A stretch of 44,410 nucleotides of DNA from positions 1 through 44,410 of the forward strand of contig CAIMUS010000269.1 in NCBI GenBank assembly GCA_903844665.1. Direction: 5' to 3'. The notes beneath the pieces are model-generated. The model was not told the DNA's origin and made no database searches. It saw nothing but the letters and a program-made list of their open reading frames with translations. Positions 1 through 44,410 of this stretch are shown here, piece after piece (positions within the stretch are counted from its first letter, which is position 1; each line of letters begins with the position of its first letter). The position numbers and the translations under genes are program-made. The DNA comes from an uncultured Pseudomonadota bacterium (lineage in GTDB: Bacteria > Pseudomonadota > Gammaproteobacteria > Competibacterales > Competibacteraceae).

Positions 1-205
1 ATTTTATTCGCAAGCACTTTACGACTCAGCAGGTGCCTGCCGTTGCTTTGGGCATCTTGAAAGAGGGTCTTTCATGGGCGCAAGTATTGAGAATTCAAAG
101 GCTGCCTATCTTCAGTATTTGATTAACAATCAATGAGTTGGGAGATAATCAGACTGAACCAGTACCCAAAGCAGCAGTTTCATCATTAGGAACTCCTCCG
201 AAGGG

Positions 206-236
206 TTACCGTGAAAATCCCCGTAGGTCGGGTTAG
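206..236. repeat. 31-bp direct repeat, copy 1 (copy 2 at 44020-44050)
   Basis: The 31 bases here recur identically at 44020-44050. Both contain the core CCCCGTAGGTCGGGTTA. In the second copy a partly complementary segment (CGTAACCCGAC, near 44099-44110) follows about 60 bases later, so that copy can fold as a hairpin. It looks like one member of a dispersed intergenic repeat family, not a gene. Confidence 0.6.
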
Positions 237-266
237 CTTGTAGATTGCAGCAGCATCAATGTGTGA

Positions 267-1133
267 CTACTCATCCGGCTCGATTCCCATCGCCCTGAGC
301 CGCGCTGCCAGGCGTTCGGCACGTTGCCATTCCTGTTCGGCATGCTGCCGTTCCTGCTCGGTACGTTGGCGTTCCTGCTCGGCACGTTGGTTTGCCAGTT
401 CGGCACGTTGGTTTGCCTGCTCCAGTGGCGTCGGAATCCAATTGCCTGCCGCATCGTAACAGCGCAACCAGCGGCGTTTCACCCTGCGATAAACGCCCCG
501 CCACAGACCTAACCCCAGGCCCGCCTCCGGTAACCATAGCCGTTGCCTGAGTGGAGTGACTTCCTGGTACCGTCCCCTCAGTCACTGGAAATAATGCAGG
601 TCATCGGTATAGCGGTTAAAGACCACATAATACGGCGCCTTCAGAATCTGTTCGTACACCATCCATTTGGTCGGCTGCTCTCCGGCCTCGCGCACCGTTT
701 TCCCCCGATCCTCCTGCTCCGTGCCGGGTGACAGCAGCTCCACCACCAGATAGGGTGGAGCAGCTTCCTGCCAGACGACATAGCTCAGGCGCAGGTCATG
801 GCCTTCATAGAGGCGGGAAACCCCCAAGGCGGCAAACCAGTCAGAGCGCTTGTACCAGGTGGTATGCTGGAGACTGTAGTAGAGGAACAGATCGCTGCCG
901 ACAAAGACCTGAGCCGGTGGATAGGTAGCAGGTTGAAAGGTCTCCCGCAGCAACTGCGCCTGAAAAAGATGGAATTCGTCCGGCAAACCGGGCTCATTCA
1001 GCTCCTCGCTGGGCAGGTCGTACATCGTCGGCCACATTTCGCGCGGGGCGCGCGACAGGTCGGTCGGCAGAGCAGGATGGATGTTCCCGTCCGGCATTAC
1101 GGTCGCCATGAGAGCACTCCTCGGATTTTGCAA
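267..1133 (-). pseudogene. Uma2 family endonuclease (PD-(D/E)XK fold), interrupted by an in-frame stop
   Basis: Reading the minus strand from 1133, 183 codons run to a TGA at 582-584. The same frame then continues open to 267, with 'LRGRYQEV...LWLPEAGLGLGLWRG' and a Gln/Arg/Glu-rich tail, which is how Uma2 proteins normally end. The first part holds the nuclease-like core: 'GSDLFLYY', the 'YLVVELLSPGTEQEDRG' strand and 'APYYVVFNRY'. One nonsense codon therefore splits an otherwise intact gene of about 288 codons. The tail (267-480) is a run of near-repeated NQRAE/QERQR heptads, probably a coiled coil, encoded by near-identical 21-base units. Uma2 proteins are predicted nucleases abundant in multicellular and floc-forming bacteria; their role is unknown. 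A sequencing error at one base would give the same picture. Confidence 0.75.
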
Positions 1134-1168
1134 TAACTCCCTCCCCCCTTGTGGGGGAGGGTTGGGGT

Positions 1169-1335
1169 CACTGCCATTAACTTAAGGCAGCATCATTCAG
1201 TTCCCTCTCCCCCTGGCCAGGGGGAGAGGGCCAGGGAGAGTGGGTAAGTCGTTGAATTTCAAACACCCTTACCCCCAACCCCTCTCCCGCAAGCGGGCGA
1301 GAGGAATGAACGGTGATCTTAAGTTAATGGCAGTG
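1169..1335. repeat. 167-bp inverted-repeat element (MITE-like)
   Basis: A perfect 18-base inverted repeat (CACTGCCATTAACTTAAG at 1169-1186, its complement at 1318-1335) encloses about 130 bases of smaller C/G-rich palindromes of the CCCTCTCCC...GGGAGAGGG type. The interior segment at 1265-1312 closely resembles 35381-35430. It fills most of the 370-base gap between the Uma2 relic and the acyl-CoA dehydrogenase gene; no coding sequence is seen there. I did not find a clear target-site duplication. Confidence 0.5.
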
Positions 1336-1428
1336 AGGGTTGGGGTGGGGGGTCTGAACGGTTACTGTTAGAGAGCGCTGGTGGGCGCGGCGCGGCGCGC
1401 CTTTGCCCACCCTACCGGGTATTGCTCG

Positions 1429-1465
1429 AAAAAAATCCCGCCGGTTCCGAAGAACCGGCGGGATT
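1429..1465 (-). terminator. Rho-independent terminator of the acyl-CoA dehydrogenase gene
   Basis: On the minus strand a perfect 14-bp stem (arms 1434-1447 and 1452-1465) closed by a TTCG tetraloop is followed directly by a T-run (1429-1434). It lies 38 bases past the stop codon at 1503. Confidence 0.85.
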
Positions 1466-1502
1466 GCTTTACAGCAAAGCAAAATCGAAATCGATACGGG
1501 CG

Positions 1503-3293
1503 TTAGAACTGCCCCTCCGCCAAAGCCAGCGTGGACCTGCCGCCGGCCTTGATCGCACTCATCAGGGCGGTGGCCTTGGGCAGAATCTGCTCGGCGTAGA
1601 AGCGGGCGGTGATCAGCTTGGCTTCGTGAAACTCGGGATCGTCGCCCGCCGCCAGCTTCTGCTGGGCGACCAGCGCGGCCCGCGCCATCTGCCAGCCGCC
1701 GCAGACATAGCCTACCAGCATCAGATAGTTCACCGACATGGCCATCACCGAGCTGGCGTCCTGGGCGATGGTGGCCAGCATCCACTGGGTGGCGCCGTTC
1801 AGCGCCTCGATGCCCTGCCCCAGAAAAGCCTCGATCACGGCCAGATCATCGCCGCCGGCCTTGCCCAACTGTTCCTCGACCTTGTGCATATCGGCGATCA
1901 GATCGAGCATCGCCTGGCCCTTGTCCATCACCAGCTTACGACCCGCCAGGTCGGCGGCCTGAATGCCGGTGGTGCCTTCGTAAATGGCGGCGATCCGCGC
2001 ATCGCGGTAATGCTGGGCGGCGCCGGTTTCCTCGACGAAGCCCATGCCGCCGAAGATCTGCACACCGGTGGAGGTGACCTCGTTACCCAGTTCGCTGCAC
2101 CAGCCCTTGGTGACCGGGATCAGCAGATCCAGCCGGGCCTGATGGGCCTTGCGGGTCGCCGGGTCGGGATGATGCCCGGCTATATCCATGTGCATGGCGA
2201 TCACATAGTTCAGGGCCCGCATCGCCTCGATCTGCGACTTCATGGTCATCAGCATCCGGCGGATATCGGGATGATTGATGATCGTCACCCGGTCGCCGCC
2301 GCGGGCGCCCTTCATCGGATAACCCTGCACCCGCTCCTTGGCATAAGCCAGCGCCGCCTGATAGCCGCGCTCGGAAATCGCCAGGCCCTGCACGCCGACT
2401 TTCAACCGGGCTTCGTTCATCATGGTGAACATTTGCATCAGACCCTGGTTCGGCTTGCCGACCAGATAGCCGATGGCGTCCTCATAGGCCAGGGTGCAGG
2501 TGGCGCTGCCGTGAATCCCCAGCTTGTGTTCGATGCTGATGCAGGTCAAACCACTGTTGCGGGCGCCCAGGCTGCCGTCCGGGTTGACCAGAAACTTTGG
2601 CGCCAGGAACAGGGAGATACCCTTTACGCCTTCCGGCGCATCCGGCAGACGGGCCAACACCAAGTGAATGATGTTGTCCGTCATATCGTGATCGCCCCAG
2701 GTGATGAAAATCTTCTGGCCGTTGAGCAGATAACGATCTCCCGCCGGGGTGGCGCGGGTCTTCACATTGCTCAGGTCGGAACCGGCCGCGGGCTCGGTCA
2801 GGTCCATGGTGCCGGCCCATTCGCCGGCGACCATGCGGGGCAGATAAACGGTTTTCTGTTCCTCCGTGCCATGGTGCTTCAGGCACTCGGTCGCACCCGC
2901 GCAGAGCAAGGGCGCCAGCGCGAACGACATGTTGGAGGCGTTCCACATTTCATAGGTGGGCGTATTGATGATTTCCGGCAGACCCTGACCACCCAACTCG
3001 GCCGGAGCGCCCAGGCCGTTCCAGCCACCTTCGGCGAATTGCTTGTAAGCATCGGCGAAGCCGGGGGTGGAGATGACCTGGCCGTTTTCCAGGCGGGCGC
3101 CGTCCTGGTCACCGGTCCAGTTCAGCGGCGCCAGCACTTCGGCGGCGAACTTGCCGGCTTCTTCCAGGATGGCGTCGGCCACATCGGTGACACCCAGGTC
3201 TTGATAATCGGGCAGGGCGGCCACTTCCTCCAGGCCGGCCAGTTCCTTGATGACGAACTTCATATCGCGCAGCGGCGCAGCATAAACGGTCAT
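1503..3293 (-). CDS. Acyl-CoA dehydrogenase, long C-terminal-domain type
   Basis: This 596-residue flavoenzyme oxidises an acyl-CoA to the 2-enoyl-CoA and passes electrons to ETF. Order of parts: an alpha-helical N-terminal domain, a beta domain with 'DLTEPAAGSDLSNVKTRA' and 'KIFITWGDHD', the C-terminal helical FAD domain with 'MGFVEETGAAQHYRDARI' and 'YEGTTGIQAADLAGR', where the Glu of YEGT is the family's catalytic base, then a further ~130-residue acyl-CoA dehydrogenase C-terminal extension. The length and extension match the group that includes DmdC-like (3-methylmercaptopropionyl-CoA) enzymes; substrate cannot be read from sequence. The ATG at 3293 follows a strong AAGGAGGT. It lies 77 bases behind etfA on the same strand, separated by a hairpin, so it may be partly cotranscribed with its own electron acceptor. 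Confidence 0.93.
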   Translation of the reverse strand: MTVYAAPLRDMKFVIKELAGLEEVAALPDYQDLGVTDVADAILEEAGKFAAEVLAPLNWTGDQDGARLENGQVISTPGFADAYKQFAEGGWNGLGAPAELGGQGLPEIINTPTYEMWNASNMSFALAPLLCAGATECLKHHGTEEQKTVYLPRMVAGEWAGTMDLTEPAAGSDLSNVKTRATPAGDRYLLNGQKIFITWGDHDMTDNIIHLVLARLPDAPEGVKGISLFLAPKFLVNPDGSLGARNSGLTCISIEHKLGIHGSATCTLAYEDAIGYLVGKPNQGLMQMFTMMNEARLKVGVQGLAISERGYQAALAYAKERVQGYPMKGARGGDRVTIINHPDIRRMLMTMKSQIEAMRALNYVIAMHMDIAGHHPDPATRKAHQARLDLLIPVTKGWCSELGNEVTSTGVQIFGGMGFVEETGAAQHYRDARIAAIYEGTTGIQAADLAGRKLVMDKGQAMLDLIADMHKVEEQLGKAGGDDLAVIEAFLGQGIEALNGATQWMLATIAQDASSVMAMSVNYLMLVGYVCGGWQMARAALVAQQKLAAGDDPEFHEAKLITARFYAEQILPKATALMSAIKAGGRSTLALAEGQF

Positions 3294-3326
3294 GAGATGA
3301 CCTCCTTAAAAAGGCGGGAATCGATG

Positions 3327-3356
3327 AAAAGGAAAGCGCCGCCATCAGGCGGCGCT
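3327..3356 (-). terminator. Hairpin between etfA and the acyl-CoA dehydrogenase gene
   Basis: On the minus strand a perfect 9-bp stem (AGCGCCGCC / GGCGGCGCT, 3335-3356) with a 4-base loop is followed by TTTCCTTTT. It has the form of a partial terminator or an mRNA-stabilising hairpin, so etfBA and the dehydrogenase gene may differ in transcript level. Confidence 0.5.
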
Positions 3357-3370
3357 GCTGAAGCTTACCG

Positions 3371-4303
3371 TTAAATAGCCTTGGTCAGTTCAGGCACGGC
3401 GGTGAACAGATCGGCCACCAGGCCATAGTCGGATACCTGGAAAATCGGCGCCTCCTCGTCTTTGTTGATGGCCACGATGACCTTGCTGTCCTTCATGCCG
3501 GCCAGATGTTGAATGGCGCCGGACAGGCCGATACCGATGTAGAGTTCAGGCGCGACCACCTTGCCGGTCTGACCGACCTGATAGTCGTTGGGCGCATAGC
3601 CGGCGTCGACCGCCGCCCGGGTGGCGCCGATCGCCGCACCCAGCTTGTCGGCCAGCGGCTCCAACTGTTTGTGGAATTCCTCGTAGCTGCCGAGCGCCCG
3701 GCCGCCGCTGACCACGATCCGCGCCGCGGTCAGTTCGGGCCGCTCGGACTTGGTCAGTTCCTGGCTAACATAGCTGGACAGCCCCGCCTCCGGAGTGGGA
3801 TCCACCGCTTCGACAGCGGCCGAACCGCCCTCCGCCGGCGCGGCGTCGAAGGAGGTGCCGCGCACCGTGATGACCTTGATCGGATCGCTGGATTTCGCGG
3901 TGACCAGCACATTACCGGCGTAGATCGGTCGCACGAAGGTGTCCGCCGACTCGACGGCGATGATTTCGGAGATCTGGGCCACGTCCAGCAGGGCGGCGAC
4001 CCGGGGCATGAAGTTCTTGCACATGGTGGTGGCCGGCGCCAGCACATGGCTGTAACCGGCGGCCAGCTTGGCCACCAGCGGGGCGATATTCTCCGCCAGT
4101 TCATGGTTGTACTGGGGGGCGTCGGCCACCAGCACCTTGCTCACGCCGGCCACCTTGGCGGCGGTCTGGGCGGCGCCGTCGCAGTCCTTGCCGGCCACCA
4201 GGATATGGATATCGCCACCGATCTTGCCGGCGGCGGTCACCGTGTTCAGCGTCGCCTTCTTAATGGAGGCGTTATCGTGTTCAGCAATAACCAATACGCT
4301 CAT
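3371..4303 (-). CDS. etfA: Electron transfer flavoprotein subunit alpha
   Basis: The 310-residue FAD-binding subunit of ETF accepts electrons from acyl-CoA dehydrogenases and passes them to ETF:ubiquinone oxidoreductase. The C-terminal FAD domain is clear: 'VSGGRALGS', '[15 protein letters not shown]', '[15 protein letters not shown]', '[14 protein letters not shown]', '[18 protein letters not shown]'. The N-terminal half is the ETF alpha/beta fold ('VLVIAEHDN...'). The start codon lies 2 bases after the etfB stop codon, so the two subunits are translated from one message, as usual for this heterodimer. Confidence 0.97.
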
Positions 4304-4305
4304 GA

Positions 4306-5055
4306 TCAGATCACCTTCGCTTCGTTCTTCAGTTTCTCGACCAGTTCCGCCACGGTCTTCACCTTGATGCCGGCCTGGCGCTTGGGCGGATCGCGGAAGT
4401 TCGAGTACGCCAGCCGCGGATCGACATCCACGCCCAGGTCGGCCGGCTTGATCACTTCCAGCGGCTTCTTCTTGGCCTTCATGATGTTGGGCAGCTTGAC
4501 GAAGCGCGGCTCATTCAGGCGCAAATCGACCGTCAGGACCGCCGGCAGCTTGATCTCATCGGTTTCGAGGCCGCCGTCGACCTCACGGATGACGATCGCC
4601 TTGCCATCGCCCACCTCCAGCTTGGAGAGGAAGGTGCCTTGGGCCCAGCCCAGCAGCGCCGCCAGCATCTGCCCGGTCTGGTTGCAGTCGTCATCGATGG
4701 CCTGCTTGCCCAGCAGCACGGCTTGCGGCTGCTCTTTGGCCACCAGCGCCTTCAGTACCTTGGCGACCGCCAGCGGTTGCAGTTGGGCGTCGGTCTCCAC
4801 CAGAATGCCGCGGTCGGCGCCCATCGCCATGGCCGTGCGGATGGTTTCCTCACAGGCTTTCAATCCCATGGAAACAGCCACGATTTCGGTGGCTTTGCCG
4901 GCTTCTTTCAGGCGTACCGCCTCCTCGATAGCAACCTCATCGAAGGGATTCATGGACATCTTGGCGTTGGCGATGTCCGGACCGGTTCCATCCGATTTGG
5001 AGCGAACGTTGACGTTGTAGTCAACCACTCGCTTTACGGCGACTAACAGTTTCAT
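4306..5055 (-). CDS. etfB: Electron transfer flavoprotein subunit beta
   Basis: The 249-residue AMP-binding subunit of ETF. It starts '[18 protein letters not shown]' and carries the family signature around '[20 protein letters not shown]' and '[23 protein letters not shown]'. Length is typical. It is the first gene of a minus-strand unit etfB-etfA-acyl-CoA dehydrogenase. AAAGGGTGAAGA precedes the ATG and supplies a ribosome site. A sigma70-like promoter lies about 110 bases upstream. Confidence 0.97.
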
Positions 5056-5162
5056 TCTTCACCCTTTGTTCTCTGGAAGTTAACGGGCACCCGGCAGTGC
5101 GGGTGGTGCTTGCTAGACTCCTTGGCTTCTCAGCCCAATCCTGGCATAAAGAAAACAGCCTA

Positions 5163-5191
5163 ATTATAGGGCAAGCCGGGGCGGATGGCAT
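5163..5191 (-). promoter_or_regulatory. Candidate sigma70 promoter for etfBA
   Basis: Minus strand: a perfect TATAAT -10 (5163-5168) and ATGCCA (5186-5191; 4 of 6 matches to TTGACA) separated by 17 bases. It is the best promoter-like pair in the 248-base divergent gap between etfB and rpmE2. Confidence 0.45.
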
Positions 5192-5303
5192 GCCGTTCTT
5201 TTTCCCATCGGCTGGCTAAGTCTGCACATAAGTTATAAAATTATTTCAATTTATTACTTTTACTTCCAAGCTGCGCCAGCCACTGGCAAGAGGTTTGTAT
5301 TCC

Positions 5304-5549
5304 ATGAAAAAAGGTATCCATCCCGACTACAGGGACGTGGTTTTCCAGGACATCTCTACAGGTGTTACCTTCCTCACCCGTTCCACGATGAAGCCCAAGG
5401 ACACCACCGTCTTGAGCGATGGCAAGGAATATCCCCTGGTGAAGGTGGAAGTCTCCAGCCAATCCCACCCTTTCTACACCGGCAAGCAGAAGATCGTCGA
5501 CACCGCCGGTCGCGTCGACCGCTTCCGCCGCAAGTACGGTTTGTCCTGA
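5304..5549 (+). CDS. rpmE2: 50S ribosomal protein L31 type B (zinc-independent)
   Basis: An 81-residue L31 starting '[16 protein letters not shown]' and ending '[17 protein letters not shown]'. It contains no cysteine, so it lacks the zinc-binding CxxC of the housekeeping form. In many bacteria this paralogue (YkgM) replaces the zinc form under zinc starvation under Zur control. The ATG at 5304 follows AAGAGGT at the right distance; an in-frame TTG three codons earlier is less likely. I see no convincing Zur box upstream. Whether a zinc-type L31 exists elsewhere cannot be told from this window. Confidence 0.95.
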
Positions 5550-5567
5550 GCGGCGACGCCATCCCCA

Positions 5568-5596
5568 GCCGGCAAGGTCCAGGCGGACTTGCCGGC
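5568..5596 (+). terminator. Weak hairpin after rpmE2
   Basis: GCCGGCAAG (5568-5576) pairs with CTTGCCGGC (5588-5596), with extra pairing in the loop. There is no T-run after it, so termination is uncertain. Confidence 0.3.
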
Positions 5597-5655
5597 CATG
5601 CTTCCTTACCACCGACTCGACCTGCCCAGGTTCGGACGGCGCCTGTGACAAGTAC

Positions 5656-5684
5656 AAGACAAGCACTGTGGCTTGGGTTATGAT
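5656..5684 (+). promoter_or_regulatory. Candidate sigma70 promoter for gltA
   Basis: AAGACA (5656-5661) and TATGAT (5679-5684) are separated by 17 bases, about 150 bases upstream of the citrate synthase start. Both hexamers are near consensus. Confidence 0.4.
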
Positions 5685-5833
5685 TTCGACTCGATCCTTA
5701 GGAGGGTCAGGGGAGTAGAACAAAACCGGGAAAGCACGCCATCGCCGGTCGGTAAGGATGCCTTAACTACCGTGTTCGAGCGGATTTTCCCTTGTCTTAC
5801 TTACAAAATTCCCAATTTTGAGGAGGTCATCGT

Positions 5834-7126
5834 ATGTCTGAAGCGACTGTCACCGTTACCGATAACAGAACCGGCAAAAACGTTGCCCTGTCTATCAAAG
5901 ATTCCGTCTATGGCGAGGCGGTTGTCGATATCGCCGGCCTGCCCAAAGAGCTTGGGTTGTTCTCCTACGATCCCGGTTTTGTCGCCACCGCCAGTTGCAC
6001 CAGCGCCATCACTTTCCTCGACGGTCCCAAAGGGGAGTTGATGTACCGGGGTTATCCCATCGAGCAACTGGCCGGGAAATGCAGCTATATCGAGATCTGC
6101 CACCTGCTGCTCAACGGTGAACTGCCCAACACCGAACAATTGCGCAAGTTCAAGCACACCATCACCTACCACACGATGCTGAACGAGAGCCTGCGCAATT
6201 TCTTCAACGGCTTCAATTACGATGCCCATCCGATGGCGATGATGTGCGGGGTGGTAGGCTCGCTGGCCGCTTTCTACCACGATAAACTGGATATCCACGA
6301 CGCCGAGCATCGGATGATTACGGCCCACCGGCTGATCGCCAAGATGCCTACCATCGCCGCCGCCTGCTATAAGCACAACGTCGGCCAGCCGATCATCTAT
6401 CCGCGCAACGATTTAAGCTATTGCGGCAACCTGGTGTACACGATGTTCGCGACCCCGTGCGAGGATTACGAGGTCGATCCGGTCGCCGAGGAAGCGCTCG
6501 ATATCCTGTTCATCCTGCATGCCGACCACGAGCAGAACGCCTCCACCTCCACGGTGCGGCTGGCCGGCTCCACCGGCGCCAATCCCTATGCCTGCATCGC
6601 CGCCGGCGTCGCCTGCCTGTGGGGTCCGGCCCATGGCGGCGCCAATGAAGCGGTGCTGAAACAACTCGCCCAGATCGGCAGCGTCGCCAATATCGATCGA
6701 TACGTCGCCAAGGCCAAGGACAGAAACGATCCTTTCCGCCTGATGGGTTTCGGCCACCGGGTCTACCGCAACTTCGATCCGCGCGCCAGGCTGGTCAAGG
6801 AAACCTGTCATAAGGTGCTGGCCAAATACGGCAACGACCCGCTGATGGAGCTGGCCATGCGGTTGGAGGACATCGCCCTCAAGGACGAATTCTTCATCGA
6901 GCGCAAGCTTTACCCGAATGTGGACTTCTACTCGGGGATCATCTACAAGGCGCTGGGCATTCCCGTCAACATGTTCACCGTGATGTTCGCCGTCGCCCGC
7001 ACCGTCGGTTGGATCAGCCACTGGATGGAGATGATGACCGAACCCAATCAGAAGATCGGGCGCCCACGGCAGAGCTATAGCGGTCCTCAGAAGCGCGACG
7101 TGCCGCCGTTGGTGGAGCGCAAATAA
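5834..7126 (+). CDS. gltA: Citrate synthase (type II, hexameric form)
   Basis: A 430-residue enzyme condensing acetyl-CoA and oxaloacetate to citrate, the entry step of the TCA cycle. The catalytic triad is visible: the first His in '[13 protein letters not shown]', the second in '[13 protein letters not shown]', and the Asp in '[10 protein letters not shown]'. The N-terminal beta-rich domain ('[20 protein letters not shown]') and the length match the NADH-sensitive type II enzymes of Gram-negative bacteria. The start follows TTGAGGAGGTCATCGT, a strong ribosome site. It is monocistronic here, ending in a hairpin with a T-run. Confidence 0.97.
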
Positions 7127-7154
7127 GGGTAACCGTTCAGACCCCTCTCCCCGA

Positions 7155-7184
7155 CCCTCCCCCACAAGGGGGGAGGGAGTTTTT
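7155..7184 (+). terminator. Terminator-like hairpin after gltA
   Basis: CCCTCCCCC (7155-7163) pairs with GGGGGAGGG (ending 7177), followed by GAGTTTTT. It belongs to the same C/G-rich repeat family seen at 1140-1310 but here ends in a T-run, so it could terminate gltA. Confidence 0.55.
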
Positions 7185-7195
7185 GCAAAACAGCA

Positions 7196-7271
7196 GCTTA
7201 ACCTATTCCCCCTCCCCTTGTGGGAGGGGGTTAGCTTAACCTATTCCCCCTCCCCTTGTGGGAGGGGGTTA
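7196..7271. repeat. 38-bp perfect tandem duplication of a C/G palindrome
   Basis: Two adjacent identical 38-base units (7196-7233 and 7234-7271), each with CCCCCTCCCC...GGGAGGGGG able to form a hairpin. No gene lies between gltA and the gene ending at 7388; these repeats fill that space. Confidence 0.8.
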
Positions 7272-7387
7272 GGGGGAGGGGTGTGAACGCTTACAAATAA
7301 GGTCGTGCGGTAGAGCGTTTCCGGCGCTCCTGGGCATGCCGGAAACGGCCGCCGTTGGCGGCCTTATTCCGGCCTACGGCTGCTTGG

Positions 7388-7996
7388 TTATTCCCCGGCC
7401 AGCAGGGCCTGTACTTCGGCCAGACCGGCCCGGCGCATCGGTCGTCCATCCACCGGGCTGCGGGGGGCCTCCCGTTCTGCGCCAGGACTGAACACTGTCA
7501 GATCGATGTCGACTCCGCCCGCTTCGAAGCCGAATACCGGGAGATTGGCGTATTCACCGTTGGCCAGCCGTAACCGCCGTTCCGAGGTTTCGAAGGGAAT
7601 CGCATGGTCCAGCAGGAATAACGCAACCTCTTCGGAGGTATCGGCAAACAGATGCAGATCGACATCGGCATGGGGACCGGCCGTACCGTTCAATACGGCG
7701 CCTACCAAACGGGGCCGAAACCGGGCCAGAAACCGCATGGCCTCCAGCGCCGTCCGGCGCAACAGCCGCAACTGCAGCGGCTGCTCGTTCGCTTTGAACA
7801 GCCGTTGATATTCCACCAGCGCCTGCTCGATCTCCGCATTACCCGGCAGCAGGGCCCGCTTGGATACGCCCAGGCGACCTGCCGCTTTGCGTTTGGCTGT
7901 CAGAAAGTCCTTTACCCCCTCTTCGGCCATGAGCCGGGCACACTCCTGGGCCAGCAAGGTTCTTACCTTGCGTTCATCGTGTTGCCGAATAACCAT
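7388..7996 (-). CDS. Nucleotidyltransferase-fold protein of unknown substrate
   Basis: About 202 residues. The central segment 'LVGAVLNGTAGPHADVDLHLF' resembles the GS/GT...DxD active-site motif of the polymerase-beta nucleotidyltransferase superfamily, with a further acid in 'GGVDIDLTVF', so the three carboxylates of the family appear present. The N-terminal 70 residues are helical and basic ('AKRKAAGRLGVSKRALLP'). I chose the ATG at 7996 ('MVIRQHDERKV'), which follows GGGGT; an upstream TTG (8017) would add 7 residues. It stands alone, reading away from the pil operon. The real substrate (tRNA, protein or small molecule) is not evident. Confidence 0.7.
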   Translation of the reverse strand: MVIRQHDERKVRTLLAQECARLMAEEGVKDFLTAKRKAAGRLGVSKRALLPGNAEIEQALVEYQRLFKANEQPLQLRLLRRTALEAMRFLARFRPRLVGAVLNGTAGPHADVDLHLFADTSEEVALFLLDHAIPFETSERRLRLANGEYANLPVFGFEAGGVDIDLTVFSPGAEREAPRSPVDGRPMRRAGLAEVQALLAGE

Positions 7997-8053
7997 TGAA
8001 AAACCCCGTCTTGACAATGATCGGTAGTTATCGACAATTTTAATCGCTTACAG

Positions 8054-8082
8054 TTGTCAGTGGCAGGCACAGGGATTATGCT
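8054..8082 (+). promoter_or_regulatory. Candidate sigma70 promoter for pilMNOPQ
   Basis: TTGTCA (8054-8059), a 17-base spacer and TATGCT (8077-8082), about 95 bases upstream of pilM. Confidence 0.5.
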
Positions 8083-8176
8083 AAAAACAAGGTAGAGACT
8101 TAAACTCAACCTAAACCATCATGCGCAGGGAGTGTCGCCGAACGATGCTCCGTTGCCTTTACTGAAGGAATACCCT

Positions 8177-9283
8177 TTGGCCCTGTTCAAGAAAAAGCAG
8201 CTTGTGCTGGGAATCGACATCAGTCCCTCCGGCGTGAAGCTGATAGAGCTCAGTCGCACTGGACAGCGCTATAAAGTGGAGGCGATAGCCTTCGAGCCCC
8301 TCCCCCAAGGCAGCATGGAAAACCGCAACCCTGTCGATCTCGATCAGGTGAGCGACGCCATCAAACGGGTGGTTAAAACCTCGGGCACGCGCCTGAAGCA
8401 GGCCGCTGTCGCCGTGCCCACGTCGAGCGTCATCATCCGGACCATTCCGATGCCGCTGGAATTCGGCGATGACGAGATCGAAGCCAACATTCAACTGGAT
8501 GCCTCGCAGTACATTCCGTTCCCACTCGAGGAAATCTACCTGGATTTTCAGGTCGTCGCCGATTCCGCCAGACAGTCCGCAGGCGCCCAGGACGTCATGC
8601 TGGTGGCATCCCGCCAAGAAAATGTGGAATCGCGCCGGGAGGTGGTGCAGGAGGCGGGGCTGAAACCGCTGATCGTGGATGTGGAGGCTTATGCCCTGGA
8701 GAATACCTTCCGCCTGCTGCCGAAGCGACTGTTACCGAGCGAAAAGGAAGATGACACCGCCGTCGCCAAAGGCGACAAGCTGATCGCCCTGGTCGACATC
8801 GGCGCCACCATCACCACGGTCTATATCCTGCGAGATGATAAAGTGGTCTTTATTCGGGAGCAGAGTTTCGGCGGTGAACAACTGACCCTGGCGATAGCCG
8901 AAACCTACGGTGTGAACAGGGAAAGAGCCGAGTTGTACAAAAGGCGTCCCACCGACCTGCCTGAAGATTACGCCACCCGTATTCTGGAAGGTTTTTATCA
9001 GTCCGCCGCCGACCAGATCAACCAAGCTTTACAGTTCTATTACTCTTCCGATCATTATCATACCAGTCCCGTACTGAAACTGGACGGCATTATCCTGGCG
9101 GGTGGCGGGGCCATTACCACGGCGCTCGACAGGGCGCTCGGCGAGTACCTGCAGATTCCGGCGGCCATCTGCAATCCGTTTATCCGCATGGATCATGCGA
9201 CCCGGATCAACCGTCAAACCCTGCTGCGCGATGCCCCTTTATTCGCCGTCGCCTGCGGCCTGGCGCTACGGAGCTTCGATTGA
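8177..9283 (+). CDS. pilM: Type IV pilus inner-membrane platform protein PilM
   Basis: An actin/FtsA-like cytoplasmic ATP-binding protein that binds the N-terminus of PilN and links the pilus alignment complex to the motors. The sequence has the actin-like phosphate motifs 'VLGIDISPSGVKLIEL' near the start, 'ALVDIGATITTVYIL' in the middle and 'DGIILAGGGAIT' near the end. I chose TTG 8177 ('LALFKKKQLVLGIDIS') because PilM proteins start this way and GAAGGA lies 7 bases upstream; the frame is open back to a GTG at 8132. It heads a five-gene operon pilMNOPQ whose members nearly touch or overlap. Confidence 0.95.
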   Translation: MALFKKKQLVLGIDISPSGVKLIELSRTGQRYKVEAIAFEPLPQGSMENRNPVDLDQVSDAIKRVVKTSGTRLKQAAVAVPTSSVIIRTIPMPLEFGDDEIEANIQLDASQYIPFPLEEIYLDFQVVADSARQSAGAQDVMLVASRQENVESRREVVQEAGLKPLIVDVEAYALENTFRLLPKRLLPSEKEDDTAVAKGDKLIALVDIGATITTVYILRDDKVVFIREQSFGGEQLTLAIAETYGVNRERAELYKRRPTDLPEDYATRILEGFYQSAADQINQALQFYYSSDHYHTSPVLKLDGIILAGGGAITTALDRALGEYLQIPAAICNPFIRMDHATRINRQTLLRDAPLFAVACGLALRSFD

Positions 9284-9284
9284 A

Positions 9285-9875
9285 ATGACTCGCATCAACC
9301 TGCTCCCCTGGCGCGCGGCGCAGCGCAAACGACAACAGCGGGATTTCATCCTGTTGCTGGTGGCGGGAGCGTTGATAGCCGCCCTGGCGGTATTTCTGCT
9401 CCAATTGCAGATCCAACAGTTGATCGCCAACCAGGAAGCTCGCAATCAATATCTGCAAGGTGAAATCGCCCGTCTGAAGAAAGCGGAAACAGAAATCAAG
9501 GAATTGGAAAAAGCAAAGGCGCGCCTGCTGTCCCGTCTGGAAGTCATTCAGAATCTGCAGGTCAGCCGGCCTGAGATGGTAAAAGCGCTGGACGCCATCC
9601 CGCGGCTGCTGCCGGAGAATGTCTATCTGCTCACTCTCAAAAGCGACGGCTCGCAACTGACCCTGAAGGGAATAGCCAGTTCCAATAATGCGATCTCCGC
9701 CTTTATGCGCAATCTCGCCGAATCGGCCGAATTCGGTGAACCGGTTTTAACCGTAGTCGAAAACCGGGATATCAACGATACTCGCGCCAGCGTATTCGAG
9801 TTGAGCGTCAAGCTCGAAACCTCGACCAAGGACAATCCACCCGCCAATAAACCGGCGCCTCCGGTGAAGCGATGA
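9285..9875 (+). CDS. pilN: Type IV pilus assembly protein PilN
   Basis: A 196-residue bitopic inner-membrane protein. The N-terminal 'MTRINLLPWRAAQRKRQQR' is the conserved PilM-binding peptide. One transmembrane helix follows (about residues 22-42, 'FILLLVAGALIAALAVFLL'), then a coiled coil ('EIARLKKAETEIKELEKAKARL') and a ferredoxin-like periplasmic domain that pairs with PilO. The ATG sits one base after the pilM stop codon. Confidence 0.95.
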   Translation: MTRINLLPWRAAQRKRQQRDFILLLVAGALIAALAVFLLQLQIQQLIANQEARNQYLQGEIARLKKAETEIKELEKAKARLLSRLEVIQNLQVSRPEMVKALDAIPRLLPENVYLLTLKSDGSQLTLKGIASSNNAISAFMRNLAESAEFGEPVLTVVENRDINDTRASVFELSVKLETSTKDNPPANKPAPPVKR

Positions 9876-10546
9876 AATTCTCCGATCTCAGTAATCTGGA
9901 TTTCAATAATGCCGGTAATTGGCCGCCGCTGGCCAAAGCGATTACGGTAATCACGATCATGGCTGCGATGGCCGGTCTCGGTTATTGGTACAGCATCCGC
10001 CCCAGTCTGGATACGCTGGAGAGCGCCCGCGAGAGAGAACGGCCATTACGGCAGGAATTTATCGGCAAACAGGAGGTGATGGCCAATCTGGAAGCTTACC
10101 GGGTGCAACTCAATACCATGCAGGAGACTTTCAATACCATGCTGCGGCAATTGCCCACCCGTACCGAGATGCCTGATTTACTTGAAGATATTTCCAATAC
10201 CGGCAAGAAAAACGGGCTCGGTTTCGAGCTGTTCAAGCCCGAGAATGAACAGCTGCGGGAGTTTTACGCCGCCAAACCGATTTCCATTAAAGCGCGCGCC
10301 AGTTATCATCAACTGGGCGAGTTCATCAGCAACATTGCCGTGCTTCCCCGGATTGTCACACTTCAATCCATCTCTCTGACTGAACCGCCGGAGTCGGCCG
10401 GTCGCAAAACCCAGGCCGGCAAAGCGGAAGAAAAAAGCAAATCTCTGCTCATCGAGGCGACCTTGCAAACCTACCGTTATCTGGACGAGGATGAAATCGC
10501 CGCCATCGAGCAAGGCAAAGATAAAAAAGCGAGGCCCGCCAAGTGA
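9872..10546 (+). CDS. pilO: Type IV pilus assembly protein PilO
   Basis: A 224-residue partner of PilN with the same plan: short cytoplasmic segment, transmembrane helix ('AITVITIMAAMAGLGYWY'), coiled coil and periplasmic domain ('NGLGFELFKPENEQLREFYA...'). It sets the spacing of the periplasmic alignment complex. Its ATG overlaps the pilN stop by 4 bases (ATGA), showing translational coupling. The tail is Lys-rich. Confidence 0.94.
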   Translation: MKFSDLSNLDFNNAGNWPPLAKAITVITIMAAMAGLGYWYSIRPSLDTLESARERERPLRQEFIGKQEVMANLEAYRVQLNTMQETFNTMLRQLPTRTEMPDLLEDISNTGKKNGLGFELFKPENEQLREFYAAKPISIKARASYHQLGEFISNIAVLPRIVTLQSISLTEPPESAGRKTQAGKAEEKSKSLLIEATLQTYRYLDEDEIAAIEQGKDKKARPAK

Positions 10547-11127
10547 TGAGGGAACCACTCTTTGCATCCGGCTTGGCGCCGGGCCGATGGCGCCGGGCGC
10601 CGGTCCTGGCCGTCCTGCTCTGCTGGCTGTCGGGATGCGGGCAGCCGGAGTTGCAGGACCTGCAAAGCTTCGTCGCCAAAACCAAGCAAGCCACTCCGGA
10701 GAAAACGCTCGAACCGCCGCCCAAGGTGAAGACTTATCAACCGTTTATCTATACCGCCAGCACCCAGGGGATCAAAGATCCTTTCGTGCCATCTTCATTT
10801 ACGAAACAACTGGCCGTGGTCGTAGAGCAGCCGGAGATTATCGAGACAGGGATTCGTCCCGATCCGAACCGGGTTCGGGAGGAATTGGAAAAATACAGTA
10901 TGGCGTCACTTAAAATGTTGGGCACCCTGCGGCTGGAGGATGGCAATTTATGGGCTCTGATCAAGGCTCCCGACGGGGTCGTCCATCGGGTACAAAAAGG
11001 CAATTATCTGGGCAGCGATCATGGCAGAATTACGACGATCACGGAGCAGCGGGTTCAACTGACCGAAATCGTTACCGAAGGCAATCACTGGATAGAGCGG
11101 GATGCCTTTTTATCGCTTGCTGAATAA
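10543..11127 (+). CDS. pilP: Type IV pilus assembly lipoprotein PilP
   Basis: A 194-residue lipoprotein joining PilNO to the PilQ secretin. Lipobox 'LLCWLSGC' at about residues 26-33, then a disordered Pro/Lys linker and the PilP beta-sandwich ('SMASLKMLGTLRLEDGNLWALIKAPDGVVHRVQKGNYLG'; the motif spans 10900-11010). The start overlaps the pilO stop by 4 bases. Confidence 0.94.
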   Translation: MMREPLFASGLAPGRWRRAPVLAVLLCWLSGCGQPELQDLQSFVAKTKQATPEKTLEPPPKVKTYQPFIYTASTQGIKDPFVPSSFTKQLAVVVEQPEIIETGIRPDPNRVREELEKYSMASLKMLGTLRLEDGNLWALIKAPDGVVHRVQKGNYLGSDHGRITTITEQRVQLTEIVTEGNHWIERDAFLSLAE

Positions 11128-11140
11128 TCAGGGGGATTTT

Positions 11141-13366
11141 ATGAGGATTACCGTCAGTAGCAGACCACAGCGCCCGTCGCCGTGGCCGATTCTCTTATTG
11201 TCGGCAGTTTGCTGGTCGTGGCTGCTGTTGTTTGCCCCCGTCGCCGGTGCGGAAGCGGTGCTCGAAGCTCTGGACGTCAACTCCCTGCCCGGCGGCCAGG
11301 TACAGATTCGGTTTCGGCTGTCGCAGCCGCTGGCGGCGCCGCCGGCCAGTTTTACGATCAACGATCCGGCCCGGATCGTGGTCGATTTTCCGGATACCCG
11401 CAATGGCTTGAGCAACCGGCAGCAGGCCATCGGCAGCGGGGTGGCGGAAAAAGTGAATGTATTGCAGGGCGGCGGCCGGACCCGGGCCTCGATCAACCTG
11501 GCCAAGCTGGTGCCTTATAAGGTACAGGCCGCCGGGAATACGGTGCTGTTGACCTTGGAGGCCGGCATTGTCAAAGTGGCGCCCGTGGCGTCCAGTCCGG
11601 TGATGATGGCGCCACTGTCCGGGGCGCATGGTTCCGTCAGCAACCTGGATTTCCGCCGCAGTCCCGACGGCGGCGCCGTGATCAGCTTCAAGCTGTCCAG
11701 TCCCACGCTGCCGGTGGATATACGGCAGGAGGGCAACCAGATTATGGTCGATTTTCAGGGCGCCCTGCTGCCGCCCGGCCAGCAGCGCCGGCTGGACGTG
11801 ACCGATTTCGCCACGCCGGTGACGCAACTGGAGGCCACCAATCGCGGCAACAGCGCCCATATCGTCATTCAACCCACGCCGCCCTTCGAATACCTGGCCT
11901 ATCAGGCCGATAATATCTATACCGTCGAAGTGAAGCGCCCGCAGAAGAAAGAAGGGGACAAGGAAACCGATTTGCAGAAGAAAATCTATAAGGGCGAGTT
12001 GTTATCCCTGAATTTTCAGAATATCGATGTGCGGGCCGTGTTGCAGATCATCGCCGATTTTACCGGCCAGAACGTGGTGGTGAGCGATACGGTACAGGGC
12101 AACCTGACGCTGCGCTTACAGAATGTTCCCTGGGATCAGGCGCTGGATATTATCCTGCGCACCAAGGGCTTGACCCTGCGGCAGAGCGGCAATGTGATGT
12201 ACATTGCGCCGACGGAGGAAGTCGCGGCGCGGGAAAAACTGGAGTTGGAGGCGCGCAAGACGGTCACCGAGCTGGAGCCTTTGCGGACTGAACTGATTCA
12301 GGTCAATTACGCCAAGGCGTCCGAAATGGCCAGCCTGCTGAAGTCCGGTGGTGGCGGTGGTGGTGGCGCCGCCGCCGGACAGGGCGGCGCGACGGGCGGC
12401 GCGACGGGCGGCACGTCGGGCGCCACCCTGCTGTCCTCGCGCGGGCAGGTCACCGTGGATCCTCGCACCAACAGCCTGCTGGTGCAGGATATTCCGGACA
12501 AGCTGACCGAAGTCCGCAATCTGGTGACGCAATTGGATCGCCCCGTCCGGCAGGTGATGATCGATTCCCGCGTGGTGATCGCCAACGACGATTTCAGCAA
12601 GGAGTTGGGGATCCGCTGGGGCGCCACCTTTGCCCGCCAGAATGGCAATAATGGCATCGTGGGAGGCACCGGTTCATTGGAAGGAACCAGTACCATGGTC
12701 AACAGCGCCATCACCAATCTGAATAACACGGGGCAGGTCAATCCCATCGCGCTGCCCTCGCTGGCCGATCGCATCGGCGTCAACCTGCCAGTTGCCGATC
12801 CCTTTGGGCGGTATGCGCTGGCCATTCTGGGCAAGAACTATCTGGTGTCTATGGAGCTTTCCGCCATGCAGGCGGAAGGGCGGGGCGAGATTCTGTCGAA
12901 TCCGCGCGTGGTCACCACCGACCGGGCGGTAGCCACTATTCTTCAGGGACGGCAAATCCCTTATGTATCTCAGAACCAGAATGGGGCTGCCACGACCGAG
13001 TTCAAAGACGCCGTACTGGAGTTGACAGTCACACCCCAAATTACCCCGGATGACAGAATCATCATGGATCTGGATGTCAAGAAAGATGATGTGGGACAGA
13101 ACGTGGGCGCATCCACCGGCGCTGCTATCCCGTCCATTGATAAAAAGGAAGTCAAGACTCAGGTGCTGGTGAACAATGGCGATACGGTGGTGCTGGGGGG
13201 GGTTTTCGAGCAGACCACCAACAAGTCCGTCGATAAGGTGCCTTTTCTGGGAGATATACCGGTGGTAGGTTGGCTGTTCAAAAAAAATATCGATGCGGAT
13301 GTCAAGCGTGAGCTGTTGATTTTCGTGACGCCGCAGATTCTTAAAGAAGGGGCTGTCGCCCGCTAG
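11141..13366 (+). CDS. pilQ: Type IV pilus secretin PilQ
   Basis: The 741-residue outer-membrane secretin through which the pilus passes. Signal peptide to about residue 36 ('LLLFAPVAGAEA'); two AMIN domains (about 40-130 and 175-275) for peptidoglycan binding; STN domain ('LLSLNFQNIDVRAVLQIIAD'); a secretin N1 repeat interrupted by a glycine-rich loop (about residues 402-430, starting GGGGGGG); then the secretin barrel with 'VPFLGDIPVVGWLF' near residues 700-713. I chose ATG 11141, preceded by CAGGGGGA, over an in-frame ATG at 11102 that lies inside pilP and would put 13 extra residues before the signal peptide. Confidence 0.95.
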   Translation: MRITVSSRPQRPSPWPILLLSAVCWSWLLLFAPVAGAEAVLEALDVNSLPGGQVQIRFRLSQPLAAPPASFTINDPARIVVDFPDTRNGLSNRQQAIGSGVAEKVNVLQGGGRTRASINLAKLVPYKVQAAGNTVLLTLEAGIVKVAPVASSPVMMAPLSGAHGSVSNLDFRRSPDGGAVISFKLSSPTLPVDIRQEGNQIMVDFQGALLPPGQQRRLDVTDFATPVTQLEATNRGNSAHIVIQPTPPFEYLAYQADNIYTVEVKRPQKKEGDKETDLQKKIYKGELLSLNFQNIDVRAVLQIIADFTGQNVVVSDTVQGNLTLRLQNVPWDQALDIILRTKGLTLRQSGNVMYIAPTEEVAAREKLELEARKTVTELEPLRTELIQVNYAKASEMASLLKSGGGGGGGAAAGQGGATGGATGGTSGATLLSSRGQVTVDPRTNSLLVQDIPDKLTEVRNLVTQLDRPVRQVMIDSRVVIANDDFSKELGIRWGATFARQNGNNGIVGGTGSLEGTSTMVNSAITNLNNTGQVNPIALPSLADRIGVNLPVADPFGRYALAILGKNYLVSMELSAMQAEGRGEILSNPRVVTTDRAVATILQGRQIPYVSQNQNGAATTEFKDAVLELTVTPQITPDDRIIMDLDVKKDDVGQNVGASTGAAIPSIDKKEVKTQVLVNNGDTVVLGGVFEQTTNKSVDKVPFLGDIPVVGWLFKKNIDADVKRELLIFVTPQILKEGAVAR

Positions 13367-13415
13367 TTCCATGCGGCGGGCGCTACCGCAACAAATCATT
13401 GAAGGGGTTAATGTC

Positions 13416-16295
13416 GTGCATTCATTTGTCAGACGTTTTTGCCAAATCTTTGGGCTGGGTATTCTGGTGCTGCTGTTTGCCGGTTGCGGTGGCGGTGGCG
13501 GCGGTTTCAGCGGCGGTGGTCAGCAGACCACCACTACGACATCAACCCCACTGAGCATTACCACGACTTCCTTGGATGATGGCACCGTCAACCAGACTTA
13601 TCTCCAGTTGCTGGAAGCCGATGGTGGTAGCTCCAGTACGGTGGTGAAATGGGTCAGCCAGGGTCTGTTGCCGCCCGGCTTGGCGCTGGATTCAAGTTTA
13701 GGCAAGATCAGTGGTACGCCGACCACCCCCGGCACTTATCCCTTCCTCGTGCAGGCGCAGGATACTCAGAACAGCACCCTTGATTCGGCTGTCACGCAAA
13801 TGAGTATTACGGTTGATTCGGCCGCTCTCCCTCCGGCCTTGAGTATTACTACTGACGCATTACCAGATGGTAATGTTGGGGTTAACTATCTGCAATTATT
13901 ACAGGCTACGGGCGGTGGAACGAATGCTGTTTACAAATGGAGTATCACGAATGGGGAGTTGCCGCCTGGTTTACAACTTGGTACAGATTCCACGACCAAC
14001 CAGGGTTTAATCAGTGGGACTCCAACAACTACTGGCAGTTCTTCTTTTATTCTCCAGGTGCAGGATTTAAAGAATACTCAAGCAACACCGGCAAGTAAGC
14101 AGTTTAGTATTACTGTCAGCCTGGGCGCAGGTTCCGGCCAGCCTGCACCAGCTGCGTTGGGTCTGGGCACCAGTCAGATTTCGGTGAAGTCTGACAATTC
14201 CGACAGCGCGATGATCACGGCCACGGCGCTGGACAAAAACAATGCGAGCATCCAGGGCACTAACGTTTCCTTCTCTGCCAGCGGTGGGCAGCTTAGTGCC
14301 GCCAGCGTCGCGACGGATGCCAATGGCAAGGCGGTCGTCCAATTCAGCGCAGGCAATGTGAACACTGCCAATCAGGTGGTTACGATTACCGCCACTGCGG
14401 GTACGCTACCCTCCCGATCTATCCCCATCCAGATCGTGGGCAACACCCTGCAACTGACGGCCGCCAATACATCCCTGCCTGCTGATGGCTCCCAGGATAC
14501 TGACATTCAAGTTACCCTCCAGAATGCAGGCTCTGCCCCCATCTTTGACTCGTCAGTGTGTTTCCAAACACTGAGTACGGCTGGCGGCAATTTGAGCCTG
14601 AGCGATCCTGCTACTGGCAATGTGTTGAGCACGCCCTGTCCGGTGTCCGGTGTCACCGGCGTATTGGCTGGCAATACCGATGTAAGCGGGCAACTGCATA
14701 TCCGGGCGCGGGGCAGCAGTGCCGGGCAGGTTACGCTGATAGCCAGCTCAGCAGGGACACTGGCCAGCCAGGACTTTTCAATTGTCGACACGGGACAGTT
14801 ATTTCAAATCACCGCTCCTGCGCATAATGCACCTCCCCAGCTTATCAATACCGGTGGCTTTACATTCATCGTAAAGGCACCAGGGGCACAAACTGTGTTC
14901 TTGTCCACTTCACTAGGCACTTGGCAGAATAACCAAGCCACTATCGAAGTTCCCGTCTCAGGCGATCAGGCTACAGCTACACTGACGTCCAACCTTGCCG
15001 GTGTGGCCAACGTATTGGCGCAGGATAAAAATACACCGACGCGCACTGATAATGTGCAGGTCCAATTCACAGCGGATATTAGCAATGCAGCCCAGTTGCT
15101 GTTGGATGCATCGCCACGGGTGGTGCCGGTCAGCACTGGCGGCGTGCAGAACAGTTCTACGCTCATAGCTACGTTGCTGACAGCACAAGATCAGCCTGTT
15201 GCCAACGCCGTGGTCAGTTTCACGTTCCTGAATTCGACGGGTGGCGGTGAGGTCATCAGTCCGCCTACTGCAGTGACCGGTGCGACGGGGGAAGCAAGCA
15301 CCACCTTCACCTCCGGCAGCCGGGCCAGCAGCGCCAATGGCATTAGCATACAGGCGCAGGTGGTGAAACCGGATGGCACGATACTGAAAGCCGTGTTTAA
15401 TATGGTCATCACTGGCAAAGCCGGTTCCGTCACGATCGGTACCTCGACGACAGTGGCATCGATTAATCAGGACACCGCTTACAGCCTGCCCATGTCGGTG
15501 CTGGTCGCGGATGTTAACGGCAATCCCATCAGCAACACTGTGGTTAATCTGAGCGCCTGGCCTCTGTTTTACAACACGGGTTTCCGGGCTGGATCTTTCA
15601 ACTCGAACGATTCAAAGCCGAGCCGTCCCATTGTTACCGCTGTTTTCCCTAACGAGGACGTCAATGAAAACCTCATCTGTGATGGTTGCAATCCGCCAGG
15701 TAGTGGAGAAGATTTCAATGCCGATGGTGTATTGACCCCGCCAAACACTGTGGCCGGTAATCTGCCCAGTTCAGTCACGACCGACCAGAACGGCCTGGCT
15801 ACCTTTAATCTGGTCTACCTGAAAGAATATGCTGATTGGGTGGAGGACCGTATTCGCGCCAGTACCCTGATCAGCGGCACAGAGATTGTCTCTCAATTTG
15901 TGTTCACCCTGCCAGGTTCGGTGACTGACGAAACAGCCAGTTCTCCTGTGCTGCCGAATTCGCCGTTTAACGTGGTCTGCCCGTACGCCTTAAGTATTTC
16001 TTCAACGCCGGTGAATGTGCCTTTGGGACAGTCCGGGTCAGTAACGCTGACTTTGACCTTAGAACCCCCTGCTTCGCAACCATCGGTAGCTGACCAGCCG
16101 ATCACCTTCCTGGCGAATAACACCAACATCGGCGCGAGTGAAGGTGCTACCGACCAGGGTGGCAATTTCACTTCCCAAATAACCGCATCAAGCAATGCTA
16201 AGGTAGGAGATACCGCCGTAGTCACCTATTTTGCCAGTTGTGCGGAGGCGGCAGTTAACGTGACGGTGGTGACTCCAACTACTCCAACTCCATAA
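13416..16295 (+). CDS. Large Ig-like repeat lipoprotein between pilQ and aroK
   Basis: About 959 residues. The N-terminus is a lipoprotein signal ('LGILVLLFAGC' followed by a GGGGGG run and a Thr-rich linker). Two putative-Ig (He_PIG-like) modules follow, each with 'LPPGL...ISGTPTT' (about residues 84-115 and 182-215), then a series of bacterial Ig-like (Big_1/invasin-like) modules with 'TDANGKAVVQFSAG', 'TGATGEASTTFTSG' and 'TDQNGLATFNLVYL'. Near residues 745-778 a segment with 'NEDVNENLICDGC' and 'GEDFNADGVLTPP' resembles calcium-binding loops. I chose GTG 13416 (GAAGGGG upstream). Base composition is more AT-rich than pilQ in the 13.8-14.1 kb part. Its position directly after pilQ suggests a surface or pilus-related adhesin, but no function is demonstrated by sequence. 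Confidence 0.8.
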   Translation: MHSFVRRFCQIFGLGILVLLFAGCGGGGGGFSGGGQQTTTTTSTPLSITTTSLDDGTVNQTYLQLLEADGGSSSTVVKWVSQGLLPPGLALDSSLGKISGTPTTPGTYPFLVQAQDTQNSTLDSAVTQMSITVDSAALPPALSITTDALPDGNVGVNYLQLLQATGGGTNAVYKWSITNGELPPGLQLGTDSTTNQGLISGTPTTTGSSSFILQVQDLKNTQATPASKQFSITVSLGAGSGQPAPAALGLGTSQISVKSDNSDSAMITATALDKNNASIQGTNVSFSASGGQLSAASVATDANGKAVVQFSAGNVNTANQVVTITATAGTLPSRSIPIQIVGNTLQLTAANTSLPADGSQDTDIQVTLQNAGSAPIFDSSVCFQTLSTAGGNLSLSDPATGNVLSTPCPVSGVTGVLAGNTDVSGQLHIRARGSSAGQVTLIASSAGTLASQDFSIVDTGQLFQITAPAHNAPPQLINTGGFTFIVKAPGAQTVFLSTSLGTWQNNQATIEVPVSGDQATATLTSNLAGVANVLAQDKNTPTRTDNVQVQFTADISNAAQLLLDASPRVVPVSTGGVQNSSTLIATLLTAQDQPVANAVVSFTFLNSTGGGEVISPPTAVTGATGEASTTFTSGSRASSANGISIQAQVVKPDGTILKAVFNMVITGKAGSVTIGTSTTVASINQDTAYSLPMSVLVADVNGNPISNTVVNLSAWPLFYNTGFRAGSFNSNDSKPSRPIVTAVFPNEDVNENLICDGCNPPGSGEDFNADGVLTPPNTVAGNLPSSVTTDQNGLATFNLVYLKEYADWVEDRIRASTLISGTEIVSQFVFTLPGSVTDETASSPVLPNSPFNVVCPYALSISSTPVNVPLGQSGSVTLTLTLEPPASQPSVADQPITFLANNTNIGASEGATDQGGNFTSQITASSNAKVGDTAVVTYFASCAEAAVNVTVVTPTTPTP

Positions 16296-16416
16296 GCTAC
16301 GGCGGTTGAGTGCAGGATCGTGCTCACCCGCCCAGATTAAGACGCCGTCACAGAGGATGACTGACTCTGCTGATCTTCTCTGCCATGACTGTGTATTTCT
16401 GGCATAACTGCCCGCC

Positions 16417-16941
16417 ATGAAAACGGCGGGCAATATCTTCCTGATCGGCCCCATGGGGTCCGGCAAATCCACCATCGGCAAAGCCCTGGCGAAGTTTCTG
16501 CGGCTGGAATTCATCGACAGCGATAAGGTGATCGAGGCGCGCAGCGGGGCAAGCATTCCCCTGATCTTCGAAATGGAAGGGGAGGCCGGTTTCCGCACCC
16601 GTGAGAAAGCGGCGATCGCCGATCTGACCCAACGCCGCAATATCGTGCTGGCCACCGGCGGCGGCGCCGTGCTGGACCCGGCGAACCGTCGCTGTCTGCG
16701 CGCCTACGGAACGGTGATTTACTTGCAGACCTCGGTGAAAGAACAACTGGCCCGTACCAGCGAGGACGCCCACCGGCCCTTGCTGCAAACCGCCGACCCA
16801 CGGGGGCGGCTGGAGGCGTTGCTGGCCGTGCGCGATCCCTTATACCGGGAAATCGCCGACTTTATCATTCCGACCGACGGCCGCCGGGCAAAACAGGTCG
16901 TGCGACAGATTTTAAGCTGTCTTAAATCGCGAGAGGAGTGA
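16417..16941 (+). CDS. aroK: Shikimate kinase I
   Basis: A 174-residue kinase phosphorylating shikimate at O3 in aromatic amino acid synthesis. Walker A 'GPMGSGKST' (residues 11-19), the shikimate-binding 'FIDSDKVIEARSG', 'EGEAGFRTREKAAI' and 'VLATGGGAVLDPANR' are all present. In most gammaproteobacteria aroK follows pilQ and precedes aroB; here a large lipoprotein gene lies between pilQ and aroK, and gloB takes aroB's place. The start ATG sits in the 8-base loop of an 8-bp GC stem (16409-16432), and no good Shine-Dalgarno is visible. Confidence 0.95.
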   Translation: MKTAGNIFLIGPMGSGKSTIGKALAKFLRLEFIDSDKVIEARSGASIPLIFEMEGEAGFRTREKAAIADLTQRRNIVLATGGGAVLDPANRRCLRAYGTVIYLQTSVKEQLARTSEDAHRPLLQTADPRGRLEALLAVRDPLYREIADFIIPTDGRRAKQVVRQILSCLKSREE

Positions 16942-17040
16942 CGTTGTGGAGGTACGCGGTGCGTACCCTACGGACTCATCGAACTCCCCTGCATAGCGTC
17001 TGTCCGTGTCGAAATCATTTTTCCCAATCGAGTCATCGTC

Positions 17041-17820
17041 ATGCTCAACGTCACTCCTGTTCGCGCGTTCCAGGACAACTACATCTGGTTGATCCGCAGC
17101 CCGGATAACCGCTTCGCCGCCATCGTCGACCCCGGCGACGCCCGCCCCGTGCTGCAAGCCCTGCAAGCCGACAATCTCACGCCGGTGGCCATCCTGATCA
17201 CCCATCATCATGGGGACCATACCGGCGGTATCGGCGGCCTGCTGGAACAGTATCCCGACCTGGCCGTCTATGGACCGGCGGGCGAGCGCATTCCCTCCAG
17301 GACCAGAGCCTTGAAGGAAGGCGATACGGTCGAACTGCCCGAACTCGGCGCCCGCTTTACCGTGCTGGATGTGCCCGGCCATACCGCCGGCCATATCGCC
17401 TATTACGGCGAAGGCGCCCTGTTCTGTGGCGATACCGTGTTCGCCAACGGTTGTGGCCGCTTATTCGAGGGCACCGCCGTACAGATGCATGCCTCCCTGA
17501 GCAAGATCGCCGCCCTGCCGGGCGATACCCTGGTGTACTGCGCCCATGAATACACCCTGGACAATATCGCCTTCGCCAAATGGGTGGAGCCGGACAATCC
17601 GGATTTGCTGCAACGGGAACAGGATTCCAAAGCATTGCGGGAACGCGGTCTGCCGACGGTGCCCTCCCGGCTGGAACTGGAACGACGCACCAATCCGTTC
17701 CTGCGCTTCGATGAATCCACCGTCATCCGCGCGGCGCAGAAATTCGCCGGGCGACCGCTGGGGGCGGGGGCGGAAACCTTCGGGATGGTGCGCTACTGGA
17801 AAGACAGCAAGTTCGATTGA
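17041..17820 (+). CDS. gloB: Hydroxyacylglutathione hydrolase (glyoxalase II)
   Basis: A 259-residue metallo-beta-lactamase-fold enzyme hydrolysing S-lactoylglutathione in methylglyoxal detoxification. The binuclear metal motif 'THHHGDHTGG' starts at residue 54; further ligands are in 'VPGHTAGHIAYY', 'LFCGDTVFANGCGRLFEG' and 'YCAHEYTL'. The C-terminal HAGH domain ('NPFLRFDESTV') is present. The start is at 17041; the 99-base gap after aroK has no gene. Confidence 0.95.
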   Translation: MLNVTPVRAFQDNYIWLIRSPDNRFAAIVDPGDARPVLQALQADNLTPVAILITHHHGDHTGGIGGLLEQYPDLAVYGPAGERIPSRTRALKEGDTVELPELGARFTVLDVPGHTAGHIAYYGEGALFCGDTVFANGCGRLFEGTAVQMHASLSKIAALPGDTLVYCAHEYTLDNIAFAKWVEPDNPDLLQREQDSKALRERGLPTVPSRLELERRTNPFLRFDESTVIRAAQKFAGRPLGAGAETFGMVRYWKDSKFD

Positions 17821-17875
17821 GCGGGAAATCGCGGCGGAGCGCCGCTCCTACAGGATGGGTGGCCTCTACCCGAAC

Positions 17876-18298
17876 TCATGTACCTCGGCTTTCGAAAGGA
17901 TTGAGGTAGCTGACCCCTGCATTGACGATATCCTTGACATTCCGGGTAACCAATGTGAGGCCGTGAACCCTGGCGGTAGCTGCCAGGAGGCTGTCAATAG
18001 TCGATAAAGGGGTAAGGGCGTTCATCCGACCCCACTCTTCGGCAACTTCATAGTTGACAGCCAGTATTCGGCCGTCGAAACTTTTCATGATCCGCTTGAG
18101 CCAGGTTTCGAGCGCGGCGGCGGCGGCGGGATCACGCCGCCGGATCCGCTCGACGCCACAACGCAGTTCACCGATGACAAGCACGCTGAGATAAATTTCG
18201 ATATCCGCTACCGCGGCGAACCACTGAGCGACATTCGGGTCGCAACGTTGACCCTTGCGCAGTTCGGAGATCACATTCGTGTCGATGAGATAGCTCAA
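17876..18298 (-). CDS. PIN-domain toxin (VapC/FitB-like ribonuclease)
   Basis: A 140-residue PIN-fold RNase, the toxin of a type II TA pair. Acidic residues expected of the active site: 'LIDTNVISEL' (Asp6, Glu12), 'VIGELRCGV', 'STIDSLLAATA' and 'TRNVKDI'. The start overlaps the stop of the antitoxin gene by 4 bases (ATGA), the common antitoxin-first arrangement. The antitoxin type and the operator shape resemble FitAB of Neisseria. Targets are not predictable. Confidence 0.9.
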   Translation of the reverse strand: MSYLIDTNVISELRKGQRCDPNVAQWFAAVADIEIYLSVLVIGELRCGVERIRRRDPAAAAALETWLKRIMKSFDGRILAVNYEVAEEWGRMNALTPLSTIDSLLAATARVHGLTLVTRNVKDIVNAGVSYLNPFESRGT

Positions 18299-18528
18299 AT
18301 TTCCACCTCGCGACCTTGATCGACCACCCGCTCGAAATCCTGGTCTTCGCCCACGGCGGGAATGGCCAGCAGGAGTTCCTTCAAGGTCCCGGCCGGCTCC
18401 GTCTCCTGGAGCGCCTGAAGCAGGATTTCCCGATGTTCGGCTTCCATCGAACGACCATGATGGACGGCGCGCAGCTTTAACCGCCGCACCAATTCATCAT
18501 CGAGATTCCTAACGATCAGTTGCGCCAT
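18295..18528 (-). CDS. FitA-like ribbon-helix-helix antitoxin
   Basis: A 77-residue antitoxin. 'MAQLIVRNLDDELVRRLKLRA' followed by 'HHGRSMEAEHREIL' is the typical FitA/VapB ribbon-helix-helix DNA-binding domain; the C-terminal part ('FERVVDQGREVEI') would wrap the PIN toxin. I chose the ATG at 18528, preceded by GAGGG; a frame extension upstream lacks support. It likely represses its own operon through the palindrome at 18555-18569. Confidence 0.9.
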   Translation of the reverse strand: MAQLIVRNLDDELVRRLKLRAVHHGRSMEAEHREILLQALQETEPAGTLKELLLAIPAVGEDQDFERVVDQGREVEI

Positions 18529-18554
18529 GTTCAACCCTCGCATTGCGATAAAAT

Positions 18555-18569
18555 GCTATCGATGATAGC
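18555..18569. promoter_or_regulatory. Palindromic operator of the PIN TA operon
   Basis: GCTATC-GAT-GATAGC is a perfect inverted repeat 26 bases upstream of the antitoxin start. FitA-type antitoxins bind such TATC/GATA inverted repeats to autorepress. Confidence 0.6.
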
Positions 18570-18727
18570 TCTGCCATGACAGCCTGGCAACCAACCGCGG
18601 GAGAACCCTTCGAATGCTGACCGCCTGTCGCCCGACCGGCGCATTTTTGTGTTCTTTGTGTTCTTAGCGGTGAATCAGTAAGCTAAGTCACTGCACGGTT
18701 ACCCGCCCCAATTCGGATTGCGACACG

Positions 18728-19642
18728 ATGAATGTGATAACGATAGATTCCGCCCACTCGTCCCACCTGCTGCGGCTGGCCACCTATGCCTCGGTGGCCA
18801 CCGCGCTGGTGCTGATCGCCGGCAAAATCGCCGCCTGGCTGATGACCGGTTCCGTCAGCGTCATGGCCTCACTGGTGGACTCCATGCTGGACGCGGCGGC
18901 GTCCATAGTCAACCTGCTGGCGGTGCGTTACTCCCTGATGCCCCCGGATCGGGACCACCGCTTCGGTCACGGCAAGGCCGAACCGCTGGCCGGCCTCGGT
19001 CAGGCGGCCTTTATCGCCGGTTCCGCCGTATTCCTGACCCTGCAAGCCATAGAGCGCCTGCTGCATCCCCAACCCTTGCGGGATTTGGCGGTCGGCATCG
19101 GCGTCATGGTCTTCGCCATCGCCGCCACCCTGGTGCTGGTGATGTTTCAGCGCCATGTGATCGCGCGCACCAACTCCACCGCCATCCGCGCCGACGCCCT
19201 GCACTATTTCACCGATCTGATCACCAATACGAGCACCATCGTCGCCCTGGTGCTCGCCTATCTGGGCTGGCCGGGGATGGATGCGGTGTTCGCTCTGGGG
19301 ATCGCGGCCTATATCCTCTACAGCGCCTTCCAGATCGGCGTGGAAGCGGTGCAATTATTGATGGATCACGAATTGCCGGAAGACGATAAACGACAGATCG
19401 TCGAGATTGCCAGCCGCCATCCGGCGGTCCGGGGGGTGCATGACCTGCGCACCCGCCGCTCCGGCCAGACCTATTTCATTCAATGTCATCTGGAATTCGA
19501 CGGCGCCATGTCGCTGCAAGCCGCCCATGCGGCCTCCGATGAGGTGTTTTTCGATTTGCAGAAAGCCTTTCCCAACGCCGATGTGATCATCCACGAAGAT
19601 CCCGCCGGCGTCGAAGATCCCGCCCATACCCAGAAGCTCTAA
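18728..19642 (+). CDS. fieF: Cation diffusion facilitator, FieF family
   Basis: A 304-residue inner-membrane transporter exporting divalent metals (Fe2+, Zn2+) in exchange for protons. Metal site A carboxylates appear in 'SLVDSMLDAAAS' (TM2) and 'ALHYFTDLITN' (TM5). The loop 'RDHRFGHGKAEPLAG' is the CDF signature, and the C-terminal cytoplasmic domain ('HDLRTRRSGQTYFIQCHLEF', 'DVIIHEDP') is the ferredoxin-like dimerisation domain. The D...D / H...D pattern is that of FieF, as opposed to ZitB-type proteins. Whether iron or zinc is the physiological substrate is open. Confidence 0.9.
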   Translation: MNVITIDSAHSSHLLRLATYASVATALVLIAGKIAAWLMTGSVSVMASLVDSMLDAAASIVNLLAVRYSLMPPDRDHRFGHGKAEPLAGLGQAAFIAGSAVFLTLQAIERLLHPQPLRDLAVGIGVMVFAIAATLVLVMFQRHVIARTNSTAIRADALHYFTDLITNTSTIVALVLAYLGWPGMDAVFALGIAAYILYSAFQIGVEAVQLLMDHELPEDDKRQIVEIASRHPAVRGVHDLRTRRSGQTYFIQCHLEFDGAMSLQAAHAASDEVFFDLQKAFPNADVIIHEDPAGVEDPAHTQKL

Positions 19643-19663
19643 AGATAATGCCAGGAATTCGCC

Positions 19664-20566
19664 ATGTCCCTGCCCCAGTACGTCAAGATGGTGGAAGTCG
19701 GTCCCCGCGACGGCTTGCAGAACGAACCCAAGCCGGTACCCACCGAAGTCAAAATCGAGTTGATCGACCGCCTGTCCGCAACCGGCCTGCCGGTGGTGGA
19801 AGCGACCAGTTTCGTCTCTCCCAAATGGGTGCCGCAAATGGCCGACAACACGGCGGTATTGACCGGCATCCGGCGCCGGCCGGGAACCTGTTACTCCGTG
19901 CTGACCCCGAATCTGAAAGGCTTCGAGAGCGCCCTCGCCGCCGGCGCCGGGGAAGTGGCGGTATTCGGCGCCGCTTCGGAGAGCTTCTCGCAACGCAATA
20001 TCAATTGCTCCATCGCCGAGAGTCTGGAGCGCTTCGCTCCGATCATGGCGGCGGCGCGGCGGCATGGCGTGCGGGTGCGTGGCTATGTCTCCTGTGTGCT
20101 GGGCTGTCCCTACGAAGGCGGGATCGCGCCCGCGGCGGTGGCCGGGGTGGCCGGGCGGCTGTACGACATGGGTTGCTACGAAATCTCGCTGGGCGACACC
20201 ATCGGCGTCGGCACGCCGGGCAAGGCGCAGGCGATGGTCGAAGCGGTCGCCGCCAGGGTTCCCATCGACAAGCTGGCGGCCCATTTCCATGATACCTACG
20301 GCCAGGCGCTGGCCAATCTCTACGCCGTGCTGCAACTGGGCGTGGCGGTGATCGACAGTTCGGTGGCCGGTCTGGGCGGCTGCCCCTATGCCAAGGGCGC
20401 CTCCGGCAACGTCGCCAGCGAGGATGTGCTGTATCTGCTCGACGGCCTGGGGATAGAAACCGGAGTGGATTTGCCCGGGCTTATCGCCGCCGGGCGCTAT
20501 ATCTCGGATTTTCTGGAGCGCCCTTCCGGTTCCAAGGTAGCCGGGGCATTGGCGGGGAAATGTTGA
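19664..20566 (+). CDS. mvaB: Hydroxymethylglutaryl-CoA lyase
   Basis: A 300-residue TIM-barrel lyase splitting HMG-CoA into acetoacetate and acetyl-CoA, the last step of leucine degradation. '[12 protein letters not shown]' at the N-terminus, '[15 protein letters not shown]' with metal-binding His, and the HMG-CoA lyase signature '[17 protein letters not shown]' with the catalytic Cys are seen. It follows fieF by 21 bases with CCAGGA before the ATG. The other leucine-degradation genes are not in the window. Confidence 0.95.
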
Positions 20567-20580
20567 TGCAGTTTGCAATA

Positions 20581-20628
20581 TGCACTTTACTATGCACTTT
20601 ACTATGCACTTTACTATGCACTTTACTA
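20581..20628 (+). repeat. 12-bp tandem repeat, four copies
   Basis: TGCACTTTACTA occurs four times in perfect tandem, just after mvaB and just before the MITE-like element. A multiple-of-three unit leaves one frame open, giving an artefactual repetitive peptide; no gene is proposed. Confidence 0.9.
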
Positions 20629-20646
20629 TTCATTTGCAATAATCGA

Positions 20647-20799
20647 CTTACCACCTATCAGTTTGCTTCCAACCCTGGAATCACCGACTGTAGGGCGCAT
20701 TAGCGGAGCGGAGCAGAGCGTAATGCGCCGTATGAGGGGCAGCAGCATAGCGGCGCAATACGCTACGCTATTGCGCCCTACCAACTGATAGGTGTTAAG
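20647..20799. mobile_element. 153-bp MITE-like element with terminal inverted repeats and target duplication
   Basis: The ends are a 17-base inverted repeat with one mismatch (CTTACCACCTATCAGTT at 20647; the right end is the complement of CTTAACACCTATCAGTT). A 10-base direct repeat CAATAATCGA directly abuts both ends (20637-20646 and 20800-20809), as expected for a target-site duplication. Inside is a second inverted repeat, GTAGGGCGCA (20690-20699) and TGCGCCCTAC (20772-20781). There is no coding capacity, so movement would need a transposase supplied elsewhere. Confidence 0.65.
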
Positions 20800-20836
20800 C
20801 AATAATCGAATCTCAAATTGTTGAAGAGCGACAACC

Positions 20837-22426
20837 ATGTCCCAGGTATTTCTGTACGACACCACCCTGCGCGATGGCGCCCAGCGCGAGGATCTTTCCT
20901 TATCGTTGGACGATAAGCTGACCATCGCCCGGAAACTGGATAAATTCGGAGTGCATTACATCGAAGGCGGCTGGCCCGGCTCGAATCCTAAGGATGCCGA
21001 ATTCTTCGTGCGCGTCCGCGAATTGAACCTCAAGCAGGCCCGGATCTCGGCGTTCGGCAGCACCCGCCGCAAGGACAGCCGCTGTGAAGCAGACCCCAAT
21101 CTGCGCGCGCTGGTGGATGCCGCCACCCCCGCCGTGACGCTGGTGGGGAAGAGCTGGGACTTCCATGTGCACCATATCCTAAACGCCACTCTGGAAGAAA
21201 ATCTGGCCATGATTCAGGAGAGCGTGGCCTACATGAAAAGCCTGGGCAAGGAAGTCATTTACGACGCCGAGCATTTTTTCGACGGTTACAAGGCCAATCC
21301 CGCTTACGCCATCGCCACCTTGCAGGCCGCCGCCTCGGGTGGGGCGGACTGGCTGGTGCTGTGCGAGACCAACGGCGGCGCCCTGCCCTGGGAGGTGTGG
21401 GAGATCGTCAGCGCGGTGCGCGCCAAAGTCAACGCTCCCCTGGGGGTCCACGTGCATAACGACAGCGGTTGCGCGGTGGCCAACTCGCTGGCCGCCGTCC
21501 GCGCCGGCTGCACCCAGGTGCAGGGGACTATCAATGGTTATGGCGAGCGGGTCGGCAATGCCGATCTGATCACCATCCTCCCCAACCTGCAACTCAAGAT
21601 GGGGCTGAAAGTCATCGACGATGAGCAATTGCGCGGCCTGACCAAGCTGTCCCGGCTGGTGGCGGAAATCGCCAATCTCAAGCACGACAACCATCAGCCC
21701 TACACCGGGCTTAGCGCTTTCGCCCATAAAGGCGGCATCCATGTGGCCGCCGTGCTCAAGAACGTGACCAGCTATCAGCACATCGACCCGGCGCTGGTGG
21801 GCAATGAAACCCGGGCGCTGGTGTCGGAACTGTCCGGCCGCGGCAATCTGATCTATCAGGCGCGCGCCCATGGGCTGGCTATCACCCCGCAGGAAGCCGA
21901 CCGGGTATTACAGCGAATCAAGGAACTGGAGCACGAAGGCTTTACCTTCGAGGCCGCCGAAGCCTCGGTGGATCTGATGATGCAGCGGGCCAGGCGGAAT
22001 TATCGGGCGCCCTTCGACCTGATCGATTTTATGGCCTTGGTAGAGCATCGCCAGGGCCGCGGCCTGGTGGCGGAGGCTATGGTCAAGGTGCGTATCGATG
22101 AGGAGGTCAGACTGACCGCCGCCGAAGGCGACGGTCCGGTGGATGCCCTGGCCCAGGCGCTGCGTAAGGCGCTGGTCGATGTCTACCCGCAACTGCAATC
22201 GGTGCGCCTGACCGATTACAAGGTCCGCATCCTGAACAGCGATAAGGGGACCGGCGCCACGACGCGGGTACTGATCAACTTCCACGACGGCGATCGTTCC
22301 TGGACTACGGTGGGCGCCAGCAGCAATATCATCGACGCCAGTTGGCGAGCCTTGTCGGACAGCATGGAGTATGCCCTGCTGCCGGCGCAGGAACAGGAAG
22401 AAGCGCCGCTGGCGGCGGCTTCTTAA
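20837..22426 (+). CDS. cimA: (R)-citramalate synthase
   Basis: A 529-residue enzyme condensing pyruvate and acetyl-CoA to citramalate, the threonine-independent route to isoleucine. The catalytic barrel has 'LYDTTLRDGAQREDLSL' with Arg and Asp ligands and 'LGVHVHNDSGCAVANSL' with the metal HxH; 'HKGGIHVAAVLKN' is in the linker. The C-terminal ~130 residues form a LeuA-type regulatory domain, probably for isoleucine feedback. 'FGSTRRK' and 'EGGWPGSNPKD' distinguish it from 2-isopropylmalate and homocitrate synthases. It stands 270 bases after mvaB, separated by the tandem repeat and MITE. Confidence 0.94.
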   Translation: MSQVFLYDTTLRDGAQREDLSLSLDDKLTIARKLDKFGVHYIEGGWPGSNPKDAEFFVRVRELNLKQARISAFGSTRRKDSRCEADPNLRALVDAATPAVTLVGKSWDFHVHHILNATLEENLAMIQESVAYMKSLGKEVIYDAEHFFDGYKANPAYAIATLQAAASGGADWLVLCETNGGALPWEVWEIVSAVRAKVNAPLGVHVHNDSGCAVANSLAAVRAGCTQVQGTINGYGERVGNADLITILPNLQLKMGLKVIDDEQLRGLTKLSRLVAEIANLKHDNHQPYTGLSAFAHKGGIHVAAVLKNVTSYQHIDPALVGNETRALVSELSGRGNLIYQARAHGLAITPQEADRVLQRIKELEHEGFTFEAAEASVDLMMQRARRNYRAPFDLIDFMALVEHRQGRGLVAEAMVKVRIDEEVRLTAAEGDGPVDALAQALRKALVDVYPQLQSVRLTDYKVRILNSDKGTGATTRVLINFHDGDRSWTTVGASSNIIDASWRALSDSMEYALLPAQEQEEAPLAAAS

Positions 22427-22479
22427 GAGGGAACCAGCCGGCGGGAACGCCGGCGTTCCCGGATTCGGAGGAGGCGCTG

Positions 22480-22677
22480 ATGAGCGGCACTTATCTGGTG
22501 TGTGATCTGTGCGGAAACTTCGGTCCGCCCGCCGGTTTTTTCTTCAAGGACGGCGTGAGGATGTGCTATGAGTGCTACTTCGGCGAGCGAATTCCTGAAG
22601 GCAACGTCGCGGAACCCGCCCCCGAGGAGAACCAGGATGAACCGGGACCAGTGAAAAGCATTTCTACAAACAACTGA
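22480..22677 (+). CDS. Small double-CxxC zinc-ribbon protein
   Basis: 65 residues: 'CDLC' near residue 9 and 'CYEC' near residue 29 would bind one zinc ion; the C-terminal half is acidic and disordered. The ATG follows GGAGGAGG. A perfect 18-bp palindrome (22443-22460, GGGAACGCCGGCGTTCCC) lies between the cimA stop and this gene. Function unknown; it is not a recognised family to me. Confidence 0.65.
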   Translation: MSGTYLVCDLCGNFGPPAGFFFKDGVRMCYECYFGERIPEGNVAEPAPEENQDEPGPVKSISTNN

Positions 22678-22703
22678 TTGCCAAGGCGGATGCCAGATTT
22701 GCT

Positions 22704-22868
22704 ATGCGGGTAATTCCAGAATCCGAAGCGTGGCTGCACACGCCGGAGATGTGCGAGCGGCTCGCTCAGGCGACGCAATGGATGAAACAACATCCACCTG
22801 CGGAAACCGATATCGATGAGTTCCTGGCCCGCATCGAAGAACAACGCCGTATCAAGGATGCACAATGA
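22704..22868 (+). CDS. Small acidic protein, possible antitoxin of a decayed pair
   Basis: A 54-residue frame, 'MRVIPESEAWLHTPEMCERL' then 'QHPPAETDIDEFLARIEEQ', with good helix and charge pattern. Its stop overlaps the ATG of the next frame (ATGA, 22865-22868), an arrangement typical of two-gene modules. The frame is open upstream to about 22643, so the true start may be earlier. I do not recognise the family; the antitoxin idea rests only on size and the coupled neighbour. Confidence 0.4.
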   Translation: MRVIPESEAWLHTPEMCERLAQATQWMKQHPPAETDIDEFLARIEEQRRIKDAQ

Positions 22869-22947
22869 GCGGTCGTATTCTCCATCGACCTCAATCTGCC
22901 CGCCTTGCAGGACGACCTGTTCAATCTGGAGGCCGGTGAATACCGTC
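22865..22947 (+). pseudogene. Frameshifted, truncated partner gene at the array junction
   Basis: From ATG 22865 the frame soon ends at a TGA, but the next frame reads 'VVFSIDLNLPALQDDL' and 'FNLEAGEYRQ', a plausible protein start. Removing one G after ATGAGC would join them as 'MSVVFSIDLNLP'. The sequence then runs straight into the attC site at 22948, so the rest of the gene is missing. Read as the truncated second gene of a two-gene module. Confidence 0.45.
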
Positions 22948-23001
22948 AGCTAACGACTCCGCTCACCGGCGCGCAGCGTCCGGTGCAGCGGATAGTTAGG
23001 C
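22948..23001 (-). other. attC site d (end of pyrF cassette; array boundary)
   Basis: Minus strand: R'' GCCTAAC, L'' GCTGCACCGG, L' CCGGTGAGC, R' GTTAGCT. L'' has one base (G) more than the complement of L', the extrahelical base that sets attC polarity. R' departs from GTTRRRY in one position, as expected where its distal part is chromosomal. Confidence 0.75.
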
Positions 23002-23706
23002 TATAGCGTCTGCCATTTGATCCTGTATTTGTTTTACAACAGAAACAGGATCGCTTGAATTACGAATAGGACGCCCAACAACAACATAATCCGCGCCATT
23101 ACGAATGGCCTGATAAGCTGATGCAATTCTTTTCTGGTCGTCCTCTTGAATAACATCGTTTGTTCCAGGACGAATTCCGGGAGTCACGATTAGGAATCGA
23201 TCGCCCAATCCTTCCCGTAAGCGCGGGACTTCCAGCCCTGATGAAATAATACCATCACATCCAATGCTTAATGCTTTCTTGGCTCGATGATAAACCAAAT
23301 CTGCAATAGTCCCAGTAAATCCCATTTCCAGCATATCCGACTCATCAAAGCTGGTAAGCACGGTAACAGCAAGAATTTTAGCTCCATTACGTTCCTGCAC
23401 CGCTGCTCGCAATATAAGATCATTACCGTGGACAGTAATAAAGGTTGCCCCTCTGTTCTTTAGCTCTCGTACTGCGAGAGCTACAGTCTCAGGAATATCA
23501 AAGAACTTTAGATCAACCATGACCTTATGCCCACGTTTCAAGATCGTATCGATGGCGGGGAACCATTCTGCTAAGAACAGTTGCAACCCCACCTTGTAAA
23601 AGCGAACATGATCGCCGAGGAGGTCTAACCACCGCTCGGCTTCGCTCAGCGAATCCACGTCAAGCGCAAAGATGAGGCGCTCGTTCAAAGGGATATTTTT
23701 CGACAT
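22996..23706 (-). CDS. pyrF: Orotidine 5'-phosphate decarboxylase, cassette-borne
   Basis: A 236-residue TIM-barrel enzyme making UMP from OMP. Catalytic Lys/Asp array 'VMVDLKFFDIPETV' is intact (D-x-K-x-x-D), with 'LIFALDV' at strand 1, 'VTPGIRPG' and 'DYVVVGRPI' (phosphate site) at the end. The family usually has His where the second Phe of KFFD stands. I chose ATG 23706 ('MSKNIPLNERL'); a GTG at 23736 would add 10 residues. The stop TAA is part of the R'' box of attC d. Its GC content (about 45% by eye) is far below cimA. A core pyrimidine gene in a cassette is unusual; it could be a second copy or the only one. Confidence 0.93.
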   Translation of the reverse strand: MSKNIPLNERLIFALDVDSLSEAERWLDLLGDHVRFYKVGLQLFLAEWFPAIDTILKRGHKVMVDLKFFDIPETVALAVRELKNRGATFITVHGNDLILRAAVQERNGAKILAVTVLTSFDESDMLEMGFTGTIADLVYHRAKKALSIGCDGIISSGLEVPRLREGLGDRFLIVTPGIRPGTNDVIQEDDQKRIASAYQAIRNGADYVVVGRPIRNSSDPVSVVKQIQDQMADAIA

Positions 23707-23848
23707 TTCAACAACCTGCTTGGTTAGTGGCGTCACTATGATGATTTTTTGTGTCGTCGCAGCCTACGAAAAAATAGCGCGATGCGCATCAAACAAAATA
23801 GGATAATCTAACCATACCGAAAAACTCAATATATAAAAGGCCGAACGC

Positions 23849-24393
<545 letters not shown>

Positions 24394-24446
24394 CTATACC
24401 ATAATAACGATGTGTCCCAACTTCGTGCAAGGAGAGCATCGCGAAT

Positions 24447-24505
24447 GCCTAACGATCTAAGCTCAGCCGCGCGCGTAGCGCGTCGGCTGCATGCTTTTGT
24501 TAGGG
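24447..24505 (-). other. attC site b (end of first DUF2442 cassette)
   Basis: Minus strand: R'' CCCTAAC, then GCATGCAGCCG as L'', L' CGGCTGAGC, R' GTTAGGC. It shares its entire R'-L' half with site c, so the two cassettes came from integrons of one attC type. Confidence 0.85.
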
Positions 24506-24543
24506 CTATCGTAATAAATCGAGGCTGGCCCATTTTTCGGCCC

Positions 24544-24816
24544 TCAAGCAGCCTCTCGCCCTGACTTATGGAGCGCATCGCTATTTACCAGTTTTTGTCT
24601 CAAGGACTCGGTCCCTAGCTCCAATCCATTCGGCCAACATAATGCGCCCATCTCGATAAAACAACGGGCGAAATAAATTGGATCACGTAGAGGTTCCAGC
24701 AGACTTCCCGTACGTTGCAAAGACGGCTTGAAATCCAGTTCGCCCCAGGAATGATCGGAGAAAACCAGCTTCAAACGAAAACCGAATTGAGGAGTGGCTT
24801 GGATGAGCTTAATCAT
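24544..24816 (-). CDS. DUF2442 protein, cassette 1 (putative antitoxin)
   Basis: 90 residues from ATG 24816: 'MIKLIQATPQFGFRLKLVFSDHSWGELDF...' is the DUF2442 pattern, with 'LRDPIYFARCFIEMGALCWPNGLEL' in the C-terminal half (24680-24590 region). Same length as the cassette 2 homologue but clearly divergent. It overlaps the stop of the upstream DUF4160 gene by 8 bases and ends 38 bases before R'' of attC b. Confidence 0.85.
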   Translation of the reverse strand: MIKLIQATPQFGFRLKLVFSDHSWGELDFKPSLQRTGSLLEPLRDPIYFARCFIEMGALCWPNGLELGTESLRQKLVNSDALHKSGREAA

Positions 24817-25075
24817 TGTCGGCTCCGGATATGTGTTCAAGCGGTTCAAATTGTTGGGCGAGCATCCAGTTATACCGAAGTTCGTCTTTATGTTCCAGAC
24901 ACCATTCCCGCACGATATAGGCTGCTCGGCGTGGTAAATGCCCTTTGATTATCGTGCCTGTGTCGATTTCGATGAAGGCTTCATGGCCTTGGTATTCGGC
25001 ATGAACATGGGGCGGAGGATGATCATCATGATACATGCGAATGGTAATACCAAAAAAGTAAGAAATGATCGGCAT
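24809..25075 (-). CDS. DUF4160 protein, cassette 1 (putative toxin)
   Basis: 88 residues: 'MPIISYFFGITIRMYHDDH' then 'PPPHVHAEYQGHEAFIEID', with 'GHLPRRAAYIVREWCLEHKDEL' and a C-terminal 'NWMLAQQFEPLEHI'. The P-H-V-H motif marks DUF4160. Same gene order as cassette 2 (DUF4160 then DUF2442). It is preceded on its strand by 370 bases of repeats and attC a. Confidence 0.88.
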   Translation of the reverse strand: MPIISYFFGITIRMYHDDHPPPHVHAEYQGHEAFIEIDTGTIIKGHLPRRAAYIVREWCLEHKDELRYNWMLAQQFEPLEHISGADND

Positions 25076-25163
25076 ATCCAGAGTTTACAGATGCTTACGA
25101 ATCAAAAAGCCAGAACGGACTCGCTTAAGGCGTATTGCGGCGAATGGGCCAAACATACACATG

Positions 25164-25302
25164 CGGCGCAATACACCTGACAGCTATTGCGCCTAAACCT
25201 GTGTAGGATGTACCGACGAAGGAGGCGCATCAATCGAGTCACGCGAATGATGCGCTTCGTTCCTCAGCGCATCCTACGCGGGCTCAGCGCATCCTACGCG
25301 GG
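25164..25302. repeat. REP-like hairpins and a 20-bp tandem duplication inside cassette 1
   Basis: GTAGGATG at 25203-25210 pairs with CATCCTAC around 25270-25277 within a longer imperfect inverted repeat of about 29 bases per arm; a smaller GGCGCAATA/TATTGCGCC pair lies at 25164-25192. A 20-base unit (CTCAGCGCATCCTACGCGGG) is exactly duplicated at 25263-25282 and 25283-25302. No convincing gene exists from 25076 to 25443. Confidence 0.6.
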
Positions 25303-25443
25303 CTTTTTCAACTTGTCACCCGCCGGATGCTTCCGCCACACAAGGTCACCGCCAGGAGACGCCCGAAGGCAAGACAGCTTAAGCAAAGACGGGGTGGCAT
25401 TGAGCAGTCCAGTCGGTCGGTTGAAAGGAGAAAAATCCCACCC

Positions 25444-25500
25444 GCCCTAACGCCAAGTTCACCGGGAGCGTAAGCGATCCGGTGGAACGTATAGTTGGGC
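25444..25500 (-). other. attC site a (upstream border of the array)
   Basis: Minus strand: R'' GCCCAAC, L'' GTTCCACCGG, L' CCGGTGAAC, R' GTTAGGG. L'' has one extra C relative to the complement of L'. It would belong to a cassette lying between 25451 and the lytic transglycosylase gene, but no gene is recognisable there. Confidence 0.85.
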
Positions 25501-25540
25501 AAATATCGTTATTTGACAATCGGACGCAAAAAATAGTTGG

Positions 25541-25654
25541 TAGTGTAAATTTTCCAGTGATGGGAACGTTTAGGTACTACCTGTAGTGTTGTCTTTTTCC
25601 TTGCTATACAAGATAGCGTATCAACTTATCTCCATCACTGAAAAATTTACACTA
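25541..25654. repeat. 114-bp element with 23-bp inverted repeats
   Basis: Left arm 25541-25563 (TAGTGTAAATTTTCCAGTGA...) and right arm 25632-25654 are complementary at 22 of 23 positions. The interior is 68 bases without coding capacity. The GTGTAAA ends recall IS256-type insertion sequences, so it may be a deletion derivative; this is inference. The remaining gap to 25913 holds no supported gene. Confidence 0.55.
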
Positions 25655-25913
25655 AGCTCTATTTTGCTAGCAGAGTTTTTGTACCCACCCTCACGCTACC
25701 ACAATGCGGAATGCAGTCGCTTTAACCATGTGGACGCACATGATTCTTCTCGCGGCGCAATTCGACAATGCCATAACGCGCCATGGATCTTATCCAGGAT
25801 CCCGGCCAGCCGCCGGCACAATTACCGTGAGTCAGCCACCGTAGGGGACTGGTGAAAACCCTCTATCACGACGATCACCATCGAAACTGTTGCATCAGGT
25901 CCGTCGGCCGCTC

Positions 25914-27122
25914 TCACTGCTGCGCAACCCCACGATTGGGCGTACCCGCCGGCAGCCAGATTTCCGTTCCCGCCGGCACCGGCACCCGGTCGGCGTCAGC
26001 CGCATCCGTCCAGGCGTTGTTGAGCGCAATCAACTGCGATCGATCCACGCCGTAATAACGCGCTATCTCCGATACCGGCATCGTCTGCTGTAAGACCACC
26101 CGCTCTCCACTGAGCGGCGGCTCGTAATGCAGGCCCTCCGGAAAGAAGCGCTGAGGTTGGCTGGCTATGTCGCGGGCCGCCAGAAACTCGGTATAAAAAT
26201 TACGGGAAGCAAAGCCGAACTGGGGGCTATCGTAGTTATTGACGATGCGGACAATGTCGGCGCCGTGATAGTCCTTGGCGCGCTGCATGCCGCCGATGCC
26301 ATGATTGTAGGAGGTCACCGTCAGCGGCCAACTGCCCAACAGGCCATGGGCATAACGCAGATAACGGGCCGCGCCCTGCGCCGATGCGACCGGGTCGAGG
26401 CGCTCATCCATGGCCGCATTCACCGTCATGAAGCGCTGCGCCGCCGCGCGGGTGAACTGCCAGACGCCGACTGCGCCGGCGGAAGAACGCGCCTGATTGC
26501 GGAACGAGGATTCCACATGCGGCAGATAGGCGAGATCTTCGGGCAGGCCGGCACGGCGGAAGATTTCCCGGAACCGGGCATCGTAGCGCCCGCTGATTTC
26601 CAAACCACGCTTGAAGCGCTCCCGCTGGCCCCGCTGTGCCCGCAGCCGCTCGCTGGCGCCATAAACGGCGTTGGTGCCGCCGCTCCTGGCGATGTAGGCG
26701 ATCAGGGCCTTGTCATTATCGTCCAGGGTCAGACCGGTGGCCAGCTTGCTCTGCACCATTTGCAGCCGGTATTTCCAGGCATCCCGCCGACCGCGTATCA
26801 GTTCCTGTTGCTCGGGCGTATAGCTTTCATAAGCGCCGCCGGGCAAATCGACGACCTCATACACGATGTTCATATATCTGTCGTCGTGCAAGGCCACCTG
26901 GGAAAGGTTCCAAACGCCGTAGACGTTGCGCCAGAAAGCGACCTGCGATTCCAGTTCCGGCGGCCTGGGAAACACCCCGCTGCTGCCATAGTAAGGCAGG
27001 TTCCCGGCGGTGGGCCACTGTTCCTGAATCGTTGCGGTAGCCGGCGGGCGGCCGCTGGAACAGGCGGCCAGCAACGCCAGGGCCAGAGCACTGATAAAGC
27101 CTTGTAGTAACCTATGGATCAT
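25914..27122 (-). CDS. Membrane-bound lytic transglycosylase lipoprotein with LysM
   Basis: About 402 residues. Lipobox 'LALALLAACSSG', then a helical region, an SLT domain with catalytic Glu in 'YLPHVESSFRNQARSSAGAV' and 'GVWQFTRAAAQRFM', 'SYNHGIGGMQRAKD', and a C-terminal LysM-like module ('MPVSEIARYYGVDRSQLIALNNAW'; 26080-26010). It cleaves peptidoglycan with 1,6-anhydro product and resembles MltD. I chose ATG 27122, which follows AGGGGAGA. It follows gspN by 40 bases on the same strand and could open the wall for the type II secretion system, which is inference. Confidence 0.88.
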   Translation of the reverse strand: MIHRLLQGFISALALALLAACSSGRPPATATIQEQWPTAGNLPYYGSSGVFPRPPELESQVAFWRNVYGVWNLSQVALHDDRYMNIVYEVVDLPGGAYESYTPEQQELIRGRRDAWKYRLQMVQSKLATGLTLDDNDKALIAYIARSGGTNAVYGASERLRAQRGQRERFKRGLEISGRYDARFREIFRRAGLPEDLAYLPHVESSFRNQARSSAGAVGVWQFTRAAAQRFMTVNAAMDERLDPVASAQGAARYLRYAHGLLGSWPLTVTSYNHGIGGMQRAKDYHGADIVRIVNNYDSPQFGFASRNFYTEFLAARDIASQPQRFFPEGLHYEPPLSGERVVLQQTMPVSEIARYYGVDRSQLIALNNAWTDAADADRVPVPAGTEIWLPAGTPNRGVAQQ

Positions 27123-27162
27123 GCGAACAATTCTCCCCTGATGAGCGCCCAAGCCGGGCAGA

Positions 27163-27924
27163 TTAAACCTTTAAGTTTCCTGCAAAATCGAACGTCCATT
27201 TACCAGTTCCCCCGGGCCGGCCCAACAGGCTGAGGGCTTGATACAGTTCACGGTTGTCCTGATCCCGTGGTGCGGCCTGAGCGGTAAAACGGTAACGGCC
27301 ATCGGGGTCCAAGGTCAGGTTGCCGTTGAGTTGCAACGGCCCGCCCTGGTCCTGAATCGAGGCAATCAGGGCGCTGGCCTGGATTTGCAATTGTATCTCG
27401 AAGTTACCCAGGGATAGAGGAGTGCCGAAGCTGGTGCTGAGATTATGCAGGTGGATCAGACCGCCGGCCTCCGTAGGCCGATAGTCGCGATTCAGGCTTA
27501 ATCCCACATTGTCCAGTTCCAGCATGCCATTCAGCGGCGGAGGCGGGCGTCCCGCCAGAGCGATGGCTCTGGGCAGCGGGAGCTGTCCATTCAGCGCGAC
27601 GATCCGGAACTGCCGGTCGAGGCCCAGGCCGGCGATCCCTCGAAGATTCAGCTCGGGCGCGGTCAACTGCAAATCGTATTCGATCCGTCCCAGCAACAGG
27701 GGCAGCACCCGCAGTCGCCAGGCGATGGTTTCCAGCCGCGCCGTAGCCGACAGTTGCACGCTTCGGGCCGTGCCCTGAACCGCGCTGCCCTGCACGCTTT
27801 GAGCGCTGAAACCAGGCAGGCGCTGCGCCAACTGCTCTATGAGCAGACCCGCCGGACACAACAGCACCAGGAAGACGGTATATGCCAACAGGCCCAGCAG
27901 GATATAGGCCAGCAGGCGTCTCAT
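27163..27924 (-). CDS. gspN: Type II secretion system protein N
   Basis: 253 residues: one N-terminal transmembrane helix ('LLAYILLGLLAYTVFLVLL'), then a beta-rich periplasmic domain with the pattern 'PAGLLIEQLAQRLPGFSAQ', 'GTARSVQL', 'LDRQFRIVALNGQLPLP' typical of GspN. It is an accessory component, not universal in T2SS. Its start overlaps the gspM stop by 4 bases. Confidence 0.85.
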   Translation of the reverse strand: MRRLLAYILLGLLAYTVFLVLLCPAGLLIEQLAQRLPGFSAQSVQGSAVQGTARSVQLSATARLETIAWRLRVLPLLLGRIEYDLQLTAPELNLRGIAGLGLDRQFRIVALNGQLPLPRAIALAGRPPPPLNGMLELDNVGLSLNRDYRPTEAGGLIHLHNLSTSFGTPLSLGNFEIQLQIQASALIASIQDQGGPLQLNGNLTLDPDGRYRFTAQAAPRDQDNRELYQALSLLGRPGGTGKWTFDFAGNLKV

Positions 27925-28415
27925 GAGGTCCTGCCTTGCAGCACCAGCCGGGCATCGACCCGGCCGGCTTCCGCTTGGCGATCGAGGGTGACACTGGCGC
28001 TGGTGACGCCGTGTTCCTGCTCCAACGACCCCAGCCAGCGAATCAGTCGATCGAAGTCGACCTGTTCGAATTGCACCCGCAGCTTGTCCTCGCCTTGCGG
28101 TTCGATCCGCTTCATCACCGTACCCAGTCCCGCCGTTCGGGCGGTCTGGTCGACCAGGGTCAACAGGGATTGGGGATTACTCTGACGGGCCGTCGCCGCG
28201 GCGGGTGAGGCGCTCGACCGTTTGACCTCCGCGGCGGCCTGCCGCATCCAGGCGAGATCCTGGCGTTGAGTGGCCACCGTCTGGCGCAGAGTGAGCAGGT
28301 TGGCGTGAAACGGGCGCCAGGCCAGGGCATAGAGCAGAAACAGCAAGGTCAGGGCGCCGCCACCGCCTGTTATCCAGCGCTCGCGCTCACTTAGATTGCT
28401 CCACCAGTTTTTCAT
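27921..28415 (-). CDS. gspM: Type II secretion system protein M
   Basis: 164 residues: 'NLSERERWITGGGGALTLLF' with a single transmembrane helix and a ferredoxin-like periplasmic domain ('GTVMKRIEPQGEDKLRVQFE', 'FDRLIRWLGSLEQEHGV'). GspM partners GspL in the inner-membrane platform. It overlaps gspL and gspN by 4 bases on each side. Confidence 0.88.
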   Translation of the reverse strand: MKNWWSNLSERERWITGGGGALTLLFLLYALAWRPFHANLLTLRQTVATQRQDLAWMRQAAAEVKRSSASPAAATARQSNPQSLLTLVDQTARTAGLGTVMKRIEPQGEDKLRVQFEQVDFDRLIRWLGSLEQEHGVTSASVTLDRQAEAGRVDARLVLQGRTS

Positions 28416-29599
28416 GAGGCCGCCTTTTTAACCGTGATCTGGCTTTCCACCTTATCTTCCTTTTTGGTCGTGCGGATCTGTGTTTCCAGCCCTGCCTGTT
28501 CGGTGAAACGCTGCTTGAGCTGGTCGAATATTTCGAGGCTGCCGCCTTCCAGGTCGAAATCCAGTTGGTTTTCCTTGTAGCGCAGACTACGCAGGGTCAC
28601 ACCCGGCAGGGCCTGAATCGGTTGGCCGCCGCGATACAGCAGATCGAGAAAGGCGGTGCCAGCGGTAGCGTCGCCGCTGCGCAATTCCCGCAGCCGGCTT
28701 TCCAGTTGGACGCGGGGATTGACGATCTTGCGGGCATCGGGTACGGCTTCTTTGTAGACCTGTTCCATTGCCGCGCCAAGGCTCGCCTGTTCCTGTTTAA
28801 GCTGCCGATATTCGCCGATTTGCAGCGCCAGTTGCAGCAGCAGCCATACTCCGACCAGGGCCGCCGCGGCCCGCCAGGGACGCAGCCACTTACCCAGTTG
28901 CGTCTGCCGGCTGTATTGGCCCTGCAACAGATTGATGACAGTGGCGGGCTGGTAACCGGCGGCGAATACGCGCAGCGGTTCCGGCTGACTTTCCTCCTGG
29001 CGGAGTTCGATATCCAGCCCCGTCAGTTCCGGCGTGAGTTCTCCCCAGACCCGCAGGTAGTGGGGCTTCTGTTCCCCGGCTTCCGCCAGCGCCAGATTCA
29101 ATACTGTCTCCAGTTCGCTCTGGTCGGTGACGAAGCCATCCCAGTAACCGCTGCGCACGATCGCCCGGTTATCGTCCAGCAGCAGGCTCCAGGAATCTTC
29201 GGCGTAAGGCAACAGCAGCGGCTCGGGAATGATGGCATTAAGGCTGAGGCCGGCCTGGGTACAGGTTTCCAGCCAGGCCTGCAGCGTCTTATGGTCCACC
29301 ACGGCGACCGGGATGGAATCGTCCGCGAATTCGCCCACGGCGAAGTGCAGTTCTTCCACATCCGCGGCCAGGTTATCTTCCAGGGCAAAGGGAAGCGCTT
29401 TGAGTCGGGCCGAGCGTTGCCGGCCGGGGACTTGAGCCACGCTCAGGGTAATCGCTTCGCTGGGAGCCGCCAGCAGCAGGCGATCGCCGCCGACCTGGGC
29501 GGCCAACTCCGCCGGCGCGCCTTGCTGCAGGCCGACGTCGGGCTCGAACCATTCCACTTGCTCAGGGCTAAGAAACCGAAATAACAGGATCTGGGGCAT
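28412..29599 (-). CDS. gspL: Type II secretion system protein L
   Basis: 395 residues: a cytoplasmic actin-like domain ('LLLAAPSEAITLSVAQVPG', 'LKALPFALEDNLAADVEELH'), one transmembrane helix ('AAAALVGVWLLLQLALQIG', about residue 245), a coiled coil and a periplasmic ferredoxin-like domain ('GVTLRSLRYKENQLDFDLEG'). GspL anchors the GspE ATPase, which is not encoded here. A 29-base gap separates it from gspK. Confidence 0.9.
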   Translation of the reverse strand: MPQILLFRFLSPEQVEWFEPDVGLQQGAPAELAAQVGGDRLLLAAPSEAITLSVAQVPGRQRSARLKALPFALEDNLAADVEELHFAVGEFADDSIPVAVVDHKTLQAWLETCTQAGLSLNAIIPEPLLLPYAEDSWSLLLDDNRAIVRSGYWDGFVTDQSELETVLNLALAEAGEQKPHYLRVWGELTPELTGLDIELRQEESQPEPLRVFAAGYQPATVINLLQGQYSRQTQLGKWLRPWRAAAALVGVWLLLQLALQIGEYRQLKQEQASLGAAMEQVYKEAVPDARKIVNPRVQLESRLRELRSGDATAGTAFLDLLYRGGQPIQALPGVTLRSLRYKENQLDFDLEGGSLEIFDQLKQRFTEQAGLETQIRTTKKEDKVESQITVKKAAS

Positions 29600-29628
29600 A
29601 CTGTCTGTCGATCGTTTAAGAATTCCGG

Positions 29629-30888
29629 CTAATAATCGTTACCGAAACTACGGAATAATACCTTAATATCGCCATCTTCTGAACGCTCCACCACGCTGTG
29701 CAGGACGGCCCGCCCCTCCCCGACGCTGGCTTCGACCTCGATCAGGAAATGCTGCGTGTCGACCGCCAGATTCAGCATGGGACCGGTCCGACCGGCCAGC
29801 TTCGTGGCTTCGATAAATTCGTTGATATCTTTATAGCTTTCTTTCGCTTCCTCCGCCGATTTTTTAAATTGCTCTATATTCAGGTTCTCGTTCAAGGCGG
29901 CCAGCACCACCGGCGAGGCGGTGTTTACATTCAAGGCCGTGCCGGGAGGCAGGACGCAGACATAAGGCGCCAGTTTGTTATACGTCGCCGCGTCGATTCC
30001 CTTGATCAGACGCAGTTCGGTAACGCTCGTCAGCGGCTGGTTGGCGGCCACATAAGGCGGATCGAGACCCTCGTAATCGCTGTCCTCGGCGCCATTGGCG
30101 CGTTTTTCCTTATCCGCGTCGATCCAGTCGGCGATGGCGTCGGCGAGGGCGGGATCCAGTTCCAGTAGTTCCAGCAGCCGCTGCAACACCTGGAATTGTT
30201 TTTTGTTGATGGTCTTGCGTTCGGTGGAGGCTTTGTCGGTGCCCTCCTTCTCATCATTCGCTTTATCTTCCTCCTTGTCGGCATTGTTTTCCTCCTTATC
30301 GGCGCTGTTTTCCTTTTGGTCGGCGTCGTTCTCCTCCTGGTCGGCGTTGCCTTCTTCCGCGGTATCTTGCTGTTTCTGTCCCAGGGAGGATTTCTGGTTC
30401 AGAGCGGATGCCTGCCCTTTACGCTTGGTTCCCGGCAGGTTGGGCTTGTTCGAGTTCGCTTTGGCATCCGCCCCTGGTTGCTTTTTGGTTCTGAGTAAAT
30501 TGTTCAGGTTGAAGCGGCCCTGTAAATCCTCGATCCGGCCGCTGATGGAGCCCCCCTCCACCGGCAGGGAAGGCGGGATCGTCGCCCAATCCTCTTGCAG
30601 GGTGTCGACCCTTTCGTTTTGTTCGAGGTCGTTGCGCAGATCGCGCTTGAGCAGAGAGATAGCCCACTGCTCCGCGCCCAGCGTGTACAGGCGGGCCTGT
30701 TGCTGGTTCAACAGCAGCGTGCTGCGGTGGAGGGTATATCCTTGCAGCGTCATCAGGCTGGCGGCGGCGACGCTGGCCATAAAAACGATCAGCAGCACTG
30801 TAATCAGGGCGACTCCGCGCTGACGTCGCCGGCAGGCCGCCGGGTTGACAGGGATTGGCTGGAGGGCGGCAACGCGAAAGAACCGCAT
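29629..30888 (-). CDS. gspK: Type II secretion minor pseudopilin K with charged insertion
   Basis: 419 residues from ATG 30888. Prepilin peptidase site 'RRRQRG|VALITVLLIV', pilin helix, 'GRIEDLQGRFNLNNLL', then the helical domains 'FQVLQRLLELLELDPALADA', 'VTELRLIKGIDAATYNKLAP' and 'ALNVNTASPVVLAAL'. Between the pilin part and the helical domain, residues about 135-229 (DNA 30202-30486) form a low-complexity insertion rich in Asp, Glu, Lys, Asn, with near-repeats ADQEEN/ADKEEN. The family usually has about 300-330 residues, so the insertion explains the extra length. GspK caps the pseudopilus tip with GspI and GspJ. Confidence 0.9.
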   Translation of the reverse strand: MRFFRVAALQPIPVNPAACRRRQRGVALITVLLIVFMASVAAASLMTLQGYTLHRSTLLLNQQQARLYTLGAEQWAISLLKRDLRNDLEQNERVDTLQEDWATIPPSLPVEGGSISGRIEDLQGRFNLNNLLRTKKQPGADAKANSNKPNLPGTKRKGQASALNQKSSLGQKQQDTAEEGNADQEENDADQKENSADKEENNADKEEDKANDEKEGTDKASTERKTINKKQFQVLQRLLELLELDPALADAIADWIDADKEKRANGAEDSDYEGLDPPYVAANQPLTSVTELRLIKGIDAATYNKLAPYVCVLPPGTALNVNTASPVVLAALNENLNIEQFKKSAEEAKESYKDINEFIEATKLAGRTGPMLNLAVDTQHFLIEVEASVGEGRAVLHSVVERSEDGDIKVLFRSFGNDY

Positions 30889-30889
30889 A

Positions 30890-31534
30890 TCAATACCCCG
30901 CCAAGGAAAACAGCCGGGTGATTTCCCCCCAGTCATTCAGCACCACAGTCACTTCCACCGCCCGCGGCAATTTAGGTTTCTGCTCCGCTTCCGGAGCCTC
31001 TTCCTTGGGCGGCCATTCCTTATCCCACTTATCCTGATCATTTAAAAACCGCATCCGAACATCCTGCACGCCATCCAGCAGCAGGCTGGCCTGGGGTTTA
31101 CTGGCGCCGCCGCGGTCCAGGCTATCCCAGGACAGTCTGAACAATTGTCCCTGTTCGAAGCGGTAGGCCAGACGTTGCAGGCCGGACCGCGGTTGTCCCA
31201 AGGGATTATCCCAGCCGGCCCGGGTGAAAATCAGCAGGTCACCCAGCAGCCTGCCGGTTTGCAGAGGCGGTTGGGTTTCGCCGTACTCGTCGCGAATTCC
31301 CCTTGGCACGGCTTGCGCTATATCCCGTTCGAGCAGAAAAAAGGCCATTTGCAGTTCGGCCAGCCGCTGTGTCTCCGTTTTCACCGCCGCCTCGGTAAAG
31401 AGGATGCTGTGCAGACTGCTGTAGGCGGCGGCGGCCATGATGGCAAATACCGCCAGGGCAACCAGCAGTTCCAAAAGAGTGAAACCCCTCTGGCGGGAAG
31501 GCTGAAATCGAGGGGATGGGAGTACGCAGGTCAT
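30890..31534 (-). CDS. gspJ: Type II secretion minor pseudopilin J
   Basis: 214 residues from ATG 31534. Prepilin site 'SRQRG|FTLLELLVALAVF' with Glu5, then 'LQMAFFLLERDIAQAVPRG' and 'LQRLAYRFEQGQLFRLSWD'. Near the C-terminus a charged stretch ('KEWPPKEEAPEAEQKPK') looks like a family-atypical loop. A longer frame open to 31657 runs back into gspI and is not needed. It ends 1 base before the gspK start. Confidence 0.92.
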   Translation of the reverse strand: MTCVLPSPRFQPSRQRGFTLLELLVALAVFAIMAAAAYSSLHSILFTEAAVKTETQRLAELQMAFFLLERDIAQAVPRGIRDEYGETQPPLQTGRLLGDLLIFTRAGWDNPLGQPRSGLQRLAYRFEQGQLFRLSWDSLDRGGASKPQASLLLDGVQDVRMRFLNDQDKWDKEWPPKEEAPEAEQKPKLPRAVEVTVVLNDWGEITRLFSLAGY

Positions 31535-31541
31535 GACCGGG

Positions 31542-32027
31542 TTATTGTTTTGCGGCTGGATGGGTCTGTCCTGACTTGTTGCGCTCCGTGGCCTTGGCGC
31601 CGGCGGCAGTCTTCGCGCCCTCCCCCGGCTTGCCCTGATCCACCGCCGTATCGGCATCGGTACCCGAGCGTCCCTTGAAGGCGATCAGTTCAACCAGCGG
31701 CGCGGCGTCTTTCTGGTCACGGACAGCCACTTCCACGCGGCGCAGTTCGGGATCGCTGGTTTTACCGATGCGTACCTCCCAATACCATTCCCGATTTCCG
31801 AAGGTGACCGTATCGGCATGGCTGCCAGGATCGGGCCATTCGCGCAACAGCAGCGTCTCGTTGACCTTGTTCAGCGCCACCCAACTGGCCAGCGTCCGGT
31901 CGCGCAGCATCGCCACGTTGCGCGCGCTGGCGCCGCCGGCCTGGATCATGGCGCCGAGCGTCAGGGCCAATATCGCCAGGGCGACCATGACTTCCAGCAG
32001 GGTAAAGCCACGCTGTTTGGGTTTCAC
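31542..32027 (-). CDS. gspI: Type II secretion minor pseudopilin I
   Basis: 161 residues: '[20 protein letters not shown]', then 'LASWVALNKVNETLLLREWP' and 'WYWEVRIGKTSDPELRRVEV'. The usual protein ends about residue 120-125; here a disordered Gly/Ala/Lys tail of about 40 residues follows ('TAVDQGKPGEGAKTAAGAKA'). It overlaps gspH by 4 bases. Confidence 0.92.
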   Translation of the reverse strand: MKPKQRGFTLLEVMVALAILALTLGAMIQAGGASARNVAMLRDRTLASWVALNKVNETLLLREWPDPGSHADTVTFGNREWYWEVRIGKTSDPELRRVEVAVRDQKDAAPLVELIAFKGRSGTDADTAVDQGKPGEGAKTAAGAKATERNKSGQTHPAAKQ

Positions 32028-32554
32028 CGCATGGCTTCCATGGCTAAATGGCCGGTGACGTCGCCGTCCACCCGGTAACTTTTCTTATTGCTGCCGTAAG
32101 GCGCCATTTCATCGGCCTCGTCGAAGATTACCGTAAAGGGTGTCATTTCACCGCTGGAAAGCAGCAACACCTGAGGCAGGTCTACAGTCGCTTTCTTGAA
32201 ATCCACCAGGCGCCCTTCCACCCACAGTTGCAGCCGCAATCCCGCCGGCAACTGATAGGCCCGTTCCGACGTGAAGCCGTTCCCACCGCCCTGCCCACCC
32301 TTGCCACCCTGATAGGTCATCAGCTCATAGCCGGTTTCGGTGAAGTACACCCCACGCTGGTCACCCCGCAGCAGCGCATCCTGCTGGGTCATCTCCAGCA
32401 CGGCGATCAGGCGGCGGGATTCCCCGGCCAGGCGCTCGGCGGGGCCTTTGCCAGGCAGGGACAGCACGGCGAAGCTGGCGATGATGCCGATCAGCACCAT
32501 CGTGACCATGATTTCCAGCAGCGTGAAGCCGGCCTGGCGCCGCTTACTGCTCAT
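32024..32554 (-). CDS. gspH: Type II secretion minor pseudopilin H
   Basis: 176 residues: '[20 protein letters not shown]', '[20 protein letters not shown]', '[13 protein letters not shown]', with a Gly-rich loop '[11 protein letters not shown]'. GspH is a minor pseudopilin of the tip complex. It overlaps gspG by 11 bases. Confidence 0.92.
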
Positions 32555-32987
32555 CCAGATTCCAGCTCCCGATATCGGCGTCCACGCCGCTGCCGCCCTG
32601 TTGGTTGTCGGCGCCGAGGGAATAGATATCGACGGCGCCGTGCTGACCGGGACTCAGATATTGATAGGGCTGGCCCCAGGGGTCTTTCGGCACACGATCG
32701 ATATAACCGCCCTCCTTCCAATGGGGCGGCTCCGGAATGCTGGTGGGTTTTTGCACCAAGGCTTCCAACCCCTGATCCGTTGTGGGATAGCGAAAATTAT
32801 CCAATTTATACAAATCCAGGGTGCTGTGCAGCACCCGGATATCCTGTTTGGCTTTGATGACTCGGGCCTGATCCGGGCGGTCCATGATACGGGGCACCAC
32901 AATAGCAGCGAGAATGCCCAATATGACCACCACCACCATGATTTCGATCAGGGTAAAACCCGTGGCGCGTTTGGGAAAGGTTCTCAT
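32544..32987 (-). CDS. gspG: Type II secretion major pseudopilin G
   Basis: 147 residues, the main subunit of the pseudopilus. '[19 protein letters not shown]' is the prepilin cleavage and N-methylation site with Glu5; '[19 protein letters not shown]', '[17 protein letters not shown]' and the C-terminal '[15 protein letters not shown]' with the calcium-loop region are textbook GspG. First gene of the operon gspGHIJKLMN; gspC, D, E and F are absent from the window. Confidence 0.96.
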
Positions 32988-33318
32988 CGTCGTTCACTTC
33001 AAAGTTAAGCCCAAGGCTTGTGATTAATCGAGCACGGGTCATAACGCAACCGCTCAACTGCAGCTTACGGGGGCGGTCGGCGACTACCCGACGAGACCGC
33101 GGACAGGGTCCGCTCCCACCAACACGGAGTTATGACCCCATTTCAATTAATCATAACAGACTGCCGCAAGCTTACTAAGAGACTCCGCACCGTAACGATG
33201 CGGATGGCAGCCTGGCGAACTGTAGGTTATAGACCCGCTTCCGCTACCCGATATCATCTGCGCCTCGTCCTAAAAATGATTTATATTACAACAAGTTGAG
33301 GCTTATAGGCAGGGTATC

Positions 33319-33489
33319 CACTTAAGTCGGGACACTTTGCAGGCTGAGCCCGTAGGGGCGGTTCGCGAACCGCCCCTACGGGGATTCCCTGGGAGCGCCG
33401 GCATTTTGCCGGCTGTCGACTGGCGTCGATGCCCTGAGGCCAGCGAAGATGCCGGCGCTCCCAGGGTCGGATTGTCCCGCCTTAAGTTG
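33319..33489. repeat. Nested palindromes in the gspG upstream region
   Basis: Outer arms ACTTAAGTCGGGACA (33320-33334) and TGTCCCGCCTTAAGT (33474-33488) match with one mismatch. Inside are a perfect 34-bp palindrome (33349-33382, core GGTTCGCGAACC) and a perfect 18-bp inverted repeat (33387-33404 and 33449-33466, CCCTGGGAGCGCCGGCAT). Part of the latter recurs at 36345-36372. The gap 32988-33687 otherwise shows no gene. Confidence 0.6.
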
Positions 33490-33687
33490 GTGGCCTATAG
33501 GCAATTCGGGTGCATACAGTCATGTCAGCCATGCTTACATGCGTGCTTACAGTCAACCCTATGCACCTGTTGACCAGCCTGACCCAGCCGGCTACCATCA
33601 GCCAAACCATGCAGCCTATCGGGCGGCGCTACATGCAAAATCTTAATTTTACCTACGACCATCTTCCGGGGGCTGTAAAGAAAATTA

Positions 33688-34035
33688 ATGTCAAACGATG
33701 AGCGTATACTTCCCGATCATCCCTTGGAGTTCATCAGGAAATGGGTACGGGAGAGAAAGATCAGATGGGCTTACCATGTAAACATGCGTCTGAAAGACAG
33801 GTTCATTCCCAGGGAATTTATTATTGATTCTGTTGATAGCTATGAAATTATTGAGGAATATCCCAGAGATAAATACCTTCCCAGTTATCTCATCTATTCG
33901 CACTATCAGAATCGTGTATTCCATATTTTATTTGCCACCGATGTCAAAGAAGATAATGTTCGAATCATTACTGCTTATTATCCGAATCCTGATGAGTGGC
34001 AAGAGGATTTAAAAACGAGGAGGTCATCCCTATGA
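33688..34035 (+). CDS. DUF4258-type protein (putative RelE-fold toxin)
   Basis: 115 residues: 'WAYHVNMRLKDRFIPREFII' then 'YPRDKYLPSYLIYSHYQNRVFHILFATDV' and 'VRIITAYYPNPDEWQEDL' (33770-34010). The H...R...I..VI pattern and the terminal ITAYYP.P..W are typical of DUF4258. Paired with an overlapping YgiT-type zinc-finger gene, a known TA-like arrangement. AT-rich compared with the gsp operon, suggesting transfer. Confidence 0.75.
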   Translation: MSNDERILPDHPLEFIRKWVRERKIRWAYHVNMRLKDRFIPREFIIDSVDSYEIIEEYPRDKYLPSYLIYSHYQNRVFHILFATDVKEDNVRIITAYYPNPDEWQEDLKTRRSSL

Positions 34036-34253
34036 GATGTCACATCTGCGGTTCAAGCATGACGCCCATCGTCACCGATCTTCCATTTAAGATCCATAAA
34101 TCGACTATCGCTATCTTGAAAAATTTGCCTGTACTTCAATGTGAAGGCTGTACTGAGTATCTACTGGATGACCCGGTGATGCAGCAGGTGGATGAAATTC
34201 TCAAAAAAGTAAATTCTGCTGCGGAATTGGAAGTGATCAGGTACGCGGCTTAA
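34032..34253 (+). CDS. YgiT-type zinc-finger protein (putative antitoxin)
   Basis: 73 residues with two CxxC pairs: 'MRCHICGSSM' and 'LQCEGCTEYLLDD', the zinc-binding N-terminal domain of MqsA/YgiT proteins, here without the helix-turn-helix half. Its ATG overlaps the stop of the DUF4258 gene by 4 bases and lies 6 bases after the in-gene ACGAGGAGGT. Confidence 0.82.
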   Translation: MRCHICGSSMTPIVTDLPFKIHKSTIAILKNLPVLQCEGCTEYLLDDPVMQQVDEILKKVNSAAELEVIRYAA

Positions 34254-34352
34254 TGACTACAAACGAAAATGGGGCCAAAAGGGCGATGATCTGCCATTAT
34301 ACCAGGACGTGAAGCTCTGGCTGGACAGCGAAGTAGTCCACACGCGGCGGAC

Positions 34353-34400
34353 GGGGTCAGGTCTTGCAATCAAACATGCGTGATTGCAAGACCTGACCCC
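34353..34400. repeat. REP palindrome, 20-bp perfect arms
   Basis: GGGGTCAGGTCTTGCAATCA (34353-34372), an 8-base loop, and its exact complement (34381-34400). This GGGGTCAGGTCTTGCA palindrome resembles REP sequences mobilised by REP-associated tyrosine transposases (RAYT). No RAYT gene is in the window. Confidence 0.75.
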
Positions 34401-34456
34401 TCTTCTTGTGTGTCAACTTTTTAGGTTCAAATCAGTTAGTTAGAGTCAGAGTGTCG

Positions 34457-34526
34457 GCTCAACGCCAGAATTCAGCCGCACGGCGCGGCTTTATCGCGCC
34501 GGGTCAGCTGGAATAATTAGTTAGGT
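34457..34526 (-). other. attC-like site e, next to the hicA relic
   Basis: Minus strand: R'' ACCTAAC, L'' TTCCAGCTG, a GC-rich variable stem, L' CGGCTGAA, R' GTTGAGC (fits GTTRRRY). L'' carries one extra C compared with the complement of L'. It lies 57 bases after the restored hicA stop on the same strand, as in a cassette. Weaker than sites a-d because it stands alone. Confidence 0.6.
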
Positions 34527-34582
34527 CGGTATGTTAGGCGGAAATGTTGGGCAACAGTGAAGTCGTTGCACGCCCCCGGCTT

Positions 34583-34799
34583 TTACACAAAGCGCATAAA
34601 ATCTTCTACAGAAATATTCAAATCTTTGTTTGATAATTTTGATCAACAGTCCTCTGGGGACATCTTGACTTCCATGATCTGGAATAGTGGTTTTCCGTCC
34701 GTCAGCATGGGCATATCGAATATGCGAACCTTTTTGGCGTGTCTTGTGAAATCCCATTTTTTCGACGACTCTACAAAGCTGTGTAAAAGCGCGTAGCGC
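34583..34799 (-). pseudogene. hicA-like toxin gene, frameshifted and with altered N-terminus
   Basis: The core 'LCRVVEKMGFHKTRQKGSH' followed by 'IRYAHADGRKTTIPDHGSQD' is a HicA mRNA-interferase with the conserved GSH His. After 'LLIKIIKQ' the frame runs on to meaningless sequence; dropping one A at about 34625-34627 gives 'DLNISVEDFMRFV' and a stop at 34583, the usual HicA end. Upstream of 'TQLCRVV' the sequence becomes an intergenic repeat (from about 34789), so the native start is lost. No hicB partner is seen. Confidence 0.65.
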
Positions 34800-34943
34800 G
34801 TAGGGCGGAACCAGGGATGGGTTCCGCCGAAACTGGGTTTGGGCCGGATGATTCATTTATGTGTACGGAATCACGGAAGGGTGCCGCCGGAACCGGGATT
34901 GTGCCGAATGTTTTGGCGGATCACATCCCTGTATCCGCCCTAC
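34800..34943. repeat. Intergenic inverted-repeat element
   Basis: GTAGGGCGGA (34800-34809) and TCCGCCCTAC (34934-34943) bound about 124 bases containing further GGAACC.../...GGTTCC palindromes. Its left end replaces the N-terminal codons of the hicA relic. Confidence 0.5.
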
Positions 34944-35009
34944 TGGTCTGTTTCAATGATTTTGACAGGTGTTCCTTGGTGATTTATGGTAGCAAAAGGA
35001 GGAATACCT

Positions 35010-35166
35010 ATGGCCCATAAATACCTTGTTGACCTTACCGAAACTGAGCAGACCTACCTGCTCTAAGTCATTGTTTTTGTTGCTGCCAGGACTTATTGAG
35101 AAGTTACAAAAAAACGACATCAAGCCGTGGTGGCAGCGTAAAGAGTGGTGTATTCCCAGTGTCAGC
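35010..35166 (+). pseudogene. IS630-type transposase remnants
   Basis: ATG 35010, preceded by AAAGGAGG, starts 'MAHKYLVDLTETEQTYLL' and stops after 18 codons; this is how many IS630-family transposases begin. In another frame, from 35092, 'LIEKLQKNDIKPWWQRKEWC' followed by 'IPSVS' is the family's internal 'KPH/W..K.WCIP' segment. Most of the gene between is deleted, and a REP-type sequence cuts off the rest. Confidence 0.6.
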
Positions 35167-35190
35167 CCGCGTAGCCCGGATGGAGCAGAA

Positions 35191-35270
35191 CGTAGATTGG
35201 GGTGACGAAGGGACCCCAACGGTAACCCCATCTTCGAAATGTTGGGGTTCGTTCCTCACCCCAACCTACG
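35191..35270. repeat. Imperfect 30-bp inverted repeat
   Basis: CGTAGATTGGGGTGACGAAG... (35191-35220) pairs imperfectly with the complement at 35241-35270. It follows a GTAGCCCGGATGGAGC segment (35171-35186) that recurs at 43344 and 44178. A further C/G-rich repeat at 35381-35430 matches 1265-1312. From 35167 to 35446 nothing coding is seen. Confidence 0.55.
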
Positions 35271-35446
35271 CGCTTTTCCGCGATTTTGGGGGGGGGGGTA
35301 CCGGAGGCTGCGGTGAATTCCATATCCATGATGCGCTGCTGCCCGCGCTGGGCGCCAGCGTATACAATTCGCTCATGAACACCCTCACCCCCAACCCCTC
35401 TCCCGTAAACGGGCGAGGGGAGTAAACGGTTCCTGGAGATTACCGA

Positions 35447-36343
35447 ATGAAATTTCAATCCTTGATTCGTTTTGACTGGGCCATGAAAACCTTGTTGCGG
35501 GACAAGGCCAATTTCGACGTGCTGGAAGGTTTTCTGACTGCGCTGCTCAACGAGCCGATTAAAATCGAGGAGTTGTTGGAAAGCGAAAGTAACCCGGAGG
35601 ATGGCAGCGATAAATTCAACCGGGTGGATTTGCTGGTGCGGGATAGTGCGGGCCGGCGGGTCATCGTCGAGATTCAGAATCAGCGGGAGGCGGATTATCT
35701 GGAGCGCCTGCTGTATGGCAGCGCGCGGGTGGTGGTGGACAGCCTGAAACTGGGGACGGACTACCGGGATGTGGTGAAGGTCATCTCGGTGAGCATTCTC
35801 TATTTCAATTTGGGCAGCGGCGATGATTATGTGTATTACGGCACCACCGAATTCCGGGGCTTGCATACCGGCCATCCGCTGGTGGTGAGGAGAAAGGTGG
35901 AAAGTCCCGATCGGGTGATCGGTTATCGCCCCAAGAATATCTTTCCCGAATACTATCTGATCAATGTCGAGCGGTTTCAGGATGTGATCGCCGCGCCGCT
36001 GGATGAGTGGATTTATCTGTTCAAGCACAGTGAGACGCCGCCTGATTACCAGGCGCCAGGAATGGCGGAGGCGGAACAAAAATTGACGGTGATGCGGATG
36101 ACACCGGAGGAGCGCCGCCGTTATGAGCGCTATATCACCAATCTGGTGATTGAAAAGGACGTGATTGAAACGACATGGGAAGATGGTCTTGCTCAAGGAC
36201 GTTCACAAGGACGTTTGGAGGAGCGGCGCGAGATCGCGTTGCGCTTGCAGGCTACCGGTTGGACCGTGGAACAGATCGGTGAGTTTTTCGGCCAGCCCAT
36301 TGACGATGTGCGTCAGTGGTTGAACGAGATACCTTCATCCTGA
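35447..36343 (+). CDS. Rpn family recombination-promoting nuclease (PD-(D/E)XK)
   Basis: 298 residues. The N-terminal 'FDWAMKTLLRDKANFDVLEG' and the nuclease core 'DKFNRVDLLVRD...VIVEIQNQREADYLERLLYG' (Asp, Glu-x-Gln instead of E-x-K) are typical of this transposase-like nuclease family; E. coli RpnA-E members promote recA-independent recombination. The C-terminal third is helical with 'AQGRSQGRLEERREIALRL' and a short helix-turn-helix-like end ('WTVEQIGEFFGQPIDDVRQW'). CTGGAGA precedes the ATG. Flanked on both sides by repeats. Confidence 0.88.
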   Translation: MKFQSLIRFDWAMKTLLRDKANFDVLEGFLTALLNEPIKIEELLESESNPEDGSDKFNRVDLLVRDSAGRRVIVEIQNQREADYLERLLYGSARVVVDSLKLGTDYRDVVKVISVSILYFNLGSGDDYVYYGTTEFRGLHTGHPLVVRRKVESPDRVIGYRPKNIFPEYYLINVERFQDVIAAPLDEWIYLFKHSETPPDYQAPGMAEAEQKLTVMRMTPEERRRYERYITNLVIEKDVIETTWEDGLAQGRSQGRLEERREIALRLQATGWTVEQIGEFFGQPIDDVRQWLNEIPSS

Positions 36344-36490
36344 TTGCCGGCGAGGACGCCGGCGCTCCCAGGAACGGGCAACGATACCTCACAGTTTTAA
36401 TTGCCCCCCTCGTCCTTTGTGTGGTAGCGATAGAAAGCGAGGTGTTAGAATGGAGTATGTCTCTCTTACACAGCAGTACGTTCGCCAGTC

Positions 36491-36922
36491 ATGAAATCGG
36501 CTGATTACCCCCCAACTGGTATTGCCCGGCTGAAGCGCTGGTGGCTTCATAGGCTGATCGTGCTGCTGTTGGTGCCGGCACTGTCCCTGCAAGCGCTGGC
36601 GTCTGCCGCACCAATGGTGTTGTTTCCGTGTGGTCATCAAACCATGGCTGGTACGGCCGATTTTGACTGCCACGCCCATCCCGAGAACTCAGCCAGCGCC
36701 GCCGGGGGATACCGCCAGGCGGCTCCTCACCAGCATTCCCCAGCTCACCAGAATGATCATGGGCTGGCCGATGATTGCAGTTGCGTCTGGTGCGTTGCCT
36801 GTCCAATCCCAATGATAGGCCCATTGCTGCTCGTCGCCGGGAGCGCCCCCTGCTACACAATGGTTGCTCCACATTTCTTTTACCATTTCTCCGATCAACC
36901 CCAACCCCCTCCCCGCAGTTAA
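36491..36922 (+). CDS. Exported Cys/His-rich small protein upstream of cusCBA
   Basis: 143 residues. A hydrophobic signal segment ('LIVLLLVPALSLQALASAAP') is followed by 'CGHQTMAGTADFDCHAH', a His-rich stretch 'APHQHSPAHQNDHG' and 'CSCVWCVACPIP', then a second hydrophobic segment. The Cys, His and Met content and the position 92 bases before cusC suggest periplasmic metal binding, as for small proteins often found beside copper efflux genes. I cannot assign a family. No clear Shine-Dalgarno is visible. Confidence 0.6.
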   Translation: MKSADYPPTGIARLKRWWLHRLIVLLLVPALSLQALASAAPMVLFPCGHQTMAGTADFDCHAHPENSASAAGGYRQAAPHQHSPAHQNDHGLADDCSCVWCVACPIPMIGPLLLVAGSAPCYTMVAPHFFYHFSDQPQPPPRS

Positions 36923-37014
36923 TTCCCCCTTTGTTGTCAATCTATGCCGGCTTGGCGCCTTGGCGCGCCTTGGCTGGCGTCATTCCGTTGTCTTCATATT
37001 CAGGGGAATAGGCT

Positions 37015-38292
37015 ATGCACTTAGGAAGAAATCGATGGCTGGCCGGCATCCAGTTGGTATTGCTGGTCTTACCCGCTTTTGTCCAGGCCGCCGGTTCCGC
37101 CAAGGAGGCCGAACCGCCACTGGGCGCCACGGTGCAGGGATTGCTGGCCTGGGCGGAGCAGCACAATCCCGAGCTGACCGCCATGCAATACGAAACCGAG
37201 GCCGCCGAAGCGCGGGTACAACCCGCCGGCGCCCTGCCCGATCCGACGTTCCGGGTGGAATGGCAGGACCTCTCTCGGAATAACTCCAGCCTGGTGCCAG
37301 GAGAGGCGGAATCGATCAAGTACACGGTCGCACAGACGCTGCCGTTTTGGGGCAAGCGTGAACTCAAGCAGGAAGTCGCCACGGCGGAGGTGGAGCAGAC
37401 GCAAGCCCGCCGCCGCGCCACAGCGGCCGAGCTGCGCGCCAATATCAAGACCGCGTTTGCCCAGTATTACCAGGCCTGGCGGGCGGCGACCCTGACGAAC
37501 GAGATGCAACTGCTGTTGCGGGAAATGGAGAACCTGGCGCGGACCCGCTACGCCAACGGCCTGGCCCCGCAGCAGGATACGCTTAAGGCCCAGACGGAAC
37601 AGACGGCGTTGCGAACCAGCCGGATCACCTGGGAAGCGGAGCAGCGCCAAGCCCGCGCCCGCCTCAACGCCTTACTAGGCCGCCCGACCACGGCGCCGCT
37701 GGCGGAGCCGCGCGCCCTGCCGGATCTACCCCGCCCCGCCGAACTGGCCGGCCTGGAACAGCGGGTCTGGCAAAGCAATCCGACGCTGCTGGCCCAGTCG
37801 GCCCAGATCACGGCCGCCGAACAGACCCGGCGCCTGACCGAGAAAAATCGCTATCCCGACCTGAACGTGGGCGTGTCTCCGATCCAGCGTAAGGGCGAAT
37901 TCGACCGGTGGGAATTGATGCTGGAAGTCAACATTCCCCTGCAGCAGGAAACCCGCCGCTCCCAGGAACGTGAGGCCGCGGCTATGCTGGCGGCGGCCCA
38001 GATCCGGCAGGAAGCCAACGCCAATCAGGTGTTGGGCTCTCTCCAGGAAGCGCTGGCTGGCCTGGACTCCGCCAACCGGCAAATCCAGTTGTTGAAGACC
38101 AGCCTGCTGCCCCAGGCCGAACTCAGCCTGCAATCGGCGCTGGTCAACTATCAGACCGGCAGAATCGACTTCACCACCGCCCTGGATGCCCAACGGCAGA
38201 TTCGCCAGACGCGGCTGGATTATCTTAAAGCCCAGGTGGAACAGCAGATCCGTCTGGCCGAAATCGAACGGCTGGTGGGAGCACCCTTATGA
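37015..38292 (+). CDS. cusC: Outer-membrane factor of heavy-metal RND efflux (CusC-like, TolC family)
   Basis: 425 residues. Signal peptide ('LVLLVLPAFVQAAG'), then two TolC-type repeats with long helices: 'LLAWAEQHNPELTAMQYETE' begins the first, 'RVWQSNPTLLAQSAQITAAE' the second; 'GALPDPTFRVEW' and 'QTLPFWGKRELKQEVA' are characteristic of metal-efflux OMFs. It forms the exit duct for CusBA. AGGGGAAT precedes the ATG. No lipobox Cys is seen, unlike E. coli CusC. Confidence 0.9.
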   Translation: MHLGRNRWLAGIQLVLLVLPAFVQAAGSAKEAEPPLGATVQGLLAWAEQHNPELTAMQYETEAAEARVQPAGALPDPTFRVEWQDLSRNNSSLVPGEAESIKYTVAQTLPFWGKRELKQEVATAEVEQTQARRRATAAELRANIKTAFAQYYQAWRAATLTNEMQLLLREMENLARTRYANGLAPQQDTLKAQTEQTALRTSRITWEAEQRQARARLNALLGRPTTAPLAEPRALPDLPRPAELAGLEQRVWQSNPTLLAQSAQITAAEQTRRLTEKNRYPDLNVGVSPIQRKGEFDRWELMLEVNIPLQQETRRSQEREAAAMLAAAQIRQEANANQVLGSLQEALAGLDSANRQIQLLKTSLLPQAELSLQSALVNYQTGRIDFTTALDAQRQIRQTRLDYLKAQVEQQIRLAEIERLVGAPL

Positions 38293-39590
38293 AACGCTTA
38301 ACCTTGATTGCAATTCTGGCGTTAGTGGTTCTCGGCGGCTTCGGCTGGAATGCCCCGGTCACGGCTCAGCAACCTTCCAAGGGCAAAATTCTCTACTACC
38401 GCAACGCGATGGGTCTGCCCGATACCTCCCCCGTGCCCAAAAAAGATCAGATGGGAATGGACTATATCCCGGTCTACGAAGGCGAGGAACCCCAGGGCAA
38501 CCAAGTCAGCATCAGTCCGGAGAAGGTGCAGAAACTGGGCGTAAGGACCGAAGCCGCCAGCAGACGCACCCTCACCCGGCCGGTCCGGTTGGTGGGCACG
38601 GTGCAGGTGGATGAGCGCCGACTGTATACGGTGGCGCCTCGCTTCGAGGGCTGGATCCGGCAGCTTTATGTCAACGCCACCGGCCATACGGTGAAACGTG
38701 GCGAACCGCTGATGGATGTCTACAGCCCGGAACTGGTATCCGCCCAGCAGGAATACCTTATCGCGCTGGGAGGTCAGCGCGCCCTGCGGGAAAGCGACGC
38801 CCAGATTCAGGCCGGCATGGAGCAACTGGCCGAAGCCGCGCTGCAACGGCTGCGCAACTGGGAGGTTCCCGAAGATGAATTGCAGCGCCTGCGGCAGGAA
38901 GGGCAGGCCCGGCAACTGTTGACCCTGCGCGCCCCCGTGACCGGCGTGGTGCTGGAGAAAGCTGCGGTGCAGGGGATGCGATTCATGCCGGGCGAGGCCC
39001 TCTACCGAATCGCCGATCTGGCGTCGCTGTGGGTATTGGCCGATGTCTTCGAGCAGGACCTCGGCCTGGTCCATTCGGGCCAGAAGGTCAACGTCACCGT
39101 CAACGCCTATCCGGGCAAGGTGTTCAGCGGCAAGGTGGATTTTATCTATCCGGTGATGAACCCGCAGACCCGGACCGCCCGGGTCCATATCGACCTGCCC
39201 AATCCCAACGGTTTGCTGAAGCCGTCCATGTACGCCAGCGTGGAACTGGCCGCCGGCCAGGGCGGCGCTCCGATGGTGACCATTCCCACCTCGGCGGTGA
39301 TCGACAGCGGCGCCCGCCAACTGGTGCTCATCGACAAGGGCGAGGGCCGTTACGAGCCGCGGCCGGTCAAACTGGGCGTGCAAGGCGATGACTATGTCCA
39401 GGTGCTGGAAGGCGTCAAGGCCGGCGAGCCGGTGGTGGTCAGCGCCAATTTTCTGATCGACGCCGAGAGCAATCTCAAGGCGGCGTTGGGCAGCTTCGGC
39501 GTTCCTGCCGCCGAGCCGGCGCCCGCACCGCCGGGTGGCCATGCCGGCCATGGCGCCGGATCGCCGACCATGATGCCCAAGGGACAGTGA
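38289..39590 (+). CDS. cusB: Periplasmic adaptor of heavy-metal RND efflux (CusB-like)
   Basis: 433 residues. Signal peptide; a heavy-metal-binding domain 'ILYYRNAMGLPDTSPVPKKD' and 'QMGMDYIPVY'; then barrel-sandwich hybrid ('VAPRFEGWIRQLYVNATGHT'), helical hairpin, and beta-barrel ('SLWVLADVFEQDLGLVHSGQ', 'GKVDFIYPVMNPQTRTARVH'). The C-terminus is His/Met-rich ('GGHAGHGAGSPTMM'). Bridges CusA and CusC and delivers metal. Starts by ATGA overlap with cusC and is followed by cusA after 1 base. Confidence 0.92.
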   Translation: MKRLTLIAILALVVLGGFGWNAPVTAQQPSKGKILYYRNAMGLPDTSPVPKKDQMGMDYIPVYEGEEPQGNQVSISPEKVQKLGVRTEAASRRTLTRPVRLVGTVQVDERRLYTVAPRFEGWIRQLYVNATGHTVKRGEPLMDVYSPELVSAQQEYLIALGGQRALRESDAQIQAGMEQLAEAALQRLRNWEVPEDELQRLRQEGQARQLLTLRAPVTGVVLEKAAVQGMRFMPGEALYRIADLASLWVLADVFEQDLGLVHSGQKVNVTVNAYPGKVFSGKVDFIYPVMNPQTRTARVHIDLPNPNGLLKPSMYASVELAAGQGGAPMVTIPTSAVIDSGARQLVLIDKGEGRYEPRPVKLGVQGDDYVQVLEGVKAGEPVVVSANFLIDAESNLKAALGSFGVPAAEPAPAPPGGHAGHGAGSPTMMPKGQ

Positions 39591-39591
39591 A

Positions 39592-42500
39592 ATGCTAAGC
39601 CGACTGATCGAAGCCTCCGCCCGCAATATCTTCCTGGTGCTGCTGGCTACGGTAGTTATCATCGCCGGCGGCATCTACGCCGTCTACCATACCCCCCTGG
39701 ACGCCCTGCCCGATCTGTCGGATGTCCAGGTGATCATCTATACCGACTATCCGGGCCAGTCTCCCCAGGTGGTCGAGGATCAGGTGACCTATCCGCTGAG
39801 CACGGCCATGCTAAGCGTCCCCAAGTCCAAGGTGGTCAGAGGCTTTTCCTTCTTCGGCGCCTCGTTCGTTTACGTGATTTTCGAGGACGGCACCGACCTC
39901 TACTGGGCACGCTCGCGGGTATTGGAATACCTTAACTTCGCCGCCGGCCGGCTGCCGCGCGGGGTGACTCCATCGCTGGGACCGGACGCCACCGGCGTCG
40001 GCTGGGTCTATCAATATGTGGTGCTGGGGGCGCAGCGCACCCTGGCGGAACTGCGCACCTTGCAGGACTGGTTCATCCGCTATCAGCTCGCCAAAGCCCA
40101 GGGTATCGCCGAAGTGGCCAGCGTCGGCGGCTTCGTCCAGCAGTATCAGGTGATCGTTGACCCCCGCAAGTTGCAATCTTACGGCATTCCCCTGTCCCGA
40201 CTCGGCGAGGTGATCAGCGCCAGCAACCGTGACGTCGGTGGGCGGGTGGTGGAACTGGCCGAGACCGAGTATATGGTGCGCGGCAAGGGCTATCTGCGCG
40301 GTACGGCCGATCTGGAGCAACTGGTGCTCAAGGCCGAAGGCGGGGTGCCGATCCTGCTGCGGGACGTGGCGCGGGTGGAACTGGGACCGGACGAGCGGCG
40401 GGGCCTGACCGAACTCAACGGCGAGGGTGAGGTGGTCAGCGGCATCGCCATCGCCCGCTACGGCCAGAACGCGCTGGACGCCATCCATAACATCAAGGAC
40501 AAGCTGGCCGAAATCGCCAGCGGTCTGCCGGAGGGAGTATCGATCCAGGCGGTCTACGACCGTTCCGATCTGATTTACCGCGCCATCCGTAACCTGTCCC
40601 GTACCCTGCTCGAAGAGAGCCTGGTGGTCGCCCTGGTGTGCGTGCTGTTCCTGTTCCACGTGCGCAGCGCTTTGGTGGCGATCCTGATGCTGCCGGTGGG
40701 CGTCTTGATCGCCTTTATGGTGATGTACAGCCTGGGGATCAACTCCAACATCATGAGCCTGGGGGGTATCGCCATCGCCATCGGCGCCATGGTGGACGCC
40801 GCCATCGTCATGATCGAGAACGCCCACAAGCGCCTGGAACGGGCGGAACCCGGCCAGTCCCGGCTGGATATCCTGATAGCGGCAGCCCAGGAAGTCGGAC
40901 CGGCGCTGTTTTTCAGCCTGTTGATCATCACCGTCTCCTTTCTGCCGGTATTCAGCCTGGAGGCCCAGGAAGGGCGGCTGTTCAAGCCACTGGCCTATAC
41001 CAAGACCTTCGCCATGGCAGGCGCCGCGCTATTATCGGTGACCCTCGTGCCGGCGCTGATGGTGCTGTTCATCCGGGGCCGCATTTTGCCGGAGCATAAG
41101 AACCCGCTGAATCGCTTTCTCATCTGGATCTATCGTCCCATCATCGCCGCCGTCCTGCGCTGGAAGAAGCTGACCCTTCTGGCCGCGCTGGCGGTATTGG
41201 CGCTCTCCGTGATTCCGGCCAGCCGGCTGGGCAGCGAGTTCATGCCGACGCTAAACGAAGGCACGCTGTTCTATATGCCCGCCACCCTGCCGGGTCTGTC
41301 GATCACCAAGGCCGCCGAGCTATTGCAGCTTCAGGACCGGATCATCAAAAGCTTCCCCGAAGTGGAATCGGTCTACGGCAAGGCCGGACGGGCCGCCACC
41401 GCCACCGATCCGGCGCCGCTGGAGATGTTCGAGACCGTGATCGATCTGAAACCGGAAGAACAATGGCGGTCCGGCATGACCATCGACAAACTCATTGCCG
41501 AGATGGATCAGGCATTGCAATTGCCCGGCATCAGCAATGCCTGGACCATGCCGATCAAGGCGCGCATCGATATGCTGTCCACCGGTATCCGCACTCCCAT
41601 CGGCATCAAGGTATTCGGCAAGGAGCTGGAGGAAATGGAGCGGCTGGCCAGGGACATCGAGGCGGTGGTGAAGACCGTGCCCGGCACCACCAGCGCTTAC
41701 GCCGAGCGAATCACCGGTGGCTACTATCTGAACATCGAACCCGATCGCGCCGCCCTGGCCCGCTATGGCCTGACGGTGGGGGAGTTGCAGGAAGTCATCG
41801 GCACCGCTTTGGGCGGCGAGCTGGTCACCACCACGGTGGAAGGTCGCGAGCGCTTCGGCGTCAGCGTGCGCTATCCCCGCGACCTGCGTTCCGATCCTCA
41901 GGCCATCGCCACTCAGGTGCTGGTGCCAATCCCTACCGGGACGATATTTCCCCAGGGACCGCTGGCCAGGATGGGTTTCGGCCAGGAGCCGAATCGTTCG
42001 GATTCCGCCGGCGGTACGATGATTCCCCTGGGACAGTTGGCCAAAATCAGCCTGAGCCAGGGTCCGCCCGGCATCCGCACCGAAAATGCCCTGTTGTCGG
42101 CTTATATCTTCGTCGATATCCGCGACCGCGATATCGGCGGCTATGTCGCCGCCGCCCAACAAGCGGTACGGGAGCGGGTCCAGTTCAAGCCTGGCTATTT
42201 CATCACCTGGAGCGGCCAGTTCGAGTATATGGAGCGGGCCAAGGAGCGGCTCAAGCTGGTGGCGCCGCTGACCCTGCTGATTATCTTCGTGCTGCTCTAT
42301 CTCAACTTCAAGCGTCTGACCGAGACCCTGATCGTGATGCTGTCGTTGCCGTTCGCGCTGGTGGGCGGTGTCTGGCTGATGGATCTGCTGGGCTATAACC
42401 TGAGCGTGGCGGTGGCCGTGGGCTTTATCGCGCTCGCCGGGGTGGCGGCGGAAACCGGGGTGATCATGCTGATCTACCTGGATCATGCGCTGGAGGCCAT

Positions 42501-42786
42501 CAAAGCGCGCCGGCGGGCGGCCAACGAACCGCTGACGCGGGCGGATATCCATGCCGCCGTGATGGAAGGCGCGGTGGAGCGGGTCCGGCCCAAGATGATG
42601 ACGGTGGTGGCCATCATGGCGGGACTGTTGCCGATCATGTGGAGCCATGGCGCCGGTTCCGAAGTCATGCGCCGCATCGCCGCGCCGATGGTGGGCGGGA
42701 TGATCTCCTCGACCGTATTGACCCTGGTGGTGATTCCGGCGATTTATGCCTTGGTTAAAGGGTGGGGATTGCGGCGGCAGTCGTAG
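39592..42786 (+). CDS. cusA: Heavy-metal RND pump CusA (Cu+/Ag+ type)
   Basis: 1064 residues, 12 transmembrane helices, proton-driven export of Cu(I)/Ag(I). The three periplasmic methionines that bind metal in E. coli CusA (573, 623, 672) have counterparts at Met562 ('TLFYMPATLPG'), Met612 ('PLEMFETVID') and Met661 ('ARIDMLSTGIR') with exactly the same spacing (50 and 49). TM4 'AIGAMVDAAIVMIENAHK' carries the proton-relay Asp (about 402) and is of CusA, not CzcA, type. Residues 784-808 (DNA 41941-42015) are an insertion not usual in the family, between 'VLVPIPTG' and 'TMIPLGQLAKI'. No CusF, CusRS or CueR gene is nearby. Confidence 0.93.
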   Translation: MLSRLIEASARNIFLVLLATVVIIAGGIYAVYHTPLDALPDLSDVQVIIYTDYPGQSPQVVEDQVTYPLSTAMLSVPKSKVVRGFSFFGASFVYVIFEDGTDLYWARSRVLEYLNFAAGRLPRGVTPSLGPDATGVGWVYQYVVLGAQRTLAELRTLQDWFIRYQLAKAQGIAEVASVGGFVQQYQVIVDPRKLQSYGIPLSRLGEVISASNRDVGGRVVELAETEYMVRGKGYLRGTADLEQLVLKAEGGVPILLRDVARVELGPDERRGLTELNGEGEVVSGIAIARYGQNALDAIHNIKDKLAEIASGLPEGVSIQAVYDRSDLIYRAIRNLSRTLLEESLVVALVCVLFLFHVRSALVAILMLPVGVLIAFMVMYSLGINSNIMSLGGIAIAIGAMVDAAIVMIENAHKRLERAEPGQSRLDILIAAAQEVGPALFFSLLIITVSFLPVFSLEAQEGRLFKPLAYTKTFAMAGAALLSVTLVPALMVLFIRGRILPEHKNPLNRFLIWIYRPIIAAVLRWKKLTLLAALAVLALSVIPASRLGSEFMPTLNEGTLFYMPATLPGLSITKAAELLQLQDRIIKSFPEVESVYGKAGRAATATDPAPLEMFETVIDLKPEEQWRSGMTIDKLIAEMDQALQLPGISNAWTMPIKARIDMLSTGIRTPIGIKVFGKELEEMERLARDIEAVVKTVPGTTSAYAERITGGYYLNIEPDRAALARYGLTVGELQEVIGTALGGELVTTTVEGRERFGVSVRYPRDLRSDPQAIATQVLVPIPTGTIFPQGPLARMGFGQEPNRSDSAGGTMIPLGQLAKISLSQGPPGIRTENALLSAYIFVDIRDRDIGGYVAAAQQAVRERVQFKPGYFITWSGQFEYMERAKERLKLVAPLTLLIIFVLLYLNFKRLTETLIVMLSLPFALVGGVWLMDLLGYNLSVAVAVGFIALAGVAAETGVIMLIYLDHALEAIKARRRAANEPLTRADIHAAVMEGAVERVRPKMMTVVAIMAGLLPIMWSHGAGSEVMRRIAAPMVGGMISSTVLTLVVIPAIYALVKGWGLRRQS

Positions 42787-43001
42787 TTTTCGGAATTTAC
42801 AGCCGTACCTGTCGGGTGGCTTGTCAACCATAACCGGAAGGTGTATAAACTTTTTTTACAGAGGGTGTCTTTACCAAGCTTAACCACAGTCAAAACAACC
42901 ACTTTTGACAACTTGGCCGGAATAGACGCCACATCTGGGGTAATTTGTGGCACCCGTTAGGGTGTCTATTTCAAGTTAGGCTTTTATTGGGAGAAAGTGT
43001 T

Positions 43002-43322
43002 TTGTCAGAATTACTTAAAAAATCAATTGAGACACTGAGTGCTGTCGTAAATGTCTCTACAGGGCTTGCCCATCCACTTGATGAATCACGAGCTAAAGAG
43101 CTTTTCAAAGCTCTGCATGCTGAAGGCGAACCGCTTACATACGACGCAATCAAAAAACTAGCCTTGGATAACCACTGGCCTGAACGACACGCTGACTCAC
43201 TCGCAGATCTGGCCCAGCGTATCGGTGCTGGTGGGTGTGTTGTTATCAAGCATCCTCGTGAGTGGGGAGAGCCAACTGTGGCTAGGCTCAAGGAAGAAAT
43301 TAATGGTGGCAAAAAAGACTAA
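43002..43322 (+). CDS. Small protein of unknown function
   Basis: 106 residues if started at TTG 43002 (GGGAGA 8 bases upstream): 'SELLKKSIETLSAVVNVSTG', 'LAHPLDESRAKELFKALHAE', 'HADSLADLAQRIGAGGCVVIKHPREWGEP'. Predicted mostly helical, acidic-basic mixed, with no signal or membrane segment. The first part recalls DUF1889/YoaC-like small proteins, but I am not sure of that. The 215-base gap after cusA has no other gene; it contains an AT-rich T7 run at 42851-42857. Confidence 0.6.
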   Translation: MSELLKKSIETLSAVVNVSTGLAHPLDESRAKELFKALHAEGEPLTYDAIKKLALDNHWPERHADSLADLAQRIGAGGCVVIKHPREWGEPTVARLKEEINGGKKD

Positions 43323-43343
43323 CAATGGTTAAAGCCAGCCAGC

Positions 43344-43431
43344 GTAGCCCGGATGGAGCGGAGCTTGCGAAGCGCAATCCGGGTTCCGCCCCAAACCCTG
43401 GATTCCGGCCTTCGGCCTGCATCCGGGCTAC
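43344..43431. repeat. REP-like element with 11-bp inverted ends
   Basis: GTAGCCCGGAT (43344-43354) and ATCCGGGCTAC (43421-43431) are perfect complements enclosing further GGATTCCGGCC/GGCC palindromes. Half of the same element lies at 44178-44215 and at 35171-35186. Confidence 0.7.
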
Positions 43432-43474
43432 CACTGGTGGTATTAAGCCATTCGCATAACAGATCTGTGCTGAG

Positions 43475-43774
43475 TTGCCTTACCGAATAGAGTATTCACC
43501 TGATGCTGAAGAACATCTACTGTTTTTAACCGCACGCCAGCGCGCAGTAGTGTTGGATACGGTGGATGAGCAATTGACGCATCAACCGACAGTGGAAACG
43601 AGAAACCGCAAGCCTATGCGTCCCAATCCTCTGGCGCCTTGGGAACTTCGGATTGGTAAGCTACGGGTTTACTACGACGTCGAGGAAGAACCTGAATGGG
43701 CAGTGTATGTCCGTGCGGTCGGCGTCAAGGAACGCAACCGCGTGCGTATCGCAGGTGAGGTATTTGAGCTATGA
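43475..43774 (+). CDS. RelE/ParE-type toxin
   Basis: 99 residues: 'YRIEYSPDAEEHLLFLTARQ' at the start, 'PWELRIGKLRVYYDVEEEPE' and 'VYVRAVGVKERNRVRIAGEV' at the end, the pattern of a RelE-superfamily fold (mRNA interferase or gyrase inhibitor). The start is a TTG at 43475 with a poor ribosome site; the frame has no better start. It precedes its antitoxin gene, with ATGA overlap, the reverse of the usual order. Confidence 0.85.
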   Translation: MPYRIEYSPDAEEHLLFLTARQRAVVLDTVDEQLTHQPTVETRNRKPMRPNPLAPWELRIGKLRVYYDVEEEPEWAVYVRAVGVKERNRVRIAGEVFEL

Positions 43775-44028
43775 AAGTGCTAGAGAAGGCAGATGCGACG
43801 GCTCCTTTGGCCGAGTACACTACTGACCTTGATAAGGAACCGGTCATCATTACGAGCAGCGGGAAACCAATTGCGGCCCTGGTGCCGCTGGATAACATGG
43901 ACTTAGAGACGGTGTCGCTGAGCACTAATCCTAAATTTCTTGAACTGATCGAGCGTTCACGCTCCCGTCATCGTGCACAGGGAGGCATTTCCAGCGATGA
44001 GATGCGGCGTAGGTTGGGATTACCGTGA
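43771..44028 (+). CDS. Phd/YefM-type antitoxin
   Basis: 85 residues: 'MKVLEKADATAPLAEYTTDL' and 'KEPVIITSSGKPIAALVPLD' form the Phd/YefM N-terminal DNA-binding domain; the C-terminal 'FLELIERSRSRHRAQGGIS' with 'EMRRRLGL' would bind the toxin. Overlaps the toxin gene by 4 bases. Confidence 0.88.
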   Translation: MKVLEKADATAPLAEYTTDLDKEPVIITSSGKPIAALVPLDNMDLETVSLSTNPKFLELIERSRSRHRAQGGISSDEMRRRLGLP

Positions 44029-44050
44029 AAATCCCCGTAGGTCGGGTTAG
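44020..44050. repeat. 31-bp direct repeat, copy 2
   Basis: Identical to 206-236. It begins inside the last codons of the Phd-type antitoxin gene, so that gene's final residues are encoded by the repeat. Confidence 0.6.
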
Positions 44051-44284
44051 GTGCGCCCTTCCGCCAAGCCTGGAGATAGCAGAAACTTGGCGGGCGTACC
44101 GTAACCCGACATGGGGGCCGATTTTCATCGCCGGGGGTGCTTCTTTCTGAAAAGCATGACCAGTTAGGCAAGCCGGCGTAGCCCGGATGGAGCGAAGCGG
44201 AATCCGGAATCCGGGATCAACAACAAAAGCTTGCATATCTGGCGAGAATGTAAAAGTGTGTAGAATGCTCTTGGAGGTAAATCA

Positions 44285-44410
44285 ATGAACGCTATTTCTA
44301 TTCCAGCTCATTTCGATGGTGAGCGTATTCTGTTGGACAAGCCTGTTGAACTAGAGCTAAATACAAAGCTGATTGTGACCGTTTTGCCGAAACAGGATGC
44401 CGAGCGTGAA
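44285..44410 (+). CDS. Small antitoxin-like protein, cut by window end
   Basis: 42 codons are visible, starting 'MNAISIPAHFDGERILLDKP' and continuing 'VELELNTKLIVTVLPKQDAE'. TTGGAGGT lies 7 bases upstream of the ATG. The short beta-strand N-terminus with 'AHFDGERILLDKP' is seen in small proteins encoded before PIN-domain toxins, so a TA antitoxin is likely, but the partner is outside the window. Confidence 0.5.
   Translation, partial: MNAISIPAHFDGERILLDKPVELELNTKLIVTVLPKQDAERE

Follow-up and report, generated by a model that had tools for sequence, protein, structure and literature searches.

A gspK gene from an uncultured member of the Competibacteraceae raises the question of why a protein at the tip of the type II secretion system (T2SS) should carry a long charged segment between its pilin and helical domains, and whether this segment is an artefact, a binding element, or an inherited part of the protein. 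The window, by which we mean the whole stretch of DNA analyzed, has a length of 44,410 nucleotides.

The gene (29629..30936, minus strand) was identified as gspK, a T2SS minor pseudopilin, by the curated-model profile NF037980 (290.6 bits, where the cut-off is 130), by the Pfam domains T2SSK_1st and T2SSK (PF21687 and PF03934, both exceeding their gathering scores), and by Foldseek matches to 6utu, 5vtm, and 3ci0. Counted from the first ATG the protein has 435 amino acids, while translation more likely begins at the ATG at 30886-30888, directly past the stop codon of gspJ. The six best PDB matches to the predicted model were all GspK chains (E-values of 1.1e-17 to 1.5e-12), and a pilin fold with an inserted helical domain of the 3ci0/5vtm type was found, in a model whose mean pLDDT is only 61. 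The fold is shared with XcpX, the GspK of Pseudomonas aeruginosa (5vtm/6utu, filament model 9a1f; E-value 1.1e-17 to 6utu), and with the GspK of enterotoxigenic E. coli (3ci0), which belongs to the same kind of tip complex. Its neighbors form a gspG-H-I-J-K-L-M-N cluster on the minus strand, which includes the GspG, H, I, J, L, and M expected of a T2SS GspK: the major pseudopilin gspG (32544..32987, TIGR01710), gspH (32024..32554, TIGR01708), gspI (31542..32027, TIGR01707), gspJ (30890..31657, TIGR01711), and the downstream gspL, gspM, and gspN (27163..29599, Pfam T2SSL/GspL_C, T2SSM, and T2SSN). GspD is encoded on a separate contig (C8) of the same genome, adjoined by ORFs that by eye resemble GspC, E, and F. 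Judged from its sequence, GspK apart from the linker appears to be a normal T2SS GspK. Two further ORFs were observed by eye: an OmpA-like ORF with a repetitive Gln/Gly/Pro/Tyr-rich tail (L187, 12497-13411), which adjoins gspCDEF-like genes, and a 974-residue ORF of the window rich in Ig-like repeats (13371-16295), directly after an apparent pilMNOPQ cluster.

The linker is located between the pilin strand and the helical domain. Its core, delimited by composition and by a pLDDT below 50 over residues 151-241, covers residues 148-241 (94 residues; 30214..30495, minus strand), and the full span between the motifs FNLN and LQRLL is 105 residues (30187-30501, minus strand). The charged insertion that the original prediction placed between the two domains at 30202-30486 is real and lies close to that position. 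The 94 residues include 15 Lys, 12 Ala, 12 Glu, 10 Asp, 10 Asn, and 8 Gln, with a charged fraction of 0.43 and a net charge of -4, divided into +7 in the first half and -11 in the Asp/Glu-rich second half of 47 residues. The ADQEEN and ADKEEN repeats reported there earlier were confirmed as seven-residue units of a 21-bp in-frame tandem array (30268..30349, minus strand; 3.9 copies, TRF score 101), which encodes NADQEEN, DADQKEN, SADKEEN, and NADKEED. Among 259 ORFs of at least 100 amino acids in 306 kb of the genome (the 44-kb window and 20 stretches), the GspK linker contained the least hydrophobic 60-residue segment (0.017, followed by 0.067), a ranking in which several of the other matches may be spurious frames; no genome-wide tendency to such stretches was seen in this sample. 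Perfect tandem repeats were also observed elsewhere in the window, one of 12 bp at 20579-20629 (4.2 copies, TATGCACTTTAC) and one of 38 bp at 7195-7272 (2.1 copies), inside which CCCCTCCCC...GGGAGGGGG looks like an inverted repeat.

In an AlphaFold model built on a shallow alignment of the window protein and four relatives, the linker had a pLDDT of 31-36, and residues 151-241 stayed below 50 with no secondary structure, with a strand on one side and a helix on the other that were both predicted confidently. The linker has the few hydrophobic residues, the lack of predicted structure, and the rapid sequence change by which intrinsically disordered regions are recognized, and the model suggests that it is a disordered surface loop. 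In contrast to about 95 residues in the window GspK, the same junction has only a few residues in XcpX, and it is short in 3ci0 as well. Because the helical domain joins the pilin fold at two points, only one of which is lengthened, the insert would be a loop and not a tether. For an unconstrained chain of 94 residues, a general formula gives a radius of gyration of about 29 Å, and a closed loop would be smaller. According to PMC6211770, the pseudopilus tip spans 79.6 Å, and GspK is on top of it in the SAXS model.

The alignment and length comparison of GspK homologues proposed in the original prediction was carried out among the genomes of the family. A search with the window protein yielded matches in 32 of 39 family genomes, two of which (G031 and G032) matched weakly, at the level of a second paralogue. 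All 30 distinct canonical GspKs read from the family contain the linker, with 48-84 residues from FNLN to LQRLL in the relatives and 105 in the window, whose copy has both the longest linker and the strongest tandem repeat in the family; the partial genes L011 and L018 were left out of the statistics that use 28 sequences. The family also includes second, weaker GspK-like genes (L054 and L059-L064), in which no long linker was found by motif; in L055 no junction was found.

Outside the family, long linkers were rare. The comparison covered 65 GspKs drawn from samples of the class, phylum, and order and from three distant named loci. The two motifs are separated by 10-28 residues in 61 of them and by 49, 58, 61, and 100 in the other four, a share of long linkers that is inflated, as the set is non-random and some sequences were picked for a long-looking match. 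A scan of named genomes gave four distant loci only. The four long-linker outsiders (L164 of G249, L115 of G116, L100 of G040, and L092 of G104) resemble the window GspK in having a long and probably disordered segment at the same junction, while they differ from the family in composition and in their tree position among short-linker GspKs. For example, the linker of L164 is N/G-rich, that of L100 P/K-rich, and that of L115 A/S/T/P-rich. The 100-residue linker of L115 holds two cysteines (PCASGTPC), the only ones observed among linkers of at least 40 residues.

A domain tree was constructed from 89 sequences with the linker removed and with L011, L018, L031-L033, and L117 dropped. The 28 complete family GspKs formed one clade (support 0.987), in which the window copy was the deepest branch, and the sister of this clade (0.837) was the single GspK from the sister family, with a linker of 16 residues. 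The four long-linker outsiders were placed among short ones, with supports of 0.907, 0.855, 0.845, and a weak 0.326; therefore, the linker was probably gained five times in the sampled set. The tree shows the linker to have been present already at the base of the family, and the loop is an inherited, family-wide feature, neither an artefact nor unique to the window. Within the linker, the 21-bp repeat alone seems to be specific to the lineage.

The linker evolves faster than the domains around it. Its identity was lower than that of the domains in all listed pairs with a domain identity of at least 0.72; for example, L005 and L010 are 89% identical in the domains and 39% in the linker, with an unchanged linker length. 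For the ten most similar pairs, dN/dS was 0.10-0.19 in the domains and 0.13-0.97 in the linker, values obtained by a simple method from short sequences of biased composition. Because the linker dN/dS was below 1 in the listed pairs where it could be computed, some linker residues may matter. Linker lengths clustered by genus (65-76 residues in g4, 72-78 in g2, 80-84 in g3, 67-69 in g9, and 48-65 in g13), with a mean difference within genera of 4.3 residues versus 10.7 after shuffling (p 0.0002), a test that cannot separate shared ancestry from selection. The result shows that length is inherited and is compatible with selection on length, while the constancy within genera may instead come from shared ancestry. 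The hydrophobic fraction stayed within 0-0.09 across the 28 complete linkers of the family. Of the tandem arrays with a score of at least 50, five lay in linkers (5.1 kb) and a single one in the remaining parts of these genes (28.1 kb; P 0.0004); the linker arrays occurred in 5 of the 28 linkers, which make up 15% of the bases of the genes, and their periods were all multiples of three. An acidic-then-basic charge order was seen in the 27 other complete family linkers (summed asymmetry 75, against a mean of about 0 and a standard deviation of 22 in shuffles, with 0 of 1,000 as high), although related family members were counted as independent and the trend is weak. As it is also reversed in the window linker, this order was rejected as a defining trait. 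Additionally, the third linker residue is Trp in 27 of 28 family GspKs and in none of the 65 others, the window copy having Leu; such a pattern is suggestive of a local contact and not of bulk alone.

We lean toward reading the linker as a disordered surface loop at the tip of the pseudopilus, tolerant of sequence change but maintained in length, which acts by its bulk and is lengthened by slippage, and we hold this to be somewhat probable. The loop would sit where the helical domain of GspK inserts into the pilin fold, and because both of its ends are at one place on GspK, it would hang atop the tip as a hydrated, excluded-volume loop. Selection would act on bulk and disorder, not on a binding motif, and slippage and small in-frame tandem duplications would lengthen the linker. 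As a spacer or bristle, it would play a steric role next to the GspI-GspK contact, with the rest of GspK functioning normally.

The main rival is a tolerated, near-neutral expansion, in which a permissive junction collects slippage-prone sequence and only solubility and reading frame are selected. The independent appearance of long linkers of different chemistries at the same site in four other lineages argues for it, as do a linker dN/dS near 1 in the close pairs L014/L002 (0.93) and L014/L008 (0.97), the concentration of tandem arrays in linkers, and a charge order that is not kept and that runs opposite to the family trend in the window. However, functionless insertions tend toward deletion in bacteria, and loss was seen in none of the 30 family GspKs; the linker length is also steadier than its sequence, and the Trp at the linker start is specific to the family. 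Neutral expansion is accordingly regarded as possible but rather unlikely.

Another explanation involves GspI, which the original prediction described, together with GspJ, as atypical and as part of a coordinated change of the tip complex. The description held for GspI: its match to TIGR01707 stops at residue 106 of 161, and the remainder includes a family-wide C-terminal tail of low complexity, which follows LIAF and is about 44 residues long. Measured from the GFTLLE-type motif, GspI has 128-163 residues in 26 family members (L181 was dropped for a frame problem that inflated its GspI and GspJ lengths, and L127 because GspI was absent from the stretch) while 20 of the 21 others have 116-125 (L161 dropped for the same absence), the exception being G100 with 152 residues. 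It did not hold for GspJ, as XcpW WPTDEGSEEERLESLP aligns with WPPKEEAPEAEQKPKLP of the window GspJ and the P. aeruginosa stretch is likewise charged and one residue shorter. GspH and GspJ were ordinary, GspG was constant in length within the family, and GspJ was rejected as a participant in a coordinated change. Nor were the GspK linker and GspI coupled in length (Spearman 0.28, p 0.16, n 26); G249, G116, and G040 have a long linker without a GspI tail, and G100 the reverse, so that coordination was not borne out. Residues V122 and F124 of XcpV contact XcpX, as reported in PMC6211770. Because they fall near LIAF, just ahead of the GspI tail, by a count in which the published numbering is not fully matched to the chain, the tail and the linker may be near each other.

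The linker and the GspI tail could be pictured as a disordered arm that captures exoproteins or touches GspC or GspD by charge. The tip location would suit such an arm, the tip being critical for substrate recognition and binding as stated in PMC6211770, and the GspI tail is family-wide too. The linker interior has little alignable sequence, however, its charge order varies, the two lengths are uncorrelated, and outsiders have the linker or the tail alone, all of which make a binding arm improbable.

Calcium binding or buffering by the acidic repeat, which had also been proposed, is more doubtful still, to the point of being very improbable, and was not supported. The Asp/Glu-rich second half of the window linker, with its net charge of -11 over 47 residues, speaks for it, but over their whole length the 28 complete family linkers have a net charge between -9 and +2. 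Known calcium-binding repeat loops are of the DxDxDG or GGxGxD type, and none was found on reading through residues 148-241. The window GspK does have conserved acidic residues in the helical domain, seen as acidic alignment columns (DWIDADKE, GAEDSDY; 30073..30129, minus strand), and at a putative third calcium site. XcpX has two canonical sites and a third one formed by D65, D78, and E82 (PMC6211770), and an Asp/Asp/Glu set of the window GspK aligns with the latter (KRDLRN, RVDTLQEDW; 30586..30648, minus strand), with the XcpX numbering agreeing at seven residues. None of the three falls inside the linker, and acidic residues occupy all three positions in each of the 28 family GspKs and in 53 of 64 others, conserved even where a long linker is lacking. 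Acidic residues at this site are commoner here than the 37-species survey in PMC6211770 suggests.

An assembly or sequencing artefact, for which only the 348 contigs of the genome could speak, is given almost no weight, as the segment is in frame and has counterparts at the same place in the GspKs of 29 other genomes, and the related idea of a recent slippage artefact absent from close relatives fails because all 30 family GspKs read have the linker.

Among the papers listed in literature searches, none dealt with a long linker in GspK, and none was found on Competibacter and type II secretion together. To our knowledge, the field has not settled how the pseudopilus tip meets its substrates and the gate of the secretin. 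A bolder and unlikely extension of the bulk-acting loop would have the linker of GspK and the tail of GspI form a permanent disordered bristle at the tip of the family's T2SS, tuned in length and free in sequence, which would gate or fill the secretin channel purely through its bulk. For annotation, the results warn that differing GspK lengths need not imply new domains. If the expansion is neutral, GspK could conveniently be tagged at this permissive junction. The family loop, together with the four independent gains, offers naturally graded linker lengths with which to test the part played by tip bulk in secretion.
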